Shown here: positions 1 through 41,135 of the stretch, one piece after another
How the letters are laid out: every line of letters begins with the position of its first letter
How positions within the stretch are numbered: position 1 is the first letter of the stretch
Position numbers and translations under genes: made by a program
The notes under the pieces: generated by a model
Databases searched by the model: none
Seen by the model: the letters and a program-made list of their open reading frames with translations, nothing else
Told to the model about the DNA's origin: nothing
Assembly: GCA_947306495.1 (NCBI GenBank)
Contig: CAMZGT010000013.1
Location: 1 to 41,135 of the forward strand
Direction: 5' to 3'
Length of the DNA: 41,135 nt
DNA from: an uncultured Acinetobacter sp.
GTDB lineage: Bacteria > Cyanobacteriota > Vampirovibrionia > Gastranaerophilales > Gastranaerophilaceae

Positions 1-1
1 A

Positions 2-640
2 AAAGATACTATAATAGATTTAGCACCATATCTGATAATATTTGGAATTATAGGCGCAAGACTATACTACTGCATTTTGGACTATGATTTTTATTTGAGA
101 TTTCCTACTGAAATTTTGTCCATAAGGCATGGCGGAATTTCAATACATGGAGCAATTTTAGGCGGTGCTTTCGGATTATGGTTATTCTCAATAAGACACA
201 ACTTTTCATTTATAAAATTATGTGATATTTCAGCCATCGGCTTGTCGCTGGGACAAGCAATCGGAAGGTGGGGAAACTTTTTCAACTCTGAAGCATACGG
301 AAGTCCTACAAACTTGCCGTGGAAGCTTTATATAGCGCCTCAATACAGAAAAATACCTTATTTAGATAATGAATTTTACCATCCGGCTTTTTTATACGAG
401 AGTATACTGGACATAATAATATTTTTAATTTTAATTCACATATTAAAAACAAGAACATACAAAGAAGGGAATATCACATTAATATACCTGATTTTGTATT
501 CAATAGTCAGAATAATAATAGAGTCATGCAGAATTGATAGTGTAATGTACTTATTGGGTCTGCCTATTGCCACATTCGTATCAATTTGTATAATTATTTT
601 TTCCGCAGTACTATTAATTAGACAACACAAGCAGAAATAA
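2..640 (+). CDS. lgt: Prolipoprotein diacylglyceryl transferase, 5'-truncated by window edge
   Basis: Lgt transfers diacylglycerol from phosphatidylglycerol to the lipobox cysteine of prolipoproteins in the inner membrane. The frame is open from base 2, so the start lies outside the window and at least 212 residues are visible. The family signature HGGISIHGAILGG is present, followed by GRWGNFFNSEAYG, which holds the conserved Arg and Asn of the Lgt active region. Several hydrophobic segments follow, ending in a C-terminal membrane helix. A lipoprotein-like gene at 9942 is a plausible substrate. The next gene starts 13 bases after the stop, so the two are probably co-transcribed. The family is certain; only the N-terminus is missing. 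Confidence 0.95.
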   Translation, partial: KDTIIDLAPYLIIFGIIGARLYYCILDYDFYLRFPTEILSIRHGGISIHGAILGGAFGLWLFSIRHNFSFIKLCDISAIGLSLGQAIGRWGNFFNSEAYGSPTNLPWKLYIAPQYRKIPYLDNEFYHPAFLYESILDIIIFLILIHILKTRTYKEGNITLIYLILYSIVRIIIESCRIDSVMYLLGLPIATFVSICIIIFSAVLLIRQHKQK

Positions 641-653
641 GAGATAGAAATTT

Positions 654-1685
654 ATGAAAGCAGTCTTGTATTATGGACCACAGAATATTAAATACGAAGA
701 AACACGAATTAAACCGCTAGAAAAGGGAGAAATTCTTGTTAAAATAGGTGCAGCCTTAACATGCGGTACGGACGTTAAAACGTACCGACGCGGACATCCT
801 ATACTAATAAAGAATATACCGTCAGGTTTCGGGCACGAGTTTGCAGGAACTGTTGAAAAAATTGCAGACGGCGTAAAAAATATTAAAATCGGTGACAGAG
901 TTGTTTGTGCTAATTCAGCGCCATGCGGTAAATGTTTTTACTGTAAAAGGGGCGAATATAATTTATGTGAAAATTTGGATTTATTAAACGGAGCATACGC
1001 AGAATATATTGTAGTACCTTCAAGAATTGTTGAAAAAAATACATTAATTATACCTGCAAGCCTATCATTTGAAAAAGCTGCATTTGCTGAGCCATTGGCG
1101 AATGTCGTACACGGTGTAGAAAGAACAGATATCAAACCAGGACAATCAGTTGGTGTCATAGGCATAGGTCCTATCGGATTAATGTTTGCAAGACTTGCAA
1201 AACTTAAAGGAGCCAGAGTTATAGTAGCAGGCAGAAATCCAATTAAACTAAAATTGGCAGAAGAATTTAGCCATGCAGACGAAATTGTAGATTTGAAAAA
1301 ATACGCAAATCCAGAAAAAATATTTATTGATTTTTCTGACGAAGGAAGGGGACTTGATATTGCAGTTGAATGTGTCGGTCTGCCTGAAATGTGGGAAAGA
1401 GTATTTTCTTGTGTACGTCCCGGGGGAACCGTCCATTTCTTTGGCGGGTGTAAATCCGGTTCAACGGTAACTTTTGACACCACAAAAATGCATTACGGCG
1501 ATATAAAGTTAATGAGCGTATTCCACCATACACCTAAATACTTCCGCCAAGCTCTCGATTTGATTGCTTCAGGAGAATTGGAAGTGGAAAAACTGATAAC
1601 AGCTGAACTACCGTTAGAAAAAGTTGAATATGCAATGCACGAACATATTGCAGGAAATGCAATAAAATTTCTTATACGCCCCTAA
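654..1685 (+). CDS. Zinc-dependent medium-chain dehydrogenase (alcohol/sorbitol/threonine dehydrogenase-like)
   Basis: This is a 343-residue MDR-superfamily oxidoreductase. The N-terminal GroES-like domain carries the catalytic zinc ligands Cys37 and His61-Glu62, plus the structural zinc set Cys91, Cys94, Cys97 and Cys105 (CGKCFYCKRGEYNLC). The Rossmann fold follows with GIGPIG near residues 170-175, for NAD(P). Glu146 in the AEPLA stretch fits the family's further zinc or active-site Glu. The substrate cannot be read from sequence; polyol, threonine or alcohol oxidation are all possible. It starts 13 bases after lgt with a weak purine-rich site. Its 3' end overlaps the convergent gene on the other strand by 14 bases. 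Confidence 0.88.
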   Translation: MKAVLYYGPQNIKYEETRIKPLEKGEILVKIGAALTCGTDVKTYRRGHPILIKNIPSGFGHEFAGTVEKIADGVKNIKIGDRVVCANSAPCGKCFYCKRGEYNLCENLDLLNGAYAEYIVVPSRIVEKNTLIIPASLSFEKAAFAEPLANVVHGVERTDIKPGQSVGVIGIGPIGLMFARLAKLKGARVIVAGRNPIKLKLAEEFSHADEIVDLKKYANPEKIFIDFSDEGRGLDIAVECVGLPEMWERVFSCVRPGGTVHFFGGCKSGSTVTFDTTKMHYGDIKLMSVFHHTPKYFRQALDLIASGELEVEKLITAELPLEKVEYAMHEHIAGNAIKFLIRP

Positions 1686-3249
1686 TAGCATCTTTGAGCA
1701 TTCCGCACATAATTTTTTCATACTGCTCAGGTCTTAAATTTCTAGCAAAAATGGTTCCCATAATTTTTTTAAATTGGTCCGGTTCCATAGATTGTGCAAT
1801 ATTGTAAATTTTATATATTAATCTGTAACTTGATACATTCTCTGCTAAACGCCTGATGGCATATGAGCGTTCCTCTTTTGGTACATTAGAAAACTTATAA
1901 ATAAGTCTGTCGTGTAATGCATCGTTTTGTATGGCAGCCAAACGTTTATAATATGGTCTGAATTCATCTTTTGGCAGCATATGCACAAAACTTGCCAAGT
2001 GCTCAATTGAGTTTGGATTGGCATGTTTTTCCGAAAGATTATAATATGCCTCAATTCTTGTCGGCATAATTTCTGACCGTGTTGTTTGCAAATCATCTTT
2101 TATATTATCATCCCTATGCTTCATTGCCAAAAGAGGAATTTCATTAAAAAGAATTATTTGAGTAATATCATCAGTTGTTTGAACCAACTTTTCAAAATAT
2201 TTTATTGCGGTTCTATAAGGTAAATATTTTAGAACATAGGCCAAACCTCTGTTAACCTTTGTTTGTTTTAAATCTAAACATATACCAATAAATTTTTCTT
2301 TATCATTTAAATGCTTTATACTCATTGCTAGTCCGGCATTTTTACTGTCAGCATTAGCACAGCGTCGATCATACAATCGTTTATACCACTCTTGCTCTCT
2401 ATATTTTTCCGGTGTATTCTTTATAACTTCAGAAATCTTTCTGGCATATTTATCACCATTTTTAAGCCTGTTGATAACCCTCACACCACCCCAATCATAA
2501 CTGTACCCTTTTACGACATTGTGTTTCTTTTTAGCATCTTCGTCAGTATATTTCAATCCGTACCTGTACGGATTGATTACCCTGTGGGGTAAGCGCACAT
2601 CTTCATCAACATACTTGTTGACCATGTAACCGCTTTTTAAATTGCCAAAGAAAAATTTTCCGCGATTAGTATCGTGACCAACTGTATGCATCCAATATGC
2701 AGCACTGTTTATTTCGGCATAACAGCCATGGCTCTTAAAATGCTGCCAATCATCTCCCTTTATTTGATGAAATACCTTTATTATAAACTCGTCTTCATCA
2801 AAATTATTATCCCTTAAACCAACTATTTTGTATCCGGCACCTTTTCCGCCTTTACCCAAATACTCCAAATCAATGTCATCATAACTTTTTATAATTCCGT
2901 ATTTTTTAAATACGTCGTCTAATTTCTTTACTGTAGAATTATTTCTGCGTTTTGAAATTTCCTCAATTGAATAAACTTTAGTTTCATCAAAATTTCTTAT
3001 TTCTTCTGCTACTTCATCAAATACTGAATAAATTTCTTTTATAGCAGCCGCTCTGTTATCTTTTGGCAAATTTTTAATAATAAAACCTGGTAAACTACCT
3101 ACAGACTGACTTCTGTCGCCTCTTTGTTCGACAAATTGTTCAATGTCCTTTTGACCGTCAATGTAAGTTTGCTTCTTTAACTTTTTGGTCATACCTTTAA
3201 AAGAGTATTCTCTATTTAATTGAGATATATTTAAAAAATCCACACGCAT
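1672..3249 (-). CDS. Orphan protein with kinase-like N-terminal half and helical C-terminal half
   Basis: This 525-residue protein is not one I recognise by name. Residues 132-140 (GKGGKGAGY) look like a glycine-rich loop. Lys158 in FIIKVF fits the ATP-anchoring lysine, Glu179 (YAEINSA) an alpha-C glutamate, and residues 244-254 (HNVV...YDWGG) resemble the Asn and DFG-type metal site of protein or aminoglycoside kinases. There is no clear HRD motif; Asp238 is the nearest candidate. Residues 290-525 are charged and probably all-helical, with repeat-like spacing. The N-terminus contains EYSFKGMTKK, an F-x-G motif shared with other orphan proteins in this window. No clear ribosome site precedes the ATG; a TTTAAT box lies six bases upstream, so a leaderless transcript is possible. 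Function unknown; a kinase or pseudokinase is inference. Confidence 0.6.
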   Translation of the reverse strand: MRVDFLNISQLNREYSFKGMTKKLKKQTYIDGQKDIEQFVEQRGDRSQSVGSLPGFIIKNLPKDNRAAAIKEIYSVFDEVAEEIRNFDETKVYSIEEISKRRNNSTVKKLDDVFKKYGIIKSYDDIDLEYLGKGGKGAGYKIVGLRDNNFDEDEFIIKVFHQIKGDDWQHFKSHGCYAEINSAAYWMHTVGHDTNRGKFFFGNLKSGYMVNKYVDEDVRLPHRVINPYRYGLKYTDEDAKKKHNVVKGYSYDWGGVRVINRLKNGDKYARKISEVIKNTPEKYREQEWYKRLYDRRCANADSKNAGLAMSIKHLNDKEKFIGICLDLKQTKVNRGLAYVLKYLPYRTAIKYFEKLVQTTDDITQIILFNEIPLLAMKHRDDNIKDDLQTTRSEIMPTRIEAYYNLSEKHANPNSIEHLASFVHMLPKDEFRPYYKRLAAIQNDALHDRLIYKFSNVPKEERSYAIRRLAENVSSYRLIYKIYNIAQSMEPDQFKKIMGTIFARNLRPEQYEKIMCGMLKDAIRGV

Positions 3250-3328
3250 ACACTAATTAAAACGCCTAAATATTATTTTTGCTACCAAATTTTACAATAT
3301 TTTACATTCTCAATAAAATTGAATACAC

Positions 3329-3357
3329 TTGCTATATATAAATTTTTCGTTTATTAT
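3329..3357 (+). promoter_or_regulatory. Sigma-70-type promoter for yebC-ybaB-recR
   Basis: TTGCTA at 3329-3334, a 17-base spacer, and TATTAT at 3352-3357 fit a housekeeping promoter. The transcript would have a leader of about 55 bases before yebC, with AAAGGAG at 3406-3412 as the ribosome site. Confidence 0.55.
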
Positions 3358-3421
3358 TGAAAAGCAGTAAATAGACAGGGGATAAAGTATCTTAAAAAAG
3401 GGATAAAAGGAGATTTATTTT

Positions 3422-4180
3422 ATGAGCGGACACTCAAAATGGTCAACAATTAAACATAAAAAAGCAAAAACAGATTCACTTAGAGCAGCGGAATTCCAGA
3501 AATACTCAAGAGAACTTATTGTAGCATCCAAACTTGGCGGGCCTGATCCAGCCGGCAATTTCAGATTGCGTACGGCAATAGAAAAAGCCAAAGCTGCAGG
3601 ACTACCTAATGATAATATAAAAAGAGCTATCGAAAAAGGTTCAGGAGCCGGAAGTAATGAAAATTACGATGAAATGACTTACGAAGGATATGCTGCCGGA
3701 GGAGTTGCGGTTGTAGTCGAAGCTATGACTGATAATAAAAACAGAACCGCTGGCGATGTTAGAAGTTATTTCACAAAATTCAACGGCAATCTCGGTGAAA
3801 CAGGATGCGTAGGATGGATGTTCGATAAAAAAGGATGTATAACTTTTAACAAAGATGATATTAACTATGATACTTTGTTTGAAGCAGCAATCAACCTCGA
3901 TGCTGATGATATAACAGAAGAAGATGATGAATATAAAGTTTACACATCAGTTCCTAATCTTCAGCCTGTGGCAGAAGGGCTGGAAAAAGAAGGGTTTAAA
4001 TCTGTTTCTGCAGAATTTACCAGAATTCCGCAGAATACAATAGAAGTAACGGATGAAAAAACTGCAATTAATATAATGAGATTACTCGGGAAACTTGAAG
4101 AACATGACGATGTACAAAATGTATACGCAAATTTTGATATAGATGATGACTTGATGTCAAAAATTGAAGATATGGTATAA
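3422..4180 (+). CDS. yebC: YebC/PmpR-family regulator (TACO1-like)
   Basis: This 252-residue protein begins with the family's near-invariant MSGHSKWSTIKHKKAKTD. It continues with the conserved GPDPAGNFRLRTAIEKAKA and LPNDNIKRAIEKG blocks, the YEGYAAGGVAVVVEAMTDNK core and the GCVGWMFDKKG strand. YebC proteins have been described as DNA-binding regulators and, more recently, as translation factors that relieve ribosome stalling. Length is typical. A strong AAAGGAG site lies nine bases before the ATG. It heads a likely operon with ybaB (21-base gap) and recR. Confidence 0.96.
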   Translation: MSGHSKWSTIKHKKAKTDSLRAAEFQKYSRELIVASKLGGPDPAGNFRLRTAIEKAKAAGLPNDNIKRAIEKGSGAGSNENYDEMTYEGYAAGGVAVVVEAMTDNKNRTAGDVRSYFTKFNGNLGETGCVGWMFDKKGCITFNKDDINYDTLFEAAINLDADDITEEDDEYKVYTSVPNLQPVAEGLEKEGFKSVSAEFTRIPQNTIEVTDEKTAINIMRLLGKLEEHDDVQNVYANFDIDDDLMSKIEDMV

Positions 4181-4201
4181 TTATATGGGGAGAATGACAT
4201 T

Positions 4202-4537
4202 ATGATGAACATGATGAACATGATGAAACAAGCTCAAAATATTCAAAAAAGACTAAAGGAAGCTCAAGAAGAACTTAATCAAATGGATATCTCAGGTGAT
4301 GCAGGAAATGGCTCCGTAAAAGTTATTTGTGACGGAAAAGGTTTGTTCAAGTCTTTAAAATTATCAGCAGAAGCTATTAATCCTGATGATCCGTCTTCTG
4401 TGTCTCAAGATACAATAGAAATGCTTGAAGATTTGATTACAGCAGCTATTCATCAAACTTCAGATAAAGCATTAAAAGTTATGGAAGAAAAAATGAAATC
4501 CGTAACCGGCGGAATTTCAATTCCGGGATTATTTTAA
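4202..4537 (+). CDS. ybaB: Nucleoid-associated protein YbaB/EbfC
   Basis: This 111-residue small DNA-binding protein has the family layout. A methionine-rich N-terminus leads into a helix (MMKQAQNIQKRLKEAQEEL), then GSVKVICDGKG and a long helix ending in MKSVTGGISIPGLF. YbaB homologues form dimers that bind DNA and commonly sit beside recR, as here. The stop codon overlaps the recR start (TAATG), which implies translational coupling. The Met-Asn-Met repeat at the start leaves the exact initiation codon ambiguous among three nearby ATGs. The first is chosen because GGGGAGAATG lies just upstream. Confidence 0.94.
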   Translation: MMNMMNMMKQAQNIQKRLKEAQEELNQMDISGDAGNGSVKVICDGKGLFKSLKLSAEAINPDDPSSVSQDTIEMLEDLITAAIHQTSDKALKVMEEKMKSVTGGISIPGLF

Positions 4538-5133
4538 TGATTTATCCAAAATCAATAGCAGCATTAATAGAACAGTTTCAAAAATTTCCGTCTGTTGGCC
4601 CAAAATCAGCACAAAGGATGGCTTTTCAAGTTCTCAAAATGCCGATTTCGGAAGTTGAAAAATTTGCAAATGCAATAATAGAGGCAAAAAAAAATTCTAA
4701 AACTTGCGAAATTTGTTATAACATGTCCACCCAAAGTCCTTGCGAAATTTGTACTTCCTCAAATCGCAATCGTTCTGTTATATGTGTAGTTTCAGAAACA
4801 AAAGACCTTATTGCAATTGAAAAGACAAATGAATACAGAGGTTTATATCACGTACTGCAAGGATTAATTTCTCCTATAGACGGAATAGGAGCGGAAGATA
4901 TAAGAATAAAAGAACTTCTTACAAGACTAACCGACGAAACAGTAAAAGAAGTCATTTTAGCACTTTCACCATCTGTTGAAGGTGAAGCTACAAGCCTTTA
5001 TCTTACAAAACTAATTAAACCGTTCGGAATAAAGATATCAAGAATTGCATTCGGACTTCCGGTTGGTGCAGATTTAGAGTATGCAGATGAAGTTACACTT
5101 GCAAGAGCAATTGAAGGCAGGCGAGAGCTATAA
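4537..5133 (+). CDS. recR: Recombination mediator RecR
   Basis: RecR works with RecO and RecF to load RecA at gaps during recombinational repair. The 198-residue protein has the N-terminal helix-hairpin-helix (FPSVGPKSAQRMAF) and a four-cysteine zinc finger at Cys57, Cys60, Cys69 and Cys72. It also has a Toprim domain beginning ICVVSETKDLIAIEK and the C-terminal conserved RIAFGLPVGADLEYADE. Length is normal. It starts inside the ybaB stop codon, a classic ybaB-recR arrangement. The operon probably ends here, since the next gene has its own promoter. Confidence 0.97.
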   Translation: MIYPKSIAALIEQFQKFPSVGPKSAQRMAFQVLKMPISEVEKFANAIIEAKKNSKTCEICYNMSTQSPCEICTSSNRNRSVICVVSETKDLIAIEKTNEYRGLYHVLQGLISPIDGIGAEDIRIKELLTRLTDETVKEVILALSPSVEGEATSLYLTKLIKPFGIKISRIAFGLPVGADLEYADEVTLARAIEGRREL

Positions 5134-5149
5134 ATACTTCATACATATG

Positions 5150-5177
5150 TTGCCTTTTAAATAAAAATTAATATAAT
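5150..5177 (+). promoter_or_regulatory. Promoter placing the transcript start at the ATG (leaderless)
   Basis: TTGCCT (5150-5155), 16 bases, TATAAT (5172-5177). The -10 box ends six bases before the ATG at 5184, and no Shine-Dalgarno fits in between. The mRNA would begin at or next to the start codon. Confidence 0.65.
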
Positions 5178-5183
5178 ACTATT

Positions 5184-5831
5184 ATGAAAAAGTTTTTAAT
5201 ATGTTTAATAGTTTTGAGTTTTGCTTTGCCTTCTCAGGCATTTTTTTGGCATAAAAAAGATAAAACCTTAGAACAAGAACTTCAAGGTAAAGGTTATGCT
5301 GGTAAACTCCCGACAATAGGCGAACCTACCGGTAAACAAAAAACAAAAACAGCCGTACCAGTGTTTGAATCTCAAGACGGTTTTGATAATCCAAACAATT
5401 TAAAGCCTGTTCCAAGTGATAATCCATCTTTTGTAAATATAATACAAAAAAAAGATAAGGTTTCCGAATACATTTCTGACTCAAATGAACTAATTCCAAT
5501 GTTAGAGAAATTGGTTGATTGCATTGAAGAAAATGAAAGCTTACAACTTTTTGTAACAAAAGCAAATGTCGTCAGTATGAATATTGACCATATTATAGAA
5601 AAGTATAACGGACAACCTGAAAGCAACTATCAATCTTTTAAAAAGTTAACAGAAGTTAACCGTTATGTTAAATCTATTGCAACCCTGAGACGAGAAGCAG
5701 TTGTTTATCAAAGATATCTTGCATACTCTGAAAGCGGCTCTATCTACAACCCCGAAAACATCAATCAACAGTTAGAATACTTGAAAGAAGAACTTAATAA
5801 CGCAATTTTGCTCTTAAAAGAAGAGGGGTAG
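5184..5831 (+). CDS. Secreted or periplasmic protein of unknown function
   Basis: This 215-residue protein has a clear Sec signal peptide: MKKF, a hydrophobic run, and probable cleavage after PSQA. The mature part starts FFWHKKDK and is hydrophilic. A Pro/Thr-rich stretch at about residues 45-80 precedes a helical C-terminal half with coiled-coil-like spacing (LEKLVDCIEENESL, QQLEYLKEELNNAILLLKEE). I do not recognise a family. The start is chosen because the signal peptide begins there and a TATAAT box sits six bases upstream. A role at the envelope is likely from the signal peptide alone. Confidence 0.75.
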   Translation: MKKFLICLIVLSFALPSQAFFWHKKDKTLEQELQGKGYAGKLPTIGEPTGKQKTKTAVPVFESQDGFDNPNNLKPVPSDNPSFVNIIQKKDKVSEYISDSNELIPMLEKLVDCIEENESLQLFVTKANVVSMNIDHIIEKYNGQPESNYQSFKKLTEVNRYVKSIATLRREAVVYQRYLAYSESGSIYNPENINQQLEYLKEELNNAILLLKEEG

Positions 5832-5907
5832 ATAGCCAAGGGCAATCTGATAAAGGAACATTAAACAAGTTTTCCAAGTTAAATCTAGCCTAGACGACAT
5901 ATTAATG

Positions 5908-5935
5908 TAAAAAAAAAGAGCCTTAAAGGCTCTTG
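5908..5935 (-). terminator. Intrinsic terminator, best on the minus strand
   Basis: AAGAGCC-TTAAA-GGCTCTT forms a 7-bp stem. On the minus strand it is followed by a run of eight or more T; on the plus strand no T-run follows. No minus-strand gene is visible to its right. Confidence 0.55.
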
Positions 5936-6246
5936 GAATTAAGAATAGCTGGAAGTATGAAAAAGATTTAATAATTATATTTAAAAATAAAGTACATAAT
6001 TTTCATATAAGTTAGTCGGCTAATTTTTATGTAAAATAATATTAACCAAATGGGTTGATTTTATATACAGTTTGATGTATCCTTATTTTGTCGGACTACT
6101 GAAAGACGTTTCGATTATTGAAGCAGAAATTAATTCAGAAAGCGACGAGCACTCCGGGCGGAGTAATTAATGGGCAGGAAGCAAGTTAAGAACCCTTACA
6201 TTTGTCTGTTGATTACAAGGTCCAAAGGTTAGAAAAGGATGTAAAA
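5936..6246 (+). other. Long non-coding leader region before rpsH
   Basis: This stretch of about 310 bases has no convincing open frame. A weak promoter may lie at TTGATT (6055-6060), 17 bases, TATCCT (6078-6083). Downstream, composition shifts to GC-richer and purine-rich. A hairpin ACTCC-GGGC-GGAGT occupies 6151-6164, and the ribosome site AAAAGGAT lies just before the rpsH ATG. It could be a regulatory leader for ribosomal protein expression, but no known motif was recognised. Confidence 0.4.
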
Positions 6247-6642
6247 ATGAACACAGATCCGATAGCAGATATGCTAACAAGAATCAGAAACGCTAATGTC
6301 GTTTCACACCCAACAGTAGAATTACCTTCTTCTAAATTAAAAGTTGCTTTAGCTAAGCTTTTAAAATCTGAAGGTTTTATTACTGATTACTCAGAAAGAG
6401 TAGAAGGCAGCTTTAAATACTTAACAATTACTCTTAAGTATGATGAAGCTAACAAGCCTGTTATCACAAACCTAAAACGAGTTTCTAAACCGGGTTTGAG
6501 AAGTTACTGCAAGGCTAAAAACTTACCACAGGTATATGGTGGATTAGGTATTGCTGTAGTTTCAACCAGCAAAGGTCTTTTAACAGATCGTAAAGCCAGA
6601 AAAGAAAACCTTGGCGGTGAAGTTCTTTGCTATGTATGGTAG
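6247..6642 (+). CDS. rpsH: 30S ribosomal protein S8 (uS8)
   Basis: S8 binds the central domain of 16S rRNA early in 30S assembly. The 131-residue product begins [16 protein letters not shown], the canonical S8 start, and ends with the conserved [28 protein letters not shown] 6247 is chosen over an in-frame upstream start at 6202 because the family begins exactly here and AAAAGGAT precedes it. In most bacteria rpsH follows rpsN (S14) directly in the spc operon; here its upstream neighbour is a long non-coding stretch. Sequence and length are otherwise normal. Confidence 0.97.
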
Positions 6643-6836
6643 CGGATTTTGGCAAGGCTGAAGCGAACGTCAGTAAGCAGAACGCCGTCCCAGTGAGGAT
6701 ACTGAAATGAACGTCTTTTTGCCTCAGCAAAATATAGTGAATGAAAGTATACGAACTGCCAACAATCCAAGACCTTAAAAATTTATCACATTAGAAAACA
6801 GGTCATTGACAGAAAGCCTGTTAGAAAGGAAAAATT
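6643..6836 (+). other. 194-base structured spacer between rpsH and rplF
   Basis: Ribosomal protein genes are normally only a few bases apart, so this spacer is unusually long. Its first 90 bases are GC-richer than the surroundings and carry the direct repeat GAACGTC. Its end holds the hairpin AACAGG (6797-6802)/CCTGTT (6817-6822) just before the AGAAAGGA ribosome site. No open frame or known RNA family was recognised. Confidence 0.45.
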
Positions 6837-7376
6837 ATGTCACGTATTGGTAAAAAGCCCATTGATATTCCATCAGGGGTTGAAGTAAAAGTAGATGGAA
6901 ATGTTGTAACAGCAAAAGGTTCAAAAGGAACCGAATCAGTTACATTTAGAAATGAAGTAAAAGTTTCTGTTAAAGATAATCAAGTTATTGTTGAGCTTAA
7001 TTCTGATGACAGAAAAGCAAATGCACTTCATGGTTTATACAGAACGTTAATCGCAAACGCAATTACAGGTGTTTCTAAAGGTTTTGAAAGAAAGCTTGAA
7101 ATCGTTGGTGTAGGTTATCGTGCAGCTATGGAAGGTAAAAACCTTAATATGGCTTTAGGTTACTCTCACCCTGTGATAGTTGAAGCTCCGGAAGGAATCT
7201 CTTTCGCAGTTGAAGCTAACACAAAGATTACTGTTTCAGGTTCAAATAAACAAGCCGTTGGCGACATCGCAGCTATTATCAGAGGAAAACGTCCGCCAGA
7301 AGTATATAAAGGTAAAGGTGTTAAATATGAAGGCGAATACATCAGACGTAAAGCCGGTAAAGCTGGTAAAAAATAG
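6837..7376 (+). CDS. rplF: 50S ribosomal protein L6 (uL6)
   Basis: L6 binds 23S rRNA near the sarcin-ricin loop and the GTPase centre. The 179-residue product has the canonical start MSRIGKKPIDIPSGVEV, the LHGLYRTLIANAITGV block, and the highly conserved C-terminal run ending GKGVKYEGEYIRRKAGKAGKK. Length is normal. AGAAAGGA lies six bases before the ATG. Gene order rpsH-rplF-rplR is the usual spc order, but the spacers are expanded. Confidence 0.97.
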   Translation: MSRIGKKPIDIPSGVEVKVDGNVVTAKGSKGTESVTFRNEVKVSVKDNQVIVELNSDDRKANALHGLYRTLIANAITGVSKGFERKLEIVGVGYRAAMEGKNLNMALGYSHPVIVEAPEGISFAVEANTKITVSGSNKQAVGDIAAIIRGKRPPEVYKGKGVKYEGEYIRRKAGKAGKK

Positions 7377-7426
7377 ATTATAAGGGGAATAAAATATAAA
7401 AACCCCGCAGTATATTAAGCCCAAAT

Positions 7427-7453
7427 GAACTCTTGAATGATTCAAGCAGGTTC
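7427..7453 (+). promoter_or_regulatory. Nested hairpin in the rplR leader
   Basis: GAAC (7427-7430) pairs with GTTC (7450-7453), and inside it CTTGAA-TGA-TTCAAG (7432-7446) forms a perfect 6-bp hairpin. It ends a few bases before the AAAGGAG ribosome site of rplR. It could tune rplR translation; this is inference. Confidence 0.4.
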
Positions 7454-7469
7454 GGGTAAAGGAGAAAAA

Positions 7470-7838
7470 ATGATTAAACAAGAAATTAGAAAACCAAAAG
7501 TACAAAAAAGACATCAATCGATCAGAGTTAAACTTTCAGGTTCAACTGAATTCCCGAGATTGGCTGTTTATAGAAGTACGAAACACATTTATGCTCAACT
7601 TATAGATGATGAAAAGCATGTTACAATAGCTTCTGCTTCTTCTGTAGACAAAGACCTTAAAGAAAAGCTTGCTCACGGTGGCAACATTGAAGCAGCAAAG
7701 GTTGTCGGTGAAGCTATTGCAAAAAAAGCAAAAGCTGTAGGTATAGAATGCGTAGTATTTGACAGAGGCGGCTTCCTTTATCACGGAAGAGTTGCAGCTT
7801 TGGCAGATGCAGCAAGAGAAGCCGGCTTAATGTTCTAA
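7470..7838 (+). CDS. rplR: 50S ribosomal protein L18 (uL18)
   Basis: L18 binds 5S rRNA and joins it to the large subunit. The 122-residue product shows [19 protein letters not shown] and ends with the conserved [19 protein letters not shown] and REAGLMF. ATG 7470 is chosen over the in-frame ATG at 7437 because AAAGGAG ends five bases before it and the product length then matches the family. The upstream ATG also lies inside a hairpin. The usual next genes (S5, L30, L15, SecY) are absent; a strong terminator follows. Confidence 0.96.
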
Positions 7839-7871
7839 TCTAAGAAGCCGATTTTGCTTAAAAATTTAATA

Positions 7872-7901
7872 GGCGGAGCGCATGCGCTCCGTCTGTTTTT
7901 A
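7872..7901 (+). terminator. Strong intrinsic terminator after rplR
   Basis: The palindrome CGGAGCGCATGCGCTCCG (7874-7891) is followed by TCTGTTTTT. The stem is GC-rich in an AT-rich setting. It closes the three-gene ribosomal protein cluster. Confidence 0.85.
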
Positions 7902-7950
7902 GTGACTATTTTGTTTTTTTTTGTTAAAATATGCATTGAGGGCTTAGGAT

Positions 7951-9942
7951 ATGAATAAAAAAGTTTATGTATCGTTACTGTTTTTTGCTGTACTTATCGC
8001 GGCACCGATTGCAAATGCAAAAATGACAAAAGAGGCTCACGCTCTGTACCAAGATGCTTGCTCATATGAATACAAAGGCGAATATTCAAAAGCAATAAAT
8101 ATGATTCAAAAAGCTATAAACATCAATGGTGATGATGCCATGCTATATACAAAAATTGCCGGTTTATATGCTGATGCAGGAAATTATGAAGAAGCCTTAG
8201 GAGCATATAAAAAAGCTGTAAAATTGCGTCCTAACGATGCTTTTATTTACATAAGTATTGGTAACATATTGCAAACAATGGGAGATTACGAAAACGCATA
8301 CAACTCATTTATGCAAGCTCAACAGATCTATCCCGATTATAAGTATAACTATTTAAACCTCGCAAATATAGAGTATTTTAGGAAAAATTATAAAAATGCA
8401 ATTGAATATTATACAACATTCCTACGCGTTTACCCTGAGCACATAGAAGCAAGTGAAAACTTAGCCAATGTTTTTTATGCGTCAGCTCAATCCGATAAAG
8501 CCTGTGAAATCTATTCAAATTTATACAAAAAATATCCGTCCGCATTTAAAGATTTCGGGAATTATGGCATGGCACTATATGATACTAAACAATACCAAGC
8601 TGCCGCAGAAATGTTAACTAAAGCATTAGCTGATGACAATGAAAACGAACTTTTATTGGCTAAATTAGCACTGTCATACCAAAATTTGGGTGAAAACGAA
8701 AAAGCTTTTGCCAACTACCAAAAAGTATTTGAAATAAATCCTAAACTTGTGTCTTTGAAATTTGATTATGCAAATTTACTCGGCAATATGGGTAAATATG
8801 ATGACGCAATAAGTCAATATAAAGAATATTTAAAAGAATTTCCAAAAGATACTGACGCATACAAAAATTTAGGCGTTGTATACAATAAAAAAGGCGACAC
8901 CGAGCTAGCACTATTCAATTTAGAAAAATCCTATTCAATGAATCCTGCTGACAACGAAACAAAAAAAGAGCTTGCTCTATGCTATCACAAAAAACAAGAT
9001 TATATAAACGCTCTTAAATATTATAATATGGCATTAGCAAACGAACCTGATAATTATGAACTTCAAGCAAACAAAGCTCTTACGTTGCATGCCATGAACA
9101 ATTATGTTGCCTCTATTGAACTATATAAACAGCTTTTGACGAAGCAGCATAATGAAAGACTTGAGCTCAACCTTCAGGCTGCAACTATAGCTTATGCATA
9201 TGATTTGTACGACAAGCAAGATTACGGGCAAGCAATATTGTACTTTGAAGATGCAATAGAAATGAATAATAAAGAGGCTTCCGCATACTTTGGTTACGCG
9301 AAAGCAAATGAAAAAATGGGCTGCGTAGATATAGCACTTGAAAATTACAGAAAAGCAGTATCACTTGCTCCCGGAAATGCAGAATACAACAATGCACTTT
9401 CTACGTTTATAACATCCAATAAAATTGAGCAGGCAAAAGCACAAAACATTTCTAACAACACACAGCAAAAAGAGCCGGCTTTATCATATCAAAATTTAGT
9501 CCAAAACGGCGACGAGGCTTATGCTAAGCAAAAATTTAATGAAGCTATTGATTATTATACAAAAGCTGTAGTCTTCCAACCGCAAGACCAAAATACAATG
9601 CTCAAAATTGCTAATTTATATAAAATTACAGGAAATTACACAAAAGCTTTAACATTCTATGACAGAGTATTACAACTTGAACCTGACAACTCTGACGCAT
9701 TTTTCAACAAAGGTTTGGTTTTTGCCACTCAAAAAAACTATGATGATTCAATCAAATGCTTTGAAAGAGTTATACAATTAACTCCTGAATATCCTTATGC
9801 ATACTATTCTTTAGGTATGGCATACGAGCAGAAAGGAGACATAAACAAAGCTTTAGAATATTACTACTTGTACTCAGGAGTTGAGCAAGATGAGAAAATG
9901 TTGAATATAATAAAACAAAAAATCAAGTCATTAGAGGGATAA
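7951..9942 (+). CDS. Secreted tetratricopeptide-repeat protein
   Basis: This 663-residue protein has a signal peptide (MNKKVYVSLLFFAVLIAAPIA, cleavage near ANAK). The rest is almost entirely about 34-residue TPR units with the usual pattern (W/Y at 4, G at 8, Y at 11, A at 20, P at 32). Examples are YAD-AGNYEEALGAYKKAVKLRP and NMGKYDDAISQYKEYLKEFP. I count roughly 15 repeats, with a Gln/Asn-rich linker around residue 495-515 splitting two solenoids. TPR arrays are protein-binding scaffolds, and the signal peptide points to the periplasm or surface. The stop overlaps the start of the next lipoprotein-like gene by one base, implying a shared complex. The partner is unknown. Confidence 0.85.
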   Translation: MNKKVYVSLLFFAVLIAAPIANAKMTKEAHALYQDACSYEYKGEYSKAINMIQKAININGDDAMLYTKIAGLYADAGNYEEALGAYKKAVKLRPNDAFIYISIGNILQTMGDYENAYNSFMQAQQIYPDYKYNYLNLANIEYFRKNYKNAIEYYTTFLRVYPEHIEASENLANVFYASAQSDKACEIYSNLYKKYPSAFKDFGNYGMALYDTKQYQAAAEMLTKALADDNENELLLAKLALSYQNLGENEKAFANYQKVFEINPKLVSLKFDYANLLGNMGKYDDAISQYKEYLKEFPKDTDAYKNLGVVYNKKGDTELALFNLEKSYSMNPADNETKKELALCYHKKQDYINALKYYNMALANEPDNYELQANKALTLHAMNNYVASIELYKQLLTKQHNERLELNLQAATIAYAYDLYDKQDYGQAILYFEDAIEMNNKEASAYFGYAKANEKMGCVDIALENYRKAVSLAPGNAEYNNALSTFITSNKIEQAKAQNISNNTQQKEPALSYQNLVQNGDEAYAKQKFNEAIDYYTKAVVFQPQDQNTMLKIANLYKITGNYTKALTFYDRVLQLEPDNSDAFFNKGLVFATQKNYDDSIKCFERVIQLTPEYPYAYYSLGMAYEQKGDINKALEYYYLYSGVEQDEKMLNIIKQKIKSLEG

Positions 9943-10352
9943 TGAAATCTTTAAAAATATTTCTGGTAACTATAATAACATTATTATCCTTATGTTCCTG
10001 TACAAACGACAAAGGCCTGATATTATTTAACACCCAGCCTATAACAAAAGAAAACACGTTGAAAGACCAAAAAACTTTTTTTACAGGTACAAAAATATAT
10101 TACCTATTCATAGCACCCAAAAAAATGAATAACGAATTTATACGAGTACAAATATTTAAAATGACAGATAAAGCTCCTTGGGGCGGCTACGAAGTTGTGA
10201 GAACAAAAGATTACAGACTCATGAAGGATGAAAGATATTACCACACTAATTATTTTGTTTTACACGAAAAAGGCAGATATGTACTCCAAGTATTTTCACA
10301 CAAAGATTTTCAACACCCGCTTGCATTAAATTATTTTTATATCAACGATTAA
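9942..10352 (+). CDS. Putative lipoprotein
   Basis: This 136-residue product starts MKSLKIFLVTIITLLSLCSC, a short basic N-region, a hydrophobic core and Cys residues at 19 and 21 that could serve as the lipidation site. The mature part is beta-rich (YVLQVFSHKDF and similar) with no family I recognise. It starts in the stop codon of the secreted TPR gene, so the two are translationally coupled and probably act together at the envelope. Its 3' end overlaps the convergent flagellin gene by 11 bases. Confidence 0.7.
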   Translation: MKSLKIFLVTIITLLSLCSCTNDKGLILFNTQPITKENTLKDQKTFFTGTKIYYLFIAPKKMNNEFIRVQIFKMTDKAPWGGYEVVRTKDYRLMKDERYYHTNYFVLHEKGRYVLQVFSHKDFQHPLALNYFYIND

Positions 10353-11160
10353 TAGCACCAAGAAGCTGTAATGCAAGTGCAGGTTGTTGATTTGCGGTAG
10401 CTAAAAGCGTGGCACTTGCTTGCTGAAGAATTTGATATCGTATAAAATCACTTGAAACTTTTGCAATATCAGCATCACGTATAGTAGAAAGAGATGAAGA
10501 CAAATTGTTTTTCATCACTTCCGCATAATCTAAAGCATAAGTTAAGCGATTTTGAGAAGCACCTATCTTTGTTTGATATGTGTTCAAATCATCTAAAATA
10601 TCATCTAAAACCTCCAACGAAGACGGATTAGTTATATCTAAATCTTTTATAGAATTTAGTCCTTCTGCATTAAGTTTAGTCTGAACGGATACCATTGACG
10701 AAGAGGATGAATTGATTCCGACCTGAATACTAATAGGATTCTCTTTTTCAAAAATTTTAATGCCATTAAATTCTGTCCCATTTTTAATCCGGTTAATTTC
10801 TTCTAAACGTCCCTCAATTTCCGCTTGAATCGCTCTTATTGAAGCTTCTCCGTAAGTCCCGTTGCATGCTTGCTCGCACAAATCTCTTATACGCATAACA
10901 TGATTTGTTATTAATTCAGCAGTACTACATGCTGTTTCTAACATATTATAACCAATAGAAATATTATCTGTGGCAACATCCCATGCACTAAGCTTTGATT
11001 CCATGTTTTTCATGATGGAATAATTTGCAGCATTATCTTTTGCATGATTAATTTTGTACCCAGTAGTCAGCTGCTCAATACATCTGTTAAGTCCTTCTGT
11101 GGCCTTATTCAGATTGCGTTGAACTATCAGACTTGTCATATTCGTATTCAAACTAATCAT
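10342..11160 (-). CDS. fliC: Flagellin
   Basis: This is the filament subunit of the bacterial flagellum. The 272-residue protein has the N-terminal D0/D1 signature (SLNTNMTSLIVQRNLNKATE, LTTGYKINHAKDNAA) and the C-terminal D1/D0 signature (IGASQNRLTYALDY, SSLSTIRDADIAK, ending QQPALALQLLGAINR). The middle is short, so this is a compact flagellin with essentially no surface-exposed D2/D3 domain. It is a stand-alone gene; no other flagellar gene is visible. A weak AAAGGA site lies 13 bases upstream. The intergenic region to the right contains a strong inverted repeat (11247-11270). Confidence 0.92.
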   Translation of the reverse strand: MISLNTNMTSLIVQRNLNKATEGLNRCIEQLTTGYKINHAKDNAANYSIMKNMESKLSAWDVATDNISIGYNMLETACSTAELITNHVMRIRDLCEQACNGTYGEASIRAIQAEIEGRLEEINRIKNGTEFNGIKIFEKENPISIQVGINSSSSSMVSVQTKLNAEGLNSIKDLDITNPSSLEVLDDILDDLNTYQTKIGASQNRLTYALDYAEVMKNNLSSSLSTIRDADIAKVSSDFIRYQILQQASATLLATANQQPALALQLLGAINR

Positions 11161-11246
11161 TGTATGGGTAAAATCCTTTTTATTAAATGCTTTGCAATTC
11201 CATTACAAGCTTATATTCAGTAATAGACCACATTTTAAAGCATTTA

Positions 11247-11270
11247 TAACAATTTTTTATAAAATTGTTA
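11247..11270. promoter_or_regulatory. 10-bp-arm inverted repeat between divergent flagellin and TPR genes
   Basis: TAACAATTTT-TTAT-AAAATTGTTA is a perfect inverted repeat with a 4-base centre. Its right arm continues as AATTGTTACAT, overlapping the ATTGTnACAAT-type sequence also found upstream of the genes at 35783, 36941 and 38152. It lies about 90 bases from the flagellin start and 120 from the TPR start. A dimeric regulator's operator is the simplest reading. Confidence 0.5.
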
Positions 11271-11392
11271 CATTTCTACATAATTTAAATTAATTTAAAT
11301 TAGTACATACGGATGATTTACATAGATTTTTATTAAAGATTTTTTTTTCTAAGTCGAGGTAAATAATATACTTAATATTGTGTGGAGAAATT

Positions 11393-13051
11393 ATGACAAA
11401 TACATTAACCCCAACATTGGCACCCATCTATGCATCGGATAAAAATGCACAAGGATTATTGGAAGAAGCACGTATCGCTCATGAAAAATTTTTAATAAAA
11501 CAACAAGATGCAGATTTGGAGCATGCTATAGAGTGTTATATAGATGCAATAAAATCAGACCCAAGTATTTCCGAATCATATTATAGATTAGCAAGTCTTC
11601 TGCTGATAAAAGGTCAGATTTCTGTGGATGGAGCATTGGAGCAGTGTAAAACAGCTGTAACTTTGGAACCAAATAATGCCAATGCGCATATATATTCAGG
11701 TTATTTTCAATGCTTAAACGGAGATTTTGAAGAAGCCGAAAAAGAATTTCAACTTGCAATATCAAGTACAGGCAAAAATTCTGCACGCCCAAGATTATTC
11801 TTATCAAAAGTAATACTCTCTAAAATCAAGTCGCACAATTCCAGCGCTAAAGATTTTGTAAAATATTTATACTATCTTCTATCGGGCAGCATGATGATAC
11901 TTTGGGATTGCCCTTCTATTAAAATGTTTTGTAAATTTTTAGCAAATGATTTTTCTGTTTTTTCATACAAAACACTCGGTGAAACATTTGAAAAAATGAA
12001 ATTATTTCCTTCTGCATTGGATGCATACTCAAAAGGGTTAGAGAAAACTTCAAAAAGCAATCTTTTTTACCAAAAGATGGGAGATTTGTCTTTAGAGTGC
12101 AACAATATAGATGCAAGCATGGAATTTTACAAAAAAGCATATGAATTAAATCCTTCTGAAAGAGAAATTTTAATAAAACTTGCGACAATAAGTCAGACTT
12201 ATTATCCAGAGAATATTGATGAAACAATAGATTATTACAACTCTTTATTAGAATTTGGCATCGATTTAGATAAAATTTATTATGAATTAGGTCATTTATA
12301 TTTAAACAAATCAGATAAAGTACATGCTGTAACAGCATTTAAATTAGCACAAGAAATGAACCCTGAAAATCCATACTATAACAATTCACTTGCATATGCT
12401 TACATCAAAGCGGAACTTTATGATGATGCAATTGAATATTATCAACTTGCAATTAAGCTTAATCCTGATGCTGAATGGACATCTATTGTATGTCACGCGC
12501 TTGGAGCTATTTATGCGGAAGTAAAAAACAATTATGAAGCTGCAGAAGCGACTTTCAATGCAGGCATGGTGCTTGATCCGAACAATGTTGATATACAACT
12601 GTCATTGGGTGATTTATATATGGCGCAAAATGATATAGACAGAGCAATCAAAACATACTGCGACGCAATTTCTGTTGAACCTGATAATTACTTAACATAT
12701 GCAAAAACAGGCTTGGCTCTTTGGGAAAAAGATTACTTAGAAGAATCTATAGTTGCATTCCATAAATCAATAGAGTTAAACCCTGATTTCGAAATATCAC
12801 AAAATAATCTGGGTGTGGTTTATTTAGATGGTATTGGTGACCCTAAAGCTTCTGTTGAATACTTTAAAAATGCAATAGAAATTAATCCAAATTATACTCT
12901 TGCGTATTTTAATCTTGCCAGAGCATATCAAATTATCGGAGAGAAAGCTCTTGCTGCGGAATATTTTCAAATGACATTGGATTTAAATAAGATAACAGAA
13001 GAACTTTCTGATAAAGATATCAGAAAAAGAATATACGAATTATTTGAATAA
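11393..13051 (+). CDS. Cytoplasmic tetratricopeptide-repeat protein
   Basis: This 552-residue protein lacks a signal peptide. TPR units run through most of its length. Clear ones occur from about residue 205 onward (YLNKSDKVHAVTAFKLAQEMNP, YDDAIEYYQLAIKLNP, YLEESIVAFHKSIELNP). Residues 140-190 form a more hydrophobic non-TPR insert (KYLYYLLSGSMMILWDCPSI). The ATG at 11393 is preferred over an upstream TTG because GGAG lies five bases before it. The leader TGTGGAGAAATTATG is nearly identical to that of the small gene at 38152. Probable scaffold; partners unknown. Confidence 0.82.
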   Translation: MTNTLTPTLAPIYASDKNAQGLLEEARIAHEKFLIKQQDADLEHAIECYIDAIKSDPSISESYYRLASLLLIKGQISVDGALEQCKTAVTLEPNNANAHIYSGYFQCLNGDFEEAEKEFQLAISSTGKNSARPRLFLSKVILSKIKSHNSSAKDFVKYLYYLLSGSMMILWDCPSIKMFCKFLANDFSVFSYKTLGETFEKMKLFPSALDAYSKGLEKTSKSNLFYQKMGDLSLECNNIDASMEFYKKAYELNPSEREILIKLATISQTYYPENIDETIDYYNSLLEFGIDLDKIYYELGHLYLNKSDKVHAVTAFKLAQEMNPENPYYNNSLAYAYIKAELYDDAIEYYQLAIKLNPDAEWTSIVCHALGAIYAEVKNNYEAAEATFNAGMVLDPNNVDIQLSLGDLYMAQNDIDRAIKTYCDAISVEPDNYLTYAKTGLALWEKDYLEESIVAFHKSIELNPDFEISQNNLGVVYLDGIGDPKASVEYFKNAIEINPNYTLAYFNLARAYQIIGEKALAAEYFQMTLDLNKITEELSDKDIRKRIYELFE

Positions 13052-13055
13052 AGAA

Positions 13056-13862
13056 TTACAACTTTGCGTGAGCTTCATCAACTACTTTGTTGATATCTGC
13101 ATCAATTTCTATACCTTCTGTTTTAAACCAAACCAGATATTCAATGTTGCCGGCAGGGCCTTTAATGGATGAATACGTTAATCCCTTAAGCACATAATCT
13201 AGTTCTTTTATAGATTTTAAAACATTCTCTATAACCATTTTGTGTGTATTTTTTTCTTTTACAACTCCGCCTTTTTCTACAAATTCTTTACCTGCTTCAA
13301 ATTGAGGTTTAATTAAACAAACCATTTCATGCCAGTCAGGATTTAATAGAGTTTTAAGATTTGGCAGCACTTTTTCTATAGATATAAATGACAAATCTGA
13401 AACAAGCAAGTCTGCATATGGTTCGTTACTGTCATAAATATCATCTTTAGTACATATTTTTAAGTTTGTTTTTTCAATTGTTTTAACTTGAGCGGAACTT
13501 CTTATTTTCCAGTCTAACTGACCATACCCAACATCTACTGCATAAACAAATTTTGCGCCATGTTGTAAAAGGCAATCAGTAAATCCTCCAGTAGATGCAC
13601 CTGCATCAAAACAAATTCTATCTTTAACATTAACATCAAATGTTTCTAGTGCTTTTTGCAGCTTAAAACCGCCTCTTGAGACATAAGGCATAGACTTTAC
13701 TTTGAAATCGTAATCTTTTGATGGATCAATTTGGTATCCAGATTTTGTAATAACTTCTGTTCCTATCATTACGTTTCCCGCTAAAATTGCAGCAGACGAC
13801 TTGCTTTTATTTTCAAAATATCCTAAATCTACTAAAATTTTATCTAATCTTTCTTTTTTCAA
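13056..13862 (-). CDS. tlyA: TlyA-family rRNA 2'-O-methyltransferase
   Basis: TlyA proteins methylate cytidines in 16S and/or 23S rRNA, and some homologues were first named haemolysins. The 268-residue protein has an N-terminal S4 RNA-binding domain (RLDKILVDLGYFENKSKS). An FtsJ/RrmJ-type SAM domain follows with FDAGASTGGFTDCLLQHGA as the SAM motif, VDVGYGQLDWKIR and LLVSDLSFISIEKVLP. The ATG overlaps the tatD stop by four bases, so it is the second gene of a tatD-tlyA pair. Length is typical. Confidence 0.94.
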   Translation of the reverse strand: MKKERLDKILVDLGYFENKSKSSAAILAGNVMIGTEVITKSGYQIDPSKDYDFKVKSMPYVSRGGFKLQKALETFDVNVKDRICFDAGASTGGFTDCLLQHGAKFVYAVDVGYGQLDWKIRSSAQVKTIEKTNLKICTKDDIYDSNEPYADLLVSDLSFISIEKVLPNLKTLLNPDWHEMVCLIKPQFEAGKEFVEKGGVVKEKNTHKMVIENVLKSIKELDYVLKGLTYSSIKGPAGNIEYLVWFKTEGIEIDADINKVVDEAHAKL

Positions 13863-14635
13863 ATTTTAAAAAACTCCTCTGCATTAGTCGTTGTTATATC
13901 AATCAATTCATTAATTGGCATTCCTCGCAGATTTGCAATTTCTTCTGCTACATACTTGAAGTAGGCCGGCTTATTAGGTTTACCTCTATAAGGTACCGGT
14001 GTTAAATATGGCGAATCTGTTTCCAATACAAGTTTATCCGACGGAACTTCTTTAGCAACATCTTTCATTTTTACAGCATTTTTAAATGTTACAACGCCAC
14101 CTATTGCAATATACCAGCCTTCTTTTACACATTGACGCATAAATTCAGTACTACCTGAAAAACAATGAAATAAAACTTTAGAACCGTTATTCACTGACTT
14201 TAAGATATCATAACAATCTTTATGAGCTTCTCTATCATGAATAACAAGGGGTAAATGCAAGCGATTTGCGAGTTTTATTTGTTTTATAAAAACTTCTTTC
14301 TGCAACTCCACAAAAGATTTATCCCAATAATAATCCAAACCGATTTCGCCTACCGCGACAATTTTTTTATTATTGCGCGCTATATCTTCTATTCGATCTT
14401 CGTATTCTTTAGTATATTTCTTAGCTTCAGAAGGAAATATTCCGACCATTCCAAATAAATTCTCATTAGAATTAGCAAGTTCAACAACGTTATCTTGTGT
14501 ACCAATTTCAACAGAAGGAATTATTGCTTTTTTAACACCACAATCTGACATTTCTGTTAACAGTTTTTGGACTGAACACTCCTCATCTATTAGCATATCA
14601 ATATGGGCATGTGTATCTATTAAATAATCTTTCAT
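13859..14635 (-). CDS. tatD: TatD-family metal-dependent deoxyribonuclease
   Basis: This 258-residue TIM-barrel hydrolase has metal-ligand motifs DTHAHID at the N-terminus, GEIGLDYYWD, VIHDREA, FHCFSGS and the C-terminal ETDSPYLTP. TatD enzymes are 3'-5' exonucleases with proposed roles in DNA repair or turnover. Length is typical. There is no Shine-Dalgarno before the ATG. A TATAAT box on the minus strand (14643-14648) lies seven bases upstream, which fits a leaderless mRNA. tlyA follows with a four-base overlap. Confidence 0.95.
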   Translation of the reverse strand: MKDYLIDTHAHIDMLIDEECSVQKLLTEMSDCGVKKAIIPSVEIGTQDNVVELANSNENLFGMVGIFPSEAKKYTKEYEDRIEDIARNNKKIVAVGEIGLDYYWDKSFVELQKEVFIKQIKLANRLHLPLVIHDREAHKDCYDILKSVNNGSKVLFHCFSGSTEFMRQCVKEGWYIAIGGVVTFKNAVKMKDVAKEVPSDKLVLETDSPYLTPVPYRGKPNKPAYFKYVAEEIANLRGMPINELIDITTTNAEEFFKI

Positions 14636-14786
14636 ATGATTGATTATAGCATAAGAGTTTTATTAAAAAGCAAAGAAAAGATTCTTTTTTGAACTATAGC
14701 GAAAACAACAAAACAATAATTTAAGCCAAAGATTGTAGTATGCGCTTTTCAAAAAGCATATTTTCTTTGCTCAATATTAATATTAA

Positions 14787-15410
14787 TTAATAACAAATTT
14801 TTGAATATTCGCACTTACAATTTTCTTTGCGAGGGCTTTTTTCGTATACTTCTATTTTATGAGTTATTTCATCTAATTGCTTAATATATTCTGAATAAAT
14901 TTCCGGCTTATACTCTATACAAGTTTCTGCTCGATTTCTCAAATCCAAATATATAAATTCTATACTATCAGTTTTAAAAAATTCTTTTACAGCCAAAATA
15001 TAAATAATTGTTTGATAATCGTATTTGGCATTCTTTGGAGCAGATCCGGTTTTATAATCTAAAATATAGTACTTATTATCTTCTTTTACCAATGCATCTA
15101 AACGGCCGCCGTAAAAATATTTATTTTGTTTAAATGCCAGATTATACTCCGCCCCTATCACATCATAAGAAAAGTATTTGCAAGATTTTAAATAGTTCCA
15201 AGTCTCAAATTCTGAATCAGACAAAGCCTTTTCCATTTTATCTATGTTATTTTTTTTTAAATAGTATGAAGCAAGAGCATGGATATTTTTACCAAATGCA
15301 AATATATCATCATTGACAGGCATATTAATACCTTCTACATATCGAAAATTAAACATTCTCGGGCATTGTTCAAAAATTTTTAACATATTTGGCGAAAACA
15401 TTAATTCCAT
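14787..15410 (-). CDS. Stand-alone PD-(D/E)XK nuclease with Cas4/AddB-like Fe-S cysteines
   Basis: This 207-residue RecB-type nuclease-domain protein has His44, GGRLDAL (Asp105), ILDYKTG (Asp118-x-Lys120) and the downstream QTIIY motif, which together form the PDDEXK_1 active site. Cys16 (EQCPR) plus a C-terminal set Cys198, Cys200 and Cys206 (CKCEYSKIC) matches the one-plus-three layout that binds a 4Fe-4S cluster in Cas4 and AddB. Such proteins cut single-stranded DNA ends. There is no CRISPR array or cas1/cas2 nearby, so repair or DNA processing is more likely. It lies 39 bases downstream of the pfkB-type gene on the same strand. Confidence 0.85.
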   Translation of the reverse strand: MELMFSPNMLKIFEQCPRMFNFRYVEGINMPVNDDIFAFGKNIHALASYYLKKNNIDKMEKALSDSEFETWNYLKSCKYFSYDVIGAEYNLAFKQNKYFYGGRLDALVKEDNKYYILDYKTGSAPKNAKYDYQTIIYILAVKEFFKTDSIEFIYLDLRNRAETCIEYKPEIYSEYIKQLDEITHKIEVYEKSPRKENCKCEYSKICY

Positions 15411-15449
15411 TTATATTTACCTATTAATTATTTCATAAGACTTTTCTAC

Positions 15450-16493
15450 CTAATTGATTAAATAAGTATATTCCGAACTGACATTTAATTTTGCTTCAAT
15501 CTCATCAAACGTTAACAAACCTTCCGTTGCACCAAATTTAGATACTACACTTGATGAATTAACCGAAGCATACATCAAGGACTTTCCAATGTCGAGATTT
15601 GTCCTGTTTAATGCCGCGCAAAAAGTTGATGCAAAAGCATCTCCTGCTCCAAGTGATGATACAACTTCAGATTGAAATATAGGACACATATAATATTTAT
15701 TACCGTCATAAGCATATGCACCTCTATTTCCATCCGTAATAACAATTATTTGATAATCCTTAACTTTTAATCCCTGAAGCATTTTCTTTATATCATCATG
15801 AATTAATTCACGTGAAAATTTTTCTGTCTTAGTATCAGGTCTTACCTGTATACCTGTTGCCATCATTGCCTCTTCTTTATTCATTACAACAACATGAGCA
15901 CAAGAAAGAATTTTTTTTAGATGATTAAAACCTTTTTTCAAACTTGTTGTTCCTGCATTGAAACAGATTTTTGTATTATGCTTTGCGGCAAAATCAACTA
16001 TAGGTTCTAGAACTTTATTAGATTCACCATTAAGCGGTGCTACATATATAAAATCAGCATCTTTTATTGCATTAAAATCTATTTCCTCTTCCTTAATTTC
16101 CGCATTTGCACCTCTGTGAGCAAGCACTGTTCTGTCACCTTGAAAGCTAACAAGAATAATAGAAAAGCCCGTCGAAGTATCTTCTTTTTGAATAATATTA
16201 TCCAGTTTAACATTACTGCTTTTAAAGAAATCCAAAATACCTTCTGAGTATATATCCCTACCTATTTTAAATATAGCTGACGTATCAAATCCTAAATTTG
16301 CAAAATTACACGCGGTATTCACTCCGCCACCGCCTACTTTGGAAGAAAAATTTGATATATCGATTTTAGAACCATACGGATAGCTCATGAAGTCAGCGTT
16401 TTTAGTCTTTGTGTATACAGAAACAATATTAGCTTCATCACATTCGACAAATACATCCACCGTTGCACTTCCTATAGTTATAACATTTTCCAT
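15450..16493 (-). CDS. PfkB-family sugar/nucleoside kinase
   Basis: This 347-residue ribokinase-fold enzyme has the N-terminal glycine-rich VGGGGVNTACNFANLG motif that binds the substrate. The C-terminal PfkB signature LGAGDAFASTFCAAL supplies the catalytic Asp and anion hole. VVMNKEEA and VITDGNRGAYAYD are the usual ATP-site strands. It phosphorylates a sugar or nucleoside hydroxyl, but the substrate cannot be set by eye; ribokinase and fructokinase types are possible. A minus-strand TATAAT at 16525-16530 lies just upstream, and AAAGGAG precedes the ATG. It is divergent from the orphan gene at 16557. Confidence 0.9.
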   Translation of the reverse strand: MENVITIGSATVDVFVECDEANIVSVYTKTKNADFMSYPYGSKIDISNFSSKVGGGGVNTACNFANLGFDTSAIFKIGRDIYSEGILDFFKSSNVKLDNIIQKEDTSTGFSIILVSFQGDRTVLAHRGANAEIKEEEIDFNAIKDADFIYVAPLNGESNKVLEPIVDFAAKHNTKICFNAGTTSLKKGFNHLKKILSCAHVVVMNKEEAMMATGIQVRPDTKTEKFSRELIHDDIKKMLQGLKVKDYQIIVITDGNRGAYAYDGNKYYMCPIFQSEVVSSLGAGDAFASTFCAALNRTNLDIGKSLMYASVNSSSVVSKFGATEGLLTFDEIEAKLNVSSEYTYLIN

Positions 16494-16524
16494 TGCATAC
16501 TCCTTTTATTTTTGATACAAACTT

Positions 16525-16552
16525 ATTATACCATACCATTTAAGGAGTGAAA
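16525..16552 (-). promoter_or_regulatory. Probable promoter for the pfkB-type gene
   Basis: On the minus strand TTTCAC (16547-16552), 16 bases, TATAAT (16525-16530). It overlaps the ribosome site of the divergent gene at 16557, so the two genes share a 63-base control region. Confidence 0.5.
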
Positions 16553-16556
16553 AAAA

Positions 16557-16952
16557 ATGAACAATATCTCATTCAACGGCAGAACCGACATTTTATACTG
16601 TTTAGAAAAAGCTGCAGAAAGTGCAAAATTCCATGAAATAGCAAAATCTAAAACATTCGGAGATGCACCGCTAAATTTAGCTGACGTCGAAATTTATCAC
16701 AGAACAAAACTGGAAGCATACCTTGACTCAGCATGCCATGATGACAGTTTTATAAATACGATAACGCATTTAACATTTGATGAGAAAAAATCTGTTGCAA
16801 AAAATCTGCAACAACGCGATACACTTTATTATATAATGAAACCGCTTGAATTATTTGATGATTATCTCGCTCACGCATTTAAGAAACATCATACAATGGA
16901 ACCTATCGAAATAAAAGATGATTTTATACATTCACTTGATGTACTATTGTAA
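16557..16952 (+). CDS. Orphan protein starting with an F-x-G motif
   Basis: This 131-residue soluble protein is not one I recognise. It begins MNNISFNGRTD, the clearest example of the N-terminal I-S-F-x-G motif seen in several unrelated orphan proteins of this window. The remainder is predicted mostly helical, rich in His, Lys and Asp, with no signal peptide or membrane segment. A strong TAAGGAG site lies upstream of the ATG. It is divergent from the pfkB-type kinase and followed by a probable structured RNA. Function unknown; the motif could be a targeting tag. Confidence 0.65.
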   Translation: MNNISFNGRTDILYCLEKAAESAKFHEIAKSKTFGDAPLNLADVEIYHRTKLEAYLDSACHDDSFINTITHLTFDEKKSVAKNLQQRDTLYYIMKPLELFDDYLAHAFKKHHTMEPIEIKDDFIHSLDVLL

Positions 16953-16984
16953 AGTTTTGTAAAAATATTGTTATATACTAGTGA

Positions 16985-17194
16985 GATTTTTATAGAGTTA
17001 TTCTATAATGTTTCTATACAAGGTTATGTGAGGAATATATAAAAGAGAGCTTAGCTTATATTTCTTGTGCCTTAAATTAAGACGTCGTCCGTTTATGATG
17101 TACTTAAAGAAAAAAGAATTACTTAAATTTTAAATTGTTGTTGATTGGGATATGTACTTATATATGAGATTGGAGAAATTCAATCTCTTTTTAT
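16985..17194 (+). ncRNA. Probable structured small RNA ending in an intrinsic terminator
   Basis: This region of about 210 bases has no open frame but a chain of good hairpins. The first is TATAGA/TCTATA (16991-17007). The second is a two-part stem AAGG (17020-17023) with CCTT (17070-17073), enclosing 10 bp at 17030-17039/17057-17066. The third is a 12-bp stem with one bulge at 17077-17088/17095-17107. It ends in GAGATTG-loop-CAATCTC (17166-17187) followed by TTTTTATT, a strong terminator. A TATACT box lies at 16974-16979. I could not match it to 6S RNA, tmRNA, SRP or RNase P RNA. It could instead be an extended 3' UTR of the gene at 16557. Confidence 0.55.
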
Positions 17195-17214
17195 TATGTA
17201 CATATTGTAAAGTT

Positions 17215-17244
17215 TTGTGAATGCGAGTGTATGAGTTATATAAT
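17215..17244 (+). promoter_or_regulatory. Promoter for the 63-residue gene
   Basis: TTGTGA (17215-17220), 18 bases, TATAAT (17239-17244). It lies inside the second copy of the direct repeat TTGTAAAGTTTTGT, whose first copy covers the end of the preceding gene (about 16948). Confidence 0.55.
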
Positions 17245-17273
17245 TATATAAAAATTTTGAAAGGAACGATAAG

Positions 17274-17465
17274 ATGACAGGAATCACAGGATACGGAAAA
17301 CTCCAAATTATAAAGAAATATGATAATAGCATTAAAGGTAATTTGGAACATACTAACGCAATCAACGCGACTTGTGCTACAGGAATTTCGGATGAAACAG
17401 AAACTTCAGGTATGATTGGAGGATTATTTACAGAAAATGTATTATTACAGGCCGATTGTCCTTAA
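17274..17465 (+). CDS. Small protein of 63 residues, unknown function
   Basis: The frame MTGITGYGKLQIIKKYDNSI continues to ...GGLFTENVLLQADCP. It has its own promoter 30 bases upstream and a good ribosome site (GAAAGGAACG) eight bases before the ATG, which is why I accept it as a gene despite its size. It is hydrophilic, Gly/Thr-rich, and has two cysteines. No family was recognised and no signal peptide is present. fabI follows after 107 bases. Confidence 0.55.
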   Translation: MTGITGYGKLQIIKKYDNSIKGNLEHTNAINATCATGISDETETSGMIGGLFTENVLLQADCP

Positions 17466-17572
17466 ATGAAAATTTAATATTATTACATTCTACAGCCAAA
17501 TAACATTTGCCTTTAATATGTTTTTTTGGTATTCTGCTTATAACGTTAAATATGGAAAAGGAGTTTTAAAAT

Positions 17573-18382
17573 ATGGATTTAATGAAAGGTAAAAAAGGTG
17601 TGATTTTTGGTGTGTCTAACACTCACGGAATTGCATACGGTATAGCAAAGCAATTACATGAAGCAGGTGCTGAAATAGCGTTTACATATGCAGGCGAAGC
17701 TATGGAAAAAAGAGTTCGTCCGATAGCAGAGGGAATGAATGCAAAGATTATCATGAGTTGTGACGTAACAAAAGAAGAAGAAGTTGAAGCAGTTTTCAAA
17801 GAATGCGAAAAAGTATACGGAAAGTTAGACTTTGTTGTACATGCTGTCGCTTTTGCTCCTAAAGAAGATTTGATGGGCAGATTTGTGGATACTTCTAAGC
17901 AAGGATGGGACATAGCTCTTGGTGTAAGCGCATATTCTCTAGTTACAATATGCCGTTACGCTGAACCTATAATGAACGTAGGAAGCTCAATATTTGCTCT
18001 TACATATCTTGGTTCAATACTATCAGTTCCAAGCTATAATGTTATGGGTGTAGCTAAAGCTGCCCTTGAATCAGCAATGAGATTCTTAGCTGTTGATTTG
18101 GGACATAAAGGAATTCGTGTTAACTGCTTATCTTCCGGTCCGGTTAAAACTCTTGCCTCGATGGGCATCGCAGGCTTTTCAAAAATGCTTAAAGCAGCTA
18201 CAATGAGAGCTCCTCTAAACAGAAATGTTTCTTTAGATGATGTAGGTAAAGCTGGCTTGTACTTAGCTTCTGATTTATCAAGCGGCACTACAGGTGAAGT
18301 AATCTATTGTGACTGCGGATGCCATTCAGCTTATGCTTCTGCAGAAGAAATGGACGTTCTGTCCTCTGTTCCTGAAGCATAA
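17573..18382 (+). CDS. fabI: Enoyl-[acyl-carrier-protein] reductase (NADH), FabI type
   Basis: FabI carries out the last reduction of each fatty-acid elongation cycle and is the triclosan target in many bacteria. The 269-residue SDR-fold protein has the FabI-type cofactor motif GVSNTHGIAYGIAKQL rather than the usual SDR GxxxGxG. Catalytic Tyr155 and Lys162 (SYNVMGVAK) follow, with a further Tyr145 (TYLG). The C-terminal GEVIYCDCGCHS closes the fold with three nearby cysteines. AAAAGGAG lies eight bases before the ATG. A small thioredoxin-like gene follows after 21 bases and is probably co-transcribed. Confidence 0.95.
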   Translation: MDLMKGKKGVIFGVSNTHGIAYGIAKQLHEAGAEIAFTYAGEAMEKRVRPIAEGMNAKIIMSCDVTKEEEVEAVFKECEKVYGKLDFVVHAVAFAPKEDLMGRFVDTSKQGWDIALGVSAYSLVTICRYAEPIMNVGSSIFALTYLGSILSVPSYNVMGVAKAALESAMRFLAVDLGHKGIRVNCLSSGPVKTLASMGIAGFSKMLKAATMRAPLNRNVSLDDVGKAGLYLASDLSSGTTGEVIYCDCGCHSAYASAEEMDVLSSVPEA

Positions 18383-18403
18383 AACTTGATAAGGAGGCAA
18401 ACA

Positions 18404-18787
18404 ATGAAAAAGTTATTCATGTTTTTATTATTAACCTGCACAATAATTTTTGGAATCCAGAAATCATTTGCTATGAAGTTTGATGAAGCTTTAACTCAAA
18501 CTAAACCAATGGCTGTTCTAATCTACGCTGACTGGGCTGATGATTCTGAGAAAGTAATGCAAGCTTATGATGCAATGGAGCCAAAAGTTTCTAATAAATA
18601 TAATTTCACAAAAATAAATATAGCGACAGAAGATACAAAGCCTTTTAACAAAATGTATCATATTTATCCAAATTTACCTTATGTATTATTCTTCAAAGAC
18701 AGAGGAAGAATTTCAAGATACCTAAAAAAAGATTGCGTTCTTAATGAGGCTTGTTTTAAAGAGAAATTAGATTTCTTTGCTAATTGA
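18404..18787 (+). CDS. Secreted thioredoxin-fold protein lacking the CxxC site
   Basis: This 127-residue protein has a signal peptide (MKKLFMFLLLTCTIIFG..., cleavage near SFA). The mature part follows the thioredoxin pattern: AVLIYADWADDSEKV at the active-site position, the NKMYHIYPNLPYVLFFKDRG strand with the cis-Pro, then a final helix. Where thioredoxin has WCxxC this has WADDS, so both redox cysteines are replaced by Ala and Ser. It therefore cannot act as a classical disulfide oxidoreductase and may bind protein or act as a chaperone. ATG 18404 is chosen because AAGGAGG lies eight bases upstream. Confidence 0.75.
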   Translation: MKKLFMFLLLTCTIIFGIQKSFAMKFDEALTQTKPMAVLIYADWADDSEKVMQAYDAMEPKVSNKYNFTKINIATEDTKPFNKMYHIYPNLPYVLFFKDRGRISRYLKKDCVLNEACFKEKLDFFAN

Positions 18788-18798
18788 TAAAAAGATTA

Positions 18799-18840
18799 AC
18801 CGCCTATAATTTATTTTGGCGGTTTTTCTTTTTTTTTTAT
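18799..18840 (+). terminator. Intrinsic terminator of the fabI transcript
   Basis: ACCGCC (18799-18804) pairs with GGCGGT (18818-18823), followed by TTTTC and a run of ten T. Confidence 0.85.
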
Positions 18841-18876
18841 CATGTTTAAGTTAAACTTTTCTAGAGGAAAAGATTT

Positions 18877-20385
18877 ATGACTATTTTATACATATACATC
18901 ACAATTTTTACAATATATTACTTAATTCTTGCTTTTAGCGGTTTAAGACCAAATAAAAGAATAAGGGATAAGTATACATCAAAAGATTCAAATATATGCA
19001 TAGTTGTGTATGCAACAGGCGAAGTTCCTATGCTTGAGAATTTGGTTAAACAACTGAAAAGCCAAAGTTTTCCAAAAGAAAGATACACAATTTATGTTGT
19101 TTTAGATAAAGTTGAAAATCCTCCTGAATTTATATTTCAAACAGATTTAGATATTAATTTAATCAATATCAACAACATGGAACCTATCGGTAAAAGCCAA
19201 GCATATTCTATATTAGCAGAAAAATTGAGCGAAGTTCAGAATTTGGATGCATACGTATTTATGGACGCAAATAATTACGTTGATTCAAATTTCATGGAAA
19301 ATGTTAATTACTATTTAACTAAATATGATGTATTTATTCCGATGATTAACTATATTGGCGAATATAAAGATATGAAATTTTGGGATTGTGTTAAAGTTAC
19401 GTATTCAAGATACATTTCAAAATTTATTTACGCTGCAAGAACTAAATTAGGACTTTCAAATTTAATTAATACTGATACTTTTGCAATAAAAAGAATTACT
19501 CTTAATAAAATTGATTCTTTTGACTTTAATAACAAAATCTCAGAAACTATATACACACTAAAACTTGCAAAAGAAAATATTATGACAGCTTACGTTGATG
19601 ATTTAAAAGTATATAAAAATATAGAAAAATATGACTCAAGAATACCATCGCTTTCAAAAAGAATTGAAATTTTTTGGAATAATATAACGAATTGCAAAAA
19701 TTTTAAAAGTTTTGAATACACAGCGTCATTAATTGCGCCCAATATGCTTACTTGCGCTATCTTATATGGGATTTTGCTTGTTCACTCATACAACTTTCCT
19801 TTTATAGTAAGTTTTTCAACTATGTTTATTACGTTTATGCTTCTAGCATTAGCCTTCTGTATAAGTTTATTTAATGCAAATATATATGCACAAGAACATT
19901 TATATCTTTTTGCGTATCCGCTATATTCGGTTTTCCATGTAATTAAAAATTTCCCGCCAATCAGATTTATTATAAATCTTGTTACAGGGAAAAATAAAAA
20001 GCATGATGTTGAAAAAATGATTACGGATGTAATCGTTACAGACGGTAAAAACGATTATCCCTGCAAACTTGAATTAATATCAGATAACGGACTGGCAAAA
20101 GTAAAATTCATTAACAAAAAGAAAACATATACTACGAAAAACAATCACCTTAGAATGGTTGATGCAATAAAAGAACTATCCGAAAAGCTAAATGACTATG
20201 GTCTGACTTTAAAAATTTGCCAATGCTGCAGATATTTTCAGCCGGTTGTAGACGGTTCAACAAACATGGTTAAAGGAGTTTGCAATTACCAGTTTGAAGG
20301 CAGAGTCTCCGGAGATATCATACCTACACTAATTTGGAACACATGCCCGGCTTTTGAAAAACAAAATGTTGTTAATTTATTCTAG
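18877..20385 (+). CDS. Membrane GT2-type glycosyltransferase with cysteine-rich C-terminal domain
   Basis: This 502-residue protein starts with a membrane helix (residues 1-20). A GT-A domain follows with the pattern ICIVVYATGEVPMLENLVKQL, YVVLDK and the DxD-like FMDANN. Two or three membrane helices lie near residues 285-345. This order resembles GT2 enzymes that build polysaccharides or glycolipids at the inner membrane. The last 100 residues form an extra domain ending in a cysteine cluster (ICQCCRYFQP, GVCNY, WNTCPAF), possibly a zinc or iron-sulfur site. It stands alone between terminators. AGAGGAAAAG precedes the ATG. The glycan product is unknown. Confidence 0.72.
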   Translation: MTILYIYITIFTIYYLILAFSGLRPNKRIRDKYTSKDSNICIVVYATGEVPMLENLVKQLKSQSFPKERYTIYVVLDKVENPPEFIFQTDLDINLININNMEPIGKSQAYSILAEKLSEVQNLDAYVFMDANNYVDSNFMENVNYYLTKYDVFIPMINYIGEYKDMKFWDCVKVTYSRYISKFIYAARTKLGLSNLINTDTFAIKRITLNKIDSFDFNNKISETIYTLKLAKENIMTAYVDDLKVYKNIEKYDSRIPSLSKRIEIFWNNITNCKNFKSFEYTASLIAPNMLTCAILYGILLVHSYNFPFIVSFSTMFITFMLLALAFCISLFNANIYAQEHLYLFAYPLYSVFHVIKNFPPIRFIINLVTGKNKKHDVEKMITDVIVTDGKNDYPCKLELISDNGLAKVKFINKKKTYTTKNNHLRMVDAIKELSEKLNDYGLTLKICQCCRYFQPVVDGSTNMVKGVCNYQFEGRVSGDIIPTLIWNTCPAFEKQNVVNLF

Positions 20386-20391
20386 ATTAAT

Positions 20392-21234
20392 TTAATCAAT
20401 ATAAGTATCGTCTATTAGCCTAATTCTAAAAGGGCTTCCGGCAGGAATATTTACATGTCCGCCCTTATTAAAAAATGCTGTTATCGGAGATGTTAAAGTA
20501 TTTAACCCGACACATATCACACCGTAAGCGAACGGAAATGGAGATAATAAGAGAGTAGAACCATCGCCGCCAAGATTAATTGTGAGGGTAAGCATTTTAT
20601 TAAATATAGCGCGTCCCCAATTTCCTTTTTTCCACATGGTAGCGAGATATGTTCTTCTTCCTTTTATATCATTTAGAAACACTTTCTTTTCATTTGCTCT
20701 CGTAACATATGCATTAAGAGGAACATTCTGTCCTTTATAATTCATGCTTCGGACTCTTATTACAACTAATCCGCCATTACAAGTTAATTGCGGTTGATGA
20801 GATTCAATAATTTCACCTGTAAAAACTGTTGATGCAGGAATTGTATAATGTTTTGCAGTTAACACATTTTTGGTTTTAAATTTAACCTGAGCACCCTTTG
20901 TTTGCCAGTCAGAAATTTGAGCGACACTAACAACATTGAAAGATGTCCCTCTTGAGATTTTAATCTTTCCCCCTGTTATGAGATTTTTGGGAGGTATATA
21001 TTTTGTCTGAGTATCAGCTTTTATAAACGTCTTATCTGCACTGCTGTTTTTGAGTTTATCAGGTAAGTCTGGCAACGTTTCTAACTCGACTGTATTGGTA
21101 TCTTTAACAAGCTTTGATGAATTATAATTTTTTCTTATATCATCATCAACAGTCATGTCCAAATCAAAAGCATGGGCATGTGTTGAAACCAAAAGAAAAA
21201 GTGTAATTATTACATTTTTTAACAAGACTCTCAA
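20392..21234 (-). CDS. Secreted beta-rich protein of unknown function
   Basis: This protein of about 280 residues has a signal peptide (VLLKNVIITLFLLVSTHAHA, cleavage before FDLD). The TTG start at 21234 is preferred because AAAAAGGA lies eight bases upstream and gives a normal-length signal. An ATG at 21261 is the alternative. The mature C-terminal two-thirds are beta-strand rich, with Gly/Pro turns (IPASTVFTGEIIESHQPQ, NIPAGSPFRIRLIDD). This faintly recalls the beta-barrel domain of VirB10/TrbI-type proteins, but the similarity is too weak to name. It is divergent from the large membrane gene at 21357. Confidence 0.6.
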   Translation of the reverse strand: MRVLLKNVIITLFLLVSTHAHAFDLDMTVDDDIRKNYNSSKLVKDTNTVELETLPDLPDKLKNSSADKTFIKADTQTKYIPPKNLITGGKIKISRGTSFNVVSVAQISDWQTKGAQVKFKTKNVLTAKHYTIPASTVFTGEIIESHQPQLTCNGGLVVIRVRSMNYKGQNVPLNAYVTRANEKKVFLNDIKGRRTYLATMWKKGNWGRAIFNKMLTLTINLGGDGSTLLLSPFPFAYGVICVGLNTLTSPITAFFNKGGHVNIPAGSPFRIRLIDDTYID

Positions 21235-21269
21235 ATTTATAATCCTTTTTATGACTAACATACAACCTA

Positions 21270-21279
21270 ATTGTAACAA
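21270..21279. promoter_or_regulatory. ATTGTAACAA motif between divergent envelope genes
   Basis: This is nine of eleven positions of the ATTGTnACAAT palindrome found upstream of the orphan genes near the tRNA. It sits 36 bases before the minus-strand secreted gene and 78 bases before the plus-strand membrane gene. Confidence 0.35.
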
Positions 21280-21356
21280 AATTTTAATAAACTAGCAAAA
21301 AAATTTTTGATTTGTTTTAAGATATATGTGTAGACAGTTAATTTAGATTGGAAACT

Positions 21357-23420
21357 ATGATGAAGATTCATACAACGCAAAATCTAAACTCTTTAGTACA
21401 AGATCGCCATTCAACCAACTATTTGTCTTCTAGGGATTTTAGATTCAATCATTCAGAACAAATGCCTGCGCCGATTGAGGCTGGTCAGAATTTGTACTTA
21501 CCTGCGTTTAAAAATAAAAAGAGCGCAGCTGGGTGCGGAAAAAAAGTTTTAACAACAAGCAAAAAATTTGTTGGTAATATTGCGAAAGAACCAAAAATTG
21601 ATATTAAGAAAGGGGACCGAGTTATTGAGAGTTCCCTTTTTAATTGGGTTCTCAGCAAGCATAATTTTGAGCCTGTAATACAGGCAGCTGCTTCTGCTTT
21701 AATTTGTATGGCACTTCGTCCGGCAACGATTATGGCATTGCCTTCTATCGGGTCAAACAAAAATGATAACACATATGCTGCATCACACTCTTTTGCATCC
21801 GGTTTTATGGGACTTATATCTGCTATTATAATTACAACTCCATTTAAAAAAGGTGGTAATTATGTTACAAGCGTAATGCGTAAAAACTTTAAGCCGGAAG
21901 TTTTAAAGCGCTTATACCCACAGCTTAAGATTGAATCTATTTGGGAAGATAAAGCAAAAAATATACGTAAGCCTATTAATGAATGGTTGAATAACGATGG
22001 TAAAAAATTCATCGATAACATTAAAGATATCCAATTCTTGCCTGAATTTAAACAGCTTGCGGATGCATCTGAAGTAACATTTAATAAAATTCTAAAATTA
22101 GGGAATATAGATTGGGTAAAAAATAAAGGAAAATCATTTAACGATATAATCTTAGAAGACGGGTCAAAGCTTTATGACAAAATAGATATGTCAAATTTGG
22201 GTATAGTTGTTGAAGAAAACGGTTTTAGCAGTAAAGATCAACAGAAAGTATTTAAGAAAGCTCAAATATTATTACAAGATCTGGACAAAGAATATTTAAC
22301 TCAACTGATAAATGATTCTAAAAATGTAAAAGAGTCTAATTGGGGAATTCTTGACATAAATTCTGTCTACGAAGCCGACGGAAAAACTGTAAAAGATTTC
22401 AGAAAATGGAAAGATATAAACGGAAAAGAATGGAAATTAGATTTAGATAAAATCCATGTTGCTTCACCAATAGAACACATTTCCAGATTACCAAGAATTA
22501 CCGGACGCAAACGTTTCGATAAAAAAGAAGGTATTTATAAATTTACTACTTATCAAAATAATGGTATAAATGGTAATTTAGGTACTGCTATAGATGAAAA
22601 CATTGCCGACACAGCTGCCAGAAATGAGGCAATAATAAAACTATTAACCTGGGGGCCTGATATTGCAACAAGAGTTCCTATAGCAGCAGGAACAATTGCA
22701 TTAATACCTTGGACTCTAAAACATGTATTTGGATTAGAAAAATCTAAAAAAGGTCAAGAAACAAAAGATAGTCAAAATAAACAAGCCGTTGCGGAACAAA
22801 AGATTGAAAACAAAGAGAACAAAGCTGAAAATATAAATTTCAAAGGAAAAACAAGTGACCCTGATAAAGTAAACTGGTTTATTAAACAATTTGGTAAATA
22901 TTACGGGAAACCTATTATAGAATCAAAATGGATTGCCAGTGTTGCTGAAAAATTAAATAAAATTCCCGGACAATTAACAGAACACATGATGACATTGGGT
23001 TCATTAATTACAAGCAGTGTATATATGAATCGCACATTAAAGAATAAAGACTTGGATCCTGAAAGAAAAAGAACTCTGGCAATAAACCAATTTTTATGCT
23101 TCCTACTTCCGACAGTAGCTGCATATACAGTAAATCATGCACTGAATGAAAGAATTAAAAAATTTGAATATAGAGTTTCTAATAAAATGCAACATGCGGA
23201 AGGTTATGCTAAATATATGGGAAAAGAAGTTCCCGAATTCGCAAAAAATATTAAAAATATTCAAGGCATAAGAATTTTATCAAGTATCGGTATATTTGCC
23301 TTAACTTACAGATACATAACACCTGTAGTGATTACACCTATCGCTAACCTTGTTGGTGATTGGTATAATGCTAAAAGGGCACAGAAAAAAGCTGAAGAAG
23401 CAAAACTTGCTGCTAAATAA
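21357..23420 (+). CDS. Large membrane protein of unknown function with internal F-x-G motif
   Basis: This 687-residue protein is not one I recognise. A soluble N-terminal 100 residues precede two hydrophobic segments (AASALICMALRPATIMALP and the region near residues 145-165). A long charged middle domain follows, then further hydrophobic segments near residues 445-460, 560-575, 590-610 and 645-665. The motif INFKGKTSD at about residue 494 follows a Lys/Glu/Gln-rich linker, as if a second module begins there. It ends with a Lys/Ala-rich tail. ATG 21357 or the adjacent ATG 21360 is the start. It is followed by a terminator. Membrane localisation is supported; function is unknown. Confidence 0.6.
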   Translation: MMKIHTTQNLNSLVQDRHSTNYLSSRDFRFNHSEQMPAPIEAGQNLYLPAFKNKKSAAGCGKKVLTTSKKFVGNIAKEPKIDIKKGDRVIESSLFNWVLSKHNFEPVIQAAASALICMALRPATIMALPSIGSNKNDNTYAASHSFASGFMGLISAIIITTPFKKGGNYVTSVMRKNFKPEVLKRLYPQLKIESIWEDKAKNIRKPINEWLNNDGKKFIDNIKDIQFLPEFKQLADASEVTFNKILKLGNIDWVKNKGKSFNDIILEDGSKLYDKIDMSNLGIVVEENGFSSKDQQKVFKKAQILLQDLDKEYLTQLINDSKNVKESNWGILDINSVYEADGKTVKDFRKWKDINGKEWKLDLDKIHVASPIEHISRLPRITGRKRFDKKEGIYKFTTYQNNGINGNLGTAIDENIADTAARNEAIIKLLTWGPDIATRVPIAAGTIALIPWTLKHVFGLEKSKKGQETKDSQNKQAVAEQKIENKENKAENINFKGKTSDPDKVNWFIKQFGKYYGKPIIESKWIASVAEKLNKIPGQLTEHMMTLGSLITSSVYMNRTLKNKDLDPERKRTLAINQFLCFLLPTVAAYTVNHALNERIKKFEYRVSNKMQHAEGYAKYMGKEVPEFAKNIKNIQGIRILSSIGIFALTYRYITPVVITPIANLVGDWYNAKRAQKKAEEAKLAAK

Positions 23421-23440
23421 TATGTTGAATTTATACTTAA

Positions 23441-23483
23441 ATAAAAGAAGCTTTCTTTAAATTTGAATGCTTCTTTTATTATA
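23441..23483 (+). terminator. Intrinsic terminator between the membrane gene and birA
   Basis: ATAAAAGAAGC (23441-23451) pairs over 11 bases with GCTTCTTTTAT (23469-23479), followed by a T/A-rich stretch. It partly overlaps the promoter region of birA. Confidence 0.7.
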
Positions 23484-23487
23484 TAAT
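23482..23487 (+). promoter_or_regulatory. -10 box of birA, six bases before the ATG
   Basis: TATAAT ends six bases before the birA ATG and no ribosome site is present, so the transcript would be leaderless. No good -35 hexamer is visible, because that region is taken by the preceding terminator. Confidence 0.45.
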
Positions 23488-23493
23488 TTAATT

Positions 23494-24216
23494 ATGAAAA
23501 AACTATACTTAGATAAGATTGATTCAACAAATAAATATTGTAAAGATAATATTTATAATATAGATGATATGACCTTTGTTTATACATACAACCAAACGAA
23601 CGGTAGAGGTCGTCTTGAAAGGAAATGGACTTACATGGGTAAGGATAATATTTATGCAAGTATAGTTTTAAAACCATCCAAAAAAATGAAAGAAATATAT
23701 TCAAATTTAACCCAATTATTGTGTGTCGTTCTTACGGAAGTATTCGAAGAGTATGGAGTTTTTCCGAAAATAAAATGGCCAAATGACATACGAATAAATC
23801 ATAAAAAAATTTCCGGAATACTTGCTGAAGGTGTAATTAACTCCGATGGAAATTTAGAAGGATTAGTATTAGGGTTTGGCGTGAACTTAAATACTGGTGA
23901 AGATGCAGTGTATAATATAGACCAGCCTGCTACATCGCTTAATCTGGAAACAGGGAATGTAATTGATAAAGAAGTTTTCTTAAAAAAGGTTCTGAATAGG
24001 TTTTGTTTGTTATATAATAGGTTTATTGAGGAAGGATTTTTATTAATAAGAGGAGATTATTTAAAAAGAGCCGAATTCCTCAATAAAGAAGTTGCTGTAA
24101 AAGTTTTTGATAAAACATACGAAGGTACAGCAACAGACGTCACCGAGAATGGTGCATTAAAGCTCACAGATAAAAATAATCAAGAACACATACTTTTAAT
24201 AGGAGATATTTTATGA
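23494..24216 (+). CDS. birA: Biotin-[carboxylase] protein ligase, monofunctional
   Basis: BirA activates biotin with ATP and attaches it to the lysine of biotin carrier domains. The 240-residue protein has the biotin/AMP loop TNGRGRLERKW (family GRGRxxRxW), KWPNDIRINHKKISGILAEG with the catalytic lysine, and LGFGVNLN. A small C-terminal SH3-like domain follows. There is no N-terminal helix-turn-helix, so it is the class that does not repress transcription. It overlaps oadG by four bases and heads an operon that encodes a biotinylated protein (OadA), its likely target. ATG 23494 is chosen by family start and the -10 box position. Confidence 0.93.
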   Translation: MKKLYLDKIDSTNKYCKDNIYNIDDMTFVYTYNQTNGRGRLERKWTYMGKDNIYASIVLKPSKKMKEIYSNLTQLLCVVLTEVFEEYGVFPKIKWPNDIRINHKKISGILAEGVINSDGNLEGLVLGFGVNLNTGEDAVYNIDQPATSLNLETGNVIDKEVFLKKVLNRFCLLYNRFIEEGFLLIRGDYLKRAEFLNKEVAVKVFDKTYEGTATDVTENGALKLTDKNNQEHILLIGDIL

Positions 24217-24443
24217 ACGAATTGTTATTCGAAGGTTTGTCCGCAATGCTGATTGGCATGGGAACAGTGCTTTCGTTTTTGTGTTTGATGATTTGTGCTA
24301 TGCACATAATGTCAGCAGCAGTAAAGAGATTAAATATAATTTTCCCTGAAGCAGTCCCACAGGGTGCTAATATAAAAAAAGTATCCTGCAGTGATGATTC
24401 AGAAGTAGCAGCAGCAATTGTAGCAGCTATGTTCAAAAAATAA
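24213..24443 (+). CDS. oadG: Sodium-pumping decarboxylase gamma subunit
   Basis: This 76-residue protein has one membrane helix near residues 10-33 (LSAMLIGMGTVLSFLCLMIC) preceded by a short periplasmic tail. It is followed by a hydrophilic cytoplasmic tail ending DDSEVAAAIVAAMFKK, the standard OadG layout. In the family the gamma subunit holds alpha and beta together. It overlaps birA (ATGA) and precedes oadA. Short and divergent as usual, but context and topology make the call firm. Confidence 0.85.
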   Translation: MNELLFEGLSAMLIGMGTVLSFLCLMICAMHIMSAAVKRLNIIFPEAVPQGANIKKVSCSDDSEVAAAIVAAMFKK

Positions 24444-24483
24444 CAGATTTATAATATATGATTTTAAATGGAGAGATATAAAA

Positions 24484-26292
24484 ATGACAAAACAAATTAA
24501 AGTTATGGATACGTCTTTTCGTGACGGTTTCCAATCAATTTTCGGAGCAAAGGTTCTAGTAGATGATTTTATACCTGCGCTTCAGTCAGCAGTGGGTGCA
24601 GGAATTAAGCATTTTGAAACAGCAGGCGGTGCAAGATTTCAAGCCCCGATTTTCTTCTGCAATGAAAATGCATTTGAAACAATGGATAAAATCAGAGATG
24701 CAGTAGGACCGGATGTTGTACTTCAATCTCTTGCACGAGGGGTAAATGTAGTAGGGCTTAATTCTCAACCTCGTGACGTAATTGATCTTCACGCAAAAAC
24801 ATTTGCAAAACATGGTGTAAATGTAATAAGAAACTTTGATGCATTAAATGATGTTAATAATTTAATTGATTCAGCTAATTCAATAAAAAAATACGGCTTG
24901 AAACACGAAGTTACAATAACAATGATGGAACTTCCTTACGGATGCGAAGGTGCACATGACGTTGCCTTCTATGAAAGAGTTTTAAGAAGCATTTTAGATT
25001 GCGGTTTACCTTTTGATTCTCTTGCTTTTAAAGATGCTTCTGGAACTTCAAATCCAAGAAAAGTCTATGCAACAGTTAAGATGGCTCGTGAGTTACTAGG
25101 TCAGGATGCACACATCAGATTCCATTCACATGAAACTGCAGGGACTGGCTTAGCAGCCTATCTTGCAGCACTTGAAGGCGGAGCAGACGGAATAGATTTA
25201 GCAATGAAACCGGTGTCAGGCGGAACCGGTCAACCTGACATTATTTCAATGTGGCACGCCCTAAAAGGTACTGAATACGAATTAGGCTTAGATATCAAGA
25301 AAATTATGGAAACGGAAGAAATCTTCAAAGAATGTATGAAAGATTATCCAATTTCACCAATTTCTCTGGCTGTAAACCCAATCCTTATTCAAGCACCTCT
25401 TCCTGGTGGAGCAACAGCTACAACTGTTAATCAATTGAAAGATATGGGTATGCTGGATAAATTCCCGAAACTTATCGCAAATATGAAAGAAGTAGTTGAA
25501 AGAGGCGGATTCGCAACATCTGTAACTCCTGTTTCACAATTCTATGCTCAACAATCATTCTTAAATGCGATAACCGAACATCCTTGGGAACAAGCAAACC
25601 CGGGTTATGCAAAAATGTTATTGGGTTATTTCGGCAAAACTCCGTGTGAGCCAGACCCTGAGCTTGTTAAGTGGGCAGAAGAAAAAACTGGGCTTCAACC
25701 TACAACAGAAAAAGTCGTTGATTTAAACGAAAAAGACCCTGAAAAAGGCATCAAGGCTGCAGAAGAAAGACTTAAAGCGGCAGGTTTGCCAATTACAGAT
25801 GAAAACTTGTTTATAGCTTGTGCTTGCAAAGACGGAAACGTTGATAAGGGTATTGACTTCTTACTTGGAAAAGGTCAAGTATCAGTTAATAAAGTTTCTG
25901 CAGATGCTCCAAAAGCTACTGCAACAGCCAATGCATCAGGTGAATACACAGTAAAAGTTAACGGTAAAAACTATGCTGTTAAGCTTGAAAGTGATAACAA
26001 AGCAACTGTTAACGGAAAATCTTATGACATTTCGGTAAAAGACGGCATTGAATCAAAATCTAATACATCCTCCGGCGAAGGTGAAGAAATCAAAGCCGGA
26101 CTTCCGGGAAACGTATTAAGAATCGAAGTCTCAGAAGGTGATTCTGTTAACGAAGGTGATGTTCTTCTTGTTATGGAAGCTATGAAGATGGAATCAGAAG
26201 TTAAAGCTCCTAAAGCCGGTACTGTAAATTCTATTCTTGTTTCACAAGGTGACAAAGTTGTTACAGGTCAAGGTTTGGTAGTTTTAGGATAA
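24484..26292 (+). CDS. oadA: Biotin-dependent carboxyltransferase (OadA/PycB type), decarboxylase alpha subunit
   Basis: This subunit moves CO2 from a carboxylic acid, probably oxaloacetate, to biotin. The 602-residue protein has an N-terminal TIM barrel with the metal site [18 protein letters not shown] (the lysine carbamylated in the family) and [10 protein letters not shown] conserved PycA-type domain follows, then an Ala/Thr/Lys-rich linker around residues 470-490 and a C-terminal biotinyl domain with EAMKMES. Lys568 is the biotin site. [10 protein letters not shown] and HSHETAG differ from the classical DTTLRDAHQS and HCHATTG and match the form I know from campylobacterial PycB-like proteins. 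The gene sits between oadG and oadB. Confidence 0.93.
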
Positions 26293-26305
26293 GGGGGTTG
26301 TAATA

Positions 26306-27508
26306 ATGACAATTAGCATAACAGAAGGTTTACAAACCCTTTGGAATTCTACAGGTATAATGGGATTTACTCATAGTTTTCAAAATGCAATGGCAAATAC
26401 CGAAATTTCCGGAATTGAGCAGATTCTCGAAGCACACGGACAATGGATAATGATTATTATTTGTTTATTCCTATTATGGCTTGGTATAAAAAAACAATTT
26501 GAGCCATTGCTTCTTGTACCTATAGCATTTGGAGGCTTGTTATCAAATATTCCGATGCCCTTAGGAGAAGAAATTGCAGGTCCGAACGGGTTTTTAGGAA
26601 TAATATTTGAAGCAGGTATTCATAAAGGATTATTCCCTTTAATAATCTTTATGGGAGTTGGTGCAATGACAGATTTCGGTCCGTTGATTGCTAACCCTAA
26701 AATGGCACTTTTAGGCGGTGCTGCTCAATTTGGTATATTTGGCGCACTATTAATGGCATATTGCTTATTTGGTTTTTCAATGCCGGAAGCGGCTTCAATA
26801 GGCATCATAGGCGGTGCTGACGGACCGACATCAATTTATGTGACATCAAAACTTGCGGAACATTTACTTGGACCGATTGCGGTTGCAGCGTACTCATACA
26901 TGGCTTTAGTTCCTGTAATTCAGCCGCCAATTATGAAGCTGTTAACGACAAAAGCTGAGCGAGAAATAAAAATGGAACAACTCAGAGAAGTTTCTAAACG
27001 TGAGAAAATTGTTTTTCCGCTCATGATACTTCTACTTTGTGTGATTCTTTTACCGAGTGCTTGCCCACTACTTGGTGCATTATGCTTTGGTAACTTATGT
27101 AAAGAATGCGGAGTTGTTGAAAGATTATCAGATACTATGCAAAATGCTTTAATTAATATAGTAACGATATTTTTAGGTCTTTCAGTAGGTTCAAAACTTT
27201 CTGCGGGACAATTCTTAACCGTACAAACTCTATTTATTTTGTTACTTGGTGTTATTGCATTTTCACTTGCAACGGCTGCTGGTGTATTGATGGCAAAATT
27301 AATGAACGCTTGTTCCAGAACAAAAGTTAATCCGCTTATAGGCGCAGCAGGGGTATCTGCAGTACCAATGGCAGCTCGTGTTGCAAATAAAGTCGGATTA
27401 GAAGCTAATCCTCAAAACTTTTTGCTTATGCACGCCATGGGGCCGAATGTATCCGGTGTAATCGGTTCAGCAGTTGCGGCCGGTGTTCTTTTGGCGCTTT
27501 GCCACTAA
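26306..27508 (+). CDS. oadB: Sodium-pumping decarboxylase beta subunit
   Basis: OadB is the membrane channel where carboxybiotin is decarboxylated and Na+ is exported. The 400-residue protein has many membrane helices. It carries the two conserved motifs: [16 protein letters not shown] and [19 protein letters not shown] with the key Asp, plus [19 protein letters not shown]. The C-terminal half holds [21 protein letters not shown]. Length is typical. It starts 13 bases after oadA with a GGGGG-type ribosome site and is followed by a strong terminator, closing the birA-oadG-oadA-oadB operon. Confidence 0.95.
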
Positions 27509-27532
27509 AGAGAATTCCAGCAAAAATAATAA

Positions 27533-27572
27533 ACAGAATGATGTAGTTCTTGAAAACATCATTCTGTTTTTA
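27533..27572 (+). terminator. Terminator of the birA-oad operon
   Basis: ACAGAATGATG (27533-27543) pairs perfectly with CATCATTCTGT (27557-27567), followed by TTTTTAT. It lies 25 bases after oadB and, read on the other strand, just after mutS2. Confidence 0.85.
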
Positions 27573-27594
27573 TATTTATATATACTTCTTTGTA

Positions 27595-29961
27595 CTATTT
27601 AATATCAACAACACACACGCCATCTCCACCTTCTGCATCCTCTCCTGCCCTAAATTTCGCAACATATGGTGATGTCGATATAAATTCTCTTACTGCAGAT
27701 TTTAATGCACCGGTTCCGTGTCCGTGAATCAAATAAACAGGTGATAAATTTGCCAAACTTGCTTTATCAAGATAGTTCTCCAATTCATCTAATGCTTCTT
27801 CCACACGCATTCCTCGCATATCCAAAGTATTTGAAATATCATATTTTTTAAGAGAAAATGAACTGTCTTTTTTCATTGCACCCATTGGCAAGGTTATCTT
27901 TTTCGATAATTCCGGATCAAATACAACCAACTTGTCCTTTTTTACTTTTGTTTTAATCATACCCATCTGAATAAATAAATTATCGTTTTTATCGGGTAAT
28001 GATAACACAGTTACTGCTTGATTAAGTTCCTTTATCATAACTTTATCATTTATCTCAACTTTTGACCAATCAAGCTCGAGATACTGTTCTTTATCCTCCT
28101 CATTTTTAATTCCATCTCTAAAACCTCGTTCAAGTTTTGCCAATCTGGCATAAGAACGCCTTGCTATTTTTTCGGATTTTTCCTGTCTGAGTTCTGTCAG
28201 GACTTCCTTTATTACTTCTTTGGCATCTTCTAATTGTTCTTCGAATCTATCTTTTATTATTTTTAAAGATTTTTTCTTTTCCCTTTTTTGTTCCTTTAAT
28301 TCTTTTTCATAATGTTTTTTCAATTCCTGAGCTTCGCTGTTTAAAGATTCAGCTTCCTTCAGATTTGAATCTAATTTCAGTTGAGTATTTTGAAGTCTTT
28401 CTACAACAATACTTGAAGTATCTCTTTGAGTTATCAAAAGTTCTTTTGCTTGCCAAACTAAATCTTTATCAAGCCCTAAGTTTGAAGCTATTAATATTGC
28501 GTTACTTAAACCGGGAATCCCTATTATTAATTTATACGTCGGAGATAACGACTCTGAATCAAATTCTACGGAGGCATTTTTAAAATAAGAATCTGTGTAC
28601 TCAAGAGTTTTTAATTCACCATAATGTGTTGTAATTATTGACTGTGCCTTTTTCTCTTCAAATTCTTTTAATATAACTTCAGCCAGTGTTGCTCCTTCTT
28701 GTGGATCAGTGCCGGCACAAAGTTCATCTATTAATACAAAAGTTTCTGAATCGGCTAATTTTATAATATCAATAACATTTTTCATGTGTGAAGAAAATGT
28801 TGAAAGGCTTTGCAAAATATCCTGCTCGTCACCAATATCAGCTAAAACCTTTTCAAAAGGATAAATATATGATTCGGAACATGGAAGATACATTCCGGAT
28901 TTTGCCATAAGTATAAATAAACCTACAGTCTTTAGTGCAACAGTTTTACCACCTGTATTAGACCCTGTTATAATTATTGATTTATACTCTTTTCCTATCT
29001 CAAAATCATTTTCTACAATATGCTCAACATTCCCAATCAGAAGCGGATGACGCATTAAATCTATTTTTACGATTTTATTTAATGATATATTAGGTTCTGT
29101 TGCCTGAATTTTCACTGCGTATCTGGCTTTTGCAAAATGAAAATCAATTTCGCCAACAAGCTTTTCAGATAAAATTAATGAATCAATATCTTTTCTTATT
29201 TCATTACTCAAAGATGTTAGGATTCTTATAACTTCAACATAAATTTTTGATTTTAGTTCTCTTATTTTATTATTTAAAGGAACAATCTGCTCGGGTTCTA
29301 TATAAAAAGTTCTGTTTGTTGCAGATACATCATGTACAATTCCTCCAACTTTGCTTTTAGAAGATGCTTTTACTTGAAATACAATTCTGTCATCTCTTAA
29401 TGTATATATATTTTCCTGCAAATGTTTTTGAAAATCTGCCGAATTTAAAAGCAGATTAACTTGCTTTTTTAAATTAGTTTCTGTATCTCTCAATGAAGAA
29501 TACAAACTTTTTAATTCAGGATTAGCATTTTGTTTAACAATACAATTTTCATCAAAAGTGTCAAAAATTTTACCTTCTAATTCTTTATTAGAATAAATAT
29601 TTTCTGCTAACTTCATAATAAGTGAATCAGAATCCAAATTTTGCTTTAAAAAACCCTTAATACACCTGAATACTCGTAAAGTCTTTGCTATTTCAACGAG
29701 CTCCTCTTCAACAAAATATTCATTTTTCCCCTTTAATTTTGAAAATTTTTGAATCTTGTCAACCGGAATATCATGCGCTTTATCTAATAAACTTTTTGCT
29801 TCTTTCGTATAATTAATCTGCTTTTGTATATCTTCTATCTTAACGTAAGGTGTTAAATTTAAACATAAAAACTGTGCTTGTTCTGTTTTTGCAAACTTTG
29901 CAAGTTCTAGTAGAATTTTATCATATTCTAAGGCTTTTCGTGACTTTTGGATTATGCTCAT
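27595..29961 (-). CDS. mutS2: MutS2 ATPase/endonuclease
   Basis: MutS2 proteins suppress recombination and, in some bacteria, split collided ribosomes. The 788-residue protein lacks the MutS mismatch-recognition domain. It has the core and clamp helices, GIVHDVSATNRTFYIEP, Walker A GSNTGGKTVALKT (residues 333-345), Walker B VLIDELCAGTDPQEG and THYGELK. A charged coiled coil follows (about 510-620), then a C-terminal Smr nuclease domain (LDMRGMRVEEAL ... LIHGHGTGALK). It lies downstream of gapA and is separated from it by a terminator. Confidence 0.96.
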   Translation of the reverse strand: MSIIQKSRKALEYDKILLELAKFAKTEQAQFLCLNLTPYVKIEDIQKQINYTKEAKSLLDKAHDIPVDKIQKFSKLKGKNEYFVEEELVEIAKTLRVFRCIKGFLKQNLDSDSLIMKLAENIYSNKELEGKIFDTFDENCIVKQNANPELKSLYSSLRDTETNLKKQVNLLLNSADFQKHLQENIYTLRDDRIVFQVKASSKSKVGGIVHDVSATNRTFYIEPEQIVPLNNKIRELKSKIYVEVIRILTSLSNEIRKDIDSLILSEKLVGEIDFHFAKARYAVKIQATEPNISLNKIVKIDLMRHPLLIGNVEHIVENDFEIGKEYKSIIITGSNTGGKTVALKTVGLFILMAKSGMYLPCSESYIYPFEKVLADIGDEQDILQSLSTFSSHMKNVIDIIKLADSETFVLIDELCAGTDPQEGATLAEVILKEFEEKKAQSIITTHYGELKTLEYTDSYFKNASVEFDSESLSPTYKLIIGIPGLSNAILIASNLGLDKDLVWQAKELLITQRDTSSIVVERLQNTQLKLDSNLKEAESLNSEAQELKKHYEKELKEQKREKKKSLKIIKDRFEEQLEDAKEVIKEVLTELRQEKSEKIARRSYARLAKLERGFRDGIKNEEDKEQYLELDWSKVEINDKVMIKELNQAVTVLSLPDKNDNLFIQMGMIKTKVKKDKLVVFDPELSKKITLPMGAMKKDSSFSLKKYDISNTLDMRGMRVEEALDELENYLDKASLANLSPVYLIHGHGTGALKSAVREFISTSPYVAKFRAGEDAEGGDGVCVVDIK

Positions 29962-30017
29962 AATATGTTGATTATAAAAAATAAAGAAAAAAACTTCAAG
30001 TATATTATAAACAAAAT

Positions 30018-30045
30018 GCGGGCGGAATTAAAAAATTCCGCCCGC
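30018..30045 (-). terminator. Terminator of gapA
   Basis: GCGGGCGGAATT and AATTCCGCCCGC form a perfect 12-bp stem around AAAA, lying just past the gapA stop. On the minus strand ATTTTGTTTAT follows. Confidence 0.8.
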
Positions 30046-30075
30046 AAAATATTAGCTTATTCAAAAGATTAACTA

Positions 30076-31080
30076 CTATAATTTAGAAGCTACCATCAAT
30101 GTAGTTTCAGCTAATCTTGTAGAATAACCCATTTCATTATCATACCAAGAAATAATCTTAACTTGATTTCCGCCCATTACACGAGTTAATAGAGCATCAA
30201 CAGTTGAAGATTGAGAAGTTCCAACATAGTCAGAAGATACTAATGGTTCTTCAGTGTAGCAAAGAACATGTCCGTCAGCACCAGCCTTTAATGCTGCATT
30301 AACTTCTTCTACTGTTACGTCCTTAGCAAGTTCAAATACAACATCAACTAAAGATACGTCCGGAGTAGGAACTCTCATTGCAAAACCGTCCAATTTACCT
30401 TTTAATTGAGGTAATACTAATGCAACAGCTTTTGCTGCACCTGTTTTTGTAGGAACGATGTTCAAAGCACCTGCTCTTGCACGACGTGGGTCTTTGTGGC
30501 CTGCATCCAAAATTCTTTGGTCACCAGTGTATGAGTGAACAGTTGTCATCAAACCTTTAACAATACCGAATTTTTCATCGATAACTTTAGCTACAGGAGC
30601 TAAGCAGTTTGTAGTGCAAGATGCCATTGAAATTACATTGTGTTTTGCTGGATCGTATTCATGGTCATTAACACCAAGAACGATTGTTTTATCTTCGTTT
30701 GTAGCCGGAGCTGAGATAATAACTTTCTTTGCACCTGCTACGATGTGAGCTTTTGCCTTTTCAGCATCTGTGAAGAAGCCTGTTGATTCAACAACAACTT
30801 CAACACCTAAATCTCTCCAAGGAAGAGCTGCTGGATCTTTTTCTGCAAAGAATTTAATTTTTTTACCATTTACAATGATACCTTCTTCATAAGCTTCAAC
30901 AGTACCATCAAATTTGCCCATTACAGAGTCATATTTAAAAATACGTGCAGCATCTTCTGGTTTTAAACCCGGGTCATTGATTGCAACGTAATTAATCTTA
31001 TCAAAGATTCCTTCTCTGATAGCTGCTCTTAATGTGTTTCTACCGATTCTACCGAATCCGTTAATTGCTACGTTTACCAT
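30076..31080 (-). CDS. gapA: Glyceraldehyde-3-phosphate dehydrogenase, NAD-dependent
   Basis: GapA oxidises glyceraldehyde-3-phosphate to 1,3-bisphosphoglycerate in glycolysis. The 334-residue protein begins MVNVAINGFGRIGRNTLRAA, the canonical NAD-binding start. Catalytic Cys155 lies in SMASCTTNCLAP, His in TTVHSYTGDQR, and DVVFEL and WYDNEMGYS are near the end. ATG 31080 is chosen over an upstream in-frame start at 31122 because the family starts here and AAGGAG lies just upstream. INDPG near residue 35 fits NAD preference. It is monocistronic with its own terminator. Confidence 0.97.
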   Translation of the reverse strand: MVNVAINGFGRIGRNTLRAAIREGIFDKINYVAINDPGLKPEDAARIFKYDSVMGKFDGTVEAYEEGIIVNGKKIKFFAEKDPAALPWRDLGVEVVVESTGFFTDAEKAKAHIVAGAKKVIISAPATNEDKTIVLGVNDHEYDPAKHNVISMASCTTNCLAPVAKVIDEKFGIVKGLMTTVHSYTGDQRILDAGHKDPRRARAGALNIVPTKTGAAKAVALVLPQLKGKLDGFAMRVPTPDVSLVDVVFELAKDVTVEEVNAALKAGADGHVLCYTEEPLVSSDYVGTSQSSTVDALLTRVMGGNQVKIISWYDNEMGYSTRLAETTLMVASKL

Positions 31081-31269
31081 AATTTTTAACTCCTTCTTAT
31101 TAGTAAAACTTTTTCTTAACATTACAATCGTAATTCAAACAAAAGGTTTACACAAGGGGGGGATATTCTATTTGTAAAAAATTTTTTATTTAATATATTA
31201 TTGCTAAAAAAGTTTTAATTGATAAGATAACTATATTGAATTTTCATGGAATTAAGAGGAAAGAAATTT

Positions 31270-32751
31270 ATGTCTGTAAGTATAAAGAAGATAACATACG
31301 AGCATAAATGGCTTGTAGCATTTTTAATTTTGCATTTTTTAGTTTGGTCAGGGATTGGGCTTATTCGAACGGTTTTACCGACAGACTCGCTGGAAGGTAT
31401 TTATTGGGGGTATCTTCACGACTTTGGAACCCCAAAACATCCGCCGCTTGCAGGATGGTTAACATATCTGACCTATATAATATTTAAATCCGACTACTCA
31501 ATATATGCTTTAAGCCAATGCTTTATCGTTGCAGGATTAATATATATTTATAAGCTCGGAAAAATTTTTCTAAACGAAGCGCAAGCCGTATTAGCAGTTG
31601 TCTTTATGGAAGCCTGTTGGGTTTATACATATATAACAGGTTATTATGGGTTTAATCCGGACGTTGTACTTTTGTTTTTACTTCCGGCTATAACCTTTTG
31701 CTTTTATAACTGTATGAAGCAAAACAAACCTTCAGATTGGATTAAACTTGGGGTTCTGGTTGGGTTATCTTTTTTAGATAAATATCAAACAGGAATGCTT
31801 ATTTTACCGATGGCAATTTGGGCTACATTATTTAACAAAGAAACATTTAAAAACAAACTCTTTTACTTATCCGTAATTATAGCATTTTTAATATTTACAC
31901 CGCATATATTATGGCTAATTCGTTATGATTTTTTCCCATTGTTGTACTTCGACGGAGAACTTACTGCTCCGAACTGGTATAACCATATTACTGCGCCACT
32001 TGTATTTTTACTTGTACAATTTTCTTTAGTTGCCGGCATACTTACATTTTTTATTTTAATGAAAATTATTTATAAATCTCCATTTGAAATAAGAAAAAAT
32101 TATTCAAAAAGCGAAGCTTGGTTTTTGTTGATATTAGGATTCGCACCGATTATCCTACATTTATTAATGGGTACAATTGAGGGCGGTACAATGCGACCAA
32201 GATGGGGATTTGAATTTTGGTATTTAATAAGCATTATACTATTTTACTTTTTCCCTACTGATATCACAAAAAAAGAATTCAATTTTGGAATAAAATGCGG
32301 ATTCTTTGCAATGATAATTACATTTATAGCGTTAGGAACACTGCTTACAGTAGAAAAAAACTATAGAAGCAGATATCCTGTCAGTAAAATATACAAAGAT
32401 ATGAAACAAATTTGGGAAGCAAAATCAAACAAACCGCTAAAATACATTGGCGGATACATAGAGTGGACTCTTCCGCTTACAATATATTCAGAAAATCATC
32501 CTGACTGCATATTAGATACTTTCGGATATAAAAATCCTTGGATAGATGAAAACGACTTAAAACAAACAGGGATTTTAATAATTGACAGAACAAAAAATCA
32601 AGTTACAAAACAAACATTTAAATCTTGCCCGTACTTACAAAAAGACCACAAAGTCAAACCTGTTGAATATAAATTTACTTTAAAAAATGCCTTGGGAAAA
32701 GAACGAGAATATACAATCTACTATTATATAGTTCCTCCAATGGCAGAATAA
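31270..32751 (+). CDS. GT39/ArnT-like integral membrane glycosyltransferase
   Basis: This 493-residue polytopic protein resembles the PMT_2/GT39 fold. A first membrane helix is followed by a periplasmic acidic loop (PTDSLEGIYWGYLHDFG, then PKHPPLAGW), which is the usual catalytic Asp/Glu region. About ten further hydrophobic segments and a C-terminal periplasmic domain follow. Such enzymes move a sugar from a polyprenyl carrier onto lipid, protein or glycan. The substrate is unknown. ATG 31270 is preferred to 31246 because AGAGGAAAG sits seven bases before it. It is convergent with hppA across a shared terminator. Confidence 0.85.
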   Translation: MSVSIKKITYEHKWLVAFLILHFLVWSGIGLIRTVLPTDSLEGIYWGYLHDFGTPKHPPLAGWLTYLTYIIFKSDYSIYALSQCFIVAGLIYIYKLGKIFLNEAQAVLAVVFMEACWVYTYITGYYGFNPDVVLLFLLPAITFCFYNCMKQNKPSDWIKLGVLVGLSFLDKYQTGMLILPMAIWATLFNKETFKNKLFYLSVIIAFLIFTPHILWLIRYDFFPLLYFDGELTAPNWYNHITAPLVFLLVQFSLVAGILTFFILMKIIYKSPFEIRKNYSKSEAWFLLILGFAPIILHLLMGTIEGGTMRPRWGFEFWYLISIILFYFFPTDITKKEFNFGIKCGFFAMIITFIALGTLLTVEKNYRSRYPVSKIYKDMKQIWEAKSNKPLKYIGGYIEWTLPLTIYSENHPDCILDTFGYKNPWIDENDLKQTGILIIDRTKNQVTKQTFKSCPYLQKDHKVKPVEYKFTLKNALGKEREYTIYYYIVPPMAE

Positions 32752-32763
32752 AGCTAAACAAGA

Positions 32764-32801
32764 ATTGGTCGGTTCAAATGAAATCATTCGAACCGACCAA
32801 T
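32764..32801. terminator. Shared bidirectional terminator hairpin
   Basis: ATTGGTCGGTTC (32764-32775) pairs with GAACCGACCAAT (32790-32801), and the loop adds AATGA/TCATT. It lies between the convergent GT39-like gene and hppA. Confidence 0.75.
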
Positions 32802-32823
32802 CGTTTATTAAAGCAATTGTAAT

Positions 32824-35244
32824 TTATTCTTCGCTTCTTTTACTTGGGATTCTCATTGCATAGAATGAACGAATTACAAAGAATAAAGCAAGAATCAAGA
32901 ATACCACGCCTGCAATTTTAGCATTCTCTTTAAAAGAAGGTGCAATTGCAATTTCCATTGCTAGTAAACCAAATAATGTTGTAAACTTGATTATCGGGTT
33001 CATTGCAACTGAAGATGTATCTTTAAAAGGATCTCCAACCGTATCACCAACAACAGTTGCTGCGTGTAGGTCAGTACCTTTTTCTGCCATATCAACTTCA
33101 ACTATTTTCTTTGCATTATCCCAGCAACCGCCTGCGTTTGCCATAAACACTGCCTGGAATAAACCAAATACGGCAATTGCAATCAAATAGCTTACAAAGA
33201 ATGCTACCGGAGCAGAATCTTCTCCTACCGGTGCTGACAAACAAGCAAGAGCTAACGCAAATGCAAACAATGCAATAAAGATATTATACATACCTTTTTG
33301 CGCGTATTGTGTACAAATTTTTACAACTTCCTTAGAATTTGCAAGATTTGCACTCTTTTCGTCAGCTTCGCCTAATTTAATATGATCCTTTATGTATTCA
33401 ACAGCTCTGTATGCGCCTGTTGTAACAGCCTGCATAGAAGCTCCTGAAAACCAATAAATTACAGCGCCACCGGCTATAAACCCTAACAATGTATATGGAT
33501 TTAATAAGTTAAGTATCATTTCAGGTGTAATACCCAATGTTTCTTTAATCACAAGAATTAATGAGAAAATCATTGTTGTAGCACCAACTACAGCAGTACC
33601 TATTAATACTGGCTTTGAAGTAGCTTTGAATGTGTTACCTGCACCGTCATTTTCTTCCAAATAACGTTTAGCATTTTCAAAATCAGGTGTAAAGTTGTAG
33701 TACTTTTCAATACCTTCTTTTACGTTAGGAATTTCTTCAATCAGAGATAATTCGTATACTGATTGAGCGTTATCTGTTACAGGCCCATATGAGTCTACTG
33801 CGATTGTAACAGGCCCCATTCCTAAGAAACCGAACGCAACAAGACCAAATGCAAATACCGACGGGTAAATCATTACCTCAGACGGGATATTCAAGCTTGC
33901 GAAATAAGCTAAGCCCATCAGCAATACAACAATTGAACCAATCCAGAAGCCTGAGAAATTACCTGATACAATACCTGAAAGAATTGTAAGAGATGCTCCG
34001 CCTTCTTTGGATGCAACAACAACTTCGTGAGTATGTTTAGCCTTTGGAGATGTAAACACTTTTGTTGCTTCAGGAATTAATGCAGCACCTAATGTACCGC
34101 AAGAAATGATTATTGAAAGAACCAGCCACAAGTTTGCAGGAAGTTCTTTTAATAAATAATTACTTACACCGAATGTCATACCAATAGAAAGGATTGATGT
34201 AATCCAAACCAAAGATGTTAATGGTGCTTCAAAATCAAATTTAACGGTTTTTGCTGCATAAATTTTTGTAAATATCCCATTAATCCAGTATGCAACAACT
34301 GAAGTAATAATCATTAAGAATCTCATTGTAAAAATCCAAGCTAACAATTGAACTTGAAAATCTTTGAATACACCTAACAGAATAAAGCTTACAAGAGCAA
34401 CACCTGTTACACCGTAAGTTTCGAAACCGTCAGCTGTAGGCCCAATAGAGTCACCTGCGTTGTCACCTGTACAATCTGCGATAACACCAGGGTTCCGAGG
34501 GTCATCTTCTTTGATACCGAATTGAATTTTCATCAAATCAGAACCGATATCTGCAATTTTTGTAAATATACCGCCTGCTACACGTAAAGCCGATGCACCA
34601 AGAGATTCACCGATTGCAAAACCAATAAAGCAAGCACCTGCTAATTCGCCAGGGACAAACAATAGAATTACAAGCATCATAATAAGTTCAATTGATACAA
34701 GTAAAACGCCAATACTCATGCCGGCTTTTAGCGGAATATTAAGTATGTTAAGTGGATTGCCTTTAAGAGCGGTAAATGCAGTTCTTGAGTTTGCTAAAGT
34801 ATTCATTCTGATTCCGAACCATGCAACAAGATAAGAGCCAAGAATACCTAAAACTGACCATCCCAAGATAATCAGAACGGAAGATGGTTCCATACCTTGC
34901 AGGTACCAGAAATAGAACGCAATACACAAACCTATCAAGCATTCTAATAAAAGTAGGAATTTACCCTGTTGAATAAGATATGTTTTGCAGGTTTCAAAAA
35001 TAGTATTACCTACAGAAGCCATAGCTTCATGGACTTCAACTTTTTTAACTCTTGTATAAGCCCAAACACCCCAAAGAACTCCTAAAACCGATACAATGAT
35101 ACCCGTAATTAACAAATTGTAACTGAGTTCACTTTCTGCTTTAATATTTGGGACTACAAGAGAAGCTTCGCCTGCAAAAGCAGGAACTGACAAAATCATT
35201 GCAGCTATAACACCAAACAATGATTTGATGTGTTTTTTTAACAT
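32824..35244 (-). CDS. hppA: Membrane-bound ion-translocating pyrophosphatase (divergent subtype)
   Basis: HppA hydrolyses pyrophosphate and pumps H+ and/or Na+ across the membrane. The 806-residue protein has about 16 membrane helices and the acidic PPi/Mg site (DIGSDLMK at 232-239, EDDPRNPGVIAD at 246-257, TGDNAGDSIGPTADGFE, and a late GDTVGDPFKDTSSVAMNP). DIGSDLMKIQFG differs from the common DVGADLVGKVE. Lys540 in GNTFKATSK sits where K+-independent enzymes carry Lys, so K+ independence is likely; pumped-ion identity is not decided. The N-terminus is signal-like. It has its own promoter, AAGGAG site and terminator. Confidence 0.94.
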   Translation of the reverse strand: MLKKHIKSLFGVIAAMILSVPAFAGEASLVVPNIKAESELSYNLLITGIIVSVLGVLWGVWAYTRVKKVEVHEAMASVGNTIFETCKTYLIQQGKFLLLLECLIGLCIAFYFWYLQGMEPSSVLIILGWSVLGILGSYLVAWFGIRMNTLANSRTAFTALKGNPLNILNIPLKAGMSIGVLLVSIELIMMLVILLFVPGELAGACFIGFAIGESLGASALRVAGGIFTKIADIGSDLMKIQFGIKEDDPRNPGVIADCTGDNAGDSIGPTADGFETYGVTGVALVSFILLGVFKDFQVQLLAWIFTMRFLMIITSVVAYWINGIFTKIYAAKTVKFDFEAPLTSLVWITSILSIGMTFGVSNYLLKELPANLWLVLSIIISCGTLGAALIPEATKVFTSPKAKHTHEVVVASKEGGASLTILSGIVSGNFSGFWIGSIVVLLMGLAYFASLNIPSEVMIYPSVFAFGLVAFGFLGMGPVTIAVDSYGPVTDNAQSVYELSLIEEIPNVKEGIEKYYNFTPDFENAKRYLEENDGAGNTFKATSKPVLIGTAVVGATTMIFSLILVIKETLGITPEMILNLLNPYTLLGFIAGGAVIYWFSGASMQAVTTGAYRAVEYIKDHIKLGEADEKSANLANSKEVVKICTQYAQKGMYNIFIALFAFALALACLSAPVGEDSAPVAFFVSYLIAIAVFGLFQAVFMANAGGCWDNAKKIVEVDMAEKGTDLHAATVVGDTVGDPFKDTSSVAMNPIIKFTTLFGLLAMEIAIAPSFKENAKIAGVVFLILALFFVIRSFYAMRIPSKRSEE

Positions 35245-35292
35245 AAGTTTCTCCTTCTTGTTTAAACGTATAATTCAAACACTAACACGATT

Positions 35293-35321
35293 ATTATATA
35301 TAATATTGATACAATTATCAA
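35293..35321 (-). promoter_or_regulatory. Promoter of hppA
   Basis: On the minus strand TTGATA (35316-35321), 17 bases, TATAAT (35293-35298). It lies 49 bases before the ATG and is back-to-back with the tRNA promoter. Confidence 0.75.
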
Positions 35322-35339
35322 GAAAAATATTAATATTAT

Positions 35340-35368
35340 TTGACAATATACTATGCTCTTGGTATATT
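35340..35368 (+). promoter_or_regulatory. Consensus promoter for tRNA-Leu
   Basis: TTGACA (35340-35345), exactly 17 bases, TATATT (35363-35368). It is the closest match to the sigma-70 consensus noted in the window and faces the tRNA 80 bases downstream. Confidence 0.8.
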
Positions 35369-35416
35369 TAAGTGCGAGCGATGCTCTTCAATAAAGGAGA
35401 GGGGTAGACACACTCC

Positions 35417-35435
35417 AGGTCGTAAGACCTTTTTG
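35417..35435 (+). promoter_or_regulatory. Terminator-like hairpin in the tRNA leader
   Basis: AGGTC-GTAA-GACCT is followed by TTTT, between the promoter and the tRNA. Just before it, GGTAGACACACT matches the tRNA-Leu D-arm GGTAGACACGCT at 11 of 12 positions. It may cause premature termination or be a remnant of a second tRNA-Leu copy. Confidence 0.4.
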
Positions 35436-35447
35436 ACAACAGAATAT

Positions 35448-35526
35448 GGGCATGTGGTGGAATGGTAGACACGCTAGTCTTAGGAACTAGTGCGCAAGCG
35501 TGGGAGTTCGAGTCTCTTCATGCCCA
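35448..35526 (+). tRNA. tRNA-Leu, anticodon UAG
   Basis: The acceptor stem GGGCATG/CATGCCC (35448-35454/35519-35525) is perfect, with discriminator A at 35526. The anticodon arm CTAGT-CTTAGGA-ACTAG (35474-35490) carries TAG at 35481-35483, reading CUN leucine codons. The variable arm TGCGCAAGCGT and the T-loop TTCGAGT follow. The T-stem has two G-U pairs. The D-arm contains the leucine-type GGTAGACACG. CCA is not encoded. A consensus promoter lies upstream and a long hairpin starts at the very next base. Confidence 0.95.
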
Positions 35527-35572
35527 GTTATAGCCTCTTTGGGAGTTATCCAAAGAGGCTATAACTTTGTTT
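35527..35572 (+). terminator. Hairpin H1 directly after tRNA-Leu
   Basis: A 16-bp perfect stem (35527-35542/35550-35565) begins GTTATAGCCTC, ends GAGGCTATAAC and is followed by TTTGTTT. It is the probable tRNA terminator. A near-copy with compensatory stem changes lies at 36735-36773. Confidence 0.75.
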
Positions 35573-35585
35573 GAACGATGTTCGA

Positions 35586-35741
35586 GAACTCCCAGCCACG
35601 GAGTGGCTCAGAGTTCGAGCGGATTTGCGGACGGACGACACGAAGTTAGTCCGGATAGCGAGGAAATTGAGCTGACTGCAACAGAGTTGCAAAAGCGAAA
35701 CTTTCCGAGCGTGGAGCAAATCCAAGACGAGTCTCTTCATG
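35586..35741 (+). repeat. Structured module M1 (copy 1 of 2)
   Basis: This 156-base GC-rich element is paired with M2 (36793-36931). Its helices are GAACTC/GAGTTC (35586-35591/35611-35616), enclosing AGCCAC-GGA-GTGGCT. A long-range helix GGATTTGC/GCAAATCC (35621-35628/35716-35723) then encloses further hairpins such as TGCAAC-AGA-GTTGCA. It ends GTCTCTTCATG, identical to the 3' part of the tRNA-Leu T-arm and acceptor. GAGTTCGAG also matches the tRNA T-loop. A 65-codon plus-strand frame overlaps but shows no coding character. Confidence 0.7.
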
Positions 35742-35750
35742 TCAAAAAAG

Positions 35751-35774
35751 TAAGGTGCAAATAATTGCACCTTA
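35751..35774 (-). terminator. Terminator of the gene at 35783
   Basis: TAAGGTGCAA-ATAA-TTGCACCTTA is a perfect 10-bp stem. Read on the minus strand it lies eight bases after the stop codon and is followed by TTTTTT. Confidence 0.85.
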
Positions 35775-35782
35775 CTTGCTTA

Positions 35783-36451
35783 TTAATCTATAACTACATC
35801 ATCGTAATTAGGTTTTGTAAACAGAGGTTTTTTATCTTTAGGAACTATTAGAATTTCCTTAGGGGCAGAAGATATATATGAATCGTCAATCACCACATCA
35901 TCAATATCTTCTATTTTTTTAGTCGTTGTAGTTGTTGGTATTTCTAATTTTTTACCATTTGGTATATTTTCAGCAGCATACTCACCTTGTATCATAGTTT
36001 GTTCCTTTTTAGGAAGTGTAATACCAGCATTTTTAGAGTTTTTATTTGGTAATCTTTTTGTTGCTTTTAATTTATCTAAAAGGTCAAGGAAGAAATTTTT
36101 TCCTTTTCCATAATTATTAATTCCATCTTTTAGTCCACGAGAGAACTGACATTCTAAACCCATAAATTGTTCAATCCCCGCAAGAATTTTGTCACCTACG
36201 CACCATTCTATTCTTTTATACGAGGGGTCTGCTGGATTTGTAAATATATTTACCTTATCCACACCAAATTGTCTTAGCGGAGCTTTATTGCCATATACAA
36301 TTTCTTTTAATTGTAATTGTGTTCCTTTTGGCATTGCATATCCATCCATTAATATTTGTTCTGCAGACACCATACTTTTCTTTACATGAGTACCAGATTT
36401 TGTAATAATTTCAGATATTAACTTACCAATTCTTACAGGTTCAATTCCCAT
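35783..36451 (-). CDS. Orphan protein A with C-terminal DDVVID repeats
   Basis: This 222-residue protein is not one I recognise. The N-terminal 130 residues look globular (MGIEPVRIGKLISEIITKSG, a beta-rich stretch FTNPADPSYKRIEWCVGDKI). Residues 130-222 are low-complexity and probably disordered, with a TTTTTKK run and two copies of DDVVID, one internal (IDDVVIDD) and one at the very C-terminus. A GGAG site lies seven bases before the ATG, and the leader resembles that of the gene at 36941. It is the first of three minus-strand orphan genes in the tRNA-anchored array. No signal peptide is present. Confidence 0.6.
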   Translation of the reverse strand: MGIEPVRIGKLISEIITKSGTHVKKSMVSAEQILMDGYAMPKGTQLQLKEIVYGNKAPLRQFGVDKVNIFTNPADPSYKRIEWCVGDKILAGIEQFMGLECQFSRGLKDGINNYGKGKNFFLDLLDKLKATKRLPNKNSKNAGITLPKKEQTMIQGEYAAENIPNGKKLEIPTTTTTKKIEDIDDVVIDDSYISSAPKEILIVPKDKKPLFTKPNYDDVVID

Positions 36452-36549
36452 ATATTCTCCAATCTTACATAATAATTAATTTAATTTTATATTTTCCCTT
36501 TATTTATATAAAGTATTTTTCTTTATAAAAATTGCCTAACATTTTGCAA

Positions 36550-36737
36550 ATATTAAGAAATTGTTACAATTCTATGCTTACTAAATGTGCACAATTTCAC
36601 TTCACTCCTCAATTTTTTCGACAAAAGATTTCAGTTTTGCACCTAGAAAAAATTGCAACATTTTGGACTACCTCAATGCTAGACAGCTAAGCACTTTGGA
36701 GAATTCGCTGTGTTATGTTGTATGTTAACGTCCAGTT
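36550..36737. repeat. Direct repeat R1 (upstream of orphan gene A)
   Basis: Its last 92 bases (36646-36737) match R2 (37939-38030) at 89 positions. The first part carries the palindrome AATTGTTACAATT and a 10-bp stem CAATTTTTTC/GAAAAAATTG (36610-36619/36646-36655). Further pairings ACAGC/GCTGT and CAACAT/ATGTTG follow. It abuts hairpin H2. It may be a plus-strand structured RNA ending at H2, or the upstream control region of gene A. Confidence 0.7.
36559..36571. promoter_or_regulatory. Palindrome AATTGTTACAATT upstream of gene A
   Basis: This is a perfect 13-base palindrome about 108 bases before the gene A start. Matching copies lie upstream of the genes at 36941 and 38152. It is probably an operator. 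Confidence 0.5.
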
Positions 36738-36780
36738 ATAGCCTCAAAGGACTTGTTCCTTTGAGGCTATAACTTTGTTT
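36735..36780 (+). terminator. Hairpin H2, relative of H1
   Basis: A 17-bp perfect stem (36735-36751/36757-36773) is followed by TTTGTTTT. It starts and ends like H1 (GTTATAGCCTC ... GAGGCTATAAC), but the inner stem reads AAAGG/CCTTT where H1 reads TTTGG/CCAAA, so pairing is conserved. It follows CCAG as H1 does. The related site at 38027 lacks it. Confidence 0.7.
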
Positions 36781-36792
36781 TGACTAAGACGA

Positions 36793-36931
36793 GAACTCCG
36801 ACTGCGGAGCAGTCCAGAGTTCGAGCGACCTGTGAGCAGAGTACGAAGGACTTTTGCGAAAGTGCGACTAGCACTTGAAGCAAAATCCGCAGACACGTTT
36901 AATGCGAACAGGTCAAGACAGTCTCTTCATG
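36793..36931 (+). repeat. Structured module M2 (copy 2 of 2)
   Basis: This 139-base element is related to M1. GAACTC/GAGTTC (36793-36798/36817-36822) encloses ACTGC-GGA-GCAGT. The long-range helix is GACCTGT/ACAGGTC (36827-36833/36908-36914). Inside lie GGA-C-TTTTGC/GCAAAATCC with one bulge, and AGTGC-GACTA-GCACT. It ends GTCTCTTCATGCC like the tRNA-Leu 3' end. Helix positions match M1 while their sequences differ. Confidence 0.7.
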
Positions 36932-36940
36932 CCAAAGTAA

Positions 36941-37774
36941 TTATGCATCATATTTTAACAAATTTGAGAAGTTGGTTTCATATATCATTCCAAATTTATT
37001 AGCATAATTATTTGCTTCATGATTTATTCTAGCAATTTCTTCTGTTTTTGATACAGCTTTTTCTCTTTTCCCTAGCTGTTCCATAAGACGTACATATTGT
37101 GCTTTTATATCACCTTTTAAACTTTCTCCAGGGGGTAGAGATTCTATTATTTTTCGTATTTTTTTAAATTCTTTAAATTGTTCAGTTCCAAGTAATTTAC
37201 ACAAAGCGATATCTTCATATTTTTCTTCAAACATTTTAAATTTTTCTAAACTAAAATCTTTGCCTATCTCCAAACTATTAAATTCTCCTTTGCTATTTAC
37301 TGCTACAATTTTTTTTAATCTTAAGCTAAAAAATGTACCTATATCGCCTGGTATACCACTTAGAGGTGTTGTTCTACCAAAACCAAACATATCGGGATGT
37401 GAATGATAAACATCCAAATCTCTTGAAACCTCCGATTGGATTCTTTCCATCATTCCTTTTATGCTTTGAAAAGCTTTTGTTGCAGAGGAATGTGTACCAT
37501 CACCTTCACCAATAATAGTTGTTCCACGTTTTGCTATTACTCTTTCAAATTGTTGTTCTTGAGGTAAATCTAATGCTTTATGTAATCTATTAAAAATATA
37601 CTTAACTGCACTTTCTTCATTTTGGAAACGAATACTTCCATCGGATAAGCAAATTCCTAATTCAGAAAAATTTATTTTCCCAACAGGTTTTGTTTCAAGA
37701 ATGCTTCTTTTCCCGCAAGCTTGAGCATATTTTGCACAACGTTCTGCTAATGTTACTATTTTTTCGTATCCCAT
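36941..37774 (-). CDS. Orphan protein B with JAMM-like metalloprotease signature
   Basis: This 277-residue protein is named only by motif. Glu90 (IIGEGDG), His124-Ser-His126-Pro (VYHSHPD), Ser139 and Asp144 (PLSGIPGD) form the E...HxHP...S...D pattern of JAB1/MPN/Mov34 zinc peptidases. IVAVNSKGEFNSLEI follows as the next beta strands. The spacing from the second His to Asp is 18 residues, longer than the usual 11, so a loop insertion is required. The N-terminus is helical with three Cys; the last 100 residues are a charged helical region. AGGGGA lies seven bases before the ATG. Members of this fold cleave isopeptide bonds; the target here is unknown. Confidence 0.6.
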   Translation of the reverse strand: MGYEKIVTLAERCAKYAQACGKRSILETKPVGKINFSELGICLSDGSIRFQNEESAVKYIFNRLHKALDLPQEQQFERVIAKRGTTIIGEGDGTHSSATKAFQSIKGMMERIQSEVSRDLDVYHSHPDMFGFGRTTPLSGIPGDIGTFFSLRLKKIVAVNSKGEFNSLEIGKDFSLEKFKMFEEKYEDIALCKLLGTEQFKEFKKIRKIIESLPPGESLKGDIKAQYVRLMEQLGKREKAVSKTEEIARINHEANNYANKFGMIYETNFSNLLKYDA

Positions 37775-37845
37775 GTAAAATCCCCTGTTAAAATCTTACA
37801 TATATATAAAGTATTTTTCTCTGCAAAAATTGACAAAAATTTTGC

Positions 37846-38030
37846 AATTTTTAAGTAATTGTTACAATCTAACATTCAATAGTTTTGCAGAAAATCACTC
37901 TGCAATTTTTTCGATAAAGGATTTCAGTTTTTCGACTGGAAAAAATTGCAACATTTTGGACGACTTCAATGCTAGACAGCTAGGCACTTTGGAGAATTCG
38001 CTGTGTTATGTTGTATGTTAACGTCCAGTT
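37846..38030. repeat. Direct repeat R2 (upstream of orphan gene B)
   Basis: This is the second copy of R1. It carries AATTGTTACAAT (37857-37868) and an 11-bp stem GCAATTTTTTC/GAAAAAATTGC (37902-37912/37939-37949) enclosing CAGT-TTTTCG-ACTG. The highly conserved 92-base part ends GTTAACGTCCAGTT. Instead of H2 it runs straight into TTGACTAAAAC, which matches the linker after H2. Confidence 0.7.
37857..37868. promoter_or_regulatory. Palindrome upstream of gene B
   Basis: AATTGTTACAAT lies 83 bases before the gene B start, matching the site before gene A. Confidence 0.5.
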
Positions 38031-38035
38031 TGACT

Positions 38036-38066
38036 AAAACAGACCGATTTATAATCGGTCTGTTTT
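38036..38066. terminator. Hairpin H3, strong bidirectional terminator
   Basis: AAAACAGACCGATT and AATCGGTCTGTTTT form a perfect 14-bp stem around TAT. T-rich tails exist on both strands. It could end a plus-strand R2 transcript or the minus-strand gene at 38152. Confidence 0.8.
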
Positions 38067-38151
38067 AATATTAAAGCATTATTCTAACGAGTTTTGTTTA
38101 ACTTGTCTTTGTGTTTTGTTGGGTTTCTCAGAAGTGACAGACTATTATTTA

Positions 38152-38478
38152 TTATTCTAAACCTCGAGCAATAGAATTATATGCAACTATTTTTATTGCA
38201 TCACCTTTTGATATATTACCTTTATTGTATTGATTTGCTGTATATACAGCTCCAACCAGAGGATTCGACATAACCGGCATTAACAATGCATTTTTTGCAA
38301 CAGTTCCTAAATTTTCTTTCCTTTTATCTTTATCCACAACTGTATCAACAAAATCATATGTATTTGCATACTTATTTGTTGAATTTAAAACCTTTTGACC
38401 ATTTTCTGTAAGTGCAATTGCATTCTTTTGTTGTTGATTCGAAACAGTTTGATTTGCTCTAAAAGATATTGATAACAT
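38152..38478 (-). CDS. Small orphan protein C with F-x-A/G N-terminal motif
   Basis: This 108-residue protein is not one I recognise. It starts MLSISFRANQTVSNQQQKNA, close to the I-S-F-x-G motif of the protein at 16557. The C-terminal part has a mildly hydrophobic Ala/Pro/Val stretch (NALLMPVMSNPLVGAVYTA) that may form an amphipathic or membrane-associated hairpin. ATG 38478 is chosen over an upstream in-frame codon at 38493 because the leader TGTGGAGAAATAATG places GGAG six bases before it. The same leader occurs at the TPR gene at 11393. It is the third gene of the array. Confidence 0.6.
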   Translation of the reverse strand: MLSISFRANQTVSNQQQKNAIALTENGQKVLNSTNKYANTYDFVDTVVDKDKRKENLGTVAKNALLMPVMSNPLVGAVYTANQYNKGNISKGDAIKIVAYNSIARGLE

Positions 38479-38550
38479 TATTTCTCCACACATTACTACT
38501 TCTATACTTATATTAAAACGTGTAAAGTGAATAATTGCTTTTTTTTGCCA

Positions 38551-38616
38551 ATATTAAGAAATTGTTACAATCTAGTATTCAATAGCTAAGCAGAATTACG
38601 CTTCATTTTGCGTTTT
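38551..38616. repeat. Partial third copy R3 of the upstream repeat
   Basis: ATTAAGAAATTGTTACAATC (38553-38572) matches the start of R1 and R2, and TATTCAATAG follows as in R2. The conserved 92-base second half is missing. The palindrome at 38560-38571 lies 82 bases before gene C. The remaining bases to murI (38617-38712) show nothing recognisable. Confidence 0.55.
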
Positions 38617-38712
38617 TGTCTAAATGATGACAAGAATTTACCCCTTAATACAAAACTAAAATCATGGATAAATTATTTATCTCTTAACTCCACATAGCTT
38701 ATTTGTGATACT

Positions 38713-39510
38713 TTATACTAATATTGGAGAATTTTTCACATCATAAAATATTTTTGCATTCTTAACAAAATCTGCCGGTGACGACGTTACATAGAATTGC
38801 TCCATTCTATCCGATGAGTCCACGCCATTATTCAATAATTCTCTGCTACTCAAATCATCTTTTAAGTAGTCTACAAAAATTTCTGCAGGATCAACAAATA
38901 TATCCTTTGGCGCATATTTAACAAATTCATTCATTAAATAAGGATAATGCGTACAGCCTAAAATTATTTTATCAGGGTTAAATAAAAGCATCTCTTCTAA
39001 TTCATATCTAATATGTTTTTTGGCTGCATCTATATCTGTAATAGAATTTTCAACAATTCCTACCCAATTTTTGCTTGCAATTTCTTTTACTTGAATTTCT
39101 GAATTATATTTTTTTAATTCTTCAGTGTATTTACCTGACATTACAGTCGCTTCAGTTGCAAAAATTCCAATCTTCTTTAATTTGTTCTGAGCAATAATTT
39201 TCGAACAAGACTGTATAATCGGATAAATCGGTACATCATATTCGTTTTTTATAGTATCATATGCCTGTGCAGAAGATGTATTACAAGCTATAATTACAGC
39301 TTTTACACCTTTTTTAAGCATAAAATTCATAATGTTTCTTGCATAACCAATAAGTTCTTTTTTTGTTTTATTCCCATATGGCAGATGAATTGTATCTCCG
39401 TAATATATCGTACTTTCATTCGGTAAAACCTTTTTAAAGCGCGATAAGACTGAAAGTCCTCCGACTCCAGAATCAAAAAATCCTATAGGTTTGTTATTAA
39501 AATTATGCAT
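38713..39510 (-). CDS. murI: Glutamate racemase
   Basis: MurI makes D-glutamate for peptidoglycan. The 265-residue protein has the paired catalytic cysteines: ACNTSSAQA and LGCTHYPYL. It also has IGFFDSGVGGLSVLSRF at the N-terminus and YYGDTIHLPYGNK, all family hallmarks. Length is normal. It lies 47 bases downstream of the amidase gene on the same strand, so synthesis and hydrolysis of the cell wall appear to share a transcript. GGAG and AGGATG sites precede the ATG. Confidence 0.96.
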   Translation of the reverse strand: MHNFNNKPIGFFDSGVGGLSVLSRFKKVLPNESTIYYGDTIHLPYGNKTKKELIGYARNIMNFMLKKGVKAVIIACNTSSAQAYDTIKNEYDVPIYPIIQSCSKIIAQNKLKKIGIFATEATVMSGKYTEELKKYNSEIQVKEIASKNWVGIVENSITDIDAAKKHIRYELEEMLLFNPDKIILGCTHYPYLMNEFVKYAPKDIFVDPAEIFVDYLKDDLSSRELLNNGVDSSDRMEQFYVTSSPADFVKNAKIFYDVKNSPILV

Positions 39511-39557
39511 TCATCCTACTCCGAAATCTAAGATTCCACCCATTCTACCAAATGAAT

Positions 39558-41135
39558 TTACTGTTTTTTCTTCAAATATTCTATAATTCCGTCAGCAATT
39601 GCTTTTGCTGTAATTTGTTTGCGCTTATCGGTTATAAGTTCTGCACGTTCTTCCGAGTTTGAGATAAAACCTGTTTCAACCAAAACCGCAGGTACATCAG
39701 TATGGTTTATAACATAGAACTTCGACTTTATCACTCCACGATTTTTTGCTTCTATATCTTTTATTAAATGCGATTGTATCACATCTGCAAGAGTTTTACT
39801 ATGCTCGTGATAATAATGAGTTTCTATTCCGTTTGGCTCTGTAGCTACTGCTGAATTAACATGTATACTTACAAAAATTTCCGGATTCTCATCTTCGGTA
39901 AAATCACATCGTTCCTGTAGACCAAGATATGTATCATCCGTTCTTGATAATGCGACCTTATACCCTCTCGATTTTAATATTGAAGCAACTCTTTGAGAAA
40001 TATCTAAAGTAATGTCTTTTTCGTTTATTCCCTCTCTGATCGCACCATAATCGCTTCCGCCGTGCCCCGGATCTATAACAACTTTGTTTTTTATTGGCGG
40101 TTTTTTCACATTAGATTGTTCTGATTTTATAGTTTCTTCCGTATTTTTAGAATTACCTTGTACAATTACAATACGAATTGCTTTTCCGTCTACTCCTTGC
40201 GATATCTGAACAACATCATCTTTGTTGATTTTTAATGTGGATTTAACACCGATTTGCGGTAAAAGTGACAGGGTTAATTTTTTATAATATGTTCCGTTTA
40301 GTGTTTTTATTACATCAGGTTCATTATAACTTTTGACATTAAACATGTATAAGGCAAGTGAGTTATCATCTCTAAGGATAGAATGAACAACCGGTGCCGT
40401 AAATTGTATAATTAGTTCACTTGTCTTTGAATTTATTTTCTTTACATACACCTTTTGAACATTTGCAACAGACGAAACTAAAGACGTATGATTGAGTTTG
40501 TCAGTGTTTATAAAAAGCAATGATTGATTGTCTTGAGAGTATACGGGAATATACTTCTCAGGTTTATCCGTTGTTACAACAATTCTCGCTTTATTATACT
40601 CAAATTGTCCTATTTTTGCAGAATCTTTGCAACTTCCGTCTGCGCATAATTGCACTTCTTTATTGCGAATTTTTTTATCTAAATATGTATTCGGCAAATC
40701 AATTACAACCCTTTTGGGAGAATCCAGTTTAAACATTTTTGCGGCCGTTATTTGACCGAGTCCGCTGACCAATAATCCGTCATTTTTAACATAATAACCG
40801 TTTATGTAATACTTTGTTCTTAGTTTTAAATCTGAAGATATATCTACAGAAATAACCGAATCATATATTTTGCCGTCTGAATTACTTAAAGTTGATGAAG
40901 CAAAAGCCTTTTGTATATCTTCTACTACAGCAGCATTTTTCGATTGTTCATTTGTAACCGGCGGAATATTAACTTTTTGAATAACTTGTGAATTAGCTAT
41001 AATGCCTGAATATGGAGTTTCAGACGGAGATTCATCATATATGGTATTAAAGTAATCATTTTTTAAAGGTAAATACGAAGTTTTGACTACAACATTACCG
41101 CCAGCATTTATTAACTTAATTTTTGAAGCATCAAA
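39558..41135 (-). CDS. N-acetylmuramoyl-L-alanine amidase with AMIN domains, 5'-truncated by window edge
   Basis: The frame is open to the end of the window, giving at least 525 residues without a start. Two AMIN-like beta domains are visible: one around KMFKLDSPKRVVIDLP and one around VYVKKINSKTSELIIQF. A lysine/proline linker follows, then a C-terminal amidase_3 domain with zinc-site motifs VIDPGHGGSDYGA, SRTDD, FVSIHVNSA and VLVETGFISN. This order is typical of AmiC-type enzymes that split daughter-cell septa and is common in cyanobacteria. The visible N-terminal part contains one more beta-rich segment that may be a copper amine oxidase-N-like domain. murI lies downstream. Confidence 0.94.
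   Translation of the reverse strand, partial: FDASKIKLINAGGNVVVKTSYLPLKNDYFNTIYDESPSETPYSGIIANSQVIQKVNIPPVTNEQSKNAAVVEDIQKAFASSTLSNSDGKIYDSVISVDISSDLKLRTKYYINGYYVKNDGLLVSGLGQITAAKMFKLDSPKRVVIDLPNTYLDKKIRNKEVQLCADGSCKDSAKIGQFEYNKARIVVTTDKPEKYIPVYSQDNQSLLFINTDKLNHTSLVSSVANVQKVYVKKINSKTSELIIQFTAPVVHSILRDDNSLALYMFNVKSYNEPDVIKTLNGTYYKKLTLSLLPQIGVKSTLKINKDDVVQISQGVDGKAIRIVIVQGNSKNTEETIKSEQSNVKKPPIKNKVVIDPGHGGSDYGAIREGINEKDITLDISQRVASILKSRGYKVALSRTDDTYLGLQERCDFTEDENPEIFVSIHVNSAVATEPNGIETHYYHEHSKTLADVIQSHLIKDIEAKNRGVIKSKFYVINHTDVPAVLVETGFISNSEERAELITDKRKQITAKAIADGIIEYLKKKQ

Follow-up and report, generated by a model that had tools for sequence, protein, structure and literature searches.

The window, that is, the whole 41,135-nucleotide stretch analysed, carries a tRNA-Leu(TAG) gene followed by hairpins (H1 to H3), structured modules (M1 and M2), three genes (A to C) and repeats (R1 to R3). 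All of these parts, which an initial annotation had described as an array anchored on the tRNA, were confirmed (Table 1), and covariance-model E-values together with permutation tests argue that the array structure is more than chance. H2 and H3 have 100% complementary arms, and the H3 segment is also found 3′ of a tRNA or tRNA copy in three other genomes (G020, G024 and G056), with other genes there. In the Rfam scan of the window, the gathering score was reached by the tRNA alone, and M was rejected as a known RNA on that basis.

Genes A, B and C all lie on the minus strand and gave no match when compared with one another, bearing out the earlier claim that their sequences are unlike. The family of gene B displays the E, HxH and SxxD motif of JAMM/MPN proteins in invariant columns, and gene B itself, with the motif spacing S139-x4-D144, is a candidate JAMM/MPN-like metalloprotease. 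At 39 other tRNA-Leu(tag) loci, several of which end early at contig ends, gene A or C was present in none and a gene B remnant in one (L101). Cargo thus differs between relatives; an identical arrangement with constant cargo, which the initial annotation had named as speaking against a mobile array, is not what they carry.

Table 1. Positions of the features of the array in the window
Feature	Position	Strand	Remarks
tRNA-Leu(TAG), anchor	35447..35527	+	ARAGORN; Rfam RF00005, 57.3 bits
M unit 1 (tRNA from base 59, then terminator H1, T-arm mimic and type-1 body), 219 bp, breaking at A58^G59	35512..35730	+	tRNA-end copies; geometry from relatives
H1, terminator-like hairpin	35526..35566		inverted-repeat pair I2
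Gene-bearing unit U1, between two CCA ends	35527..36734		like unit in G005
T-arm-mimic hairpin of M1 (GAACTC..GAGTTCGA)	35586..35618	+	
Type-1 body GCGG...CAAGAC	35619..35728	+	covariance model R1, 131.6 bits (model includes window copy)
Copy of tRNA bases 59-69	35731..35741	+	
Gene A, 222 aa, orphan	35783..36451	-	3 relatives besides itself; no Pfam match
R1, promoter-like part	36502..36600	-	∼39 related sites in genome
R1, outer part (putative attachment end of U1), end sequence TGTATGTTAACGTCCA	36600..36734		
H2, terminator-like hairpin	36734..36774		inverted-repeat pair I7
Gene-bearing unit U2	36735..38027		outer end of R2, 38012-38027
P1′ and T-arm-mimic hairpin of M2 (AAGAC-GA-GAACTCC..GAGTTCGA)	36786..36824	+	
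Type-2 body GCGA...CAAGAC	36825..36919	+	covariance model R2, 95.2 bits (model includes window copy)
Second copy of tRNA bases 59-69	36921..36931	+	
Gene B, 277 aa, JAMM/MPN-like metalloprotease candidate	36941..37774	-	
R2, promoter-like part	37800..37899	-	
R2, outer part (putative attachment end of U2)	37895..38027		92% to R1
H3, hairpin	38035..38067		inverted-repeat pair I15
Gene C, 113 aa, orphan	38152..38493	-	57% relative below tRNA-Arg(cct) in G047
R3, promoter-like part only	38543..38620	-	71% over 78 nt

M Units and Gene-Bearing Units

The array contains two kinds of integrase-less, tRNA-anchored unit, M units and gene-bearing units. Relatives at the same tRNA support the view that the region expanded through successive insertions anchored on the tRNA 3′ end. 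However, where the initial annotation had proposed one repeated unit, there are two nested kinds with different breaks, in the T-loop (58^59) for M units and at the CCA end for gene-bearing units.

M1 and M2 can be aligned, both fold strongly, and they have ends in common (GAGAACTC...GAGTTCGAGCG and AAGAC.AGTCTCTTCATG). An M unit measures ∼165 to 330 bp and consists, in order, of the host tRNA 3′ end from base 59, a terminator, a T-arm-mimic hairpin, a body of 85 to 125 nt and the displaced tRNA 3′ end, the T-loop being broken just 3′ of A58. M unit 1 is delimited by GTCTCTTCATG, which occurs at 35512 and again at 35731. On the right, both M modules close with a duplicate of the tRNA 3′ end that starts at base 59, a feature absent from the initial annotation. 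Because the M units lie between T-loop bases 58 and 59, the tRNA retains a full 3′ end with the terminator of the unit next to it, and a second 3′-end copy stands at the right; an intact tRNA whose 3′ end recurs nearby as a direct repeat is a feature of tRNA-targeted elements. Comparison between genomes indicates that M units likewise lie between these two bases at many tRNAs, each matched to its own tRNA.

The upstream regions of genes A to C, described earlier as copies, are indeed related, R1 and R2 sharing 92% identity over 136 nt and 76% over 100 nt, but R is a composite of a promoter-like part and an attachment end rather than simply a duplicated control region. The promoter-like set comprised 39 of 44 matches, three hairpin matches and two 17-nt matches being left out. 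The 136-bp outer part was found in 5 of 63 genus genomes and terminates at the unit end, and at all five complete R ends available a tRNA-type terminator is directly adjacent. In both G005 and G033, a unit lies exactly between the CCTCCA of tRNA-Ala and CCATAAAA, and the gene-bearing unit of G005 has a Leu-type M inside it. In G033, a gene is read in the direction of this same R outer end, which follows it, and this argues that the outer part is not a mere control region. These comparisons show gene-bearing units with the common R outer end to be bounded at the tRNA CCA end. In a comparison by eye only, the genus dif candidate ATAATATATATTATGTAAGA/AAAA was unlike TGTATGTTAACGTCCA, and the R end was rejected as a dif site.

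Distribution of M Units

M modules occur elsewhere in the genome and in relatives, an answer to the concern that M and R might be found nowhere else. The type-2 model had at least seven matches in the window's genome, and thus matches beyond the array (per-genome counts are lower bounds). Type-2 bodies were present in 64 of 65 genus genomes, G001 lacking a match, and in 148 of the 192 order genomes; of these, 139 belong to the window's family, and the body matches outside it, in nine genomes, were few and weaker. The conserved body was found in 31 genera.

T-loop copies were seen in 69 of 172 genus tRNA contexts and, outside the genus, at 51 of 65 tRNAs (82 loci, 20 of them without a tRNA), fractions that are not prevalences since the loci were mostly chosen for holding bodies. 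The body end CAAGA preceded 64 of the 69 copies, representing 20 anticodons, and 45 of the 51. Body-less copies numbered 0 of 69 in the genus and 1 of 51 outside it (L503, Met), so the palindrome seemingly did not pre-exist; bodies fitting no type were found in 10 of 69 and 2 of 51, respectively. Bodies also occur in tandem, with three at L235, five at L247 and two each at L089 and L085. The array at L116 contains a RAYT-like ORF, recognised by eye. Searches of viral contigs, plasmids and phages for M and R gave no match by exact patterns or blastn, which diverged copies could escape.

Covariation of the Hairpin Arm with the Host tRNA

The 5′ arm of the M hairpin approximates the reverse complement of the host tRNA T-arm, always in one register and with an internal GA/GA loop of 2 nt, and its covariation with the host tRNA is confined to an offset of 2 nt. 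In the in-register P1 test within the genus, which used 39 of 53 distinct records, 3.70 of 6 pairs were matched compared with 3.06 ± 0.14 after permutation, and 0 of 5,000 permutations reached the observed value; the excess was confined to offset 2, with none at offsets 0, 1, 3 or 4. This covariation was replicated in other genera with 26 of 45 CAAGA copies (4.12 vs. 3.53 ± 0.15 permuted, 0 of 5,000). Among 61 records with an arm starting GAA, 220 Watson-Crick pairs were observed vs. 151 ± 8.6 permuted, and G-T pairs (23) were no commoner than A-C pairs (27). Covariation was in register for both P1 and P2, predicting an imperfect hairpin with pairing between the two ends of the site; in the window's own M1 the outer P1 pairing is weak. 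A looser P1 test (59 of 64 CAAGA records, 53 distinct, with L086, L092, L099, L116 and L298 left out), in which the observed value was attained 4 times in 20,000 permutations, was superseded by the in-register test. M sites folded more strongly than shuffles (mean z −3.15, 60/108 sites). A strand preference by fold energy was unsupported, since the top strand was better in 91% of sites but also in 83% of shuffles.

Unoccupied tRNAs and Candidate Recombinases

In comparisons with unoccupied tRNAs free of remnants (72 comparisons, cut 0.8), only the flank right of the copy matched, 6 vs. 0, under a filter devised after the first result that set aside tRNAs with unit-like remnants and kept 58 of 129. 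When all unoccupied tRNAs were included, the result was opposite to the integration model, 43 vs. 56 and 8 vs. 14. The six filtered matches rest on few partners, of which L074 and L082 are the only plain ones; at L228 a body follows after another ∼3 kb, and both L066 and L107 start on an H3 segment that belongs to a gene-bearing unit. The filtered result fits integration, read with its post hoc filter and few partners in mind.

The initial annotation saw no integrase and placed the driver in trans or supposed it lost. In keeping with this, no Pfam integrase match was obtained in 23 of the 34 window ORFs of at least 120 aa (genes A, B, murI and 20 more) or in gene C. Genes A and B are the only genes in U1 and U2, which contain no recombinase, and at 165 to 330 bp the M units leave no room for a recombinase gene of their own. 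In the window's genome, PF00589 had five matches, the four listed being on other contigs, and integrase genes lie near tRNAs at C2:18054 and C17:8743. A 5.7-kb element in G011 (L086) carries a tyrosine integrase and an HTH gene and has M units on its flanks, and its direct repeats simply contain an M unit. Matches to this integrase were found in 20 of 65 genomes; relatives besides itself were only 23 to 33% identical, and it was rejected as the general enzyme.

Discussion

We consider it probable that the locus is a tandem array of small nonautonomous integrative units stacked on the 3′ end of tRNA-Leu(UAG), in a bacterium whose relatives place its MAG in the Gastranaerophilales. A site-specific recombinase would move the units in trans, and could be the host Xer pair, the tyrosine integrase of a helper element or a serine recombinase. 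Excision of an M unit would give a circle in which the body end CAAGACA is joined to base 59, and that of a gene-bearing unit a circle joining TGTATGTTAACGTCCA to GTTATAGCC; no excision or circle was seen among the genomes analysed, which are assemblies and include many MAGs. Less surely, the M site may be recognised as a folded hairpin, like an integron attC with the tRNA as attI, given the fixed register and internal loop of its T-arm-complementary arm. Bodies in intergenic palindromes away from tRNAs are not covered by the tRNA model. A bolder version, which we offer only tentatively, is an integron-like system of nonphotosynthetic cyanobacteria: the T-loop of any tRNA acts as attI, a trans-acting recombinase reads folded single-strand cassette ends, and specificity lies in the cassette arm, retargeted by complementarity to the host tRNA.

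It is possible, if unlikely, that the body (GCG...CAAGAC) alone is mobile in the manner of a REP or MITE, inserted into hairpins by an enzyme of single-strand (Y1/HUH, RAYT) or IS110 type, the tRNA copies being a by-product of preferred palindromes. Type-1 bodies do lie within REP-like intergenic palindromes far from tRNAs, L098 and L102 have differing bodies within the same hairpin frame at tRNA-Leu, one body, at L325, is inverted, and the array at L116 contains the RAYT-like ORF recognised by eye. The near absence of body-less copies argues against this reading, as does the right-of-copy flank in the post hoc filtered test, which fits insertion of whole units.

Alternatively, phages or islands integrated at tRNAs may have lost their inner parts and left decayed att sites, in line with the integrase genes near tRNAs and the G011 element with its flanking M units. 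We regard this as unlikely, however, in view of a single architecture at 20 genus anticodons, a conserved body in 31 genera, the covarying arm and the viral, plasmid and phage searches described above. That M is instead transcribed, its RNA folding together with the neighbouring tRNA or imitating it as a regulator or processing decoy, would agree with the folding and covariation results but is very improbable, given its place beyond the tRNA's terminator-like hairpin, G-T pairing unlike that of an RNA helix, the tandem copies and copies in gene-bearing units, and the lack of an Rfam match in the window.

These very small tRNA-anchored units form a widespread family in one of the major clades of uncultured bacteria in the gut and are adjoined by strain-specific genes. 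The tRNA-covarying hairpin poses a testable question, whether base pairing, and not a change of enzyme, can retarget a recombination site, and the units provide a handle on the spread of small orphan genes without their own integrase. Among the papers listed for the clade or its class, none reported such units by title and abstract start.

Several known systems share features with the array. The attP of CTX-phi type phages is a folded single-strand substrate used by the host recombinase Xer; no dif-like core was recognised in the units here. The attB of mycobacteriophage Ms6 lies in the 7-bp T-loop of tRNA-Ala, but the phage, as described in PMC1762012, encodes its own integrase and has one target family. 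The ssrA-specific islands of Dehalococcoides differ in their kilobase size, single tmRNA gene and proposed recombinase, DsiB, and the cited part of PMC3146451 describes no tRNA-matched hairpin. REP and REPIN sequences with RAYTs are likewise short, palindromic and dispersed (PMC2817692, PMC3116915, in the parts cited), whereas M units are ∼165 to 330 bp, tRNA-matched and furnished with tRNA 3′ ends. The likeness to gene-cassette arrays drawn by the initial annotation extends to the hairpin shape of the site, but not to the core sequence or an adjacent integrase. As integrons are outlined in PMC2727003, where attC sites measure 57 to 142 nt, both systems have a tandem array at one anchor, gene cassettes and an imperfect hairpin whose inner part is unpaired and whose terminal structure varies. 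The R′/R″ core with GTT at the break point was not found; the window reads A^GTCTC there, and other sites A^ATCGC, A^GCCTC and the like. Relative to that outline, the array here has no adjacent intI in view and no R box; its paired core is tRNA-specific, and its anchor is the T-loop of a tRNA, of which each genome offers many.

Setting of the array and its cargo genes

The window comprises the whole of contig C13; the genome totals 1.65 Mb on 60 contigs. Feature, gene and repeat calls bore out the anatomy of tRNA-Leu, hairpins, modules, genes and repeats described in the initial annotation. The minus-strand cargo genes A and C gave no match in a Pfam search, and the sole Pfam match of gene B fell below threshold. 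Gene B has a JAMM-like motif and its predicted model is MPN-like; it looks like a JAMM/MPN metalloprotease. Its family numbers 42 proteins in our collection, gene B included, four of which share the first part only, and the likeness of some relatives is limited to the first 30 to 40 residues. Family members lie at tRNA-Leu, Gly(ccc) and Glu(ctc) and near Lys(ctt). The gene A family has four members, gene A included, and a gene C relative lies ∼2 kb below tRNA-Arg(cct).

Features in the window and in related genomes (G, genome; L, fetched locus; C, contig)
Feature	Position	Basis or remark
Pyrophosphatase gene	left of array	H_PPase match
Asp/Glu racemase gene, probably murI	right of array	Pfam match
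Gene B	window 36941-37774	
Flagellin gene	window 10342-11160	Flagellin_N and Flagellin_C matches
Weak type-1 body match, far from array	window 6641-6774	23.4 bits, E 9e-4
RAYT-like transposase ORF inside tRNA-Leu array	L116:3011-3553	between GTCGGGTT/AACCCGAC palindromes; by eye
dif-like site ATAATATATATTATGTAAGA/AAAA	e.g., G005:C7:49227-49246	nearly invariant genus-wide; many genomes have a single copy
5.7-kb element encoding a tyrosine integrase and an HTH protein, tRNA-Leu(gag)	L086:6330-12355	flanked by ∼230-bp direct repeats, each with a whole M unit inside
5.3 kb separating two M units, with hydrolase and flavodoxin-like genes, tRNA-Asp	L090:6442-12074	integrase not seen in this stretch
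Inverted body before tRNA copy, tRNA-Pro(tgg)	L325 (G005:C3:172600-176600)	one case only

M units match their own tRNA

Alignment of M1 and M2 with copies from relatives showed that M bodies start with GCG and finish with CAAGAC; there are at least three body types, type 3 occurring at loci L098 and L116. Directly after CAAGA, a copy starts at base 59 of the adjoining tRNA, for 20 anticodons in the genus and 27 including other genera. It follows that the tRNA up to A58 precedes the unit, which consists of bases 59 onwards, terminator, hairpin and body, and that the sequence from base 59 recurs behind it.

The 3′ arm of the M hairpin repeats tRNA bases 49-58 and the 5′ arm is their complement. 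Upstream of the 5′ arm, beyond a two-base spacer that reads GA in 52 of 61 records, a further segment is complementary to bases 59-63. When tRNA 3′ sequences were permuted among classes (39 genus records, 24 classes), this outer pairing (P1) with the own tRNA reached 3.70 of 6 pairs versus 3.06 ± 0.14 permuted, and 0 of 5000 permutations attained the observed value; the signal was absent at offsets 0, 1, 3 and 4. The same test on loci fetched afterwards from other genera (26 records, 19 classes) gave 4.12 versus 3.53 ± 0.15, again 0 of 5000 and at offset 2 only. The sense mimic likewise tracks its own tRNA (3.93 of 5 versus 2.36 ± 0.19 permuted). By reading of the sequence, M2 in the window pairs well at P1 (AGAC with GTCT) and M1 poorly.

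M units are real and widespread. The type-1 body model matched 58 of 65 genus genomes (maximum 55 matches) and the type-2 model 64 of 65 (maximum 32). Across the order, type-2 matches occurred in 148 of 192 sampled genomes and 31 of 45 genera. The window's family accounts for 139 of these 148 genomes, and matches in the other nine are weaker (best E 3.7e-11). An exact 22-base type-1 pattern had at least 118 matching stretches; among the 80 listed, most were in Candidatus Gastranaerophilales, Melainabacteria or gut MAG records, with one Muribaculaceae-titled and one Alphaproteobacteria-titled record, which may be binning errors. Away from tRNAs, type-1 bodies also occur between housekeeping genes, where they are embedded in REP-like palindromes rich in G and C (L078, L079, L083, L085 and others).

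Comparisons bearing on past movement

Under integration of an M unit, the sequence to the right of the copy would be old chromosome. Among 128 occupied tRNAs, 72 were comparable with unoccupied, remnant-free tRNAs of the same anticodon, a filter chosen after the fact; 6 of the 72 matched right of the copy only and none inside the unit only. Two are plain cases (tRNA-Ala, L222 versus L082; tRNA-Leu, L194 versus L074), two (L231, L316) depend on partner L228, itself with a body ∼3 kb on, and two (L058, L073) on partners starting with the H3 hairpin segment of a gene-bearing unit. With remnant-bearing tRNAs, which would retain the terminator of a decayed unit, the counts were 8 right-only versus 14 inside-only.

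In the gene-bearing units, R1 and R2 have a common 136-bp outer part with terminus TGTATGTTAACGTCCA, matched six times in 5 of 63 genomes (one match just 32 nt); all five complete outer ends abut a tRNA-type terminator. In G033, a 225-aa gene and R outer end lie precisely between tRNA-Ala CCTCCA and CCATAAAA. A G005 unit at tRNA-Ala starts GTTATAGCC, stops before that tRNA's own CCATAAAATACACG and contains a gene, R and an M whose right copy is of tRNA-Leu type; it thus appears to have moved, together with its M, to a different tRNA. The promoter-like part of R lies ≤3.5 kb downstream of a tRNA at 12 of 39 sites and upstream at 2 (∼2.6 expected), or 9 of 36 counted once per tRNA (binomial tail 4e-4). 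Such comparisons support past movement of the units.

Candidate enzymes and comparison with known systems

The units may be moved by a host Xer pair, by a helper that has since been lost, or by a large serine recombinase of the same class as Dehalococcoides DsiB. Integrase-family genes were present in 63 of 63 genomes searched; G027, G031, G037 and G057 (83-96% complete) had only two matches each, by analogy presumably a XerC/XerD-like pair, yet bodies were present.

The folded-site reading of M deserves a direct test. The M site is like integron attC in form, but by two tested features the M system is not an integron: no Pfam integrase match was seen among 23 of the window's 34 ORFs of ≥120 aa or in gene C, and the break point has no R′/R″ core with GTT. 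By the mechanism we infer, the window's units work like tRNA-targeted integrative elements, and they are a new variant of tRNA-anchored integration.
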